Shown here piece after piece: positions 1 through 64,000 of a stretch of 64,000 bases of DNA; the first letter of the stretch is position 1, and each line of letters opens with the position of its first letter. Origin of the DNA: Sialis fuliginosa. Lineage: Eukaryota; Arthropoda; Insecta; Megaloptera; Sialidae. Made by a program: the position numbers and the translations under genes. The notes under the pieces are model-generated. The model was given only the letters and a program-made list of their open reading frames with translations. It searched no databases and was not told where the DNA came from. Where the stretch lies: positions 19,379,001-19,443,000 of the forward strand of contig OY540817.1 of the NCBI GenBank assembly GCA_961205875.1, read 5' to 3'.

Positions 1-556
1 ACTTTGAAGAATTTCAAGCTGTCTTTGTTTTTCATCGTCAGTGATTTTTTCCACTTGTTCTTCTTGATTTGCTTCTTCTTCACCATTTTCGACAAATCTT
101 GAATCTATTTGAAACCTTTCATCGTTTTTAAACCTTGATTGAAGTTCGAAGAGCTGAAACAAATACACATTTTAATTTTTTAGATTAAATATTTATTTGT
201 TAAATTTACCTTTTGGCCTTCTATTCCTTCAAATTGTTTCTTCAATTCAAAATTTGCTGATAAATCAAAATTGTCATCATCTTCATCTTGAAAAAGAGAA
301 GGTTTCTTAGATTTAGGTTCAGTAGCATTTAGTTTCCTTTTTTTTGTATCAACAGCATTGAAATCATCATCAAATCTTATTTTATTTTTATTTCCAGAGT
401 CCTGCAACAAATTTAATTGTTAATTTTCATTTGTATTAATTGGTTTATAATTCTTACAATTGATGATAACGAATTTTGAATAGCAGCTTTCTGTTTTTTA
501 TAAGCTTCAGTTTTTTCTATTAAAGATTTTTTCCTTTTTTCTTCAGCTATAGACAT
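1..556 (-). CDS. NOL8: NOL8-like nucleolar protein, 5' part (runs off left edge)
   Basis: Three exons can be read on the minus strand: 556-458, 401-210 and 153 to the window edge, all joined in phase 0 by GT..AG introns. The start ATG at 556 (context AAAATG) has an in-frame TGA four codons upstream. The protein begins with a Lys/Glu-rich helix (MSIAEEKRKKSLIEKTEAY), has an acidic middle (QDEDDDNFDLS) and then the block LFELQSRFKNDERFQIDSRF followed by Glu-rich sequence. That last block matches, from memory, the conserved C-terminal region of NOL8, a nucleolar protein of rRNA processing. NOL8 normally starts with an RRM domain, and none is seen here. Either this lineage has a short form, or ATG 556 is an internal exon start and the RRM lies beyond an intron. 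The divergent BBS4 start only 534 bp away favours the short form. The 3' part lies outside the window. Confidence 0.62.
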
Positions 557-1089
557 TTTACAAGTGTTTCAATCGTTTCAATATTTTTGTAAAAGTATTA
601 ACAATATTTTCAGGTTATGTTTACACCACATGTTCTGACCATAGAATAATTTTGACTGATTTTTGACTATTTATTTTGTTATTGAAATTCGAAAAACATT
701 ATGAAAAATGTATATGATTTTATAGCCTTGCGTAATTAAAATTACTGGTTTTATATATAATTGAAATAAAAGTCCTTTTTTAATATATTTATAAATTCAT
801 TGAAAATTAATTGTTTTCTATATATATTTATAAAAAAATAATTTTAAATAGCTGTTACAGTATTTGTAAATATATTTACAATCTTATACATATTTATTTT
901 CTGTAATAATTTTAAAATCTATATTAGGTCTGTTTATAATTAGGTATCTACATGCCCCGCTACATGCAATTACATTGTTATCATTGTTGCCATGACAATG
1001 GACTTAAAAATACAGACCTGTAGAGAAAATACAAAAAGGGAAAACTAAACATGATTTTGTACATTTAGAAATTAATTTTTAATTTCAAA
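557..1089. promoter_or_regulatory. Divergent intergenic region between NOL8-like and BBS4
   Basis: These 533 bp separate two start codons that point away from each other, so the stretch probably holds both promoters and 5' UTRs. It is very AT-rich except for a short GC-richer segment near 950-975. No clear TATA box at the right spacing was found on either side, as expected for housekeeping genes. Confidence 0.5.
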
Positions 1090-2946
1090 ATGAGTTCTTT
1101 AATAAAAAATGGAAAACACACTGTACAGACAAAACCAAAGCTTGCCATAAAACCAACAAATAAAGGTAGCAAAAATGATAATTAATCATACAAAAAAATG
1201 ATGAACCTTTTTATTTGATTTGCAGAGCAAACACCTCTAGAACATAGAAACTGGTTTATTCACACACAATACGTACGAGGTGACTTTACTTTATGCCGAT
1301 TACTGACTGATCAAGAACTAAAAAGGAGTAACGGACGAAATGAATTTGCTAATTTTATAAATGTAATATTTCATTATTTTGAAAAACAATTATTTCTATA
1401 ACTGGAAAATTTTTATTTTATATAGGGGTTGATGTTCAGAGATGAAGGGAATATCCAAGAAGCTTTAGACACATTTCAAAAATGTTATAAAATTAATTCA
1501 ACAAATACTGATACCATAAAACTTATAGGAGAATGTTTGTACATACTTGGGCGATATAGAATATCTTTAGAGGCATATTTAGAGAGTGAAACTCAATCAA
1601 AGAAACCAGATTGGGAAGTGTATTATAATATAGGTAATGGATTTAAAAACTGAGTATTTTATACTATATAACTTTTCATTTTAATATGTAAAACAATTAG
1701 GACGTTGTTTGGTAAAATTGGGCGACAATGAACGTGCTATTGAATACGTTAAGCGTGGTGTGTATTTAGCGCCCCAACAAAAACCAGCCTTGTTGTTATC
1801 AAAACTTTTGAGCGATTCTGGAAACATAGACTCTGCAGCTGCTGTTTGTACAAATGCCTTACAGTAAGTTATTAATGTTTTTATAATTGAGTTCAAGCTA
1901 AAATAAAAAATCACTAATTTCATTTTAGACATTTCCCTGAAAGTACTGAAATATTAACCGAACTAGGAATTTTACAAATAAGACGAGGTCATTCTGAAAT
2001 GGCATTTGAAAGGCTAGGATCCGCTCTGGCATTGAAATCACATAATTTCAAAGCTTTACTTGCTATAGGATGTATTGCACAGGTATACCAACAATAACAT
2101 CTTAATGTTTAAAATAATTACATTTATTTTATACATTTTAAAACAGAATCATGGAGATTTTGATGTTGCACTTTCTAAGTACCGTTTAGCAGCACAATTA
2201 TGTTCTGATTCGCCAGCCCTTTGGAACAATATCGGACTTTGTTTTTATATTAAGCAAAAATATGTCGGGGTATGGTGTTTTCTCAAAAAATTAAATAAAA
2301 AAACTAAAATTTAATTTATTTTTAGGCTGTCAGTTGTTTAAATCGTGCCCGATGGTTATCTCCATTATGTTGGCGTGCTTGTTATAATTTAGCTATTGTT
2401 TATGGTGTAGCAACACAGCAACCTGCTTCAGCGTTTCAACAATTAAGTATTGCATTGGCTCTACGACCTGATCACGCACCTTCTTTTGTTTTATTAGGAG
2501 GTAATAAAATAGTTAATTTTAATGATAATAATTATATTTTTAAATTATATTGCAGTTATTTTGAAACAGTTGGGTGACATGGGTAATATGTTAAGAGCAC
2601 TTGAAAAAGCTTATGAATTGGATTCTCGTGATCCTATAGTTCTTGTCAATTATGGGTTATGTTTATGTGAAAATGGGTATTTTGATAAAGCTTCGGAAAT
2701 TTCTAAGCAGTTGAATGATATTATTTCTAATACAAGTGAAGAACAAACAATCGACAGTGAAGTAATAATAAAAATATATTTTTTGTATTCGTTAAAATAT
2801 ATATTTACATAATACATACTTGTTTATAGCTCCTCAAATCAGCAGACAGAATTAATAATTTTATAACTGTTGAAGAACCTGTGACTGAAAGTAATGAAAA
2901 TGTTGATATCAATGAGCCAGTCCAATTACAACCTGATGAAGTGTAA
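1090..2946 (+). CDS. BBS4: BBS4, TPR subunit of the BBSome
   Basis: Nine exons: 1090-1165, 1226-1362, 1426-1633, 1701-1863, 1929-2082, 2147-2269, 2326-2500, 2556-2761 and 2830-2946, all with GT..AG borders. They join to 1359 nt, or 452 aa (human BBS4 is about 519). The N-terminal part contains EHRNWFIHTQYVRGDF, typical of BBS4. It is followed by successive TPR repeats, for example GNIQEALDTFQKCYKINSTN, GDNERAIEYVKRGVYLAP, GHSEMAFERLGSALALKS, GDFDVALSKYRLAAQLC, SPALWNNIGLCFY and GDMGNMLRALEKAYELDSRD. BBS4 is a core BBSome subunit that helps membrane-protein traffic in cilia, in insects mainly in ciliated sensory neurons. The tail (residues after about 415) is short and acidic. The start has clean AAAATG context. 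Family assignment is firm; exact exon ends are inferred. Confidence 0.93.
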
Positions 2947-3233
2947 AATCGGTAAAATCACTTAAAATTACTACTGGTTTCAACAATTCATATTTTGTAA
3001 ACAATCGTTTGTAATAATGGGTAATGTAGGAATCTACTACGTACTTCCTTTAACATTTTGTTTTGATTATTTGACAACAATCGCAACAATCACTTTAGAA
3101 AAGATGCAGTGAAATATTCTATTATCTGTAATATCATAATAAAGAGTTAAAATTCTTTAGTGTTTGAGAAAGTAGTTCAAATACTGTTTTAAAATTATTC
3201 TTAATTATCAATGAATATGAAACATATATAAAA

Positions 3234-4229
3234 ATGAATATGAACACAAATAAAAACTGCAGACTATGTCTCAGTGACAATACATTAACAATAGATATTT
3301 TTGACGAAAATTCTCAAAAAATGGGAATTCAAGATAATTTAAATAAATATATTCCAATCCAAATTAATAAAAATGATAGTTATTCCACACGAATATGCCA
3401 TAGATGTATAACAGCACTTGAAAATTTTGACACATTTGTAAATAAAGTTAGATATGTTGACAAAGTTTTAAAAACAAATGAGTCAACTTTAGAAAAGTTA
3501 CAAGAAAATTATAACCTGGTAAAAAGTACAAAAGGGCCTCTGATTTACAGAAGAAATAATTTGCCTCAAAAATATTTTAATAGTTCAGATTCTTCTTCGT
3601 TAATAGAATTGACTACATCAAATAATACAAGTATAGAAAAACAGGGAAATGATACTATAAATAAAAATAAAGTATCATTTAATAAAGAAATAGAATTTAT
3701 ATATGTATCCGATGATTCAAGTTCAAAAGAAGGGGGGGAAATACTTGGAAAGTTATATAAAAATCAAATTAATTTAGAGTCAAACAATTTTTTTGATGAA
3801 CAAAATAATTGTCTTTCAATAAATACTAAAAATGGAGAAAAGTTGCCTAAAGACTATTTAAGTTCAGATTTTTGTGATTCATTTTCACCAAATAATGAAT
3901 TATTGACAGAAAAATTTAAAAATACGAACAATGTCAATAAAACAACAAAAATTGTATTTGATTCTGACGATTCAGATTCACAATACGAAATTGATGTAAG
4001 AAAAAAGCCACAAGAAACAAGTTTTAATATAGAAAATCAACCTCACGAATATACATTTAAAAGAGCACTGGATGAATTCAACAAGAAAGAATGCCTTGCA
4101 ATTGAAAAAACCCAAGAAGAAGAAATGTGGACTCAGACATTCAGAAATAGAATTATAAATAGTGATTTTGATAGTCTTAGGTTGACTCCTAACACAGATA
4201 TTGTATTAAAGCGTCTACGAAATTGTTAA
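3234..4229 (+). CDS. ZAD-domain protein without C2H2 fingers
   Basis: Intronless 331-aa protein. The N-terminal ZAD (zinc-finger-associated domain) has its four zinc ligands as CRLC (C9, C12) and CHRC (C55, C58). This is an arthropod-expanded dimerisation domain usually joined to C2H2 fingers in DNA-binding proteins. No C2H2 finger follows. Residues about 100-330 are Asn/Ser-rich and probably disordered, with two hydrophobic-acidic patches, IEFIYVSDDSSS (about 153-164) and KIVFDSDDSDS (about 239-249), that look like SUMO-interacting motifs. A helical, charged C-terminal part follows (about 275-331). It lies 287 bp after BBS4 on the same strand, with an AATAAA about 50 bp past the stop. A scaffold role in chromatin is only inference. 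A second in-frame Met at codon 3 could also be the start. Confidence 0.85.
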   Translation: MNMNTNKNCRLCLSDNTLTIDIFDENSQKMGIQDNLNKYIPIQINKNDSYSTRICHRCITALENFDTFVNKVRYVDKVLKTNESTLEKLQENYNLVKSTKGPLIYRRNNLPQKYFNSSDSSSLIELTTSNNTSIEKQGNDTINKNKVSFNKEIEFIYVSDDSSSKEGGEILGKLYKNQINLESNNFFDEQNNCLSINTKNGEKLPKDYLSSDFCDSFSPNNELLTEKFKNTNNVNKTTKIVFDSDDSDSQYEIDVRKKPQETSFNIENQPHEYTFKRALDEFNKKECLAIEKTQEEEMWTQTFRNRIINSDFDSLRLTPNTDIVLKRLRNC

Positions 4230-4411
4230 TGTACTTAACATTACTATTTCAATTTTGTATATAATTTTTAATTGTCAAATAAATATTATTCAAAATTAAC
4301 ATAATCATCTCAACTTATTACTTTATTTTATTACACTGATAAGAAAATAAATAATAAAGATAAGCATTTTATTCAAAATATTATAAAATATTCACATACA
4401 TATTCTAGAAA
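4230..4411. terminator. Tail-to-tail 3' ends of the ZAD gene and KAT14
   Basis: The two genes converge with 182 bp between stops. AATAAA on the plus strand near 4279 suits the ZAD transcript. TTTATT-type stretches near 4323-4375 give candidate minus-strand poly(A) signals for KAT14. The two 3' UTRs may overlap. Confidence 0.45.
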
Positions 4412-6910
4412 TTATCGGCTCAGTCTTAAAAACAATGCATGTCTACATTGATCAGTATCGGTAGAAGGTAGGTATTTATCGTAAAAATTCTGAACGAATT
4501 CTTCTACTTTGAAACCAAACTGTTGGTATAAAATAACAGCGGAGTTTGTGGCTGACACATGTAACGTTATATCTCTGCCCATGCAAGTCTGAAAAAAATC
4601 ACAGATTAAATATAATTCTTAACACATATATTTCATATTTGATATTTCTTTAATTTATTACAACTTTGACTAACCTGTATAAGATGATACAACATGAAAG
4701 TACCAATTCCAGCTCGACGCCACTCTGGACGAGTGAATATAAATGAAATGTAAGCTTCATTGTGGCCAACATCAGGAACTAAGAATGCAAATCCTACAAC
4801 CAGCTTTTTGTACAATGCAATGCAACTAAAATCTGGATATTGTAATGCTTCTGTCACTGAAAATGAATTTTTTATTCATTACGCATAAAATGAGACAAAA
4901 TTTTAAAAACTACTTGAACTTTAAGGAACTTTCTCGTATTGAATTATTTTTTATGGTTTGTTGAATTAGTCATTTCGGTTTTTAAATAGTTCATAACTTA
5001 CTGTCAATCCCAGGCCAAAAATGCAGCTGGCAAAGATGGTTAATTGCAGGAATCAAATGTAAAGCTACGTAGCAATAATCGATGGGAGCTATAGCAGCAG
5101 CTGGCTGTTTTGTTTTTGTTGTCAGTTCCAACATCAACCGTAACCACAGAGGTTTTGACGAGAAGTCTCTCCGGATGTATGGTGGGAGAGACCGTTTTGT
5201 GTACGGTGAAATCTGTGGCTGCGGTTTGATTCCACCAGTTATTCGGTTTGTAAACGAAATGTTCTGTACAAAGAAGTGTTTTAAATTTTTTCTATTCCCA
5301 ATGTGGGTTTATAATATGTTTTTAAAATAGATAGAAATAAATATTACCTGATAATCAAGAATACTAGAAGCTAAAAGAACATGGAATTTGTCCAGACAGT
5401 TTTCTTTGATAACGTTATTCCTTAGAACCGGTGAACCGTTACGCATTAAGCTATCGATGTCAAACACTTCTATGCGATGCGCTCTTTTCCGTGCCCGCAG
5501 TCGTAGCTTTGCCCGTAAACGTACTAAATCAGTTGAGATGCTTTCAACTCGTGTTAATTTGTTGAGGTATTTTTCTTCTTCTTTCGGTAACATAGGCATA
5601 CCAACACTGAAATAAAATTAATATTATTAAACATGACCACAAACATTTATAAAAATCACTTACTTTGTCCGTAAAACATCACGAAAACATTCTTCTGCTT
5701 CCCACGGTCTTTTCCTACATGTAGATTTATTAAACAGTGATTTAGGATACGATACACTCAAAGTATTTACGTCTACGTGTTCGATTTTAGTTTTGATGCA
5801 AGTTTCATTTACTTTAGGTGTTATAATTTCATTACTTTTTTGTGATGTTGACATACATGTTTTATTTTCTTCTTCTTCATAATTATTTTCAAATGGATCC
5901 AGATTGAAAGAGTTCCATTCATGTAAAAGGTTCGATGAAAATAATTCGGAATCTAAACTATATATAATAAAAGTAGATATTAATCATTTAAAATGTAAAA
6001 AAAAAATAGTTGAAAATAAATGTTTTGAATACCTTGATTGATCTGCTAATAAACTATCAACAAACGATGCACAATCTTCTCCAATACTTTCTATTTTTGA
6101 ACTGGTTGTACTCGTTTCAGGCAATGATTTGTGTCCGTGCATTACCAATAAATTTTCTAAAATAACTGCATCTGATTCACAATCTTTTTCATTGTTTTCT
6201 TTTTTTATTTGAGCTTTTAACTGCCCTAACTCTGAATCTAAAAAAATAAAATAATTACATAACAGTATTTAATAACATAAATAAGATCACTAACTCAGCT
6301 TAGAAGCAATTTCTGGACTAAGTTCTGGATGAGTGAGACACCACCACCCAGACTCTCCTAATTCTTCAATTCCTGATTTAAAAAACAATCCACTGTTAGA
6401 TGATAAAGTTCCAGCAATTGTTCCCATCCAATTCTTCTTCTGTTTACTGCAATGATGAAACACATACATTTAAATGATTTATTTTATTTTATATAACAAT
6501 TTAAAACTTACACATCTTTCTTGAATAGTATATTCCAATTTTTATCAATAAAAGAACAGATATGTATTTTCCAATGAAAATAACCTTTCCGAGCAAGACA
6601 TTGTGATTTCATTAAAAGTTCATTAAGTGTCAATACAATGACTTGAAACCTATAAAATAATACTATTTAGTAAAATCCTTAAAAAGTTATGCTGATATGA
6701 TTACCATGTTATTTTATCTCGTATAATTATTTCAGTTTGATTATCGGAACATTCTGCACAAGTAAATTTAAAAAATACATCTCCGCATAGTGATCCTGGT
6801 GTTGATCCCCGTTTTAAACAATTCAAATGTATTACTTTTTTGCAGATAATACATTCTAAGGCAGAACTCGAAGCAAGGAGAGAACAATATTTACATTTAT
6901 CATTCGACAT
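4412..6910 (-). CDS. KAT14: KAT14 (Atac2/CSRP2BP), acetyltransferase-fold ATAC subunit
   Basis: Nine exons on the minus strand: 6910-6705, 6649-6512, 6446-6295, 6237-6033, 5957-5664, 5606-5348, 5263-5002, 4856-4675 and 4588-4412. They sum to 1875 nt, or 624 aa. The N-terminus is a Cys/His zinc module (C6, C9, C20, C23, H28, C31, C42, C51, C54) ending in SLCGDVFFKFTCAECSDN, followed by ARKGYFHWKIHICSFIDKNW; both are hallmarks of KAT14. A long polar linker spans about 170-330. The last about 120 residues are a GNAT fold with the acetyl-CoA loop in RPEWRRAGIGT (near 548-558) and the final strand VSATNSAVILYQQFGF. KAT14 belongs to the ATAC histone acetyltransferase complex in the nucleus. The start follows a short AT-rich leader. 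I saw no frameshift. Confidence 0.92.
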
Positions 6911-7601
6911 GTCGAATAATATACAATGTAAATAGATTTAATGATGTAGGTAAAATTTATATAGCTTCATTGGCTTCATTGTTAAATTCAATAACATAAC
7001 CAACAAAAGTCACTCCTGTCAAACTAGCGTGGGTTCCATAGATTATAACGATTATAATATATTATTGAAATTTCTATCATGATTCATGACTATTAATTTT
7101 AAATCCTAGACCCGGAAAACTCCGGGATTCGACGGAAAATACAGGATTCCGTCACTCAGTAGGTATATATTTTTTATATTGCTGTGCTTATTTTTCTAAT
7201 GGGTTAATTTCTAAATTTGTACCATGACAATTTTAGTTTACTACAATATTATGTATATCTGCGTAGATAAACAGGTAACATAAAACTAATTAGGTAATAG
7301 GATCTATGAAGATAAATAGATATCAATTCAGTAAGTTCGAAAATATGCGTATTATACCTGTGTAGATAAACACCTATAATATAGGTAATATATATAAGTA
7401 AATAAATATATATAATTAATTACAAAGAGTGTATCAATTTTTATGCGCATCTGAATTCAGGATGCCCTAATACATTTGATAGCACCTCTAGCTTGTAAAA
7501 AAATAATAATTTAAATATGCATATGTTTTTGCATAATCCGCATTTGTTTGGTTGTTTAGTCAGTCAATGTTTTCATAGATTGCAATGGACATCTTCAGGG
7601 C
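6911..7601. other. Intergenic, KAT14 promoter side; no gene seen
   Basis: AT-rich spacer between the KAT14 start and the first MBF2 promoter block. At 7110-7160 a small run of CCGGGA/TCCGGG-like words (ACCCGGAAAACTCCGGGATT) looks like a transposon remnant of the kind seen elsewhere in the window. Nothing else is supported. Confidence 0.5.
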
Positions 7602-8059
7602 TCAGTGAAAAATGCATTTTCACTATCTGCGCCTACAGAACTACGAAACGATACGGCTTATACCCAAAAACCAAAATTCATATCAATATCACCGCGGAAG
7701 CCTTAAAGCTCGTTAATGAGTTACATTAAAGATTTTAGTCAAAACAAGCGAGATTATAGAAATTTCAAGATAAACAACTTAAAAAACAAATACATATAGA
7801 TTATATTTTGATTACTTACAATTAGTTAAATGTTCTTTTGTGATTTTATTTTTGAAAAATATATATTTCATAATATCTATATCAATTATTTAATAACAAT
7901 ATTATCACAGAACAGTTAATTCCACGAAATTATTGGTATAGACAAGTGCATTATTATAAGATTAAAAAAAAGATATTATTGTATGAAAACATATAAAATC
8001 TAAAACTTTTGCCATTTTTTTAAAGTCAAAATTTTCTATTTGATTTAAACGGTCCTACA
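7602..8059 (+). repeat. Upstream block of MBF2-1, duplicated before MBF2-3
   Basis: This stretch has a second copy at 14350-14527 plus 16216-16461, where it is split by a 1.7-kb foldback element. Shared landmarks are the CAGTGAAAAATG start, a conserved open segment (readable as KTKIHINITAEALKLVNE) and the promoter. A TATAAAA box lies at 7992, 68 bp before the ATG. The small open frame at 7517-7729 is not counted as a gene, because the second copy has lost part of it and no matching start or partner exon is seen. Confidence 0.75.
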
Positions 8060-9701
8060 ATGAAGTATTTTATTATTATCGCAGTTTTGGTCGGTGTTGT
8101 ATTCACCAACCCACTTTTGGAGGAAATTCAGCCAAAAAGTTCTTTGATAAATTGTATTACTGAGAATCCTGGAGTCCATGCAAGAACAAGCCATCATTAT
8201 GTAAGTTATATTTGTAAATTTGGTTTAAATAAGAATCGAAACGAACCTGAATGGTTTAACTTTGAATTATTCAAAATCTGTAACGATCTCTGTCAAATGT
8301 AAACGTCGATTATAAATCGAAAACGTACAGTCACCTGCATTAATGGTCTTGCAGTTTGTATTCATTTTCGTTTATCACAAGCTTAGTAGGCTCATCCCAT
8401 TTGATTATTATAATATTTAAATCATTTCTCCATGTATCAAACAAAGACAGATATTTTGAAGTTCATTTGCTAGATAAAGAACTACTCTTCGTTTATAATA
8501 GGTACTCATATATATTTGTGCAATTTAATTACTATGTAATCTATTGAAAATTGTATACGTAAATTTTGTGGTAATAAATATTTGATATTCCGAATTTTAG
8601 TATTAAAATATATTAAACTTGATAGAAAAAGATAACCGATGGTGTTTGTCTTTAAATTTGGAATCTGTTGTAAGCGATTCTAGCCTTTAGGGTGCCAGAC
8701 GAGTTCTGTAGGCGACTGTACATATGAAGCCCTACACAAAATTATTAAGTTATTTTGTTTTTTGTATAAGTGAGTACGTTTACACAGCACTTTTATTCCG
8801 GTTTAACTATAACCGGTATAATAAAACCGGGTGTTAAAGTCCGTGTAAACGGCACTTTACACCCGACATAACTAATCGGGTTTAGTTATGCTATTCCTCT
8901 TGGTCTACGGGAATAGCATAACTAAACCGGAATAGAGCAGGAATAAAAATGCGTGTAAACTGCACGGATATAATTATACCTATTTAGCCAACCTCAAAAA
9001 ATATAAGTATCTACGGAGTATATAGGGATGTCATCGTAATGCACTTCGCATTAACATTTGAAAAAGCGTCGTCAGTTAAAATATGGTTAAAACATCTGAG
9101 ATGAAGAGATGGAAAACAAAAGAAACGTGATTCGAGGGACATAAAAGAGACGAAATATTTTTGAGATTTCTTGTAGGTACACCATCGAACTTATAGCGTA
9201 TTTCAAATCGGAATTATAATTCCAGCTGACGTCACTTATTCTCGTATGTGTAAACACCACCAGTTGAAACGGTTTTATTACGTCGGTTATAGTTAAACCG
9301 GAATAAAAGCGCTGTGTAAACGTACTCACAGATACATTTTTAAAGATTTGATCTGCTTCAAGTAGGTACACCGGTTCGATTCGATTCGTATTCCTGAAAT
9401 AAATATTAAAAAATACTATCTAAAATTATATATTGTTATACAGCATGAACCAGGTTCTGGAATTAGTGATGAAGTCGTTACATATATTGTACCAGGGGTT
9501 CCAGATCCGGCTGATCCCGTTTACATTACTTGCATCAGGGTCATAGATCAAAAACAAAACCATGAAGATTTTGAAGCTGATGTGAAAATAATTGATGGTG
9601 GACTGTACGAAAGAATGGTTGATTTAAAAATTACATCGCACGAAGATAAGGGATATGATTACGAAATTGAAATTAGACTAAATAAGGCTCCAGTGTTATA
9701 G
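8060..9701 (+). CDS. MBF2-1: secreted MBF2-family protein (subfamily A)
   Basis: Two exons, 8060-8200 and 9444-9701, joined in phase 0, giving 132 aa. Residues 1-16 (MKYFIIIAVLVGVVFT) are a clear signal peptide. The conserved MBF2 layout follows: C32 near the end of exon 1, then YITCIRVID with C77, DGGLYE (G99, G100) and SHEDKGYDYEIEIRL near the end. The family is named after silkworm multiprotein bridging factor 2, a coactivator of FTZ-F1. Many members, including the moth REPAT proteins induced by pathogens in the gut, carry signal peptides and have no settled biochemical role. The intron holds a 560-bp MITE. Closest paralog in the window is the first half of MBF2-3. Confidence 0.88.
8770..9329. 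mobile_element. MITE with GTGAGTACGTTTACACAGC termini
   Basis: Terminal inverted repeats of about 45-60 bp begin GTGAGTACGTTTACACAGC and continue CTTTTATTCCGGTTTAACTA; the right end is the reverse complement with few changes. There is no coding capacity. The paralogous intron of MBF2-3 near 17715-17735 lacks it (TTTGTATAACTTATGCATTT), so it inserted after the duplication or was lost there. No clear target-site duplication could be read, so I do not assign a superfamily. Confidence 0.8.
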
Positions 9702-11058
9702 AACTACGAGTACCTTTCAGTACCTCTATATATACCGGAATTCCGGCCGGAATTCACGTCCAACGTCACTACTATTATATTTTAAATATAAATACATAGA
9801 TTATTATCTTAAATTAATATAACATTGTTCTATATGGCATTTCTTTAATAAAATACATTAAATTATAAAAATAGTGTTTTCTACATATTCTGCAATTTTT
9901 ATAGCTACGTACAACTATTTGTATAGCTATAATTTCGTTTTAAATTACAATAAAAATCAGCCATTTATATGTCAAAGCGACTAACTTCGGTAGGTAATAA
10001 TAGATAAGAATAACCTAGGTACCTATACTTAACTTTCTGTATTGTCTATTTTCTTTATATTTTTGATTTGTGAAGTTAATAACTTTGGCATCTGAATGGC
10101 TCAAATATCATAATCATAGGTTATTTTAAGAAAATTTTTTAACTGCAAATACCTACCTTTTTTGCCTTTTTGCTCTACACGTTCTATATTTATTTCTCTC
10201 TTCACAAAATTATAATAACTTTTTTTTGCAGTACACTTATACTTTTTTATTTTTTTTTTCTACTTGCAATTTTTCAACTACACAAATTAGCTTTTACAAC
10301 TGCAGTTTTCATTTTTGGAACTGCAGAAACAAGCTACAACTACACACTAAAATAACCCCTGCTCATAATAATGTTAAGGCATTGAGTAAAGGTAAATTTG
10401 ATTAATATGGTATTTTTGTTTATTGGAAATTATGCATATTCGCCAGCCTAATTGGCGGTTATGATAAATACATATATTTCCTATTGTAAAATTTACCCGT
10501 TTCTATTCATGATAAACAATATTTATTTTAAAAATTTAGGTTTCCATAAAGGATTCCGATTTTGTTCTACATTTTGTTTAGTTTTAATACTTTTAAATGT
10601 TTAATAAATATGATTACAAAAGTATTGAAAATCTTAAATATTTCATTGTTTTTATCCTTATATATTAAATGCAATTAGTATTGTCCTTTTCCATCCCATT
10701 TTTTCTTTTTTTATATCCATGTATATATGAAATATACATAATATATAAGTAAAGTATAGTGAAACCGATTTTTTTTTAAATCCGCATGCAGTGGCTGTCC
10801 GGGTTTTTGACGGTACGATGCACGATTCGTACCGTCAAAACCTCGGCACTGCATTCTTAAACGAAATAGAGTTAATAGAGTATAGAGTCGTTATTTGTTC
10901 TTTTGTAATTCTATTTTAGAAAAATAATAATAATATCTATAATATTTATCAACTGTCAAAAATAACAATATTATCATATAATAACAATTCCACGAAATTA
11001 TGGCTTAAATGCATTTACAGATAAATAAAAAATTAAGATATTATTGTATGAAAATAGT
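9702..11058 (+). repeat. Tandemly duplicated intergenic block, copy 1 (promoter of MBF2-2)
   Basis: It starts at the MBF2-1 stop (GAACTACGAGTACCTT) and runs to just before the MBF2-2 TATA box. Copy 2 lies at 12473-13833 after MBF2-2, with only small changes. No coding sequence is supported; the small open frame near 10170 exists in both copies only because they are duplicates. It includes the conserved 69-nt hairpin listed separately. Confidence 0.85.
10786..10854 (+). other. 69-nt hairpin, copy 1
   Basis: The outer stem ATGCAGTG pairs with CACTGCAT, and the inner 14-bp perfect stem TTTTGACGGTACGA pairs with TCGTACCGTCAAAA around a short loop. It lies about 270 bp upstream of MBF2-2. It could be a miRNA-like precursor, a cis element or a tiny MITE. 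The sequence alone does not decide. Confidence 0.5.
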
Positions 11059-11066
11059 ATAAAAAT
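11059..11066 (+). promoter_or_regulatory. TATA box of MBF2-2
   Basis: TATAAAAA lies 67 bp before the ATG, in the same relative place as in MBF2-1 (68 bp) and MBF2-3 (68 bp). The downstream AAGTCGAAATTTTCT is conserved in all three. Confidence 0.65.
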
Positions 11067-11125
11067 CAAAACATTTCGTATTTTTTTTAAGTCGAAATTT
11101 TCTAATCGATTTAAACGTAACAACA

Positions 11126-12472
11126 ATGAAATATTTCGTAATTATTGCAGTATTGGTCGGTATTGTAATCACCAACCCACTTTTGGAAAGAATTCAGCCA
11201 AAAAGTTCTTTGATAGTTTGTGATTCTCAAAAACCTGGCTTCCTTGGACAAATATCACATCATTACGTATGTTATCTATGTTAATATAAATCTAGAGCTG
11301 CACGCTGCTGAGACGAACTTGGCTTAAATTCGGACGAGACGAGACCGAGTCGATATCAACTTTATTTATGTACCACCGAGATCAGAGCCGGCCATAGTAA
11401 GTCTGGCACCTTAGGCGAGATTTATTTTTCCGCCCTCTCACCCCCTAAAAAAATGTTAAAAAATCACCGAAAATGTCAATTAAAATTGATAAATTAACAA
11501 ATAAGTTAAATAATTCATATCTCAGCTTGGCGCGATCCTACAGACTCCAACATTTTTTTAAATATAGCTTACATTATTAACTTTAAGACTATCAAATGTC
11601 CTAAGACCGTCGAGACCTCCTTCCCCTTTTATGAACAAATTAAAATTGATAAATTAACAAATAAGTTGATTAGTTAATATCTCAGCTAATACCTTATTAA
11701 AGGTTTTCTGGGTTGCTGAATAAGGATTTGTTAGTTATCAGCTATCAAATAATCGATTTTTTTTACAAATTAACATTGTTTATATTTAGCTATGTATATT
11801 TTTTGCTTAATCGGGCTTAACAGATCAACAAAAAAAAAAGGTTACTCGAAAATTACTTATGCTCCATTTTGCGCCGCCTCACCTGGTCTGGCACCCCGGG
11901 CGGTCGCCTTGGTTCGCCCCCCCCCCCTAAAGCCGGTACTGACCGAGATTTTTGGTTTTATGGCAATATCAATAATTAGTAAATATTAATTTTGAAAATT
12001 ATTATTTTTTATTACTCGAATACGAATCTCACTCGGCCACGTGTACGAGATCCTGACGAAACTGACTTAATTTTTTACAAAACGAGACGTCAGTTTCAAA
12101 AACCGAGATGAGAAGAAATTGATCTAACTTTAATCTCGTCTGCAGTCCTAAATATATTATTATAATTAAATTTTTCTTGTTAGTCCTGGATAATATTGAT
12201 AATATATTTATATCTTGTTTTTATAGAGTGATCCAGTTTGTGGAGAAATTCTTGAAGAAACTGTTACATATATAGTACCAGGACCGAATGCCGTAATTTC
12301 TTGCATCAAAGCCATAGATCAAGCACAAAACCATGAAGATTTTGAAGCTGATGTGCAAATAATTGATGGTGGACTGTACGAAAGAATGGTTCATTTAAAA
12401 ATTACATCGCACAAAGATAAGGGATATGATTACGAAATTGAATTTAGACTATATGTGCCTCCAGTGTTATAG
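11126..12472 (+). CDS. MBF2-2: secreted MBF2-family protein (subfamily A)
   Basis: Exons 11126-11266 and 12227-12472, phase-0 intron, 128 aa. Signal peptide MKYFVIIAVLVGIVITN is followed by C32 in LIVCDSQKPG. Exon 2 begins SDPVCGEILEETVTYIV, has an additional Cys at 52, then AVISCIKAIDQ (C73), IIDGGLYE and SHKDKGYDYEIEF. The gene sits 1.4 kb after MBF2-1 in the same direction with its own TATA box. Its closest paralog is the second half of the fused MBF2-3 (NDPVSGEILEE, same DSQKPG motif). The intron carries two nested transposons. Confidence 0.88.
11291..12150. mobile_element. Candidate outer hAT-like element in the MBF2-2 intron
   Basis: The left end reads TCTAGAGCTGCACGCTG and the right end GTCTGCAGTCCTA; both subterminal zones are rich in CGAGAC/ACGAGA words. 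Possible 8-bp duplications AATATAAA and AATATATT agree at 6 of 8 positions, so this element is only probable. The hAT-like element 11383-11941 is inserted inside it. Confidence 0.45.
11383..11941. mobile_element. hAT-like MITE carrying satellite-related sequence
   Basis: The element is 559 bp, flanked by a perfect 8-bp duplication ACCGAGAT (11375-11382 and 11942-11949). The left terminus is CAGAGCCGGCC and the right AAGCCGGTACTG. Subterminal sequences TCTGGCACCTTAGGCGAG and CTGGCACCCCGGGCGG match the ends of the large element at 46889-55921. Internally it holds about one and a half units, on the minus strand, of the 184-bp satellite sequence (GATCGCGCCAAGCTGAGATA). There is no transposase. 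Confidence 0.88.
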
Positions 12473-13833
12473 AACTACGAGTACCTTGCAGTACCTCTAT
12501 ATATTAAATTTATAGGTGTACCTGAATTCCGACCGGAATTCACGTCTAACGTCACTACTATTATATTTTAAATATAAATACATAGATTATTATCTTAAAT
12601 TAATATAACATTGTTCTATATGGCATTTCTTTAATAAAATACATTAAATTATAAAAATTGTGTTTTCTACATATTCTGCAATTTTTACAGTTACGTACAA
12701 CTAGGTACTCGTATTTGTATAGCTAAAATTTCATTTAAAAATTTCGTAATAAAAATCAGCCATTTATATGTCAAAGCGACTAACTTTGGTAGGTAATAAT
12801 AGATAAGAATAACCTAGGTACCTATACTCACAGAATAAAGCCTATACTTAACTTTCTGTATTGTCTATTTTCTTTATATTTTTATTTGTGAAGTTAATAA
12901 CTTTGGCATCTGAATGGCTCAAATATCATAATCATAGGTTATTTTAAGAAAATTTTTTGCTCTATACTTTCTATATTTCTTTTTCTCTTCACAAAATTAT
13001 AATAACTTTTTTTTGCAGTACACTTATACTTTTTTATATTTTTTTTCTACTTGCAATTTTTCAACTACACAAATTAGATTTTACAACTGCAGTTTTCATT
13101 TTTGGAACTGCAGAAACAAGCTACAACTACACACTAAAATTACCCCTGCTCATAATAATGTTAAGGCATTGAGTAAAGGTAAATTTGATTAATATGGTAT
13201 TTTTGTTTATTGGAAATTATGCATATTCGCCAGCCTAATTGGCGGTTATGATAAATACATATATTTCCTATTGTAAAATTTACCCGTTTCTATTCATGAT
13301 AAACAATATTTATTTTAAAGATTTAGGTTTCCATAAAGGATTTCGATTTTGTTCTAGATTTTGTTTAGTTTTAATACTTTTAAATATTTAATAAATATGA
13401 TTATAAAAGTATTGAAAATCTTAAATATTTCATTGTTTTTATCCTTATATATTAAATGCAATTAGTATTGTCCTTTTCCATCTCATTTTTACTTTCTTAT
13501 ATCCATGTATATATGAAATATACATAATATAGTGAATATAATATAGTGAAACCGATTTTTTTCGAAATCCGCATGCAGTGGCTGTCGGGGTTTTTGACGG
13601 TACGATGCACGATTCGTACCGTCAAAACCTCGGCACTGCATTCTTAAATGAAATAGAGTTAAATAGTCGTTATTTGTTCTTTTGCAATTCAATTTTAGAA
13701 AAAAATAATAATATCTATAATATATATCAAATGTCAAAAATAACAATATTATCACATAATAAACAATTCAAACAAAATTATGGCTTGAGTTCATTTACAG
13801 ATAAATAAAAAATTAAGATATTATTGTATGAAT
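12473..13833 (+). repeat. Tandemly duplicated intergenic block, copy 2 (orphan promoter)
   Basis: Near-identical to 9702-11058, but it stops abruptly at TTATTGTATGAA just before the TATA position. No MBF2 exon follows. It is a leftover from a lost or rearranged gene unit. Confidence 0.85.
13573..13641 (+). other. 69-nt hairpin, copy 2
   Basis: Same hairpin as at 10786-10854 with a single difference in an unpaired part of the left arm. Both stems are intact, although no gene follows this copy. Confidence 0.5.
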
Positions 13834-14349
13834 TAATATATGGGGTTGCAAATGCAGTTGGTTCATTTTCGTTTCTTTCTTTTTTTTGCTTGTGATATTC
13901 TTTTGTGTGTTTCATTTTTGACAAGCTTCATTCGAGTGAATACAAACTTTTTCACTTCCTTGCAACTCGTTAGGGGTTGAATTTTGGGAAATATATGTTT
14001 CACTATTTTTATTTTAGATTTTTATTTATGTCTAATTTATCGATTTTTACGCAAGTGGGAGAGGTAATGTGTACAAAAAAATAAAAAATAATTGTAAATA
14101 AAAATTAAAATCAAAATCTTAAAACCAGGCGAGACACCAGCGCGTTGACCGTAGGGCCAACACACTTATATTTCGAGCGAACATAATACACGCAATTATA
14201 TTGAATATACAAATTTTCAAAGTTAATTATCTTTGTAATTAAAGCCTATGAGATCAAATTGTTGGACACGTGTCTTTTTATTTTTGCTCTAGTTTGACAT
14301 ACCACAAGCTCATTGAAATTCTCATTAACCGTGCTGTTGCTCCCCCTTG
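13834..14349. other. Unique spacer; no gene seen
   Basis: A sequence with no copy elsewhere in the window joins the truncated orphan promoter to the second copy of the MBF2-1 upstream block. It contains TTTTCGTTTCTTTC-like pyrimidine runs and no usable open frame. Confidence 0.5.
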
Positions 14350-16461
14350 TCAGTGAAAAATGAACAGAACTACGAAACGATGCGGCTTATACCCAAAAAC
14401 CAAGATTCATATCAATATCACAGCGGAAGCCTTAAAGCTCGTTAATAAGTTACATTATAGATTTTAGTCAAAACAAGCGAGATTATAGAAATTTCAAGAT
14501 AAACAACTTAAAAAACAAATACATATACAGGGTTACTGGTAATTCGATACATTTCTTTTAAGGGGTAATAGTAGAGATAACAAGTAACAATTTGAACCCA
14601 ATATTGCCTTATACAAATGTTAACCGTTACTGAGATATTTAAAATTTTAGAATTTTTCAAAAATATCCCAATTTTCAACTTTAAACTCATTTAATTTTTT
14701 TTTAATACATAGTTTTTTTTTTATTTTGCTTCTGATACTCAGACAATATGCCGGTACTTTGTTAGAAAGAACAAAATTAGTACAATTTACTTAAACTTCG
14801 ACACAGTGCCACGAAACTCTAACACTTCGATATTTTTTATAAGTTTTTTTTTGTTTAAAATGCAAATTCTCCAAAAAAATCACTAACTAATTTAATGTAC
14901 AAAGTCTTTTAAAAACTGCCTTATCTTTCTAGCTATCCAATGAGATACAAATGTTATTAAAAAAAACTCTCTACTTAGGAGGAATGAGTCTCAGAAACGA
15001 AACAGATCGCAAATTGTTAAAATAGCACGCGGGGGTTATTTACACAAACGTGTTGATTTTAACAAAATAAAACAAACATCTGGTTTGAAAAAAATAACTT
15101 TTATTATTTTTACAAATCCTGCTCAATTTGAGAACCTCTATTTTTAATGCAGGCTCTACATCTACGCCGTACTTCAGTCCTGGTGACTCATGATATCAGA
15201 TTATTTCTAGCTATCCAACGAAATAAAAATGTTTTAAATTTTTATGCATACAATAATAAAAACTACTATGACAAAACTGATACTATCATAGATAAGTAAA
15301 CAAACAAACGAAAACACATTTTAATTGTTGCACAAAATCACAACAATTAAAAATTTCACATGCATACAGACAGCGGTAAATTCAAAATACAGCTACATCA
15401 GCGCTATGGTGAGCGTAGTGAAATTTTTCATCCTTTTCATATAAAGTTATCATATCCTTATATGCTCTAACTGTGATAGTAGTTTGTATTATTGTATGCA
15501 TAAAAATTTAAAACATTTTTATATCGTTGGATAGCTAGAAATAATCTGATATCAAGAGTCACCAGGACTGAAGTACGGCGTAGATGTAGAGCCTGCATTA
15601 AAAATAGAGGTTCTCAAATTTGAGCAGGATTTGTAAAAATAATAAAAGTTATTTTTTTCAAACCAGATGTTTTATTTTGGTAAAATCAACACGTTTGTGT
15701 AAATAACCCCCGCGTGCTATTTTAACAATTTGCGATCTGTTTCGTTTCTGAGACTCATTTCTCCTAAGTAGAGAGTTTTTTTTAATAACATTTGTATCTC
15801 ATTGGATAGCTAGAAAGATAAGGCAGTTTTTAAAAGACTTTGTACATTAAATTAGTTAGTGATTTTTTTGGAGAATTTGCATTTTAAACAAAAAAAAAAC
15901 TTATAAAAAATATCGAACTGTTAGAGTTTCGAGGCACTGTGTCGAAGTTTAAGTAAATTGTACTAATTTTGTTCTTTCTAACAAAGTACCGGCATATTGT
16001 CTGAGTATCAGAAGCAAAATAAAAAAAAAACTATGTATTAAAAAAAAATTAAATGAGTTTAAAGTTGAAATTTGGGATATTTTTGAAAAATTCTAAAATT
16101 TTAAATATCTCAGTAACGGTTAACATTTGTATAAGGCAATATTGGGTTCAAATTGTTACTTGTTATCTCTACTATTACCCCTTAAAAGAAATGTATCGAA
16201 TTACCAGTAACCCTGTAGATTAAATGTTTAAATGTTCTTTTGTGATTTCATTTTTGAAAAATATATATTTCGTAATATCAATTATCAAAAATAACAATAT
16301 TATCACAGAACAAATAATTCCGCGAAATTATTGGTATAGACAAGTGCATTATTATAAGATAAAAAAAAGAAAAGATATTATTGTATGAAAACATATAAAA
16401 TCTAAAACTTTTGCCATTTTTTTAAAGTCAAAATTTTCTATTTGATTTAGACGGACCTACA
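14350..16461 (+). repeat. Second copy of the MBF2-1 upstream block, split by a foldback
   Basis: 14350-14527 and 16216-16461 together reproduce 7602-8059; everything between is the foldback element. A TATAAAA box lies at 16394, 68 bp before the MBF2-3 ATG, as in MBF2-1. Confidence 0.82.
14528..16215. mobile_element. 1.69-kb foldback transposon with about 745-bp inverted arms
   Basis: The left arm (14528 to about 15271) begins CAGGGTTACTGGTAATTC and the right arm (about 15472-16215) is its near-perfect reverse complement. About 200 bp of spacer has no open frame. It is flanked by TA on both sides. The paralogous site near 7798 reads ACATATAGATTA without the insertion, which confirms the ends and a TA duplication (Tc1/mariner-like target). 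Only a non-autonomous copy is present. Confidence 0.9.
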
Positions 16462-19395
16462 ATGAAGTATTTTATTATTATCGCAGTTTTGGTCGGTGTT
16501 GTATTCACTAACCCACTTTTGGAGGAAATTCAGCCAAGAAGTTCTTTGATAGATTGCATTACTGCGACTCCTGGAATCCTTGCAAGAAAGAGCCATCATT
16601 ATGTAAGTTATACTCGTAAAATGTTTACTCAAAATAATAACACAGCTACACAAAAAAAAGTGCGGAGTCAAAAAAGCGACCTACACATATAACATTGTAG
16701 TATTGGTCGAGCATAGTCTAAATTCAAATTTTTGGAATTTTCTGCTTACTAATTTTTTATTTTATTTAAGCTTGAATTTTGGGTTTAGCCAACTTAGTAA
16801 AATTCAACCTAAACCTAAAATTCAAGCTAAAATTTTTGTTGTAAAATATTCCCTTACAAAGATTTATCGAAAATCGTCATTTTTTTAAATTGCTATTTAA
16901 GGCTCTGTCAAACAGGAAGCTGACTGTCCGCTTATTTTGACAAATTTGATATATCCTTTGACATATTAAATGCCATTCTGACGTTTTAAATGTCATTTTG
17001 ACGTTTGCATAAATTTAGATTTAGATTGAAATTGTCAAAAAATAAAAAATATACAAAAAAATAATCTTAAGAAATATTTCGAATATTTTTTAGTAAAATT
17101 GTATACAAATTAAATGGTCAACCAATACCTGTCAATTTATCTGAGCACTTTATCGGTTTTTATTTAAATTGTTAGTATTATAATTAACTACCTTTGGTGA
17201 TTTAAGCACGAGGAAGCATTGTGCATTTACTTGGCAGATGTTTTTTTTTAATATTCCTCCAAAACTGGTTTACAAAAAAAATTGGTGGGAGGGGGGGGGG
17301 GGGGGTGTAAAACTAACGTTTCGCTCTGGGTACCAACCTTCCTTAGACCGCCACTAATAATAGGTATTTAAAATGTATCTTTAATATAATAAACCATACT
17401 GTCAAAAACTGTTATACTTAACATACCATTGTTAATATTGTTATGTAATATGTATCTGGATTTAAGTTATTAAAAATTCTTTAATTTGGAGATGTGCGAA
17501 TACCATTTTAGAGCCCTATCTATATATATTTATAAAAATAAATACATTTTGGTATTTATTTAGTTTTTCTCAAAAAATCCGGAATATATCAATCGAATCG
17601 AACCTGAATGGTTTAATTTAAATTATTCAAAATCTGTATTGATCTCTGTCAAATATAAATGTCGGTTATAAAATGAAACCCTACACTTATTTTTTTATTT
17701 ATTTTTTTGATTTTTGTATAACTTATGCATTTTTAAAGATTTGAACTACTTCAAATTCGATTCGTATTCCTGAAATAAATAAAAATATAAAAAAATATTA
17801 TCTAAAAAAAAAAATTGTTATATAGCATGAACCAGGTTCTGGAATTAGTGAAGTAGTTATTTCATATATTGTACCAGCGAATCCACCGGCAAATGACATT
17901 TACATTACTTGCATCAAAGCCATAGATCAAAAACAAAACCATGAAGATTTTGAAGCTGATGTGCAAATAATACAAGGTGGACTGTACGAGAAAATGGTTA
18001 CATTAAAAATCACATCCCACGAAGATAAAGGATTCGATTATGAAGTTGAAATTAGAATAGATAAGTCTCCAGTTACAACAGTACTGGTTGGCGTTGCACT
18101 CGCTAACCCACTTTTGGAAGAAATTCAACCTAAAAGTTCTTTGATAGTTTGTGATTCTCAAAAACCTGGCGTCATTGGACAAACAACACATCATTACGTA
18201 AGTTATCTATCCTTAATATACAGAGTGGTCTGGTTTGGGATACAGATATTTTAAAAGCTGATTCCTTGGCTTATTTTGAGTAAAAAATTGTACGGGAAGA
18301 GGGTGTCTATCTTCAACACCCTCTGAGATACAGGATGTTTTAAAAATTCCCTCAGAGTATTAATTACAAACAAAGATTATCTCATAACTTCCAAAGTAAC
18401 GTAACTATATAGAGCAACCACAATAAGTCAGTTTCATAGGTAATTAACTAACGTATTTTTCAGTTATTGCTAGCCGTGTTTCCAGTTCCGAGTTATTGCT
18501 CATCAAAGTCCAAAAATATATTTATTTTTTTGAAAATTTTTATGAAAATGACCTTTTTCTCCAAAAGTACCTACAATATGTAGTATTTTTTATCATTAAA
18601 ATAACGTACTGGCACCAGTTATGGCCGCTATAAGAGCAAGTTTTACTGTTTTTGTGATTGACGGGCTTCTTTTCTGTAATTCTCATGAACTCATGTTACT
18701 AATAAAACAAATAACTCTTTATTTAATCAATTTAATTACCAAAGTCCGCAAATATAGTTTTTTTTTTTAATTATAGCCTTTTATTTTGTTTATGTAAGAA
18801 TCGTCAAATTTGAAACAATGTAAAGCAGTTTTTATAATAATATAATAATTATTAAATAAATTATACTAATAATTAGTTTAAATGTTCACCATTTGGACAC
18901 CTATTGGCCGATTGTCTCCAAATCACGCTATAAGACAGTTAAATGTACCTATATATATAGATTAATATTCAGAGCTGATAGTAATCAAATATATATTAAC
19001 AAATATTTCTAATTCAGTACATTTAATTTAAAAATAGCCATTACTGGGATCATATTCAAGACTGCTGCCAGTACCTTATATAATTATTAAATTTTTCTTG
19101 TTGATCCTGGATATTATTGATAATATATTTATATCTTGTTCGACAGAATGACCCAGTTAGTGGAGAAATTCTTGAAGAAACTGTTACATATATAGTACCA
19201 TCAGGACCAAAGCCCGCCGTAATTTCTTGCATCAGAGCCATAGATAAAGCACAAAACCATGAAGATTTTGAAGGTGATGTGACAATTGTTGAAGGTGGAC
19301 TGTACCAAAAAATGGTTGCATTACAAATCACTTCGCACGAAGATAAGGGATACGATTACGAAATTGAAATTAGACTAAGTGAGTCCCCAGTTTAA
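16462..19395 (+). CDS. MBF2-3: in-frame fusion of two MBF2 genes (subfamily A)
   Basis: Exons 16462-16602, 17826-18197 and 19147-19395 give 253 aa with two MBF2 domains. Domain 1 (residues 1-130) resembles MBF2-1: signal peptide, C32, YITCIKAID (C76), IQGGLYE and SHEDKGFDYEVEI. Where the stop should be after DKSPV (residue 130, base 18074), the frame goes on into TTVLVGVALANPLLEEIQPK, the exon-1 sequence of an MBF2-2-like gene without its first residues. Domain 2 (131-253) has C156, NDPVSGEILEE, AVISCIRAIDKAQ and VEGGLYQ. So stop, intergenic DNA and start were removed by a deletion or unequal exchange that kept frame. The second signal-peptide remnant is hydrophobic but short. Introns hold repeats and a MITE. 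Whether one chain or two products form is untested. Confidence 0.85.
16840..17240 (+). repeat. Dispersed repeat D, copy 1
   Basis: Shares TATTCCCTTACAAAGATTTA, TTGACATATTAAATG, TTAAATGGT and TTAAGCACGAGGAAGCA with 57695-58020. Both copies are in the same orientation and non-coding. Here it lies in intron 1 of MBF2-3. Confidence 0.7.
17285..17307 (+). repeat. Poly(G) tract in an MBF2-3 intron
   Basis: GGTGGGA is followed by an uninterrupted run of about 17 G. Similar poly(G)/poly(C) runs occur at 21811-21822, 22032-22043, 33000-33012 and 45570-45581, mostly beside transposon-like sequence. Run length may be affected by sequencing error. Confidence 0.6.
18215..18600. repeat. Dispersed repeat C, copy 1
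   Basis: Reverse-complement match to 28290-28715. Shared words include GATTCCTTGGCT, AAAAAATTGTACGGGAAGAG, TTGCTAGCCGTGTTTCC and GTTATTGCTCATCAAAGT. No coding. Confidence 0.7.
18604..19076 (-). mobile_element. TA-type MITE family M1 (GGTACTGGCACCAG ends), full copy in MBF2-3
   Basis: The left end is GTACTGGCACCAGTTATGGC and the right end GACTGCTGCCAGTACCTTA. Internal landmarks (CGGCCAATAGGTGTC-like, ATTAATATTCAGA) match the better-preserved copies at 33286-33793, 44056-44572 and 46353-55934. It lies within intron 2 of MBF2-3. Confidence 0.8.
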
Positions 19396-19435
19396 TTGTA
19401 AGAGAAGTATCTACAAATAAACATCAAATGTTTAA

Positions 19436-19931
19436 GGCGGCTATTACACTATCAAATAAATATGTCAAAGATCTTTGACAAAGATTTGATCATATTTCTT
19501 TGATAAAATACGAGATTTTGTTCTATTACACTACATAAAATATTTGATAATATTTTGTTAGTATTATCTAGGGATATTTTCTTCTTTTTTGGTGCATTTT
19601 GATAATCAATGTGTGGATGTTCGTCAGTTGACGCGATCGAGGTTTGAACTTACAACTGTGTATTGCAGTTTTTATAATCCATAAGAAGATTATCATATAA
19701 TGCTGGATTATGTTGATATTAATATATTAACTGTAACTGTCAGTGATAACTTGGTAGTCGCCATTTTGATTTATCTGTCAAAAAACATTTGATCAAATAT
19801 AAGAGACTGTCATTAACTATGATCATAGAAATATTATTAAGGTAAATATTATAAAAGTTGACTTATTACACTGTCATATTTCTTTGATCAAAGAAATTTT
19901 ATCATATTTCTTTGATAGTGTAATAGCCGCC
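19436..19931. mobile_element. TAA-flanked MITE (Harbinger-like)
   Basis: Terminal inverted repeats GGCGGCTATTACACTATCAAA and reverse complement, flanked by TAA on both sides (19433-19435 and 19932-19934). A 3-bp TAA duplication and GC-rich ends suit the PIF/Harbinger superfamily. The interior is rich in TTTGATC/GATCAAA words and has no transposase. It lies 40 bp after the MBF2-3 stop. Confidence 0.75.
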
Positions 19932-19934
19932 TAA

Positions 19935-22900
19935 GGAGCGTCTATTCTACGTAAAGATAATTTTCGAAACTATCGCGAATAACATTATGTAATTAACGCT
20001 TTAGACCCCTTCCCCAGTCCTACGTAATTAGTGAATGCTCATTTTAAAAAAAATCTATTTTTTTACTTTTTATTTTTGTAGAGATTTACTTACTTACTGT
20101 ATTGTAGAGATTTACTTAATTAATTGTTATATTTATTTATATTATGTACCTACATGTAAATGTTTTTGAGATTAAAAAGTAATTAAATTATATGTAATGT
20201 TCTTAATTTCATTACCTTATTTTATTTCAGACTAGCGAACTGGACCCGGTGTTCCCTGGGTTAATATCCACAAAAATATAGTGACCTAAAATATTCAACA
20301 TGCCCCCCCCAACATGATGAAAATGTTACTTTCTATTTCAATTTTCAATCATATTTCAAAATATTTAATTGTTAACATGTGTCCAAAATCATCCAGTTCT
20401 TCGACAAAATATTTGAAAGAGACGTGATCATAAAACCGTAATTTATAAAATTATTTATTCCATGGCTACTATGTTTATATATAGATGACAGTTGTATGCT
20501 GTTTACAACATGGAAACAAAACATGACTTGATAAAGATTTTTTTAACCTTTTGATGTTAAATCTTAGATTTTCATAAAATATTAATAGCCACGAACAAAA
20601 AAAATTATCTATCTGACCCGGAGTCTCAGGGTTTGCATACTGAATCTCCGGGTTCCGGGTTTGGGTACAATTTCTCCGGGTTTTGCAAAAAATAATGACG
20701 ACTAAAAAAAAAGGTCGTCAAAACTAGAGCAGGGGACATAATAGTGCAGATTTTGGTAACAAATTTTATGAGAAAAAAATAAAAAGAATAAAATAAAAAT
20801 AAAATAGATAACATAAAATAAAAAAGGGGTCTTAAGGTAAGGAATTTATCTTTTTATAACGAATATAAAATTTTGAATATAATGTAGCACAACCTCTATA
20901 TAAAAAAGAAATAATGTAATTTAAAAATGCAGAAAAAACTGTCATTTTCAATTCACTTATTAGTAATAAAATGTAATGAAAAAACTATATATCGGTATGA
21001 AGAACCATACATGACTTCCATGTTCTTTAATATAATAATTTTTAATACTTATTTTAAAAATTTCAATGGGATTTGTCAGAAATAAAACTCACCTTTGTAT
21101 TATAAATATTAATTTTCTTATATTCTAATGTCAAAAACATAATACATATTCGTAGAATAACTAATTTGACAATTTGAATTTAGTTGTTAAGTAGTTAGTA
21201 ACATGAATTTGTGATGTACTAAATAAGTATTTAAATTTAAAATTTTGAGGGTGGTTTTCACCCCTTCAGTAGCTGTTTATGATACGATTTTTCGATGGTA
21301 TTATTAGAGTCTAAATTACATTTTATATTGATAAAAAAATTCGTAGAATTATGGTATTTATTTTATTTTAATAATAAGGGCAACAGATTAAATTGTTAAG
21401 ATTGAAAAACATAGTCCATTTTAAATAATCATACCACTTAATAATTACTTAAAATTTTAGCACAACAATATGCGTCTGTATTAGATAAAAAATAATGATA
21501 GCGCAAAAAATTTCCACAAGTTTTGTTTGTATTATCTAATCATAAATTAGAAATTGGAAAACACTTGATTTAGAAGTTTTTGTGCGTAGTGGAACGATTA
21601 GAATCTAGAACAAATTTTAATTTAACTATTTAATTAATTAAAATAGATAATGAATAGCTTAAATTTTTTTTCTATCTTTTGTTTTCGCATAATAGTTTAA
21701 AAAGAGGGAGGGGGGAAAATTGTTTTCATATTCTATTTTGATAACTGTATTTGCTGCGAATTTTTAGAGTTTATTTGCATCAAAAATGGATAGGCATAAT
21801 TTTTTTCTTATAGGGGGGGGGGAGGTGGTAGAGATAATTTCAATAAGTTTATGTGGCATCAAGATATTATTCAATAAATAAACCGCTATTTTTTACCGGT
21901 CAGCATAAAATGTTCAAATATATAATTTAGTATAAATATATTTTTTATTTTACAATTTTCATTGTTCATGCATAAAAAATGGAAAATGTAAATAGTAAAA
22001 AAATATGCTCCAAGCACTATTTTATTTTGATCCCCCCCCCCCTCTACGTCGGTAACTACTGGCTCAAAAAATCTGAAAAAAAATCGGTAACGAGGTTTTG
22101 GTGGAACTATCAACGACAAATACTGAAGTCAACTATATCATTTTAAATTTTAAACTAATAGGGGGACGCGTCATAGAATTTGACACTATTTATATATTTT
22201 TTTAACTTAAAAATGCACCTGTAAGTGGCTCCAACACAGTAGTACGTACTTCGGAACCCTAATGGCATACACCCGCGTGTATTATAATTAAAATATATAT
22301 TTATTAAAAAAAATATTTTACTTTAATACTTACATCATTAAAAGGGTTTAAATTCCATACTAATAGATTACTATCTTTGACACAATTTAGCTCAGGTGCA
22401 CTATCTAAAACTAAAAAAAACCTATTTAAAATAGATATACCTGTTATAGATGTATTAGGGTTGAATAATATTTATTTTAATTTTATTATGGTGCATAAAT
22501 TGCATATAATAGATTATTGGGGATCTATTTTCATAGGCATATATTTATTAAAATTTATGGAGGCGATATTAAAATAGGAATAATTAAAATTTTCTTAAAC
22601 ATAATAATAACTCATCAACGCCCAGCCAAAATGCTTGTACCTAGAAACGTAAAATTTGAAGGGTGTCTTCCTTTTATGACGTAAGCACCTGATTCTGAAA
22701 TTCAACCCCCATGGAGGGAGGGAAGTGTGTTAAATTTTTCTTAATATTCATATTTATCTTAATAACTTTTACTATAAAGATCATAGACATAGAGCATGGA
22801 TGGACATCTGACTCGAAAACAGAACTGTGTCAAAAGAAAGAGATAGAAAATTATTTGGGATATACTTGTCCTTATTTAAACAGGAGTAACTATTTCATTC

Positions 22901-23372
22901 TTCTTAGAAAAAGAGATAGATATATCCCAAACGCCATCGCATCTTTCTCTCTCACTTTATTTATGAATTGAACACTTCATTCTCTACAAAATATTCCACT
23001 GAGAAATTTTCAAAAAAAAAATTTTTCAACGAGATATTCACGCAAGTAATTTTTCCCATGTTAATCAAATGGGAAAAAGACTCGGTTTGCGCCATCCACA
23101 GGTTTGATCTATGAGTCTGAAATTTTGGGACAATTAACTTTTGATCCAAAGCTAAAACATAGGCCTGCGGGACCAAAAAAAAATTAAAAAAAAACCTAAT
23201 GTAGATATTATGTAAATAATGCTAATTTACATATTATGACTTCTCGATTAAACAGTATTTTTTAACGACCAGTTAATATATTGTATATCCCTGTTTTAAT
23301 TCGCAATAATTAGAATATACTATAAAAAACTATTTATCGTGATTTTCAATAACTTCAATTGTTTGCAAATTG
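19935..23372. other. 3.4-kb intergenic region with repeat remnants; no gene
   Basis: 20237-20318 matches repeat G near 56600-56680 in reverse. 20617-20700 is rich in CCGGGTT words, like a hAT subterminal zone. 20990-21266 is repeat E, copied in reverse at 39534-39790 (GAGGGTGGTTTTCACC end). 21811 and 22032 are poly(G) and poly(C) runs. 22782-22975 resembles the 197-bp element at 36054-36250. Small open frames here all overlap such repeats. Confidence 0.6.
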
Positions 23373-23380
23373 TATAAATA
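23373..23380 (+). promoter_or_regulatory. TATA box of MBF2-4
   Basis: TATAAATA, 83 bp before the ATG. A TCAGTT initiator-like word lies 44 bp on, the same spacing as in MBF2-5. The usual distance is nearer 31, so the true start may be between them. Confidence 0.55.
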
Positions 23381-23455
23381 TCAAGTAATGATAGTTTCTG
23401 TTATTGTTCGATAGTCAGTTGTTACTTTAAAATACTTTCAAATCAAATAGCAACA

Positions 23456-25401
23456 ATGAAGTATTTGCTGATACTCACTCTCTGCGTTGGAATTGCAGTC
23501 TGCGACTCAGCCGGTTACCGTAATAGGGATTTTATCGATTGTGATTTAGCTGCACCAGGCACACCTGATCGGACATTTTATCCATATGTAAGTATTTAAA
23601 TTAACTTTAATAATAAAACTATTACCAACTGGCAGCATATGATTAAAAATACAAATCTTGGCTAATTTGGCTATGGGAGGAGGGGCGCCAGGGCTTTAAT
23701 TTAGGGGGTCCGGGGCTAAAGGGGCCCCGACATAGCAGGTTAACAAGCTTTTTTTGTCATTGTCAAAAAAATGTCTTAGGTTTCTTAGCAGGAAGGGGCC
23801 TATCAAAAATTGGTCTGGGAGCTTATGAATTGGGCTACGAGTCGTATCAGCGAAAAGACTGTGGAATATTTACTTTTAAAATAAAAATGTATAATGTTTA
23901 AAATCCTGTCTGACTAATCAAAAGTTATTTCCCTATAAAAGAGGATAACAGTATATTATACCACGAGTCAATAATGATAGCTATTATTACCGAGGATAAT
24001 TTTCGAATCGAGCCGTGAAGCGGCGAGAGAGAAAAAACATTCCGAGGTAATAATTGCCATTATTGCGAGTAGTATACTGTACTTTATCCGCGACTATTTG
24101 AATTACTTTCATAAAACACAACTGAATACAAGGAATGCAAGCTTCAACAAAACGTCATGTAGAAATGAATATGAATAATGATAAAAAAAGGAAACACTTA
24201 CACATCAACATTTCACTTTTAAAATACTGTTCACCCTCGCGAAGAGGTTTTATAGTCTTTTTCACTAATTCGTACTAGAATTTTTGTAAAGAATAAAAAA
24301 TTACAATAAACTCGCTCTGATATCACACAGCTGTGAAAGTATATGTCAAACGTTAGTTCCGCAAACAGCCACTAGGGAAATTATCTTGTACCAATATTAG
24401 CTTCTATCGCATTTTTCGCATGTAATCACCGATATATTTCACTCATTTTAATAGACTTTAGAGTGTGTATTTTGTTTCCATAGTATTTTTAATTTGAAAA
24501 ATTGTGATTGGTGCACAAGCGGGTATAATGACCATTATACCCGCTTGTGCATCAATCACAATTTCTCAAATTATTCATTATTCCCTCTGTGATTAATATA
24601 TAGCATTAAATAGTAAAAACTACGTATGTAATACATGTATTATTATTATAAAAAAGAAGAAAAAAAAAGAAAAAAAAGGAAAAAAAAAGTTCAATGTTAT
24701 TTCTTTTTTTTTCCTCTTTTTTTCTTTTTTTTGCAATACCAGGATGTTTTTGTTGGCTTTTAAAAAAATGTTCAAAGTTTATTTTTTCAATTTAAACATT
24801 TTATTTGACTTGTGTGTATTTCAAAATGTCAATTTTCAAACGTCATTATTCCAAAAACCACTGATTTTAGAGATATAATATACTGTACAAAAAGTGTTCA
24901 GAATTTATCGCACAATTCAAAAATGGCATAATATATAGGGTGTTCCATTTAAAAAAATCAATGATGACTGTATAATTCTTCTTCAGAAGAACATATACAA
25001 TTTTCTTATGTCAAAAAATCCGCAACTAAAAATACTAATCGACGGGTCCGAGCGTTTTTGCACAAAATAATTACCTGAATTTTAAACGAATTTGTTCCTT
25101 TCATCGTGAACGCACTGTATATAAGTCAAGGATAAATATTATCACTACATATATTTTTTATATTTATTAACAGGCATCACCTACTCCATTAGGTTACAAA
25201 ACAGAAACAGTAACACACATTATTGCGGAAAAACCAATTAGCTGCATTACGGCAATAGATCAAAAGAAAGGACACATCCTGTATGGAGCTAGTGTACGAG
25301 TTCTTGAAGGAGGACGGGATAAAAACTTTGTAGCTCTCAAGATTACATCAGATCTAGGAAAAGGATTCGATTACAAAGTTGTTATATATAAAGGAGCATA
25401 A
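23456..25401 (+). CDS. MBF2-4: secreted MBF2-family protein (subfamily B)
   Basis: Exons 23456-23587 and 25174-25401, phase-0 intron, 119 aa. The start is in CAACAATG context. Signal peptide MKYLLILTLCVGIAVCDSAG includes C10 and C16. Then YRNRDFIDC (C29), PISCITAIDQKKGH (C68), VLEGGRDKN and SDLGKGFDYKVVIY to the end. It differs from subfamily A by the short YRNRDF segment after the signal and a compact C-terminus. Its nearest relative is MBF2-5. The 1.6-kb intron contains two inverted-repeat structures. Confidence 0.87.
23942..24092. repeat. Inverted repeat in the MBF2-4 intron
   Basis: GGATAACAGTATATTATACC and CAATAATGATAGCTATTATTACC are matched in reverse by GGTAATAATTGCCATTATTG and GTATACTGTACTTTATCC around GAGCCGTGAAGCGGCGAG. 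Probably the body of a small foldback element; ends not identified. Confidence 0.5.
24491..24574. repeat. Near-perfect 40-bp-arm palindrome
   Basis: ATTGTGATTGGTGCACAAGC and GGGTATAATG pair with CATTATACCC and GCTTGTGCATCAATCACAAT, with two mismatches and almost no loop, centred near 24532. An A-rich/T-rich hairpin (GAAGAAAAAAAAAG and its complement) follows at 24650-24735. Confidence 0.65.
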
Positions 25402-25609
25402 TATATTATGTATTGTAATAATTAACTGTAAATAAATAATATTTTTAATGTTTGTACCTATATAAAATATAAAATATGGTTGTACCTAATCACTAGCGTA
25501 ACCAATTTTTTGAGAGAGCGGGGATCTGTATTATAAATATGGTGTAACCAGCTGTCTCCTTAGTGATGTAAAATTTCATGAAAAATATATATTTTTTGAA
25601 AACAAAAAA
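25402..25609. other. 3' flank of MBF2-4
   Basis: AATAAATAATA about 30 bp after the stop is a likely poly(A) signal. The rest is AT-rich spacer with no gene. Confidence 0.4.
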
Positions 25610-26046
25610 AAATCCGCAAATATATGTTGTTTGTTTTTTTAAATTAAAGCCTTTTATTCTGTTTATGTTTTTCTCCAATAATGGATTAAGTAAAACCAGT
25701 AATAAGCATGCAGTGATAGACACTTACTAATGATTACAAAATGATAAGTACTACGACACAAAAGATATAGAAGAAAGAATCGTCAGATTTGAAACAATGT
25801 AAAGCAGTTGCTATGATAATATAATAATTAATAAATAAATTATACTGATAATTAGTTTAAATGTCCACCATTTTGACATCTATTGGCCGATCGTCATCAA
25901 ATCACGCTGTAAGACAGTTAAATGTATATAGATTAATATTCAGAAATGGTAGTAATGAAATATCAACAAATATTTCTAATTCAGTATATTAATTAAAAAA
26001 TAGCTATTACTGGAGTCATATTCAAGACTGGTGCCAGCGCATTATA
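25610..26046 (-). mobile_element. MITE family M1, truncated copy
   Basis: Runs from AATCCGCAAATATA through GTGATAGACACTTAC to GACTGGTGCCAGCGC. It matches the right part of the full-length family members in reverse; the outer left terminus is missing. Confidence 0.7.
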
Positions 26047-26145
26047 TACTTTTTATTTAAGCTAAAAGTAAGTGGTGGCAACCAAAAAAACGTATGAACA
26101 AAACTTTTCAAAAATTAAGTTAAATGTTTTTTCCTAGAATTGAGA

Positions 26146-27099
26146 GTAGGGTAAAGTTGGTTAAGTCGTACTACCGCCTAAATCGTACCCCGTCAATATC
26201 TCAGCATGTTTAATAACAACAGCGGCTCTAATAGTTGTAAAGTGTACTTCCCAGTCAGCCATTGTAGTAAACATTTTGAATCGTTCAGTTAGAGTGTTTA
26301 TTTGAAAAATATTTAACAAATAAGTTTTTTTACATGTTTCTTGTTATTATTTAACTAGATTCAGTAGAGTTTTTACCTGATAATATGGTGATATAGGCAA
26401 TTTTAATGTTCGCTACGGATTTTGTAGTATTTAGTAAGTTATTTATGTAAAACGAATCAACTTGCAGTTTTTAGGTTATGTGATTGTGGTTTTTTTAAAT
26501 TTAAATTAACAGGTGTCTTAAGTCGTACCCCTATAAAATTCGTAAAAGTCGTACCGGTACGAGCATGATAAATGTTAGAAAAAAAAAAGTTTAGCAAATA
26601 ATGAAAATTGGTTCTGCAAGCTGTGCAAGGAGAACAGAAAAAAAAGTATGATTCAATGTACAAAATGTATTTTAAACGGCGGTGATGTGAAATTAAAAAA
26701 ATTTAATTTTTCTTTTTTTCTTTTTATTTCCTTGGTTGCTTCTACTAAAGTATATTATAATTTTGTTTATCAATATTTATTATTATAGAATTTGATTTAC
26801 ATAATTTCTTTTATAAATTACTTAATAAATGTTATATGCTGTTTATTTTATAATGGTACGACTTAAGCTATAGGTAGTACGACTTAGGACACTGGTTTCC
26901 TAAGTCGTACCGAATGTATTTTTTTTTAATTAATAAAATTATTATCAAAATGATAAAAAATTCGTTCTTTGTTGTAACAAACAGATACCTAAATAATTAA
27001 ATTTACAAATAATGCATACACGTGTTTTTTTATTAATCAATCCTTCAATCTATATCCGTTTTCCCTTAAGGGGTACGACTTAAGCAACCTTACCCTACT
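26146..27099. mobile_element. Inverted-repeat element with scattered AAGTCGTAC motifs
   Basis: The left end AGTAGGGTAAAGTTGGTTAA is matched at the right by CAACCTTACCCTACTT. AAGTCGTAC or its complement GTACGACTT occurs seven times between 26160 and 27080. No open frame of note and no firm target-site duplication. It was probably mobilised by a transposase that binds the motif (inference). Confidence 0.65.
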
Positions 27100-28059
27100 T
27101 TCACGTAGGGGAGTAGCTGAGGTCGGTAAAATTCCTTCCATACAATTTGGCCCACTCTACTTATATCAATTGTATAAAATATTTTATTTTTTATGCGTAT
27201 TAATTAATTTTGGATTTGTTCTAATTTTTAATCAATTTACTATGAAAAAATACTTCAAAATAAAGTGTTTTGAACTTATGACTAGATTAATTAAATAAAT
27301 ACAAATACGTGGAATTTCTTTTGTGCGATTGCATTTTTGCTATCAAATTATACTATGTACTACATTTGATCGATATTGTTTCGGAAAATTCTGAAGATTG
27401 TCTATTGATAATGTCATATTTGGTTTTTTATCACTATAGACTATAATGTATTGCCCTATTTATTAACTTTTTTTTATTAGGGTTTGGGAATACTCGGTTT
27501 TTTTAGACTCATCGAGTACGAGTCGAGTCTATGTTTAATTTTCAGATCCGAGTTCGGGTCCAGGTCTGATGCAAAGTAAATTTTTTGTTAATGAAATATT
27601 TCATTTATTAAGGACGATCGTATAAAGAAGTAATTAATACATACCAGAGCAATAATTTTTTTACATGAAAAATAGAACTTAAATAAGATTAATGAATTGT
27701 CTGATAATAATCTAAAACGAATTTTCGCACAGAAGTTAAATGCTACAGAAAATGTTCGCTTGGAATTTGTTGATTTTGGTTTCTAATTTTTCTAAATATT
27801 CAGTTCTTTTTTTTTGTTTTTGAATATAATACAAATTCTTTGTTAAGAGAAGCAAATTTATCTTCGGAACAAATTTGACATTTCACACTTTCTAATATTT
27901 TATTAAGTTCTTCTGCTAGTGTTAAAGTTAGTACGTCTTCTGTAGTATTTTCGAGGAAATTTTACTGATAGTCATTGCATGCAATTAATAACATATTTTT
28001 CAGTTAATTGTCAATGAAATAAATATATTTTGTTGAATAATAGTCAAGTGCTCGAACTA
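27100..28059. other. Intergenic spacer with a degenerate element
   Basis: 27480-27570 holds CGAGTACGAGTCGAGTC-like words typical of hAT subterminal zones in this window; no right end was found. The rest is AT-rich and without genes. Confidence 0.4.
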
Positions 28060-28275
28060 AGCTCAGATATTAATTATTGAAATTATTTGTTTATTTATTA
28101 ATTTATCAAATTTAATTTGGTTATAATAGGGGAAAGAGGTCGCGACGATCTTAGGGTACTTGGTACTCTTAAAGTTAATGATGTAAGCTATATTAAAAAA
28201 GTTTAAGTCTGTAGTATCGCGCCAAGCTGAGATATTATTTATTTAATTTATTTGTTAATTTATTAAGGGGGAACA
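28060..28275 (+). repeat. Relic of the 184-bp satellite sequence
   Basis: About 1.2 diverged units: AAGCTCAGATATTAATTATT, then GGGGAAAGAGGTCGCGACGA, CTCTTAAAGTTAATGATGTA and GTATCGCGCCAAGCTGAGAT. Plus orientation as in the large array, but with many substitutions and no recognisable transposon ends around it. Confidence 0.75.
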
Positions 28276-28289
28276 TAGACTTTCGTAAT

Positions 28290-28715
28290 TATTTAGATAA
28301 ATTTATAACTGGAAAACTGTAAGACGTAGGTCCAAACTTGGTATAGTGAACTTGTAGGTAACAACCAAAATAATGATAAAAAAATACCCATATTGTAGGT
28401 ACTTTTGGGGAAAAAATAATAAATATATTTTTTTACTTTGATGAGCAATAACTTTGAACTGGAAACACGGCTAGCAATAACGCTAATACTCAAAAATACA
28501 TTAGTTAATTACCTATGAAACTGACTCGTTGTGGTTGCTCTAGTTACATTACTTTGGAAGTTATGAGATAATCTTTGTTTGTAAGTATTACTCTGAAGGA
28601 AGTTTTTAAGGATCCTGTAGCTCAGAAGATATTGAAGTTAGACTCCCTCTTCCCGTACAATTTTTTACTCATAATGAGCCAAGGAATCAGCTCTTAAAAT
28701 ATCTGTACCCCAAAC
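28290..28715. repeat. Dispersed repeat C, copy 2
   Basis: Reverse-complement partner of 18215-18600. It ends near TCTGTACCCCAAACCC. Confidence 0.7.
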
Positions 28716-29266
28716 CCAAAATTTGATGAAATCAAATAAATAGTTTTTTAGATAATAATTTTCAAAATTCGTCTATTTTTCCGCTGTCTACGCATAAATA
28801 TGTTCCCCCTTAATTTATCAAAAATTTGTTATAATATGTATTTCCTCCACAGATCAAATGTACCTTGAGTTAAAAATTAATACATTCCTCTCTCCTAAAG
28901 ATAATTTTTGTTCATACAAATTTTAATATAAAAGTTGTGTTTATCGACAGTTTTTTTTTTGTTTTGGTAGAAAAACCACCTTTATACAGAGTTATGTAAA
29001 AGTTTAACAGTAGGCTCGCAGTTTTGCTAACTTTTAAATTAAAATTTATATTATATTCTGCCATTACCGAGATACATGCTGGATTGTACAAGAGGTACTG
29101 ATTAATGGAGGATTTTAAGGGTAATTATTCGTTAAATATCTGTTTTTATGTTTCATTTAAAAATTTTCCTTTAAAAATGTCCGATAATTCAACCGATCTG
29201 GTTGTCAAAGAGGGACGAACGTACCAATTCTATCTACGAGACAAGTAATAGTCAAAATCCTCTTAA

Positions 29267-29878
29267 GGTAGTTCTCGTGCTACAGTACCAACAAAAAGTT
29301 ACGCTCATAATACCATAGTAAAATATCGAAAATAATTGCGTTGCTACAGAGAATTTTTGATCAAGTCTATACCCAAAGCCGTCTATACAGATTATTATAA
29401 ACACAATCATACTATGAATATATTTTCTTTATTTTATGACTAAACGCTTCGACAGATTTTGATAAAAAACTACCAAACAGTAAAGGGTTATTATTATGAT
29501 ATGTGATAAAAAATTCAAAATGATTGACCGTTTTGTTTTTGAAATATAATTAAATTTCAAATATGAAACGGTCAATCCTTTTGTTTTTGAAATACAAGGT
29601 CAATCATTAGGAATTTTTTATCACATATCAGAATAATAAACCTTTATTGTTTGATAGTTTTTTTTCAAAATCTATCGAAGTTTTAGTCATGAAAATGGAC
29701 ATAATACGAACTTGATATAGCGGATACGTACAAAAGTGGCAAACTTTGATGACAATTATCTCGAGTTTAAAACGGTCGATCTCTTTAAAATTTCACGATT
29801 GGATCGATATCATTATTCTTTTTATACCCTGATTTTTTTTTTAAATTCTATCGAAATGACGTTTGCACGAGAACTACC
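29267..29878. mobile_element. TTAA-flanked MITE (piggyBac-like)
   Basis: The element is 612 bp with GGTAGTTCTCGTGC at the left and GCACGAGAACTACC at the right, and TTAA immediately outside both ends (29263-29266, 29879-29882). A second long inverted repeat (GATATGTGATAAAAAATTC with partner GAATTTTTTATCACATAT) fills the middle, so the whole can fold on itself. TTAA duplication is characteristic of piggyBac. It ends about 190 bp before the MBF2-5 ATG, so it borders that promoter. Confidence 0.75.
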
Positions 29879-30010
29879 TTAAAAATAAATAATACATTTT
29901 TATTGGCAGGAATTCGTTGTACATCCCTATTTCCATTAATTTGCAAATATTATCAGATATCTAAATTCCATTTAACGCGATTTTCGATAATATCAAGTAG
30001 TGGTAACGTG

Positions 30011-30018
30011 TATAAATA
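30011..30018 (+). promoter_or_regulatory. TATA box of MBF2-5
   Basis: TATAAATA, 60 bp before the ATG. A GTCATTTG initiator-like word lies 44 bp on, paralleling MBF2-4. Confidence 0.55.
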
Positions 30019-30070
30019 CCAAACAATGACAGTTAGTTTTATTGTGTGACAGTCATTTGTAACTACAACA

Positions 30071-31047
30071 ATGAAGTCTTTACTGGTATTCGCTGTTTGC
30101 ATCGGGATTGCTGCTTGCGCTTCAATCGGTTACCGAGATAGGAATTTCGTTGATTGTGCACCTGAAACTGGACAACTATTAGGTTATTCACAGAATCATT
30201 TCGTAAGTATTTTAGACATAAACTGTAATTTTTAATAAAACATTAAAAATAACATTTTTTATATTAATGCATTTATTTCAATTTCTGTTCTTTTTCCCGG
30301 ACAATAATTTTATAATGGCTACAATCGATATTTAAGTAATTTGTTTACAATATCAGCTTTGACGATACTTGCATATTTTTTGGTAAAAAATCTGAAAAAC
30401 ATCCAGAATATAACTTTTAATTAGTACTTCGACTGAAAATTATAACGAACACTGTAAAAAATATTTTAGACTTCTTCCATAGACTGAAAGTGTGCTGACA
30501 TTTTTTTCATTTAGCCCATAGATAGGTCTCCTAAAATGTAACAAAAATGTCAAATTACTTTTTGATTTTAACCCTTCAGTCACGATATATGTATTTGCTT
30601 TCCAATGTGGTTATCAGAAAGAAAAAAATGAGAAAATTTCAGAATGTAGTTTTTTTAAAATAATAACGAACATTATAAGCATAAATAGTTCATGAAACAT
30701 TTTGGAATAACTCTTTTTTATAAATCGCAGTGAAAATGACTACGGAATCATATCATGTGTGTGCCCAACACGCACTTGGCCATTTTATTATAAATAATTT
30801 GATTTGTTTTTATTTTTAGGCTGTGCCTGCGCCATTTATTCGTAAATCTAAAACGATATACTATCAGGCACCTAAGGGCAAGACAATTACTTGTATAAGA
30901 GCGGAAGAAGAAAATAATGGACATCTGCTATATGCAGGCCATGCAAATCTTATCAGTGGTGGTAGAAACTTGGAATTTGTTTTACTTGAAATAATATCAG
31001 ATCTAGGAAAAGGCTATGATTACAAAGTTGAAATATATTATAAGTAA
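30071..31047 (+). CDS. MBF2-5: secreted MBF2-family protein (subfamily B)
   Basis: Exons 30071-30202 and 30820-31047, phase-0 intron of 617 bp, 119 aa. Signal peptide MKSLLVFAVCIGIAACASIG is followed by YRDRNFVDC (C29). Exon 2 has AVPAPFIRKSKTIYY, then GKTITCIRAEEE (C69), ISGGRNLEF and SDLGKGYDYKVEIYYK. Same length and intron phase as MBF2-4, its sister. The intron is transposon-poor by local standards. The start is in CAACAATG context. Confidence 0.88.
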
Positions 31048-31546
31048 TAGGACATCATAGGAGTGTCTCTCTGCATCACCCTTGATGACTTTTTGACTAC
31101 GCTCATGAACAATATCAATGGTTTTGGCATACAAGTATTAGCCGTTTTCAATTATGATTCAATGAGTGTATATACTTTCCATTTATTATAATAAAATATT
31201 TAAATAAGTTTTATATATTTAATAAATATATTATAATAAATATTAAAATTTAAATAATGTTTGTGTTTACTAAACCTAACTTCCATAATGTCCAGTATTA
31301 TAAAGGAGCTAGCAAATTTGCTAGCTAGGAAGCACTTTCAAATGAGATATCAAACTTATATGATGGAGTTTGTTGAAGACTTTGACAAGTTTCGCGCACG
31401 CGTTGTAGGTAAATACCAACGGTATTAAAACAGAAGTAATATTATGAAAATTATTTTGTACGGTGAAAGATGCCAACTGTGTTACAATTAGTTGAAGTGT
31501 CACTGCTCTAAATTCCAAAACGAATCCATAGATACATAATATATAT
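31048..31546. other. 3' flank of MBF2-5; no gene
   Basis: Poly(A)-type AATAAA words lie near 31189 and 31222. The remainder is AT-rich with no supported feature. Confidence 0.4.
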
Positions 31547-31548
31547 TA

Positions 31549-32374
31549 GGGTGTGCCAAAAAAATCAACTAATTTTTTTTCCTAAAAGTTCTTGAAATTT
31601 CGTGAGAGGATACCAAAATAAAAATTCAGTAAAAATTTGAGCCCTTAATATTAATGTTTAGAAGTCGCGAACTGAATTTTTCGATTTTTCATTTAATTAA
31701 CACGGAAAAAAAATTTCTAGAAAGTTTGGATTTTTATTTCTCTTGATTGAACCAACTCTATTGAACGAACAATCGATATTCTTACAGGAAATTGAACGCT
31801 GAATAAAAAAGGTCTCTTATCATTTTTTGATAAATTCAATCCTCCGAAAGTTATTCAAGGTTGAAGTTGAGCTTATTGCAAATTTGTGGATTATTTCACT
31901 TTTACGGTAAATTTATTATTGTTTAGAGGAAAATTGTTATTGATTTTTAAAAAATATCCAATTCCGACAAAATAGAATATCGAAATTGATAATTAGTTTA
32001 AAAAAATAAAAAAAATAATGGGACTTTCAAGTACATGAATCGTTAAAAGTTGTGCCTAAATTATCTAATTAACTTTCGGAGGATTGAATTTTTCAAAAAA
32101 TGATAAGAGACCTTTTTTATTCAGCGTTCAATTTCCTGTAAGAATATTGATTGTTCGTTCGATGGAGTTCGTTCAATCGAGAGAAATAAAAATCCAAACT
32201 TTCTAGAAATTTTTTTTCCGTGTTAATTAAATGAAAAATCGAAAAATTCAGTTCGCGACCTCTAAATATTGATATTAAGGGCTCAAATTTTTACTGAATT
32301 TTTATTTTGGTATCCTCTCACGAAATTTCAAGAACTTTTTGGAAAAAAAATTAGTTGATTTTTTTGGCACACCC
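31549..32374. mobile_element. 826-bp foldback element, TA target
   Basis: Left arm 31549 to about 31855 begins GGGTGTGCCAAAAAAATCAA; right arm about 32064-32374 is its reverse complement with scattered mismatches. TA flanks both ends. The central about 200 bp has no open frame. A different family from the 14528 foldback but the same architecture. Confidence 0.87.
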
Positions 32375-32701
32375 TAAATATATATTAGATACTGACGTAA
32401 AAAGCACTTAATTTATATACGCTGTAACAATTATTTAATTGTCACTTTGTCACAGTAAAGTGTTTTCAATCAAATGCACCGTTTAGTAGTTAATTGCGAA
32501 AAAAAAACATTTTCATTTGAATTTTGCATCCCTTGATTGACTTAAAGGGTAAGTATACAATTCCATATGTGTCAATTTTCATTGATGACAGAGTTTTTGT
32601 GCTAAAAAATCTAATTTTACTGCACTAATGGTGCAACAATAGCCAAAGATAATCAATAATCAGTGAATGCCATAGATAAAACAAAAAGATACGTGCATGG
32701 A

Positions 32702-32709
32702 TATAAAAA
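32702..32709 (+). promoter_or_regulatory. TATA box of MBF2-6
   Basis: TATAAAAA, 59 bp before the ATG. Confidence 0.6.
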
Positions 32710-32760
32710 TCGAATGCAAACGATACCCGTGTCCATTGTTGTACAAAACAAACGAACAAA

Positions 32761-34226
32761 ATGAAACACTTGATCGTGTTGGCATTGCTCGTTGCAGGTG
32801 TTCATATGATACAAATCTGTAATCTCGATAAAATTGAGAAGAAATGTAGTCTTGTGTACTGTGATACAGAGAACATTGGCGAAATTAATTATACTGAGAA
32901 TTTTCATGTAAGTATATTTATTTTAAATTGATTTATTAATTTGGTAGGTATTTGATAAACTAGGCGACGTTAGTAAATCTGGGATCGTGGGCAAGTCCCC
33001 CCCCCCCTCAGGAACGATTATTACATATTAAAAATACGTTTCATTACTCTAATAATATACATATAATCAATTAAAATAAAAGAAAGTAATTTAGTTTAGA
33101 CGAAAAAAATTTTTTTAAACAATTCGTATTTTATTTAATATTGCTCCCCGCCCCCTCACAAAAAAAATCCTGGTTAATTCACTGTTGAATTAAATTTGAG
33201 TCTTTTCGTAAGCAAAACTATTTTATTGCTTTATTGGTTCCAAATTACAATTCATGTACATTTTAACATAAATTACAAATTAATAAGGTACTGGCACCAG
33301 TCTTGGATATGACCCCAGTAATGACTATTTTTTAATTAAATGTACTGAATTAGAAATATTTGTTGATATTTCATTACTATTATTTCTGAATATTAATCTA
33401 TATACATTTAACTGTCTTACAGCGTGATTTGATGACGATCGGCCTATCGGTGTCAAAATGGTAGACATTTAAACTAATTATTAGTATAATTTATTAATTA
33501 ATTATTATATTATCATAGCAACTGTTTTAGATTGTTTCAAATTTGTAGATTCTTTCTTTTATATCTTTTGTGTCGTAATACTTATCATTTTGTAATCATT
33601 AATACGTGTCCATTACTGGTTTTACTTTATCCATTACTAGAGAAAAAACATGAATGGTAATTAAATTAATTAAATAAAGAGTTACTTGTTTTATTAGTAA
33701 CACGAGTTTATGAGAATTACAAAAAAGAAACCTATCAACCACAAAAACAGTAAACCTTGCTCTTATAAGCGGCCATAACTGGTACCAGTACCTTAATTTT
33801 AAACAGAATTTGAGCTAAGTTTTATTTCTATTTTTTTTCCGTCGCTCCTTCTGGTTTATCTCCCCAAACTTCACTTACTTCACTCCCCCCCATGGGAGGA
33901 TGTAATACTCTTTAAAAAGGTTCGCGAAACATTTTTTGTTGGAATTTTCGTAAGATATAAACTAATATTTTAATTTTCAGTCCGAAGGAATACCAGGTGC
34001 AATCCAAGAAAAAACGATCAATTATTCTGTTCCACCTAACCTAAAGCAGTACCTCATTTCCTGCGTGCTTGCCATAGACCAGAAAGAAAAAGACCCGAGC
34101 TACGCAGCGGAAGTTAAAATAGTTGGCGGTGGACTACATTACAAAACTATCTCATTGAAAATTAAAACAGAAATCGATAAAGGATTCGACTATAATGTGA
34201 CAGTCAGGATTTTCAAAAACAATTAA
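32761..34226 (+). CDS. MBF2-6: secreted MBF2-family protein, diverged single member
   Basis: Exons 32761-32907 and 33981-34226, phase-0 intron, 130 aa. Signal peptide MKHLIVLALLVAGVHM is followed by IQICNLDKIEKKCSLVYC, with Cys at 20, 29 and 34, two more than subfamily A. Exon 2 shows LISCVLAIDQKEKD (C77), VGGGLHYK and IDKGFDYNVTVRI. In exon 2 it is closest to subfamily A (AIDQK, GGL, KGFDY). The extra Cys pair suggests an additional disulfide in a secreted protein (inference). The 1.07-kb intron contains a nearly complete MITE. Confidence 0.86.
33286..33793 (+). mobile_element. MITE family M1, complete copy in MBF2-6 intron
   Basis: AGGTACTGGCACCAG at the left, CTGGTACCAGTACCT at the right, with TA outside both ends. 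508 bp, non-coding. It serves as the reference copy for the family in this window. Confidence 0.88.
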
Positions 34227-35184
34227 ATTGTGTTCCAGTTAGTTATTTATATTTATATGTTATCTATGTATATTACAGTCTATGAACGAATATATTTAAT
34301 AGTTTTATTTTATGATCCCCTTTTACATTTGTAATAGTCAGAATGGACTCAGGGAAAGTCAAAATGGATATTTTATTACTGGAAAACGGAGAAACTATAA
34401 CAATTTGATAAAACAAAAACTGTTGAAGATATCAGGTCTTAGTTTTCAGTGAATATTCTGTACCACACAATGTTTATTTTTCAGAGGTATCAACTTAAAA
34501 AACGTTAAACTTTATTTGTTATATGTTATTACAGCTTAAAAAAAGTAATTTTTCAGCCCTTTTTATCAGCATAGCGGATAAACAAATGCATTGTTTAATT
34601 TTTTTCAAAATAGAGGTTGTAGGGAATTTTGTAACGATTAACTTTTATTTGAAACTTTTTTTTGTATAATACTTATTTAGACCGCTATTTAGCAAAAATT
34701 AGAAAATCTTAAGAATTTTGCAATTGAATCATTGATAACTCCTGTCGCGGACAACCAAAATCGGAGCAAAATCAGGGTAATATTCTACACCACTTTTGTG
34801 ACATATCCTGTACGTATTAAAACTGTACGCAAAAATAATCTGTTTTAGCCTCCACAGCCTGGACTAGCAATGTAATTTATATTAATTTAAAGACACTACT
34901 GATGTAGTTCAAATATTGTGCATCTGCAAAGATAAATATTTGTAACGCCTTGGCGTTATCAGATTTTTTAAAAACCTTGAATATATTTTTTGCATTATTT
35001 ACAAAAATATGTATTTTTAATGTTTTTTTAAAATTTACAATTTCCTAGAAAAAAACATTATATACACCGTTACTTCAATATATACAGATATGTTTTTTAA
35101 TAAAAGTACATTTTAATATATATAATATAGATATAAAATGCTATTATATATGGATTAAACATCCATGAATCCATTTTTTGTAAT
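34227..35184. other. Intergenic after MBF2-6; no gene seen
   Basis: AT-rich sequence without recognisable repeats or usable open frames. AATAGT/AATAAA-like words near 34290 may end the MBF2-6 transcript. Confidence 0.4.
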
Positions 35185-35624
35185 TCTCATCAACTCATGT
35201 TACTAATAAAACAAGTAACTCTTTATTTAATCAATTTAATTACCAAAGTCCGCAAATATACTTTATTTTTTAAATAATAAATTTTTATTTTGTTCGTATT
35301 TTTTCTCCAGTAATGGATATAGTAAAACCAGTAATGAGCACGCAGTGATGGACACTTGCTAATGATTACAAAATGATAAGAACTACGACACAATATTAAT
35401 AATTAATAAATAAATTATACTAATAATTAGTTTAAATATCCACCATTTTGACACCTATTGGCCGATTGTCATCAAATCACGCTGTAAGACAGTTAAATGT
35501 ATATAGATTAATATTCAGAAATGGTACTTAGTAATCAAATATCAACAAATATTTCTAATTGAGTACATTTAATTAAAGAATATCCATTGCTGGGATTATA
35601 TCCAAGACTGTTACCAGTACCTTA
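35185..35624 (-). mobile_element. MITE family M1, truncated copy
   Basis: Begins inside the family at GTAATTCTCATCAACTCATG and ends CTGTTACCAGTACCTTA. The outer left terminus is missing. Confidence 0.72.
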
Positions 35625-35659
35625 TATAAAGATATCTTTTAACGATGTGTGATTGGTGC

Positions 35660-35940
35660 ATTTTGAAATGCTGCCTCGAAACTAACTGATAAATTCTAAA
35701 TTAATCAACAGTATTTTGTTCTCAACTTTAATTTCATTAATTTAAGCATCCTAGATAAAATTATAATAATATTTTTTAACAGATATAAATTTGAAAACAA
35801 AATACTGATTACTATTTTATTAAATTTTGTGGCGGCATTTCAAAACGCACCAATCATCAACGTTAAATTTGACCAAAGGTTACTACAACATTTCTAATTG
35901 CCTCCATGTTAAATTTCCTATGTCTTAATCAACTTGGAAT
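35660..35940 (+). repeat. Dispersed repeat F, copy 1
   Basis: Shares ATCAACAGTATTTTGTT, AAGCATCCTAGATAAAATTA, AATTTGACCAAAGG and TCTTAATCAACTTGGAATAC with 62300-62575. Both copies are in the same orientation. In between, GGCGGCATTTCAAAACGCACC pairs partly with an earlier GTGCATTTTGAAATGCTGCC, so it is itself an inverted-repeat element. Confidence 0.72.
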
Positions 35941-36053
35941 ACTATAATAGAGTAGGTATCATAAAATATAAACATAATGCAGCATTTGCAAGTTTGCAAC
36001 AATCAACTGATCTTTTATAGGTCGCCATTTTATCATGAAAAATATGGTTCGCC

Positions 36054-36250
36054 CATAGACATAGAGAATGGACCAGGCATCTGACTCGAACACAGAACCG
36101 TGTCAAAAGAAAGAGATAGAAACAGATTTGGAATAACTGTGTAACTCTATGTCTATGTTCCAAACTACACTGCATCTCTCTCTCCTTTTTTGAACAGATG
36201 TTACACCATTGAGTTAATACAGAATGCACTGTCCATTCTCTATGTCTATG
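36054..36250. mobile_element. 197-bp hAT-like MITE
   Basis: CATAGACATAGAGAATGGAC at the left and its reverse complement at the right, with a perfect 8-bp duplication GGTTCGCC (36046-36053, 36251-36258). A diverged relative lies at 22782-22975. Confidence 0.85.
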
Positions 36251-36424
36251 GGTTCGCCTGTTTTTTATTTATCGCTTCGATTGTACGTATTCAGCTTATT
36301 TCATTCGTGCTCGTGTGTATACTGACCTTAACGAAGAAATTTTCAATTGCAAACATAATAAATATGACATGAAATGCAATAAAAGAATACAAATATTTCC
36401 CGAGGTTGATTTTTTTCGTGTCTG

Positions 36425-36432
36425 TATATAAA
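36425..36432 (+). promoter_or_regulatory. TATA box of MBF2-7
   Basis: TATATAAA, 51 bp before the ATG. Confidence 0.55.
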
Positions 36433-36475
36433 TGAAATCAAATGACATAGATTCAAAATAACCTAAACAAAAAAA

Positions 36476-38413
36476 ATGAAACAGTTACTGTTCTTTTTGT
36501 TAATCACCCTGGTGCTAAGCCATGGTGAGAATACTTCTATTGAGGAACGCGATATTGTTCCTGGAGGAAGATCAATCGTCAATAGTTGCCTTTTTCCGGA
36601 AGGTGAGATTGTTAAGACTACAGAAATACATGTAAGTATTTAAAATCAATAATGGGTTAACTATTCTAAAAAATTGATTGTTTGAGTAGTTTGAGTGAAA
36701 TTACCCTGACATATTGGTAGTTCGAAATGACCATTATTTTAATTTTATTATTTTTTGTTATCGCAGAATTTTTTGCACTTTAAAGGGTTTGCTGAAACTA
36801 GAATATCTCAGTTTCTATCAAACCTTTGAACATGTGACTAAAAGCAAATTGTTCAGAAAAAAACGGGTTATAAGATTACTTCTAAACATTTTCACCTAAA
36901 TGTAATCATAAAGGGTGAAATTTCAACCTTATTTCTTAGCTCTTTTTTTGAAAAAAAAAAAATATCCCAATTTCAAGGGGAGGTTTTTGCAAGAAGGGGG
37001 AAAATTAACAAGTCAAATGATTTTTTACAAATAGGTGGGTACGGGTTGTCTTCACACACCAAAATTCAACTCTGAGACTTTTAAAAATCAGTAATGATAA
37101 CAGAATCATCGTCAGGCAATTAATAAAGATTTAAATGTTTATTAATAGCCTGACGATCATTCTGTGAATCGAAAACTTGCGATTACCTTTTCTTAAATAA
37201 ATTTTGACGTTTAGACTAACAAGTTTGTTTTTATTTATATTTAACGTCACCACTATTATATTATGATAATTATGTATATTTTTTATAATGAGCATACAGT
37301 GATGGACACTAATTTGAAAATTCGAGAAAATTGCACTTTACAAACCTAAATAACTATTGTTAACACCCTGTATTAACATATGAACTCCTATTGAATATTA
37401 ACCTTACAATATCACTGTTTGTAGTCAAAATTTTTGGTACATAATACGATTATGTAGTAATAATCCTCGGTCCTGGTTTTAAATTTTGAAATAAAAAATA
37501 CTCCTCTGAAACTTCGTGAGTGGATTCATTTTGGCGTAACCTACAACTTTTTTATCTTCGAAAATTCTAACAATTGGGACGTTTTTGATGTGGCATGTGC
37601 CAAACATGTTTGGGCATTTTTGCCCTGAAAAGATCCTTGATTTTTGTAGGCCAATATAACCATAACATTTTACTATTAATTATCTAGCAACAATTGTTTC
37701 AAAGACGATTCTTTCTTTTATATCTTTTATGTCGTAGTACTTATCATTTTGTAATCATTATTGGTTTTACTTTATCCATTACTGGAGAAAAACATAAACA
37801 AAATAAAAAGCTATAATTTAAAAAACAAACTATATTTGCAGACTTTGGTAATTAAATTGATTAAATAAAAAGTTACTTGTTTTATTAGTAACAGTGTAAC
37901 CTTGCTCTTATAGAGGCCATAACTGGTGCCAGTACCTTATATTTAGCTGTATTTATTACAAACGTATATGTGCAATTTACATTGTTTAAATTCTGTAAAC
38001 TGTTTGCATATTTCAGGAAACTCCAAAAATAGGCAACACTCCGGGTGCAGTTTCCATTTACAGAACAGATAATGATTTGACATACATTTCCTGTATTCAC
38101 TGTATCGACCTAAAATCTGGGGATCGACGCTATTCAGGTGCTCAAGTTAATGTAAGTATTCTCTTATCTTTTAAAAATCAGTAGGTCGAACTGAACGGAT
38201 TGAATTTTCATAATACTTGATTTGGAATCTAGTCTCGTTCAGTAATTACATATTTATTTTATTTTTTCAATCCAGATAATAGGCGAATTAGAAGGCAGAA
38301 GCATAACAATATCATTCAATAACAGAAGAAGTAGAGGATTACATTACCTTGTTGTAATTAAAGTAGTTACTCGAATTACAACAATTCTTCCAATCACAAC
38401 TTCTAAACCCTAA
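36476..38413 (+). CDS. MBF2-7: MBF2-family protein with an extra intron
   Basis: Three exons, 36476-36631, 38017-38151 and 38276-38413, all phase 0, giving 142 aa. Signal peptide MKQLLFFLLITLVLSHG is followed by an N-glycosylation site (NTS at 19-21), C38, then TYISCIHCIDLKSGDRR with C78 and C81. Intron 2 cuts the domain just before the place of the Gly-Gly motif, after GAQVN. Exon 3 reads IIGELEGRSITISF and ends in a Thr-rich ITTILPITTSKP. The Gly-Gly pair and the Gly-Lys-Gly motif of the other members are not preserved, so it is the most diverged member. A shared frame, intron-1 phase and TYISCI core keep it in the family. Expression is unproven. Confidence 0.78.
37672..37953 (+). mobile_element. 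MITE family M1, right-end fragment in MBF2-7 intron 1
   Basis: From GCAACAATTGTTTCAAAGAC to TAACTGGTGCCAGTACCTTA. The left half is absent. Confidence 0.72.
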
Positions 38414-38532
38414 AAACTAAATAGCTATCACCTACATGTTGCAGTTCATTGCAACATTTATAATAATTTTATCAATAACATACAAATGATGATATCTATA
38501 TTGATACCATCATTTGTATGTTATTGAGTTAA
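38414..38532. other. 3' flank of MBF2-7 with a small hairpin
   Basis: ACATACAAATGATG and CATCATTTGTATGTTATTGA form an inverted repeat at about 38480-38528. TTGCAACATTTATAATAATTTTATCA recurs beyond the next element (39051-39076) in pieces, so the flank was locally duplicated. Confidence 0.5.
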
Positions 38533-38994
38533 AGTGACCAGAATTCTAAAACCCTGATGCGGGACACCTCTCCCACACATACGAAAAAAAATTAATAAAA
38601 TAAAATAAAAAAATTATATATATTTTTTTATAAAAATTAAAAATTTAAATAATAAAAGTATTTTATATTAAAAATATGTATAAATATAATAATAATTAAA
38701 TATATTAACATTTTATTTTATAAATAATAAAATAAGAAGTTTATAGTAAGATCATTTTTCGACATAAATAAATCTGCATTTTATTAGAAAATTATAATTA
38801 ATATTTAAATTTAATCATTATCATTACCACAGACTTATATGCTTTTATACTAAATAAAATTTAGTATAACACACAATCATTATAATATAATGTTATAAAT
38901 GTCTAATCCGGGACGATTTCCGGGACAATTTGTGATGCGGGACAGACTACTCAAATCCGGGAATGTCCCGCACAATCCGGGACGTCTGGTCACT
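38533..38994. mobile_element. 462-bp MITE with AGTGACCAGA ends
   Basis: AGTGACCAGA at the left, TCTGGTCACT at the right, TTAA outside both ends. The right subterminal zone is an array of CCGGGA words (AATCCGGGACGATTTCCGGG), with GATGCGGGACACC at the left. The TTAA flank points to a piggyBac-like target, but the palindromic flank could also be part of the termini. Confidence 0.65.
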
Positions 38995-40409
38995 TTAAAT
39001 GTTGCAGTTTATGTAAATGATAGCTTTGTAGCTATCATCTACATATACTGCAACATTTATAATAATTTTATCATATTATACATATATTAATTATTGTATT
39101 CTTGAAAATATTTAGTGCAATAAATAAGTATATAAATTATTATTATTTTGTTGTTTTTACTTCCATGATCTGAAAGAAATGGATTGATATGTATTGTAAT
39201 TATGTAATGACGTCGGAAAAATAGATTCTGATTGTACTACCTTCAAAACGTAAAGAAAAGTTGTTTTTCACGTGTGTCTGAGTGTAGAATTTTTTATTTT
39301 GTTCACGATAACTACTGTAAAAATGTACCGATCTGAATTATTTTTGGGGAAAAACCTAGACCTATTGATTTTGGTACTAATCGGATCAAGGGTTTTGGAA
39401 ATATTCGAAATTTCGGATCGTCTAAAAAGTGAACGTTGCGAATATTATCTCACTAATTTTGATAAGACTTGCTACATTTGTAGTTCAATTGAACCTAAAA
39501 GACATTTATTATTTGTACGTGTCTAAACAGATATTGAAAGGGTGAAAACCACCCTCAAAATTTGAATTTTAAATACTTAATACGTTATAATTAAGTACTT
39601 AATTAATTCAAGTTGTCTTGGAAACAAATGCAACTAAATTCAAACTGTTAATTAAATTTATTCTACGAATGTATATTATAGACATAAGGTCATTCGAAAA
39701 CTAATATTTATAATACAAAGGTGAGTTTTATTTCTGACAAATCCCATTGAAAACATGAAAGTCTCATATCGATATTTTTAAATGAAATATTATTTATTTG
39801 GATGTGTTTATTCTGTTCATTACGTTTATTGTATCCCAAAATTTGTTAAATTTATGATACTTGAAAAAAAAAACACAAGGGCACGTGGTAGAAATAGATT
39901 ACCTTCGGGTTTATTTCATTTTAGTTGTAAATAATAAAAAATACTTAAATAATTTTTTTTTTAAATAAGTTGATTTATCATTTATAAGTACATATACCTT
40001 TATTTAAAAAGGTTTATAATCTATTAAAATATTTCCTGACATTTTTAATGTATTGTTTTCATGACCTCGAGGCATATCAATGAAAATTAGAAGAAAAGGA
40101 TGGACCTTTATATGAGCTGTAAAAAACTGAAGAAAAAAATTATCAATCTATTGTCTTAAATCAAATAAAAGGGCTTGACAACTTTTTCCCTCTAACATTG
40201 AAGTTTACAATTAAAGAACATATTGTGAAATTGTAAGTATTAGTTATTAAAAGTGACAAAGGATAAAATATATTTTAAAACTTTAAGAGTTAAATTGTGC
40301 TGTGAAATACATTTTTAAATAAATTTTAATGAACGAATTTTTTTGATATAAAGTTTACAAAAAAAAAAAATATAATTTTAAAATGTTATTTTTGTAATTT
40401 AGTTTCAAA
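38995..40409. other. Intergenic; repeat E copy 2 and one doubtful small ORF
   Basis: 39534-39790 is the reverse copy of repeat E (GGTGAAAACCACCCTC start). An open frame at 39323-39526 (67 aa) has a hydrophobic stretch LDLLILVLIG, then DKTCYICSSIEPKRHLLF and a GTACGT donor-like site. It faintly recalls an MBF2 core but has no second exon and I do not call it a gene. No TATA box is obvious before MBF2-8. Confidence 0.4.
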
Positions 40410-41595
40410 ATGAAGGCTGTTCTATTTTTGGTAGTTGTATCTTGTATTGCCATGAGTTTGGCAATTCCTGTCGAACCTACAGGAGGTACTCTGGATCTTT
40501 GTAAAAGTGCTCCAGGTGACATAGACTATATGGAAGTCATCAAAAAATCACCAAAAATTACACCTCAGGTAGTTTTATTAAAATAATATCTACTCGAAAT
40601 TAATTTTAAGAGTTTTTTTTACGATATTTAACAATTTTTCAACCGTTGTTCCCGAATTACAAATGACCCTTATTTTATGCCTTTTCCTAGAAAATCGAGA
40701 CATACTTATATATTCTACTTTAGTTCACTATCAAATGTTTAGTAGAAAAGAGAAGTAAATAAAATACAGAACTAGAACCAGGGACTTGAACCGGAACTTA
40801 TTTATGGTTCGGGTTCGGTTCGGGTTCAAATATAAATTTTGGTTCATGTTCGGGTTTGCGTTCAACATGGTGCAAACTTTTGGGTTCAAAAACCGTTATT
40901 TTTTTAGGATTCAGGTTCGGGTTTGGGTTTAAGTTTATAATTGAACGAAAATTATTTTGTTTGAAAAAAAAATTATAGTTAACAAATTAAACATTTTCTG
41001 AAGAAGAAAAAAACATTTAAAATATAGTTAAAAAAGGCGAAAAATATTATTACATTTTAAAAATTTAAATCTCTAATTTTCATTTTTTTTGCAAATTAAG
41101 TATATAGAATTAAAAAAGAAAGCAAAAAAAATGTAAATTTTAGTAGTTAACTTGAAACTCATCATACCATAAAATTCAAACAGATTTTCGGTATTATATT
41201 ATATATCATTGGAGAAAAATATTAAAAATAATTTATTGAACCATTTAAAAAGGTTCGGGTTCAGGTTAATGTAAAATACGGGTTTTTTCGGGTTTCGGGT
41301 TGGAGTTGAGTTTCAGGTCCTTGTATATTGTGGCTTTAGCTTCTGACCAATAACATTAATACAATAATTTCACTTACCTTTATATTTTTTTCAGAGTTAC
41401 CGTGTGTCATATACAGCTGCGACTGGAAAAACCATTTCTTGTATTCGTGTAAATAAAATGCGTCCAAACTCGATCACCTACTCGGCTGATGTACAAATTA
41501 TCAACGGGGGATTAGGCAGCACCTTGGTCAACATCGAGATTTCCGCAGATTTCTTCAAAGGGATTTACCATTCTGTAGAAATCAGAATTGCATAA
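40410..41595 (+). CDS. MBF2-8: secreted MBF2-family protein (subfamily C)
   Basis: Exons 40410-40568 and 41395-41595, phase-0 intron, 119 aa. Signal peptide MKAVLFLVVVSCIAMSLA is followed by IPVEPTGGTLDLCKSAPG (C31) and a Lys-rich exon end (VIKKSPKITPQ). Exon 2: RVSYTAATGKTISCIRVNKM (C69), IINGGLGSTLVNIEI and DFFKGIYHSVEIRIA. The end motif is KGIYHSVEI instead of KGFDY. Start context is TTTCAAAATG, shared with MBF2-9, and TTTAG just upstream could be an acceptor of a 5'-UTR intron. The intron holds a G-rich transposon. Confidence 0.88.
40783..41327. mobile_element. Candidate hAT-like element in the MBF2-8 intron
   Basis: Left CAGGGACTTGAACCGGAAC, right GTTGAGTTTCAGGTCCTTG (imperfect inverted ends). 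Both subterminal zones are arrays of GGTTCGGG words (about ten), separated by AT-rich sequence. No certain target-site duplication. Confidence 0.5.
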
Positions 41596-41758
41596 TAACA
41601 AATATATTTAATTGTTCTTTATTATTTATAAATATAGTTTAGTATTGTTGTACTATTGTAGTTCTTATTCTAATAAATTGAATAAACGTATTTTTGTAAT
41701 TTTTTTGAACTATGGTCTACGATTAAAAAAGATATAAGAGTCGATCTAGATTCTAGAC

Positions 41759-43257
41759 CAGTGATTCTTAAAGTAGTGGGCTGCGGCCCCCTAGGGAGCC
41801 GTGGCCTTCCCACAAGGGGGCCGCGAAGAGCTGCAAATATAACAACAAATAAATATATTATTATTAAATACTATATATATTATGAATTAACATCAGTGGC
41901 GAAGCGTCCATGGAAGCAGGGGAAGCAGTGTTTCCCTTGCTTTATGGGTAAATTAATGCAAATCTGTATTTTCAGTTAATAAATAATTTAAAAATATTAT
42001 TAAAATATTCATCTTTATGCGCAACTCAAACATTTTAACCAAAATTCAAAAATAGCATTTAATATTAATTTACACGCTCAATTATAAAACTATAATACCT
42101 CTACGTCTTATTTTCTTGTTTTTTAGTCGATATTTGTATGACGAGTTGAAGTTCACTGCAGGAAATTTCACTAAAAAATTTCAAATTTTTGATTTCGTTA
42201 AAAGTATGTTTATTGTATAGAAAATGATGTGAAAAGTTGTTTGTTTCAAACCGCAGGTCTGTATCTCAAACCGTTCTCGAGATATAGCCTCTCAAAGTTT
42301 CAGTTTTTTCAAAATTTTGAAGAAAAATGGCCCTAACTTTTGAACGTGTGGTCGGAATTGATTTTAGTTGACGGATTTGGAATCAGCGTGTCAAAATCTA
42401 TATAATGACATGTATAATACCTTAAAACTCGAAAAAAAAAATTTCGCGAAAAATCGAAAAAATTCAAAGGGGTATACCTTAAAAAAATGTCGATTTTTGA
42501 CCAAAATTTTTTTGTCGGATTTTAAAGTATTATACATGTCATTATATAGATTTTGAGACGCTGATTTCAAATCCGTCAACTAAAATCAATTTCGACCACG
42601 CGTTCAAAAGTTATGGCCTTTTTTCTCCAAAAATTTGTAAAAACTAAAACTTTGAGAAGCTATATCTCGAGAACAATTTGAGATACAGACCTGCGGTTTG
42701 AAACAAAAACCTTTTTCGTCATTTTCTATACAATAAACATACTTTTAACGAAATCAAAGATTTGAAATTTTTTAGTGAAATTTCCTGCAGTGAACTTCAA
42801 CTCGTCATACAAATATCGACTAAAATACAAGAGAAAAAGACGTAGAATCATTTAATTGCTATATAAATATATAAGAATTTATTTTAATAAAATAAAAACT
42901 TCATAACTAGTTTTTTTTGTAAATAGGAGGGGGAGGATTGACAAAATATGCTTTCCTTATTAAAAATTTCACGCCTCGCCACTGATGTACATACTTGCTT
43001 AAATTATGATTATATGAAATTTTGTTTAAATGCTGAAATGTTAAAATGATTATATTTTTACAACTGTTTTTTTTAAATCAAAAATTTTAAACTGTTGGCG
43101 AGAATCCTAAATACTTCCTTTACAGTTGTACAGGAGTGAACATTAAACAAGGAAATTTTTTTAATCAACTTAGGTTCCAAAAAAAAATTAGGGTGGCCGT
43201 GGGTTATCAATTTGAGTTGCAGGGGAACCGCGACATCAAAAAGTTTAAGTAGCACTG
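41759..43257. mobile_element. hAT-like element (outer of a nested pair)
   Basis: Left end CAGTGATTCTTAAAGTAGTG, right end AAAGTTTAAGTAGCACTG, perfect 8-bp duplication TTCTAGAC (41751-41758, 43258-43265). Without its internal insertion it would be about 400 bp. No transposase. Confidence 0.87.
41894..42984. mobile_element. hAT-like element containing a 740-bp palindrome (inner of the pair)
   Basis: CAGTGGCGAAGCGT at the left, ACGCCTCGCCACTG at the right. Flanks ATTAACAT and ATGTACAT agree at 6 of 8 positions, fitting an aged 8-bp duplication. 42107-42850 is an almost complete palindrome centred near 42470. A related piece lies at about 58808-59400, where the flank is joined in reverse. Confidence 0.78.
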
Positions 43258-43792
43258 TTCTAGACTATCGAATCAAATATAAATAAACAATAAACAATGA
43301 AATCATCCACATTATAAATATTGGCCAGATCTCGGTCATGTTAATGTTAAAAAGTTTAACAATCTTTAAAAAAATAACATTTATCAATCTTCATAATGCA
43401 ACAATTTTTTTAATTTTGTATTTTAAGGACATAATACAAATTAAAATATATTGAAATTCCATTGTAAAAAAAAAATTATCTAGTTTAAAAAAACCATAAG
43501 ATATACTTATTTAAGATACCTATAAAAAATAACCTACTTTTTGAATACATACATATAAAACAATACCTTGGAATATTATTACAAAATAATGACGTCCCTT
43601 TAAGATACTTGAAATTAATTAATAAAAAAAACATGTCTCAGAATCAATTGTTTTCTACCAAATAAAAGAAGAACCCAACTGATATTTAATAGTATTTTAA
43701 TTTAAATAAGCAAAGTTAAAGTAGTAATTACGAAAAAAGAAAATTATTAAATAATATTTAATTTCGAATTTTATTATTTAATTAATTTCAAA
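43258..43792. other. Upstream region of MBF2-9; no gene
   Basis: AT-rich, with no repeat recognised except the 8-bp duplication at its start. No convincing TATA box; AATATTTAATTTCG lies 40 bp before the ATG. Confidence 0.4.
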
Positions 43793-44854
43793 ATGAAGAT
43801 TGTTCTATTATTGATAATTGTAACATGTATTGCCATGAGTTTGGCAATTCCTGTAGATCCTAAAGGAGGCAGTTTGGAACTCTGTAAAAGTCCTTCTGGA
43901 GATATAGATTATATGGAAGTCATCAAAAAATCACCAAAAATTACTTTTCAGGTATACTTTTAACTTTATATATAGACAATAAAAATTAAAAAATAATTTA
44001 ATTTTCAATAATTCATTATTTTTTAGTCTATTTATTGGGCATCAATAAGTGAATAAGGTACTGGCACCAGTCTTGAACAATACCCCAGTGTTGAACATTT
44101 TTTAAATTAAATGTACCTACTGAATTAGAAATATTCGTTGATATTTGATTACAACCATTACTGGATATTAATTTGTATACAATTAACTGACTTATTGATG
44201 ATAATTGATCATTTTGTTTAAAAACAGTGGACAGATAATTATCGCGGTTCGGCACACTATCAAGAAAAGTGTATTTTCTTATGTAAATGCATTACATTGT
44301 TTTAAATTTTATGACTCTTTATTTTATAACGTTTGTGCAGTAATCTTTAGCATAACTGTGTGTTCATTACTGATTTTACGTTGTTCATTACTGGAAAAAA
44401 AAACATATACAAAATAAAAGGCTATAATACAAAAACTATATTTGCGGATTTTGGTAATTAAATTGATTTAATAAAGAGGTAGTTGTTTTTTAGTAACATT
44501 ACAAAAAAGTAACCCATCAATCCCAGAAAACAATATACTTTGCTCTTAAAGCGTTCAAGACTGGTGCCAGTAACAATTACTGTAATATATAAAATAAATT
44601 TTTTTTTATATCAATTTTTTTTAATTAAAAAATTACCATTTCAGACAGCTCGCGTAAGTTACACTGTAAACGATTCTACCGGAAAGCTGAAGATCTCTTG
44701 TATCCGGGTGAAGAAAATTCGCCCGGGTTCTTTAACGTACGACGCGGACGTCAAAATCACTAATGGAGGTCTGGGACAAGATTTAGTCAACATTGACCTA
44801 ACTGCGGGGATACTGCAAGGCATCTATCACTCTGTCGAAATCAGCATAGCATAA
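43793..44854 (+). CDS. MBF2-9: secreted MBF2-family protein (subfamily C)
   Basis: Exons 43793-43951 and 44645-44854, phase-0 intron, 122 aa. Signal peptide MKIVLLLIIVTCIAMSLA, then IPVDPKGGSLELCKSPSG (C31) and the same exon end as MBF2-8 (VIKKSPKIT). Exon 2: RVSYTVNDSTGKLKISCIRV (C72), ITNGGLGQDLVNIDL and LQGIYHSVEISIA. Exon 1 is closer to MBF2-8 than exon 2 is. Exon 2 has several CpG-rich codons (GACGCGGACG), unlike the AT-rich neighbours. The intron contains a full MITE. Confidence 0.88.
44056..44572 (+). mobile_element. MITE family M1, nearly complete copy in MBF2-9 intron
   Basis: Left AGGTACTGGCACCAG with TA before it, right GACTGGTGCCAGTA; the last few terminal bases are changed. Non-coding. 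Confidence 0.82.
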
Positions 44855-45265
44855 GAATAGATAAATTATGGTTATCACAAAAACGTAGATTTAATATTTA
44901 GTATATTATATTACCTACAAGTCTACAAGTAATGTCATTTTTTTTAATATTAATGCATGTTTTTCCGGAGTACTTTATAATATTTTCAAAATTTTAAATT
45001 TTTATAGATCCAATTTAGCATTTTGTTTATTTTTAGAAAAATTGTATTTATTTTGAAATCCAGAATTCTTATTTAAAAATCGTCGTAATCGACTTGTTGG
45101 TCACCATAAAAAAAAACATATATTAACTATGCTAAAATTTACATTTAAGGTTAGAAATCGAAATTAAATTAAGCCAAAAAAAATATGTATAATAAATTAG
45201 TTTTCCGAAAGTGAAGTTGAAAAATTGATCATTTCACAGAACAAATTTTCATTTGTTAACATTCT
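44855..45265. other. 3' flank of MBF2-9; no gene
   Basis: AT-rich spacer without recognisable repeats. Confidence 0.4.
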
Positions 45266-45273
45266 AGGGGTGC

Positions 45274-45595
45274 CAGTGGCGTAGATAGCTTTTTACGATG
45301 GGGGGCGATAAGACAAGAAAAAAAAAAGATTAATATGTTAAATTGAATGACCTTTTTTTTTTTTATTATATATTTTTTGTATTTTATTTACTTTTTATTA
45401 CTAAAAAAAAGGTAATTCAAAATTTTAAAATAACTGAAGACCTTTTTTTTTTTTTACTTTTAATTTACCAAATTTTTCCCATTTACTTCTACAATTTTGT
45501 TCATACTTGGAAAATTAAAAAAAAATATCTATAACTTAACTCATGGGGGGTGATTGAGATGATCAATCACCCCCCCCCCCCTATCTACGCCACTG
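45274..45595. mobile_element. 322-bp hAT-like MITE with perfect target duplication
   Basis: CAGTGGCGTAGATAGC at the left, CTATCTACGCCACTG at the right, flanked by AGGGGTGC twice (45266-45273, 45596-45603). Contains GGGGGGCG and poly(C) subterminal runs and T-rich filler. Same terminal CAGTGGCG as the element at 41894. Confidence 0.92.
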
Positions 45596-45603
45596 AGGGG
45601 TGC

Positions 45604-46350
45604 GATTTCTAACTTTTAACGTTAGTTTTATCTACCAAAATATACAGCGTTCTTCGGTAAACCGAAAATATTTTTTTATGAAGTAAGTAAATACATTTTT
45701 GTTTATTTAAACTATTCAGTTGTTTTTTATTTTGTAATCATACATATCGAATAAAATGACACATTAATATATTCGTTTTCATTCTGAATGTCTCTTTAAT
45801 TTAAACTATTGCGCATTCAAATATCTTACCCCGTTACCGAGATATAATGCCCAAAAATTTATGTTTTTTTCTAATAAAGAAAATCATTTAGGAACCTCAG
45901 GATGATATCCAATTACAAATTCCTTTGGTAGGTGTTTTAAGGATATACAAATGCACATTTTGCGTATATAGCGTTTCGAAGATTCCAAAAAAACATTTTT
46001 TCACTCCACCCTAATGTACAATGCCTACACCTACATTCTTTTAAATATTGTTAGTAGCTTACTACGTGCATTAATTAAATAAAACGTTTATTTAATTTTA
46101 TTAACCCAGATTAAGATTGCATGTATGTATATCTAAAACAAATATATTTTACATACATATATAATCTCAAAAAACCAATCAACTCACAATAATTGATAAC
46201 AATTCCATGTATAGATAAATATTTTCTCAAAGTTTTTTGTGTTAACTTAATTTTTATTCAACACTCTTTTTGGAGAACAAGTTTATAATTTTTATGTAGA
46301 ATTTGTAGAACCACGTCTTCTCCGTATTAGGGGGTAACGTCAAGAGTATA
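45604..46350. other. Intergenic spacer; no gene
   Basis: AT-rich with nothing recognised. Confidence 0.4.
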
Positions 46351-47590
46351 TAAGGTACTGGCACCAGTCTTAGATGTGACCTCAGTAATAGCTATTTTTT
46401 TATTTTTACTGAATTAGAAATATTTGTTGATAATTGATTACTATAATTTCTGAATATTAATCTATATACATTTAACTGTCTTACAGCGTGATTTGATGAC
46501 AATCGGCCAATAGGTGTCAAAATGGTGGACATTTAAACTAATTATAAGTATAGTTTATTTATTAATTATTATATTATCATAGCAACTGTTTTACATTGTT
46601 TCAAATTTGACGATCCTTTCTTTTATTTATTTTTTATAATCATTGACAAGTGTCCATCACTGCGTGCTCATTACTAGTTTTACTTTATCCATTATTGGAG
46701 AAAAAACAAAACAAAAGGCTATAATTTAAAATACAAACTATATTTGCGGACTTTGGTAGTTAAATTGATTAAATAAAAAGAGTTACTTGTTTTATAAGTA
46801 ACATGAGTTCATGAGAATTACAAAAAAGAAGCTCGTCAATCACAAAAACAGTAAACCTTACTCTTATAGCGGCCATAACTGGTGCCAGCAGAGCCGGCCT
46901 TTGCGATTCTGGCGCCCCAGGCGAGATTTTTTTTGACGCCCCCCCACCCCCCTCCACCGCCACAGTGACGATCATTAAAAATTATCCGCACAAAAAAAAA
47001 AAAAAAGCGTGAGAAAATTATCTTGTTATTAATTCATTAGTGTAATATAATAATATAATATAACATATAATTGATAAATAATATATAATATAACTAAAAT
47101 TATATAAAAGATTTCTTCCTGGCTTTCATATCTGCAAAATTATCGATTGCTGTCTCAAAATTGAGGTTTGCTACAACCTTATTTTCAATTGAAAGAATAG
47201 CAAAATTATTCAACCTATCTTCTATCATAGCCGATTGCAAATAAGTTTTTATGAATTATTTTAATTTACTAAAACTTCTTTCACCACTAGCTACACTAAC
47301 CGGAATTGTTACAAGAATTAGCAAAGCCACCCACAGATTTGGCACTGTGCTTTTCAAGTTTTGTAAAAAAATGTTTAATAAATAATTTATTTTTGATATT
47401 AAGCATTTTATTAAGTAAAATGAATTATATTGCAGAAAAAATCAAAACTATTATTCAAAAAATATATATATAGCTTAAATTTTGCGCCCTAGAACAGAAC
47501 ATAGAAAAAAAGTTTAAAATAATTGGCGCCCCCACGAAATTAGCGCCCCAGGCTGTCGCCTGGGTCGCCTGGTCGTTCGGCCGGCCCTGT

Positions 47591-48584
47591 TTTTTTTTTA
47601 CTTATCCAAGTATTAAACCAATCTATAGATTCTAATAAATTGAAAATTTATCAATAATGATGAACGGATGGCATATTAAAAAAAATATATTGTTACATTC
47701 ATCAGAGTAACCGTTTTTTTAAATTAGAGCGAATTGTCGCTGAAGAAGTATCGACTATCGTCTAATTTTTATAATACGCGTGATTTTGCTAATTAACTTT
47801 TTGTATAGTGTTTACCAGGTATGTACATTGTGATTCATATTATTTATTTGATTTTTTTGTTTCGGTTCTGATATTTATGTAATGGTTTTTATTTGTTAAC
47901 GTATGTTTACATCATGCACTTGTCGAAAGAGCAATAAAACTAAGTTTTGTTAACGAATGTACATATCCTCATTGTTTATAGTTAATAATAATTATATAAT
48001 TTATAAAAATATAATTTTAATAATAAAAAAAAGGTAATATTATTCTCTCCATTATATAACAAGTGATTTTTTTTAACGTAATAACTGAAATCAGATGTTT
48101 ACTCTTGTAAATTTTTGAATTTTCGAATTATTTTTGAAATAAGAAAAAATGTTTTAGATAAAAAATGTCGAGTATGTTATTATCTATAATTTATTCCCTA
48201 TACATTTTTTTCCAACATTTATAATTTAGCCAGAAAGAAATTTTTTATGTAATTATTTAGATTCACCTACACTGTTCACTATCAGTATTACGTATAAGAA
48301 AGTCCCATGGTACCTATGGCAAACAAGCACACTGTTTAATTTCTGTACTACGTATAAGAAAGTCCCATGACACTCATGGCAGATATTTCTCCTCTGTTAT
48401 GAACCATTTGAATTATAATAAAATTGCATGACGTTAACATTTGTTTACAAAGTCAAAAAAATGAAATAAACTTTTATTTTCAAAAAAAGATTTTTTTTAC
48501 TATTTTTCCCTTAAATCTAGCCTACTTCTGCTTCAAAAAATTAATATTTCGTTAAAATAAAAAAAATCATGCAATTAAGGGTTA
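47591..48584. other. Unique segment inside the 9-kb element
   Basis: A T-rich junction, then sequence not repeated elsewhere in the window except a local duplicate ACTACGTATAAGAAAGTCCC at about 48290 and 48350. No usable open frame. Its origin is unknown; it may be captured host DNA. Confidence 0.4.
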
Positions 48585-51500
48585 AAGATAATAGTGTAAG
48601 CTACATTTAAAAAAAAAACTGGAGTCTCCTCGATCGCGCCAAGCTGAGATATTAATTATTCAATTTACTTCTTTGTTAGCGTATGAGTTTTAATTTGTTT
48701 TTTTAGTTTTAACTTGTTTTTAAAAAGGGAAGGAGCACGCGAAGGTCTTTAAGTGCGTGATGCTCTTAAAGATAATAGTGTAAGCTACATTTAAAAAAAA
48801 AACTGGACTCTCTTCGATCGCGCCAAGCTGAGATATTAACTATTCAATTTACTTCTTTGTTAGCGTATGAGTTTTAATTTGTTTTTATAGTTTTAACTTG
48901 TTTTTAAAAAGGGAAGGAGCACGCGAAGGTCTTTAAGTGCGTGATGCTCTTAAAGATAATAGTGTAAGCTACATTTAAAAAAAAACTGGAGTCTCTTCGA
49001 TCGCGCCAAGCTGAGATATTAACTATTCAATTTACTTCTTTGTTAGCGTATGAGTTTTAATTTGTTTTTTTAGTTTTAACTTGTTTTTAAAAAGGGAAGG
49101 AGCACGCGAAGGTCTTTAAGTGCGTGATGCTCTTAAAGATAATAGTGTAAGCTACATTTAAAAAAAAAACTGGAGTCTCCTCGATCGCACAAAGCTGAGA
49201 TATTAACTATTCAATTTACTTCTTTGTTAGCGTATGAGTTTTAATTTGTTTTTTTAGTTTTAACTTTTTTTTAAAAAGGGAAGGAGCACGCGAAGGTCTT
49301 TAAGTGCGTGATGCTCTTAAAGATAATAGTGTAAGCTACATTTTAAAAAAAAACTGGAGTCTCTTCGATCGCGCCAAGCTGAGATATTAACTATTCAATT
49401 TACTTCTTTGTTAGCGTATGAGTTTTAATTTGTTTTTTTAGTTTTAACTTGTTTTTAAAAAGGGAAGGAGCACGCGAAGGTCTTTAAGTGCGTGATGTTC
49501 TTAAAGATAATAGTGTAAGCTACATTTAAAAAAAAAACTGGAGTCTCCTCGATCGCACAAAGCTGAGATATTAACTATTCAATTTACTTCTTTGTTAGCG
49601 TATGAGTTTTAATTTGTTTTTTTAGTTTTAACTTTTTTTTAAAAAGGGAAGGAGCACGCGAAGGTCTTTAAGTGCGTGATGCTCTTAAAGATAATAGTGT
49701 AAGCTACATTTAAAAAAAAAACTGGACTCTCTTCGATCGCGCCAAGCTGAGATATTAACTATTCAATTTACTTCTTTGTTAGCGTATGAGTTTTAATTTG
49801 TTTTTATAGTTTTAACTTGTTTTTAAAAAGGGAAGGAGCACGCGAAGGTCTTTAAGTGCGTGATGCTCTTAAAGATAATAGTGTAAGCTACATTTAAAAA
49901 AAAACTGGAGTCTCTTCGATCGCGCCAAGCTGAGATATTAACTATTCAATTTACTTCTTTGTTAGCGTATGAGTTTTAATTTGTTTTTTTAGTTTTAACT
50001 TGTTTTTAAAAAGGGAAGGAGCACGCGAAGGTCTTTAAGTGCGTGATGCTCTTAAAGATAATAGTGTAAGCTACATTTAAAAAAAAAACTGGAGTCTCCT
50101 CGATCGCACAAAGCTGAGATATTAACTATTCAATTTACTTCTTTGTTAGCGTATGAGTTTTAATTTGTTTTTTTAGTTTTAACTTTTTTTTAAAAAGGGA
50201 AGGAGCACGCGAAGGTCTTTAAGTGCGTGATGCTCTTAAAGATAATAGTGTAAGCTACATTTTAAAAAAAAACTGGAGTCTCTTCGATCGCGCCAAGCTG
50301 AGATATTAACTATTCAATTTACTTCTTTGTTAGCGTATGAGTTTTAATTTGTTTTTTTAGTTTTAACTTGTTTTTAAAAAGGGAAGGAGCACGCGAAGGT
50401 CTTTAAGTGCGTGATGTTCTTAAAGATAATAGTGTAAGCTACATTTAAAAAAAAAACTGGAGTCTCTTCGATTGCGCCAAGCTGAGATATTAACTATTCA
50501 ATTTACTTCTTTGTTAGCGTATGAGTTTTAATTTGTTTTTTTAGTTTTAACTTGTTTTTAAAAAGGGAAGGAGCACGCGAAGGTCTTTAAGTGCGTGATG
50601 CTTTTAAAGATAATAGTGTAAGCTACATTTAAAAAAAAAACTGGAGTCTCTTCGATCGCGCCAAGCTGAGATATTAACTATTCAATTTACTTCTTTGTTA
50701 GCGTATGAGTTTTAATTTGTTTTTTTAGTTTTAACTTGTTTTTAAAAAGGGAAGGAGCACGCGAAGGTCTTTAAGTGCGTGATGCTCTTAAAGATAATAG
50801 TGTAAGCTACATTTAAAAAAAAAACTGGATCGCGCCAAGCTGAGATATTAACTATTCAATTTACTTCTTTGTTAGCGTATGAGTTTTAATTTGTTTTTCT
50901 GGTTTTAACTTGTTTTTAAAAAGGGAAGGAGCACGCGAAGGTCTTTAAGTGCGTGATGCTCTTAAAGATAATAGTGTAAGCTACATTTTAAAAAAAAACT
51001 GGAGTCTCTTCGATCGCGCCAAGCTGAGATATTAACTATTCAATTTACTTCTTTGTTAGCGTATGAGTTTTAATTTGTTTTTTTAGTTTTAACTTGTTTT
51101 TAAAAAGGGAAGGAGCACGCGAAGGTCTTTAAGTGCGTGATGCTCTTAAAGATAATAGTGTAAGCTACATTTAAAAAAAAAACTGGACTCTCTTCGATCG
51201 CGCCAAGCTGAGATATTAACTATTCAATTTACTTCTTTGTTAGCGTATGAGTTTTAATTTGTTTTTATAGTTTTAACTTGTTTTTAAAAAGGGAAGGAGC
51301 ACGCGAAGGTCTTTAAGTGCGTGATGCTCTTAAAGATAATAGTGTAAGCTACATTTAAAAAAAAAACTGGAGTCTCTTCGATCGCGCCAAGCTGAGATAT
51401 TAACTATTCAATTTACTTCTTTGTTAGCGTATGAGTTTTAATTTGTTTTTTTAGTTTTAACTTGTTTTTAAAAAGGGAAGGAGCACGCGAAGGTCTTTAA

Positions 51501-54500
51501 GTGCGTGATGCTCTTAAAGATAATAGTGTAAGCTACATTTAAAAAAAAAACTGGAGTCTCCTCGATCGCACAAAGCTGAGATATTAACTATTCAATTTAC
51601 TTCTTTGTTAGCGTATGAGTTTTAATTTGTTTTTTTAGTTTTAACTTTTTTTTAAAAAGGGAAGGAGCACGCGAAGGTCTTTAAGTGCGTGATGCTCTTA
51701 AAGATAATAGTGTAAGCTACATTTAAAAAAAAAACTGGAGTCTCTTCGATCGCGCCAAGCTGAGATATTAACTATTCAATTTACTTCTTTGTTAGCGTAT
51801 GAGTTTTAATTTGTTTTTTTAGTTTTAACTTGTTTTTAAAAAGGGAAGGAGCACGCGAAGGTCTTTAAGTGCGTGATGCTCTTAAAGATAATAGTGTAAG
51901 CTACATTTAAAAAAAAAACTGGAGTCTCTTCGATCGCGCCAAGCTGAGATATTAACTATTCAATTTACTTCTTTGTTAGCGTATGAGTTTTAATTTGTTT
52001 TTTTAGTTTTAACTTGTTTTTAAAAAGGGAAGGAGCACGCGAAGGTCTTTAAGTGCGTGATGCTTTTAAAGATAATAGTGTAAGCTACATTTAAAAAAAA
52101 AACTGGAGTCTCTTCGATCGCGCCAAGCTGAGATATTAACTATTCAATTTACTTCTTTGTTAGCGTATGAGTTTTAATTTGTTTTTTTAGTTTTAACTTG
52201 TTTTTAAAAAGGGAAGGAGCACGCGAAGGTCTTTAAGTGCGTGATGCTCTTAAAGATAATAGTGTAAGCTACATTTAAAAAAAAAACTGGATCGCGCCAA
52301 GCTGAGATATTAACTATTCAATTTACTTCTTTGTTAGCGTATGAGTTTTAATTTGTTTTTCTGGTTTTAACTTGTTTTTAAAAAGGGAAGGAGCACGCGA
52401 AGGTCTTTAAGTGCGTGATGCTCTTAAAGATAATAGTGTAAGCTACATTTTAAAAAAAAACTGGAGTCTCTTCGATCGCGCCAAGCTGAGATATTAACTA
52501 TTCAATTTACTTCTTTGTTAGCGTATGAGTTTTAATTTGTTTTTTAGTTTTAACTTGTTTTTAAAAAGGGAAGGAGCACGCGAAGGTCTTTAAGTGCATG
52601 ATACTCTTAAAGATAATAGTGTAAGCTACATTTAAAAAAAAACTGGAGTCTCTTCGATCGCGCCAAGCTGAGATATTAACTATTCAATTTACTTCTTTGT
52701 TAGCGTATGAGTTTTAATTTGTTTTTTTTAGTTTTAACTTGTTTTTAAAAAGGGAAGGAGCACGCGAAGGTCTTTAAGTGCGTGATGTTCTTAAAGATAA
52801 TAGTGTAAGCTACATTTAAAAAAAAAACTGGAGTCTCTTCGATCGCGCCAAGCTGAGATATTAACTATTCAATTTACTTCTTTGTTAGCGTATGAGTTTT
52901 AATTTGTTTTTCTGGTTTTAACTTGTTTTTAAAAAGGGAAGGAGCACGCGAAGGTCTTTAAGTGCGTGATGCTCTTAAAGATAATAGTGTAAGCTACATT
53001 TTAAAAAAAACTGGAGTCTCTTCGATCGCGCCAAGCTGAGATATTAACTATTCAATTTACTTCTTTGTTAGCGTATGAGTTTTAATTTGTTTTTTTAGTT
53101 TTAACTTGTTTTTAAAAAGGGAAGGAGCACGCGAAGGTCTTTAAGTGCGTGATGCTCTTAAAGATAATAGTGTAAGCTACATTTAAAAAAAAAACTGGAG
53201 TCTCTTCGATCGCGCCAAGCTGAGATATTAACTATTCAATTTATTTCTTTGTTAGCGTATGAGTTTTAATTTGTTTTTTTAGTTTTAACTTGTTTTTAAA
53301 AAGGGAAGGAGCACGCGAAGGTCTTTAAGTGCGTGATGCTCTTAAAGATAATAGTGTAAGCTACATTTTAAAAAAAAAACTGGAGTCTCTTCGATCGCGC
53401 CAAGCTGAGATATTAACTATTCAATTTACTTCTTTGTTAGCGTATGAGTTTTAATTTGTTTTTTTAGTTTTAACTTGTTTTTAAAAAGGGAAGGAGCACG
53501 CGAAGGTCTTTAAGTGCGTGATGCTCTTAAAGATAATAGTGTAAGCTACATTTTAAAAAAAAAAACTGGAGTCTCTTCGATCGCGCCAAGCTGAGATATT
53601 AACTATTCAATTTACTTCTTTGTTAGCGTATGAGTTTTAATTTGTTTTTTTAGTTTTAACTTGTTTTTAAAAAGGGAAGGAGCACGCGAAGGTCTTTAAG
53701 TGCGTGATGCTCTTAAAGATAATAGTGTAAGCTACATTTTAAAAAAAAAACTGGAGTCTCTTCGATCGCGCCAAGCTGAGATATTAACTATTCAATTTAC
53801 TTCTTTGTTAGCGTATGAGTTTTAATTTGTTTTTTTAGTTTTAACTTGTTTTTAAAAAGGGAAGGAGCACGCGAAGGTCTTTAAGTGCGTGATGCTCTTA
53901 AAGATAATAGTGTAAGCTACATTTTAAAAAAAAAAACTGGAGTCTCTTCGATCGCGCCAAGCTGAGATATTAACTATTCAATTTACTTCTTTGTTAGCGT
54001 ATGAGTTTTAATTTGTTTTTTTAGTTTTAACTTGTTTTTAAAAAGGGAAGGAGCACGCGAAGGTCTTTAAGTGCGTGATGCTCTTAAAGATAATAGTGTA
54101 AGCTACATTTAAAAAAAAAACTGGAGTCTCTTCGATCGCGCCAAGCTGAGATATTAACTATTCAATTTACTTCTTTGTTAGCGTATGAGTTTTAATTTGT
54201 TTTTTTAGTTTTAACTTGTTTTTAAAAAGGGAAGGAGCACGCGAAGGTCTTTAAGTGCGTGATGCTCTTAAAGATAATAGTGTAAGCTACATTTTAAAAA
54301 AAAACTGGAGTCTCTTCGATCGCGCCAAGCTGAGATATTAACTATTCAATTTACTTCTTTGTTAGCGTATGAGTTTTAATTTGTTTTTTTAGTTTTAACT
54401 TGTTTTTAAAAAGGGAAGGAGCACGCGAAGGTCTTTAAGTGCGTGATGCTCTTAAAGATAATAGTGTAAGCTACATTTTAAAAAAAAACTGGAATCTCTT

Positions 54501-55759
54501 CGATCGCGCCAAGCTGAGATATTAACTATTCAATTTACTTCTTTGTTAGCGTATGAGTTTTAATTTGTTTTTTTAGTTTTAACTTGTTTTTAAAAAGGGA
54601 AGGAGCACGCGAAGGTCTTTAAGTGCGTGATGCTCTTAAAGATAATAGTGTAAGCTACATTTTAAAAAAAAACTGGAGTCTCTTCGATCGCGCCAAGCTG
54701 AGATATTAACTATTCAATTTACTTCTTTGTTAGCGTATGAGTTTTAATTTGTTTTTTTAGTTTTAACTTGTTTTTAAAAAGGGAAGGAGCACGCGAAGGT
54801 CTTTAAGTGCGTGATGCTCTTAAAGATAATAGTGTAAGCTACATTTTAAAAAAAAACTGGAGTCTCTTCGATCGCGCCAAGCTGAGATATTAACTATTCA
54901 ATTTACTTCTTTGTTAGCGTATGAGTTTTAATTTGTTTTTTTAGTTTTAACTTGTTTTTAAAAAGGGAAGGAGCACGCGAAGGTCTTTAAGTGCGTGATG
55001 CTCTTAAAGATAATAGTGTAAGCTACATTTAAAAAAAAAACTGGAGTCTCTTCGATCGCGCCAAGCTGAGATATTAACTATTCAATTTACTTCTTTGTTA
55101 GCGTATGAGTTTTAATTTGTTTTTTTAGTTTTAACTTGTTTTTAAAAAGGGAAGGAGCACGCGAAGGTCTTTAAGTGCGTGATGCTCTTAAAGATAATAG
55201 TGTAAGCTACATTTTAAAAAAAAACTGGAGTCTCTTCGATCGCGCCAAGCTGAGATATTAACTATTCAATTTACTTCTTTGTTAGCGTATGAGTTTTAAT
55301 TTGTTTTTTTAGTTTTAACTTGTTTTTAAAAAGGGAAGGAGCACGCGAAGGTCTTTAAGTGCGTGATGCTCTTAAAGATAATAGTGTAAGCTACATTTTA
55401 AAAAAAAACTGGAGTCTCTTCGATCGCGCCAAGCTGAGATATTAACTATTCAATTTACTTCTTTGTTAGCGTATGAGTTTTAATTTGTTTTTTTAGTTTT
55501 AACTTGTTTTTAAAAAGGGAAGGAGCACGCGAAGGTCTTTAAGTGCGTGATGCTCTTAAAGATAATAGTGTAAGCTACATTTAAAAAAAAAACTGGAGTC
55601 TCTTCGATCGCGCCAAGCTGAGATATTAACTATTCAATTTACTTCTTTGTTAGCGTATGAGTTTTAATTTGTTTTTTTAGTTTTAACTTGTTTTTAAAAA
55701 GGGAAGGAGCACGCGAAGGTCTTTAAGTGCGTGGTGCTCTTAAAGATAATAGTGTAAGC
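48585..55759 (+). repeat. Satellite array, about 39 copies of a 184-bp monomer
   Basis: Head-to-tail units spaced 183-184 bp, landmark GATCGCGCCAAGCTGAGATA and GGAAGGAGCACGCGAAGGTC. Variants include ATCGCACAAAGC, GGACTC with TTTTTATAG, and a 12-bp-shorter type (ACTGGATCGCGCC) with TTTTTCTGG. Between about 49696 and 52600 these variants recur with an eight-monomer period (about 1.47 kb). From about 53000 on the units are almost identical apart from A-run length. There are stops in all frames and no gene. Confidence 0.97.
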
Positions 55760-55936
55760 TAGAAAGCAGAAAAAATCAAAACTATTATTCAAAAAATATA
55801 TATAGCTTAAATTTGGCGCCCTAGAACAGAACATAGAAAAAAAGTTTAAAATAATTGGCGCCCCCACGAAATTAGCGCCCCAGGCTGTCGCCTGGGTCGC
55901 CTGGCCGTTCGGCCGGCCCTGGGTGCCAGTACCTTA

Positions 55937-56052
55937 TCTACAAGATATTTATAATATATTAAGCAATCTATTGTTGCAATTTTTTAACCTGAATCCGATA
56001 TTTAATAGATACTTGAATATCTACAAACAATTATAAGAAAAATTCATCACAA
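55937..56052. other. Upstream flank of MBF2-10
   Basis: AT-rich spacer between the nested elements and the MBF2-10 promoter. Confidence 0.4.
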
Positions 56053-56060
56053 TATAAATA
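56053..56060 (+). promoter_or_regulatory. TATA box of MBF2-10
   Basis: TATAAATA; a TCATTT initiator-like word lies 34 bp on; the ATG is at +73 from the box. Confidence 0.6.
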
Positions 56061-56125
56061 ACAGTAAGTAAATTTTTAGTACATTCATTTCTTTAAGTGT
56101 TGTTTATAAATACAAAAACACAACA

Positions 56126-56963
56126 ATGAAAATATTAATTTTGTTTGTTTTTTACTTCTCTATTAACTTTTCCATTTCAAGCCCAAGGAATACGATTGTT
56201 GACTGTGATACAACTGCGCCAGGGGAAGTAACTTATTCAGAAACTCCAGAGGTAAATGATTTTATAAAATTTGTAACATTTTTATACCAAAATCGATTAA
56301 TATTTTTATATAAGGATTTTTGTCTTATGTTAAAAAAAACATTTCACTTCGAGATTTATTATTAAGATTGTTGTAAACCTATTTATTTATTTATTTTTGA
56401 TTTTCATACAAACTATAAGACGAACCTGGTGTTTCCTGGGAGTTTGAAAATATTATTTTGCACGATTTTCTCAATAACTGCTAAACGGATTTTATTCCGG
56501 TTTTCACTAATGGATAGGTTAGTTTTAGGTGTATAATTTGTGGATATTTTGTGTAAATTTCATAAAGTTAGAAAAAAACAATTGTGGGCATGTTGAATAT
56601 ATCAGGTCTCTATGATTTTGTGGATATTAACCCGGGTAATACCGGGTCCAAAGCACTACTTCTAAATAATTTTTAATTTTTTTTAAATTTATATTCTAGA
56701 CATGGGGCATTCCGTTAAAAAGACAATACAAAACTATAATCTACGATGCAGGAACGGGCCGTAAAGTCAGCTGTGTCAAGGTTGTCGACTTGAAGGAGGG
56801 TTCACTCTGGTATGGATCCAATGCGAAAATATTAGGTGGCGGCGTCAATGAAAACTATGTTGTCATAAATATCGTCTCACATATCGGCAAAGGATTCATG
56901 TACAATGTACAAATCAGTACTAGAGCGACAAATACTAGTGCTGTGTTTATATCTACGACATAG
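56126..56963 (+). CDS. MBF2-10: secreted MBF2-family protein (subfamily D)
   Basis: Exons 56126-56251 and 56700-56963, phase-0 intron, 129 aa. Signal peptide MKILILFVFYFSINFSIS is followed by SPRNTIVDCDTTAPGEVT (C27). Exon 2: TWGIPLKRQYKTIIYDAG, GRKVSCVKVVDLKEG (C67), ILGGGVNEN and SHIGKGFMYNVQISTR, then a short Thr/Ser tail (ATNTSAVFISTT). The W-G-I-P start of exon 2 marks subfamily D. It lies under 200 bp from the big satellite-bearing insertion, so the promoter borders repeat DNA. The start is in CAACAATG context. Confidence 0.88.
56404..56690. repeat. Dispersed repeat G in the MBF2-10 intron
   Basis: Left GAACCTGGTGTTTCCTGGG, right AACCCGGGTAATACCGGGTC (loosely inverted ends). The right half matches 20237-20318 in reverse (TTAATATCCACAAAA, ATTCAACATGCCC). 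Confidence 0.6.
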
Positions 56964-59900
56964 CGTGGCTAATGACCGGTATTATAAAAGATTTATTGCA
57001 AGTAAAAATATTGCTTCCTCGCGATATCGAAGATATCATTTTAAAATGAGACAAAAAAGTGCCCCCGCGTCTTTTCTAACGAAATTTGGAGGTTATGATT
57101 AGTTTCAAAAATGTATTTTTTTCTGAAAATTTCAATCATTTTTATTTAATGGTTTTTGAGAAAAAAAATTGTTTTCAATAATTTAAATAAAAATTCAAAA
57201 CTTTTGATTGGTCTTATTGATTCATTTGAAAAAAATATATGTTATAGATATAACTAGGAGTGATCTATGAAAAAAATATAAACTTCCAGAACCCTTAGTA
57301 TCTGTCCTCAAAAAAAATAATTTTTAACTGAGATAATTCATTTTATTTATTTTTTATTTCTATATAATACTATTCTATAAAATATATTTTTTTCAAAATT
57401 CTAAAAAGTAAGCGTCATTTTGAAAAAAAAATTATTTTTTTATTTTTCAAATAAATCGAAAACTATTAAGTTCACTGATTTCAAAATTTTAACTTGATCT
57501 TTCCGTTTCAGGTCAAGACAAACACTTTCCGTTCCGTGTTTGTCTGTGTGTCTGTCCCCTGAATTTGAATTATTTTATACCGATATTAATGAAACTTGGT
57601 AGGATGGTTGAGTCTGGTTTTGAGTAATGGAGAGGGGTGACATCCATTATTTATTTTTTCAAGATATCTCAAGAACGACACATATTACGTAAAAATTATT
57701 CCCTTACAAAGATTTATCTCAATTTGTTTTAACGAATCGTCATTTGTTGTTTTAAATTGATATTTACTTTGACATATTAAATGTCATTTTGACATTTGCA
57801 TTTTAAATTTAGATCGAAATTGTTTAAAAATTAAAAATAATTTGGTGTGTCACAAGAAAAATTTTGAATTAATATTTTTTAGTAAAATTGTATAAAAATT
57901 AAATGGTTAACCAATGCCAGGCAACTGATCTGAACACTATCGGTTTTTATTTAAATTTTTCAATAATTAACTACCTTTGATGAATTAAGCACGAGGAAGC
58001 ACTGCATTTACTTCGCTGATTTTAGTATGGTTTGCTTGCAACAAATTCATTATAATACCTACCATTAGGAAGAAGAGAAAGACGCTGATGGTGGAGTTAG
58101 AAGATTGTTTGTACATATAGGAAATTGTCAACCGCCGTTTACTAAAAGTAACACTGTAAAATTAAATAGTTTAAAAAAATGTGAATATGAAAAATTATGT
58201 TAATGTAAAATGTCAAATCCAGAACGTAGTTGAGAAAAAGAGTTAAACATGATTAAAAAAATTGTATAGTTATTATGAGTGTTATATATTTATACATTAA
58301 TAAATAAACAATTATAAATATCATATATATTATATAGTACCTATATTATTATCATCACCATAATTTTGAATAAAATATGTAAGGTAAAGGCACTAGTTAT
58401 GGCCGCTAGAAGAGCAAGTTTTCTTTTTTTTGGATTAATGGGCTTGTTTTTATTTAAAAATTATTTAAAAAGATAGAAAGAACATGGAAGTCATGTATGG
58501 TTCTCCATACCGATATTGTAATTCTCATGAACTCACTACTAATAAAACAAGTAACTCTTTATTTAATCAATTTAATTACCAAAGTCCGCAAATATAATTT
58601 TTTTTTTAATTATAGCCTTTTATTTTGATTACGTTTTTTCTCCAGTAATGGATAAAGTAAAACCAGTAATGAGCACACCGTGATAGACACTTCTTAATGA
58701 TTATAAGTACTACGACAAAAGATTTAAAAGCAGTTGCTATGATAATATATGTAATAATTAATAAATGAATTATACTAATAAATAGTTTAAATTGCCACTA
58801 TGTTGACATTTATGGTCATAATTTTTGAACGGGTGGTCGGATTTGATTTCAGAGTGTCAAAATCTATACAATGACATATATAACACTTAAAAATGTGACA
58901 AAAAAATTTTGGTCGAAAATCGATATTTTTTGAAGGTATTTTTTTCAATTTTTCGCGAATTTTTTTCTCTCGAGTTTTAAGGTATTGTATATGAACTTAT
59001 ATATATTTTGACACTCTGATTTCAAATCCGTCGACAAAAATCAAATCCGACTACCCGTTCAAAAGTTATGGCAATTATTCTCCAAAAATTTGAAAAAACT
59101 AAAACTTTGAGAGGCTATATCTCGAGAACGGTTTGAAATACAAACCTGCGGTTTGAAACAAACAACTTTTCACGTCATTTTCTATATAACTAACATACTT
59201 TTAATTAAATCAAAAATTCAAACTTTTTTAGTGAAATTTCCTGCAGTGAACTTCAACTCGTCATAAAAATATCGACTAAAATACAAGAAAATAAGACGTA
59301 GAGGTATTATAGTTCTATAATTGAGCGTGTAAATTAATATTAAATGCTATTTTTGGTTAAAATGTTTGGGTTTCGCATAAAGATGAATATTCTTTGCTTT
59401 AAGTAAACTTTTTTATGCGTTAACAAGCCCCCCCTGAATAAGCACCTGCATTAAACATTTTAAAGTAAATATACTTCAAGTACACATAACATTTAGTAAT
59501 ATAAACAATCGTATTTAAATATTGATTTGATAATTATATGTAGACACATATTTGGTTCTAACGTAAGTACATACATATGTACCTAACTATTCCTCTCCTA
59601 TATGAGTATATTAACGAAGAGTACTTCTTTGTCTAGCAAATAAATTTCAAAATATCTGTCTTTGTTTGGTACATGGAGAAATGATTTAAATATTATAATA
59701 ATTAAATGGGAGGAACCTACTAAGTTTGTAATAAGCGAATTTGAATGAAAACTGGTCGACCACTTTTGCATGCGACTGTACCTCGCTTCCTTAACACTTT
59801 AGCACAAATATAAATTTAGCATAAATATAAATAAAAAATAAAAAAAAAAATATATATAAATTTATAAATTTATAAACCTGAATTACATATATTATATACC

Positions 59901-60391
59901 AGTTCTATAAGACATTTTAAGAAATATTAGGTATACAATTACAAAATGTCATAAATTCTGGGTTTAAAAATATATGTATTAAGATTATTATGTATATTTA
60001 GTTTTTTTTATATTCTGAAAATGTACAGTTTATTACCAAATAAAGAAATATTATTGACACAAGAACTCTTTTTTTCTAAAAGTACACTATTAAAAAAATT
60101 TGAAATTTTATTAAAAAGTTCGTTAACTTTTTTTTATAATTATATCTAAATAAATTGTATAGATATCAAAAGAAGATTTTTATAACTACTCAATTAAAAG
60201 AGGTTATTCTTCAGTCAAAAAACTAAAGTTTTTGAATTTACAAAAATAAATTTAATATATTATAAACTTATCAAATTGATTATAAAACAATATATCTTAT
60301 TTTTAACGTAATTCAGTAGCAATGCCCTGAAATCTGGAATATCTGCAAATAAACCAAATAAAAATACACATATCTTATGATTGTTTTTGTA
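56964..60391. other. 3.4-kb intergenic region with repeats; no gene
   Basis: 57695-58020 is repeat D, copy 2. 58384-58805 is an interrupted MITE M1 copy (AAGGTAAAGGCACTAGTTAT start) containing a scrap of repeat E. 58808-59400 is a partial copy of the palindromic element of 41894-42984. The small frame at 56905-57102 overlaps the MBF2-10 tail in another frame and is not a gene. Confidence 0.6.
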
Positions 60392-60399
60392 TATAAAAG
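60392..60399 (+). promoter_or_regulatory. TATA box of MBF2-11
   Basis: TATAAAAG, with the A of a TCAGTT initiator exactly 31 bp downstream (60423) and the ATG 24 bp further. The best-formed core promoter in the window. Confidence 0.75.
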
Positions 60400-60446
60400 C
60401 CATACATATATTCTTTATTATCAGTTGGTTTAATAAAATTAGAAAA

Positions 60447-61568
60447 ATGAAGTTATTCATTTTATTATTTGTAGTTTATTACCTCATCGATTTTGGTAGC
60501 AGTTCTCCAAGAAATACTATTGTTGAATGTGATATAACAACTCCGGGGGAAATAACGTATTCAGAAAATCCAGAAGTAAGAATAAAATAATATGTAGATG
60601 GCTAAAATGAGTTAAGTTTTAAGAAATATATTGCAATTATTGATATTTTCTTTAATTCGCAGGATTTTATATATTTTTGATGAAAAACTAAAAGTTAAAC
60701 AAATATCTTTTAGCAAAAGTCTATTCATTCTATCAATATTTTCTATGCTTTATTCTTTCAAATATGAATTGATATGAATTCTCCCATTATAATAATTGGG
60801 TGGCAATTTAAAAATTTCTGGATAGCCCCCCAGCTGTCTACCTTATATAAAACATTGAATCAGCTTTTATTTTGACATGTAAGAATTAATTAAAATTAAA
60901 ATAATTTTAATTAGAAATGGGGCATTCCGTTAAACAGAAGATACAAAACAATCCTATACCAGGCAGAATTAGGACGTGAAATTAGCTGCATAAATATAAC
61001 CGACTTGATGCAAGGTTCATTATGGTACGCTGCAGACGCCGAAATTAGCAACGGTGGAATTAGGAAGGACTTTGTGATTATACGGATTGTTTCGCATCTG
61101 AGCAAGGGATTCAAGTTTAGCGTACAAATAAGTACGAGGCTCATCACAACAACTACTGCATCTACTGAATCTACTTCTACTGAGTCTACTTCTACTGAAT
61201 CCACTTCCTCTGAGTCTACTTCTACCGAATCTACTTCTACGGAATCTACTTCTACTGAGTCTACTTCCTCTGAGTCTACTTCTACAGAATCTACTTCCAC
61301 TGAGTCTACTTCTACGGAATCTGCTTCTACCGAATCTACTTCTACGGAATCTACTTCCACTGAGTCTACTTCTACGGAATCTGCTTCTACCGAATTTACT
61401 TCTACGGAATCTACTTCCACTGAGTCTACTTCTACGGAATCTGCTTCCACTGAGTCTACACCTACAGAATCTACTTCTACTGAATCCACTTCCTCCGAGT
61501 CTACTTCTACGGAATCTACTTCTCCTAAACCTCCTGAATATTATTTTCTATTAAACGATGAAATTTGA
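60447..61568 (+). CDS. MBF2-11: MBF2-family protein with a mucin-like repeat tail (subfamily D)
   Basis: Exons 60447-60575 and 60915-61568, phase-0 intron, 260 aa. Signal peptide MKLFILLFVVYYLIDFGSS, then SPRNTIVECDITTPGEIT (C28), KWGIPLNRRYKTILYQ, REISCINITDLMQG (C68; N-glycosylation site NIT), ISNGGIRKD and SHLSKGFKFSVQISTR. From about residue 121 to 245 the chain is about 24 copies of the pentapeptide TSTES with SSES and ASTE variants, ending SPKPPEYYFLLNDEI. Such Ser/Thr runs are usual O-glycosylation sites. ATG 60447 is chosen over an upstream in-frame Met because it lies after the initiator and starts the signal peptide. Confidence 0.88.
61155..61525 (+). repeat. 15-bp coding minisatellite in MBF2-11
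   Basis: Tandem 15-bp units of the type TCTACTTCTACGGAA with third-position changes only. Several larger blocks (for example ACGGAATCTGCTTCTACCGA) recur, showing recent unit exchange. Confidence 0.9.
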
Positions 61569-61912
61569 ATAATTCAAAAAAAGACTCCGTAGATGTTAAT
61601 TTCAAATGACTATTTTATATTAGCTATAATAATATTATTGCAAACAAATAATTATTATAATATGACTGGATATTTTGACAGAAACATTGCTTAATTCTTT
61701 ATCTAATGGTTTTTAAAATTTAATGAATGTATTGTTAATAAATTTAAATATTAATGATTATTTTTATTAAAGTTTATTTTTATAACCAGAAAAAAGTATA
61801 CTTTAATTTTTTTAACAGTGTAGGTATTTAGAAAAATACGGTACCGGCTAACTGTTTCTTAAAACAGAGACCATAAATGAATTATCTCGCGACATTCGGT
61901 GAACAAATGAGA
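61569..61912. other. Spacer between MBF2-11 and MBF2-12
   Basis: AATAAATTTAAAT near 61737 and ATTAAAGTTT near 61767 may be poly(A) signals of MBF2-11. No other feature. Confidence 0.4.
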
Positions 61913-61920
61913 TATAAATA
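61913..61920 (+). promoter_or_regulatory. TATA box of MBF2-12
   Basis: TATAAATA, 54 bp before the ATG, about the same as in MBF2-11 (55 bp). Confidence 0.6.
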
Positions 61921-61966
61921 AAAGGTTATTCGATTTAATTTTTTACTAATGTGCTTATTGTTCAAA

Positions 61967-63063
61967 ATGAAGTTGTTGGTTCTGATAGTGTTTTCTTATT
62001 TTGTCGAATCGTCAAGTGGACAACAAAGAAGTACTATTATTGAGTGCGATGAAACAAATATTGGGAGATTGACGTATATTAATACACCATCGGTAAGTGC
62101 AAATGCCAATTAACTTCCAGCTAACGCTATCTGCTAGGTGTCAAGTTGTTATGAAATTGCTCGATATTTTAAAGTAGTGGGGCGAGTCCAGACTAACCGC
62201 TACTTTTACTGACTTTTTGTTTTATTTATTTTTTACGTAAAAAGTTCACTTCTTGATAAATTGACGCCTAAATGGTAAGAAACAATAAGAAAGAACATCT
62301 TTTTCATTATAACTGATAAATTTTAAATTAATCAACAGTATTTTGTTTTCAACTTTCATAGAAATTAAAGTAAGCATCCTAGATAAAATTATAAAAATAT
62401 TTTTTGGCAGATATAAATTTGAAAACAAAATATTAATTACTATTTTATTCAATTTTGTGGCAGCATTTCAAAATGCACCAATGACAGATCGTTAAATTTG
62501 ACCAAAGGCTACTACAACATTTCTAATTGCCCCCATGTTAAATTTCCTATGTCTTAATCAACTTGGAATACACTGTATATTATATCTCAATATCGATCAA
62601 AGTTAAATTTTAATTTTGACAATTTTAGAAATGGGGTATCCCGTTCATGCGACAATACAAGATAATCCTGTTCGAAGCAGCAGAAGGGCGAGAAATAAGT
62701 TGCGTAAAACTGGTAGAATTACGGCCTCTTTCATTCTGGAACGGTGCAGATGCTGAAATAGTAAGTGGAGGAATAATGAGACATTTCGTTTTAATACGTA
62801 TCGTATCGTATCTAGGAAAAGGGTTTAAATACCTCGTACAAATCAATACAAGGGAAAAGACAATAGTGTCTACAACTAGAAATCCTAGCACAGATTATCA
62901 TACTATCACATCAACCACAGGAAGTTCTACTATGACGGATTCTACAGTTACTATTGCAAGTACAAGCAGTAATAATTTTACAAATAGCTCTACTATCTCG
63001 CCTGAAAGCACTGCAAGCTTTAGTACGACGAGTACTCCAATTAGAGCTGGGCGCGGGTCGTGA
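61967..63063 (+). CDS. MBF2-12: MBF2-family protein whose last exon is cut by a MITE (subfamily D)
   Basis: Exons 61967-62092 and 62629-63063, phase-0 intron, 186 aa as it stands. Signal peptide MKLLVLIVFSYFVESSSG, then STIIECDETNIGRLT (C27), KWGIPFMRQYKIILF, REISCVKLVELRP (C67), IVSGGIMRH and SYLGKGFKYLVQINTR. A Ser/Thr-rich, non-periodic tail begins near residue 115. At 63042 a hAT-like element interrupts the tail, so the frame ends IRAGRGS with a stop inside the element. Without the insertion the frame would run on in Ser/Thr-rich sequence to a TAA at 63564-63566. The MBF2 domain itself is intact, so a working protein is still likely. The intron contains repeat F (62300-62575). Confidence 0.85.
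62300..62575 (+). repeat. Dispersed repeat F, copy 2, in the MBF2-12 intron
   Basis: Same orientation as 35660-35940 and ending at the same TCAACTTGGAATAC. Confidence 0.72.
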
Positions 63064-63500
63064 ATTTTTCGGGTCACGTCGGGTCACGGCCGTGACCCGA
63101 CGTGACGTGAGCGATTTTCAAATATTGGATCGTGAGCGGGCGTGATCGTGAGTCAAAATAAAACAATCGGGCGTGACCGGGCGTGAGTACATTTTTGTCG
63201 TGCGTGAGTCCGTGAGTATATGTATGTATATTTTGATATTTATTTAATTTCTGATCTCATGCATATATGATCATCTGTTAAATCGAATTTTTATATTAAA
63301 CATTTTATTTATAATATATTATTCGGGTCACGAGCGTGACCCGCCGTGCGTGATCGGGCGTGAGTAAAAAAATAGAATTCGTGAGCGGGCGTGATCGTGA
63401 ATACTTTTTTTGTAACCGTGAGTGAGCGGGCGTGACTAAAATTTTTTCTCTCGTGAGCGTGCGTGATCGTGAGCAAAAATTACTCACGCGCCCAGCTCTA
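63042..63500. mobile_element. 459-bp hAT-like MITE inserted in coding sequence
   Basis: TAGAGCTGGGCGCG at the left, CGCGCCCAGCTCTA at the right, perfect 8-bp duplication ACTCCAAT (63034-63041, 63501-63508). Both halves are filled with CGTGAC/GGGCGTGA words (over 15), probably transposase-binding subterminal repeats (inference). Confidence 0.93.
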
Positions 63501-63548
63501 ACTCCAATGTCAACGTCGACTCAATCTATATATATACCTCCATATCCA

Positions 63549-63690
63549 GAGGCGCCGAAATGTTAAAAATATTGGGGGGGGGCAATTTTTTTTGACTCCC
63601 TTCTCCCTTATATAAGACAAAATAATAATATCGTGTAAATATATAGTATTTTGTAGAAAATATCAATGATTGTAACACAACGAAAAGTTA
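63549..63690. other. Possible left end of another hAT-like element
   Basis: CAGAGGCGCCGAAATG followed by a run of G resembles the left end of the 45274 element (CAGTGGCG, then GGGGGG). No right end before the window edge, so undecided. Confidence 0.3.
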
Positions 63691-63691
63691 C

Positions 63692-63710
63692 AACCTAACC
63701 TAACCTAACC
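63692..63710 (+). repeat. Short interstitial telomere-like (CCTAA)n tract
   Basis: AACCTAACCTAACCTAACC, nearly four units of the insect telomere repeat TTAGG on the complementary strand. Too short to be a telomere; possibly chance or a repair scar. Confidence 0.5.
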
Positions 63711-64000
63711 ATTCCCCTCCTTCTATAATAAATACAAGAAAAAGGAACGACAATGATCAATGTTCACCTATAAGGGTCGATTCAGACTATCATGCCGGTC
63801 TCAATCCGGTCTCGCTCCAGTCAAATATTCAAAATTCAAAATGAATGAATTAAAAATTGGAAACTTACTTCATTTTCTATTATTAAGCGTAAAAGCTATT
63901 ATTTACAACAAACATTTCCAAATAAAAACACTGCAATTGAACACGAATTGATTTGACATTCTCTACGTTTGTCAGAAACCCAAAACTATTTTTTTTGCTG
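63711..64000. other. Right edge; nothing recognised
   Basis: AT-rich sequence with a small open frame (63760-63951) lacking signal peptide or MBF2 features. Confidence 0.4.

Follow-up and report, generated by a model that had tools for sequence, protein, structure and literature searches.

A 184-bp satellite array carried by a probable family of hAT macrotransposons in Sialis fuliginosa

Does a satellite array that lies between transposon ends descend from the transposon, or did the transposon come to the satellite? We addressed this question at a locus of Sialis fuliginosa within a stretch of 64,000 nucleotides (hereafter the window; C9:19379001-19443000 in an assembly of 392 Mb and 20 contigs), which also contains one frame with a zf-AD zinc finger and three of the MBF2 family, both families being typical of insects. 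The scattering of satellite arrays is usually attributed to circles or to transposons in which the repeat originated. The hAT superfamily includes maize Ac/Ds, and its members have short terminal inverted repeats of the CAG...CTG type. Macrotransposons, which consist of two elements in direct orientation plus the DNA between them and have a new duplication at the outer ends only, are known mainly from maize, where Ac/Ds macrotransposons were reportedly described by Huang and Dooner in 2008.

Structure of the composite in the window

Tandem Repeats Finder detected 39.1 copies with a period of 184 at 48582-55761 (97% matches, score 13758), and the 39 complete units have a mean pairwise identity of 97.9% when gaps are counted as differences. 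The 184-bp arrays have the trait that characterizes satellite DNA, namely long head-to-tail arrays of near-identical units. A preliminary description of this DNA had placed about 39 copies between hAT-type ends with an 8-bp duplication, which our analysis confirmed (39.1 copies, duplication GGTGCCAG). The outer ends read CAGAGCCGGCC from 46889 and GGCCGGCCCTG up to 55921 (Table 1). The complete element E1a, the second copy of an E1 end, the 992-bp segment pBR and the orientation of the array were absent from that description.

E1 has terminal inverted repeats of the CAG...CTG type (CAGAGCCGGCC and GGCCGGCCCTG ends), and the only transposase trace in it is a C-terminal remnant (PF05699, E=8.6e-10), whose coordinates in E1a were derived by hand from the reading frame. 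The 992 bp of pBR between E1a and the array match neither hAT nor the unit, and no match to the 184-bp unit was found in E1 or in the pB part (E<=0.01). Beyond the array, the last 156-158 bp of E1 recur at 55766-55921 with 97.5% identity. In five other loci (L031, L033, L034, L036 and L037), the array is followed by approximately 79 bp, termed pBL (the left part of the MITE pB described below), and then by a second E1, termed E1b, that is mostly nearly full-length; in the window copy, these 79 bp and the larger part of the second E1 are missing. It is thus derived by deletion from a composite with the order E1 - pBR - array - pBL - E1. Reading through six other composites showed that pB adjoins the left side of the array in every one of them and the right side in five; the exception is L032, in which the pB part on the right is missing as it is in the window copy.

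Copies that have both junctions show a perfect 16-bp inverted repeat around the array, with TGCAATTAAGGGTTAA preceding and TTAACCCTTAATTGCA following it, the latter located at the array/pBL junction of the composites retaining pBL; in L031, one base is changed beside the left repeat. TGCAATTAAGGGTTAA and TTAACCCTTAATTGCA form the ends of a piggyBac-like MITE with flanking TTAA, pB, and face the array. Terminal inverted repeats of piggyBac-like elements begin with CCY, and pB has such repeats (CCCTTAATTGCA...TGCAATTAAGGG). Because the unit reads GATGCTC-TTAA-AGATAATAG at the pB junction, the place of pB coincides with the TTAA of a unit.

Within pB, the E1 insertion site is marked by TTTTTTAC, which forms the left flank of E1b in L031, L033 and L037 and, followed by TTATCC, the right flank of E1 in L031 and L033; the T-run at this right flank is ten in the window, L032, L034 and L036. 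The internal duplication of TTTTTTAC is found on the inner side of both E1 copies, and because both carry the same insertion duplication there, E1a and E1b must go back to a single insertion. L034 and L036 have in common a small deletion at the inner left end of E1b. Because the variable positions of E1 are not cleanly divided between an E1a and an E1b lineage, some exchange between the E1 copies has probably happened.

Table 1. Positions of repeats and transposon parts in the window
Feature	Positions	Strand	Basis or remark
el11, hAT MITE from a distinct though related family, flanked by ACCGAGAT	11383..11941	+	BLAST, alignment
ACCGAGAT duplications of el11	11375-11382, 11942-11949		Read directly
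About 1.3 satellite-like units inside el11, opposite in orientation to the array	11478..11690	-	BLAST, alignment
About 1.3 satellite-like units without detected hAT ends	28060..28266	+	BLAST, alignment
Left 8-bp target site duplication of the composite, GGTGCCAG	46881..46888	.	Read directly; identical to 55922-55929
E1a, complete 701-bp hAT MITE (CAGAGCCGGCC...GGCCGGCCCTG), outer left copy	46889..47589	+	Near-identical copies in other composites
hAT transposase C-terminal dimerisation remnant inside E1a, one in-frame stop	47109..47369	-	Pfam PF05699, E=8.6e-10
Right copy of the insertion duplication of E1, T-run expanded (T10 AC)	47590..47601	+	TTTTTTAC in L031 and L033
pBR, right part of the TTAA-flanked piggyBac-like MITE pB, interrupted by E1	47590..48581	+	Comparison with other loci
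60-bp tandem duplication within pBR	48269..48381	+	Tandem Repeats Finder
Right end of pB plus TTAA, TGCAATTAAGGGTTAA	48570..48585	+	Perfect inverted repeat of TTAACCCTTAATTGCA
Satellite array	48582..55761	+	39.1 units of 184 bp; variant blocks recur about 5 and about 8 units apart
Deletion junction GAAA; pBL and most of E1b missing	55762..55765	+	Comparison with L031, L033, L034, L036 and L037
Remnant of E1b: terminal 156 bp of the second E1, including the outer right end	55766..55921	+	BLAST, alignment
Right 8-bp target site duplication of the composite, GGTGCCAG	55922..55929	.	Read directly

Genome-wide copies and their movement

The unit core CGCGCCAAGCTGAGATATTAA occurs 5458 times genome-wide (2630+2828; reversed control 0) and has no exact match in viral_contigs and genome_contigs. 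Allowing up to 2 mismatches, we found the pBR-array junction 158 times and the array-pBL junction 178 times, with reversed-pattern controls of 0. Pairing and classification used the listed exact places only, and copies with one or two mismatches, such as the pBR junction of L031 and the pBL junction of L121, are counted in these totals and were not paired. Pairing covered C1-C8 with 85 of 87 listed pBR places and 100 pBL places; the two dropped pBR places are at the end of C8, beyond the last listed pBL place, and the pBR places on C9-C10 were excluded. Among these listed exact matches, 16 of the 85 pBR and 31 of the 100 pBL places were unpaired, and the paired junctions gave 69 composites. 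The earlier view that the array lies inside a hAT-bounded mobile unit was borne out, and array length varies among these composites, with 6 to 101 units between the same junctions. The median paired array measures 3129 bp, or 17 units, and 63 of the 69 sized arrays are within 12 bp of a whole unit number, these sizes being open to assembly errors. Identity between units of different composites (98-99%) equals that between units of a single composite, although the closest relative of a unit is found at the same locus with a frequency of 0.43, compared with 0.18 expected.

The ends of 27 composites were read. For 20 of them, both ends were present, with 19 perfect 8-bp duplications and one matching at 7/8, and all 20 duplications differ. 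The first seven composites contributed six perfect duplications (TTTATTAG, GATGTACA, ACCGGTAA, CTAATAGC, ACCAGCAC and GGTGCCAG), the right end of the seventh, L036, being lost; both ends were found in 14 of the 20 further composites (13 perfect, one 7/8). The 45 flanks of the 27 composites (150-400 bases each) share short stretches only and no insertion site. The composites thus consist of two directly oriented elements and the DNA between them, with a new duplication at the outer ends only, which is the structure of a macrotransposon. From duplications, flanks and identity in one assembly, we infer that the composite was transposed jointly.

Circular permutation of array-pBL-E1-pBR-array yields the composite order E1-pBR-array-pBL-E1. 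E1-type left ends number 358 in the genome (up to 2 mismatches). Among 100 exact left ends listed on C1-C5, 38 are outer composite ends, 7 others are located upstream of a pBL junction, 11 are inner ends and 44 are neither, these classes being assigned by the exact junction lists; the 44 include L032, a known composite. Reading 20 of the 44 revealed 14 complete elements with matching duplications (12 at 8/8 and 2 at 7/8), in line with the 8-bp target duplication of hAT elements; in the remaining six, E1 is followed by pBR as in a composite (two), the right end has no matching flank (one), or no right end occurs in the stretch read (three). Over their longer aligned pieces, most of the 14 solo E1-family elements match E1 at 78-94%, and only L104 is close to the composite E1 (97%). 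The outer E1 segments of the composites have a mean divergence of 0.84% on the left (n=10) and 0.86% on the right (n=20), and the inner segments are more variable (left 1.7%, n=5; right 3.7% with a maximum of 12%, n=9).

These comparisons bear on the possibility that extrachromosomal circles of the form array-pBL-E1-pBR recombined homologously into existing solo E1 elements and inherited their duplications. Such integration would yield identical order and duplications, solo elements for it exist, and two sites distinguish the outer right end of L031 from that of L033, although the rest of their E1b is alike. We nevertheless regard it as improbable because the outer segments should then be as diverse as the solo elements, which are mostly divergent (78-94%), whereas the outer segments differ by less than 1% on average. 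On C1, moreover, the listed exact E1 left ends extend across the central part of the contig, from which the lists contain no exact composite junction. Because the outer E1 segments are far more uniform than the solo elements, the composite most likely moved as a whole, in the manner of the maize Ac/Ds macrotransposons. Speaking against this are the greater variability of the inner segments, the closeness of L104 and the variable E1 sites that do not separate by lineage.

Some copies have since lost E1 sequence. In four of the 20 further composites, E1 is missing at or near its exact ends, namely E1a in #3 and #10, E1b in #19 and both in #14, the last being less certain with only GGACCA common to both sides; #2 is without part of E1b and #16 without the left part of E1a. 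A hAT excision leaves a footprint of complemented terminal bases. In #10 (L058/L093), two junction bases are now complements (CAAGAAGT became CAAGAAGA, then A), and in #19 (L100), TTTTTTAC became TTTTTTAG with one extra A; #3 lost one T only, and #3 and #14 are weaker footprint cases than #10 and #19. Several trimmed composites have their breakpoint in the T-run at E1 position 46-49, a pattern that abortive gap repair at this site might produce.

Origin of the 184-bp array

To find pB uninterrupted at the E1 site, we searched with a 22-base pattern, which has four exact and two two-mismatch places in the genome, and read the four exact places (L121-L124). L123 and L124 are pB-family elements alone in unrelated DNA, with 1.7 and 2.55 kb between their ends, and are partly diverged from pBR (80-94% over most pieces). 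L121 and L122 are 184-bp arrays that contain, at the TTAA of a unit, a pB of approximately 1.05 kb with 98% identity to pBR and no E1. The TTAA target duplication of pB is seen at these loci on both sides in L124 and on the left in L122, where the right end is not exact; one copy is altered in L121 (TTTA/TTAA) and in L123 (TTAA/TTAG).

Because L121 and L122 have the array with pB and without E1, array and pB were joined before E1 arrived. A perfect excision of E1 could in principle restore an uninterrupted pB site, but no E1 borders the arrays of L121 and L122 within the stretches read. Among the first 100 unit matches listed on C1 (0.19-3.05 Mb), six of seven 184-bp arrays are composites, and the seventh, L015, has 5.2 units with neither E1 nor pB within its 3-kb locus. 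At least three 184-bp arrays (L015, L121 and L122) are therefore located outside composites. The L121 array is flanked by a direct duplication of adjoining DNA of roughly 165 bp, which indicates that free arrays also disperse along a route independent of transposon ends. A donor with the predicted order array-pBL-E1-pBR-array was not found, pBL being followed by pBR within 4 kb in none of the 100 pBL and 85 pBR exact places, an absence that says little because neither of the two known array-pB-array loci appears in the exact lists. Most simply, the array came first, followed by pB, E1 and the composite; for the E1 element, the transposons most likely came to the satellite and not the satellite from the transposon.

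The opposite course, in which the array grew inside a hAT element from the element's own sequence, was the central proposal of the preliminary description, with 11383-11941 (el11) as the unamplified element of the same family. The array does lie between hAT ends and varies in length there, and the related el11 family has approximately 1.3 units at a fixed place, whose direct repeats of approximately 50 bp could seed amplification. In L035, four to five 137-bp units are flanked on both sides by el11-type sequence, in L046 an array of 162-type units lies between el11-type ends, and the left end of el11 adjoins a unit in L017, L025, L027, L040, L041, L042 and L046. We consider growth from the element very unlikely all the same: no unit is present in E1 or pBR, the array adjoins pB and not E1 wherever the junctions are intact, and the arrays of L121 and L122, which contain pB, as well as that of L015, exist without E1. 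We accordingly rejected array growth from E1. For E1, the observation that the preliminary description itself had named as contrary to its proposal, an array that predates the element or occurs without its ends, was made.

El11 itself belongs to another hAT family and has the other orientation. Its left end is 79% alike to that of E1 over 63 bp, and BLAST gave no match across the right ends, so that the two elements are not highly identical at both ends; the orientation of the array relative to the left end is opposite to that of the el11 units. This difference in BLAST and orientation led us to reject el11 as an unamplified copy of the window element. A multiple alignment showed a loose likeness among all E1 and el11 ends. 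The minus-strand units attributed to el11 are real, although they amount to approximately 1.3 units instead of one and a half. Likewise, the stretch at 28060 that had been called a relic is unit-like (28060-28266) and 82% identical to that of el11, but no hAT end was found beside it by BLAST with E1 and with el11.

Besides the 184-bp type, the genome contains 162-bp units in short arrays of varying phase, which are 89-92% identical to the 184 type. By its sequence, the 184-bp unit looks like a 162-bp unit with an internal duplication of approximately 19-22 bp. We chose 10 short-copy loci from 22 fetched on C1 (among which L021 and L022 overlap) because BLAST showed no el11 end beside their units. 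Seven of these 10 162-type loci are without any hAT-like end motif, and in L042 and L044 the motif occurs only elsewhere in the locus; the tenth is L046, with its array between el11-type ends.

That a segmental duplication or an assembly artefact spread one composite is hardly credible, since, however difficult arrays are to assemble, the 20 duplications differ, the flanks have no common insertion site and the composites contain putative E1 excision sites.

Proposed sequence of events and related systems

The block in the window is very probably a deletion derivative of a satellite-carrying hAT macrotransposon that arose in the steps satellite, pB, E1, duplication and spread. A 184-bp satellite array would have existed first, as the arrays without E1 support, and pB would then have been inserted at the TTAA of one unit, the state seen in L121 and L122. 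E1 would next have been inserted into pB at TTTTTTAC, consistent with its 8-bp duplication and the uninterrupted pB copies. The sequence further indicates that pB(E1) was duplicated, with the array between its two copies, perhaps through unequal exchange in the array or through an extrachromosomal circle. A hAT transposase, presumably supplied in trans, would then have joined the outer left end of one E1 with the outer right end of the other, and the unit E1-pBR-array-pBL-E1 would have moved whole many times with its own 8-bp duplication each time, a step that is strongly supported. In the copies, whole units would have been gained or lost by a mechanism that we can only infer. Some copies were visibly trimmed, and from the window copy pBL and most of E1b have been lost.

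Several known systems share parts of this structure. According to the outline in PMC4270019, Composite Insertions in maize have macrotransposon structure and could transpose and rise in copy number. The maize Ac/Ds macrotransposons share with the composites the 8-bp duplications and the joint use of the termini of two nearby elements with the DNA between them; unlike these, as far as the outline goes, the family described here is dispersed in an insect host with 158 and 178 junction copies, and it carries a split TTAA MITE together with a satellite array whose length varies (PMC4270019). The foldback element Tetris of Drosophila virilis, with its TIR-220 repeats, is summarized as having units of approximately 200 bp in a DNA transposon, with variable copy number and long arrays; its repeats are part of the terminal repeats and were amplified from within, whereas the array here would predate the transposons (PMC4079207). 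Satellite arrays that travel on non-autonomous DNA transposons are also reported in the summary of miDNA4 of Xenopus tropicalis, in which the monomer was born within one Tc1/mariner MITE, whereas two copies of a hAT MITE bracket an apparently older array here (PMC9659126). TCAST of Tribolium, as sketched in its two sources, likewise consists of satellite repeats dispersed in euchromatin; in contrast to TCAST, the vehicle and the target duplications are identified here for most of the sampled 184-bp arrays (PMC3411249, PMC5844308). A natural high-copy macrotransposon with a satellite was not found in the literature surveyed by titles and abstract openings, which is not proof of absence.

One may speculate further that the satellite itself is the mobile element: it would have trapped two MITEs, one of which was duplicated and supplied working hAT ends, whereupon arrays were seeded whose length drifts. 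If the satellite also descended from el11, this tentative scheme would describe a full cycle from transposon to satellite to transposon. Under the macrotransposon reading, one genome keeps free relatives of the MITE, the satellite with this MITE and the assembled multi-copy vehicle, and because all three stages survive in it, capture and spread can be traced base by base. The 69 sized copies of one array provide material for measuring the expansion and contraction of tandem repeats, and the family suggests that macrotransposons can proliferate naturally in an animal.

Composites along the contig and within

On another contig of the same assembly, 47 Mb long, exact junctions of the composite, a probable hAT macrotransposon that carries the satellite, were confined, among the matches listed, to the first 9.6 Mb and to the stretch beyond 44.9 Mb; exact left ends of E1, its 701-bp hAT MITE, were, again among the matches listed, present across the middle of the contig as well. 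An internal-deletion breakpoint at E1 positions 46-49, a T-run close to the E1 left end, recurred in the composites L032 and L037 and in several of 20 further composites. In composite L031, the terminal 92 bp of pBR, one of the two parts of the piggyBac-like MITE split by E1, were present in duplicate ahead of the array (3340-3520).

Reading frames in the window

Three reading frames with an MBF2 domain and one with a zf-AD domain were found. One MBF2 frame contains 24 copies of a 15-bp repeat that encodes a serine/threonine-rich stretch.

Reading frames and internal repeat (window coordinates)
Feature	Position	E-value
zf-AD domain frame	3168-4229	3.7e-15
MBF2-domain frame	17826-18254	
MBF2-domain frame, repeat-containing	60915-61568	
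15-bp repeat	61161-61523	
MBF2-domain frame	62629-63063	

Arrays of related units at other loci

At L121, approximately 165 bp of the DNA adjoining the free 184-bp array is duplicated in direct orientation, so that one copy lies on each side of the array (1-200 and 3340-3560). The 161-bp array at L039 (2828-4001), which extends past the end of the sequence examined and is approximately 77% identical to the 184-bp type, belongs to an additional subfamily. At L046 (1610-2714), ends of the el11 type, a different hAT family, bracket an array of the 162-bp type, and el11 core sequence adjoins it. Four to five 137-bp units at L035 (4532-5237) are flanked on both sides by el11-type hAT sequence, and this locus is an independent instance of units multiplying within a hAT element.
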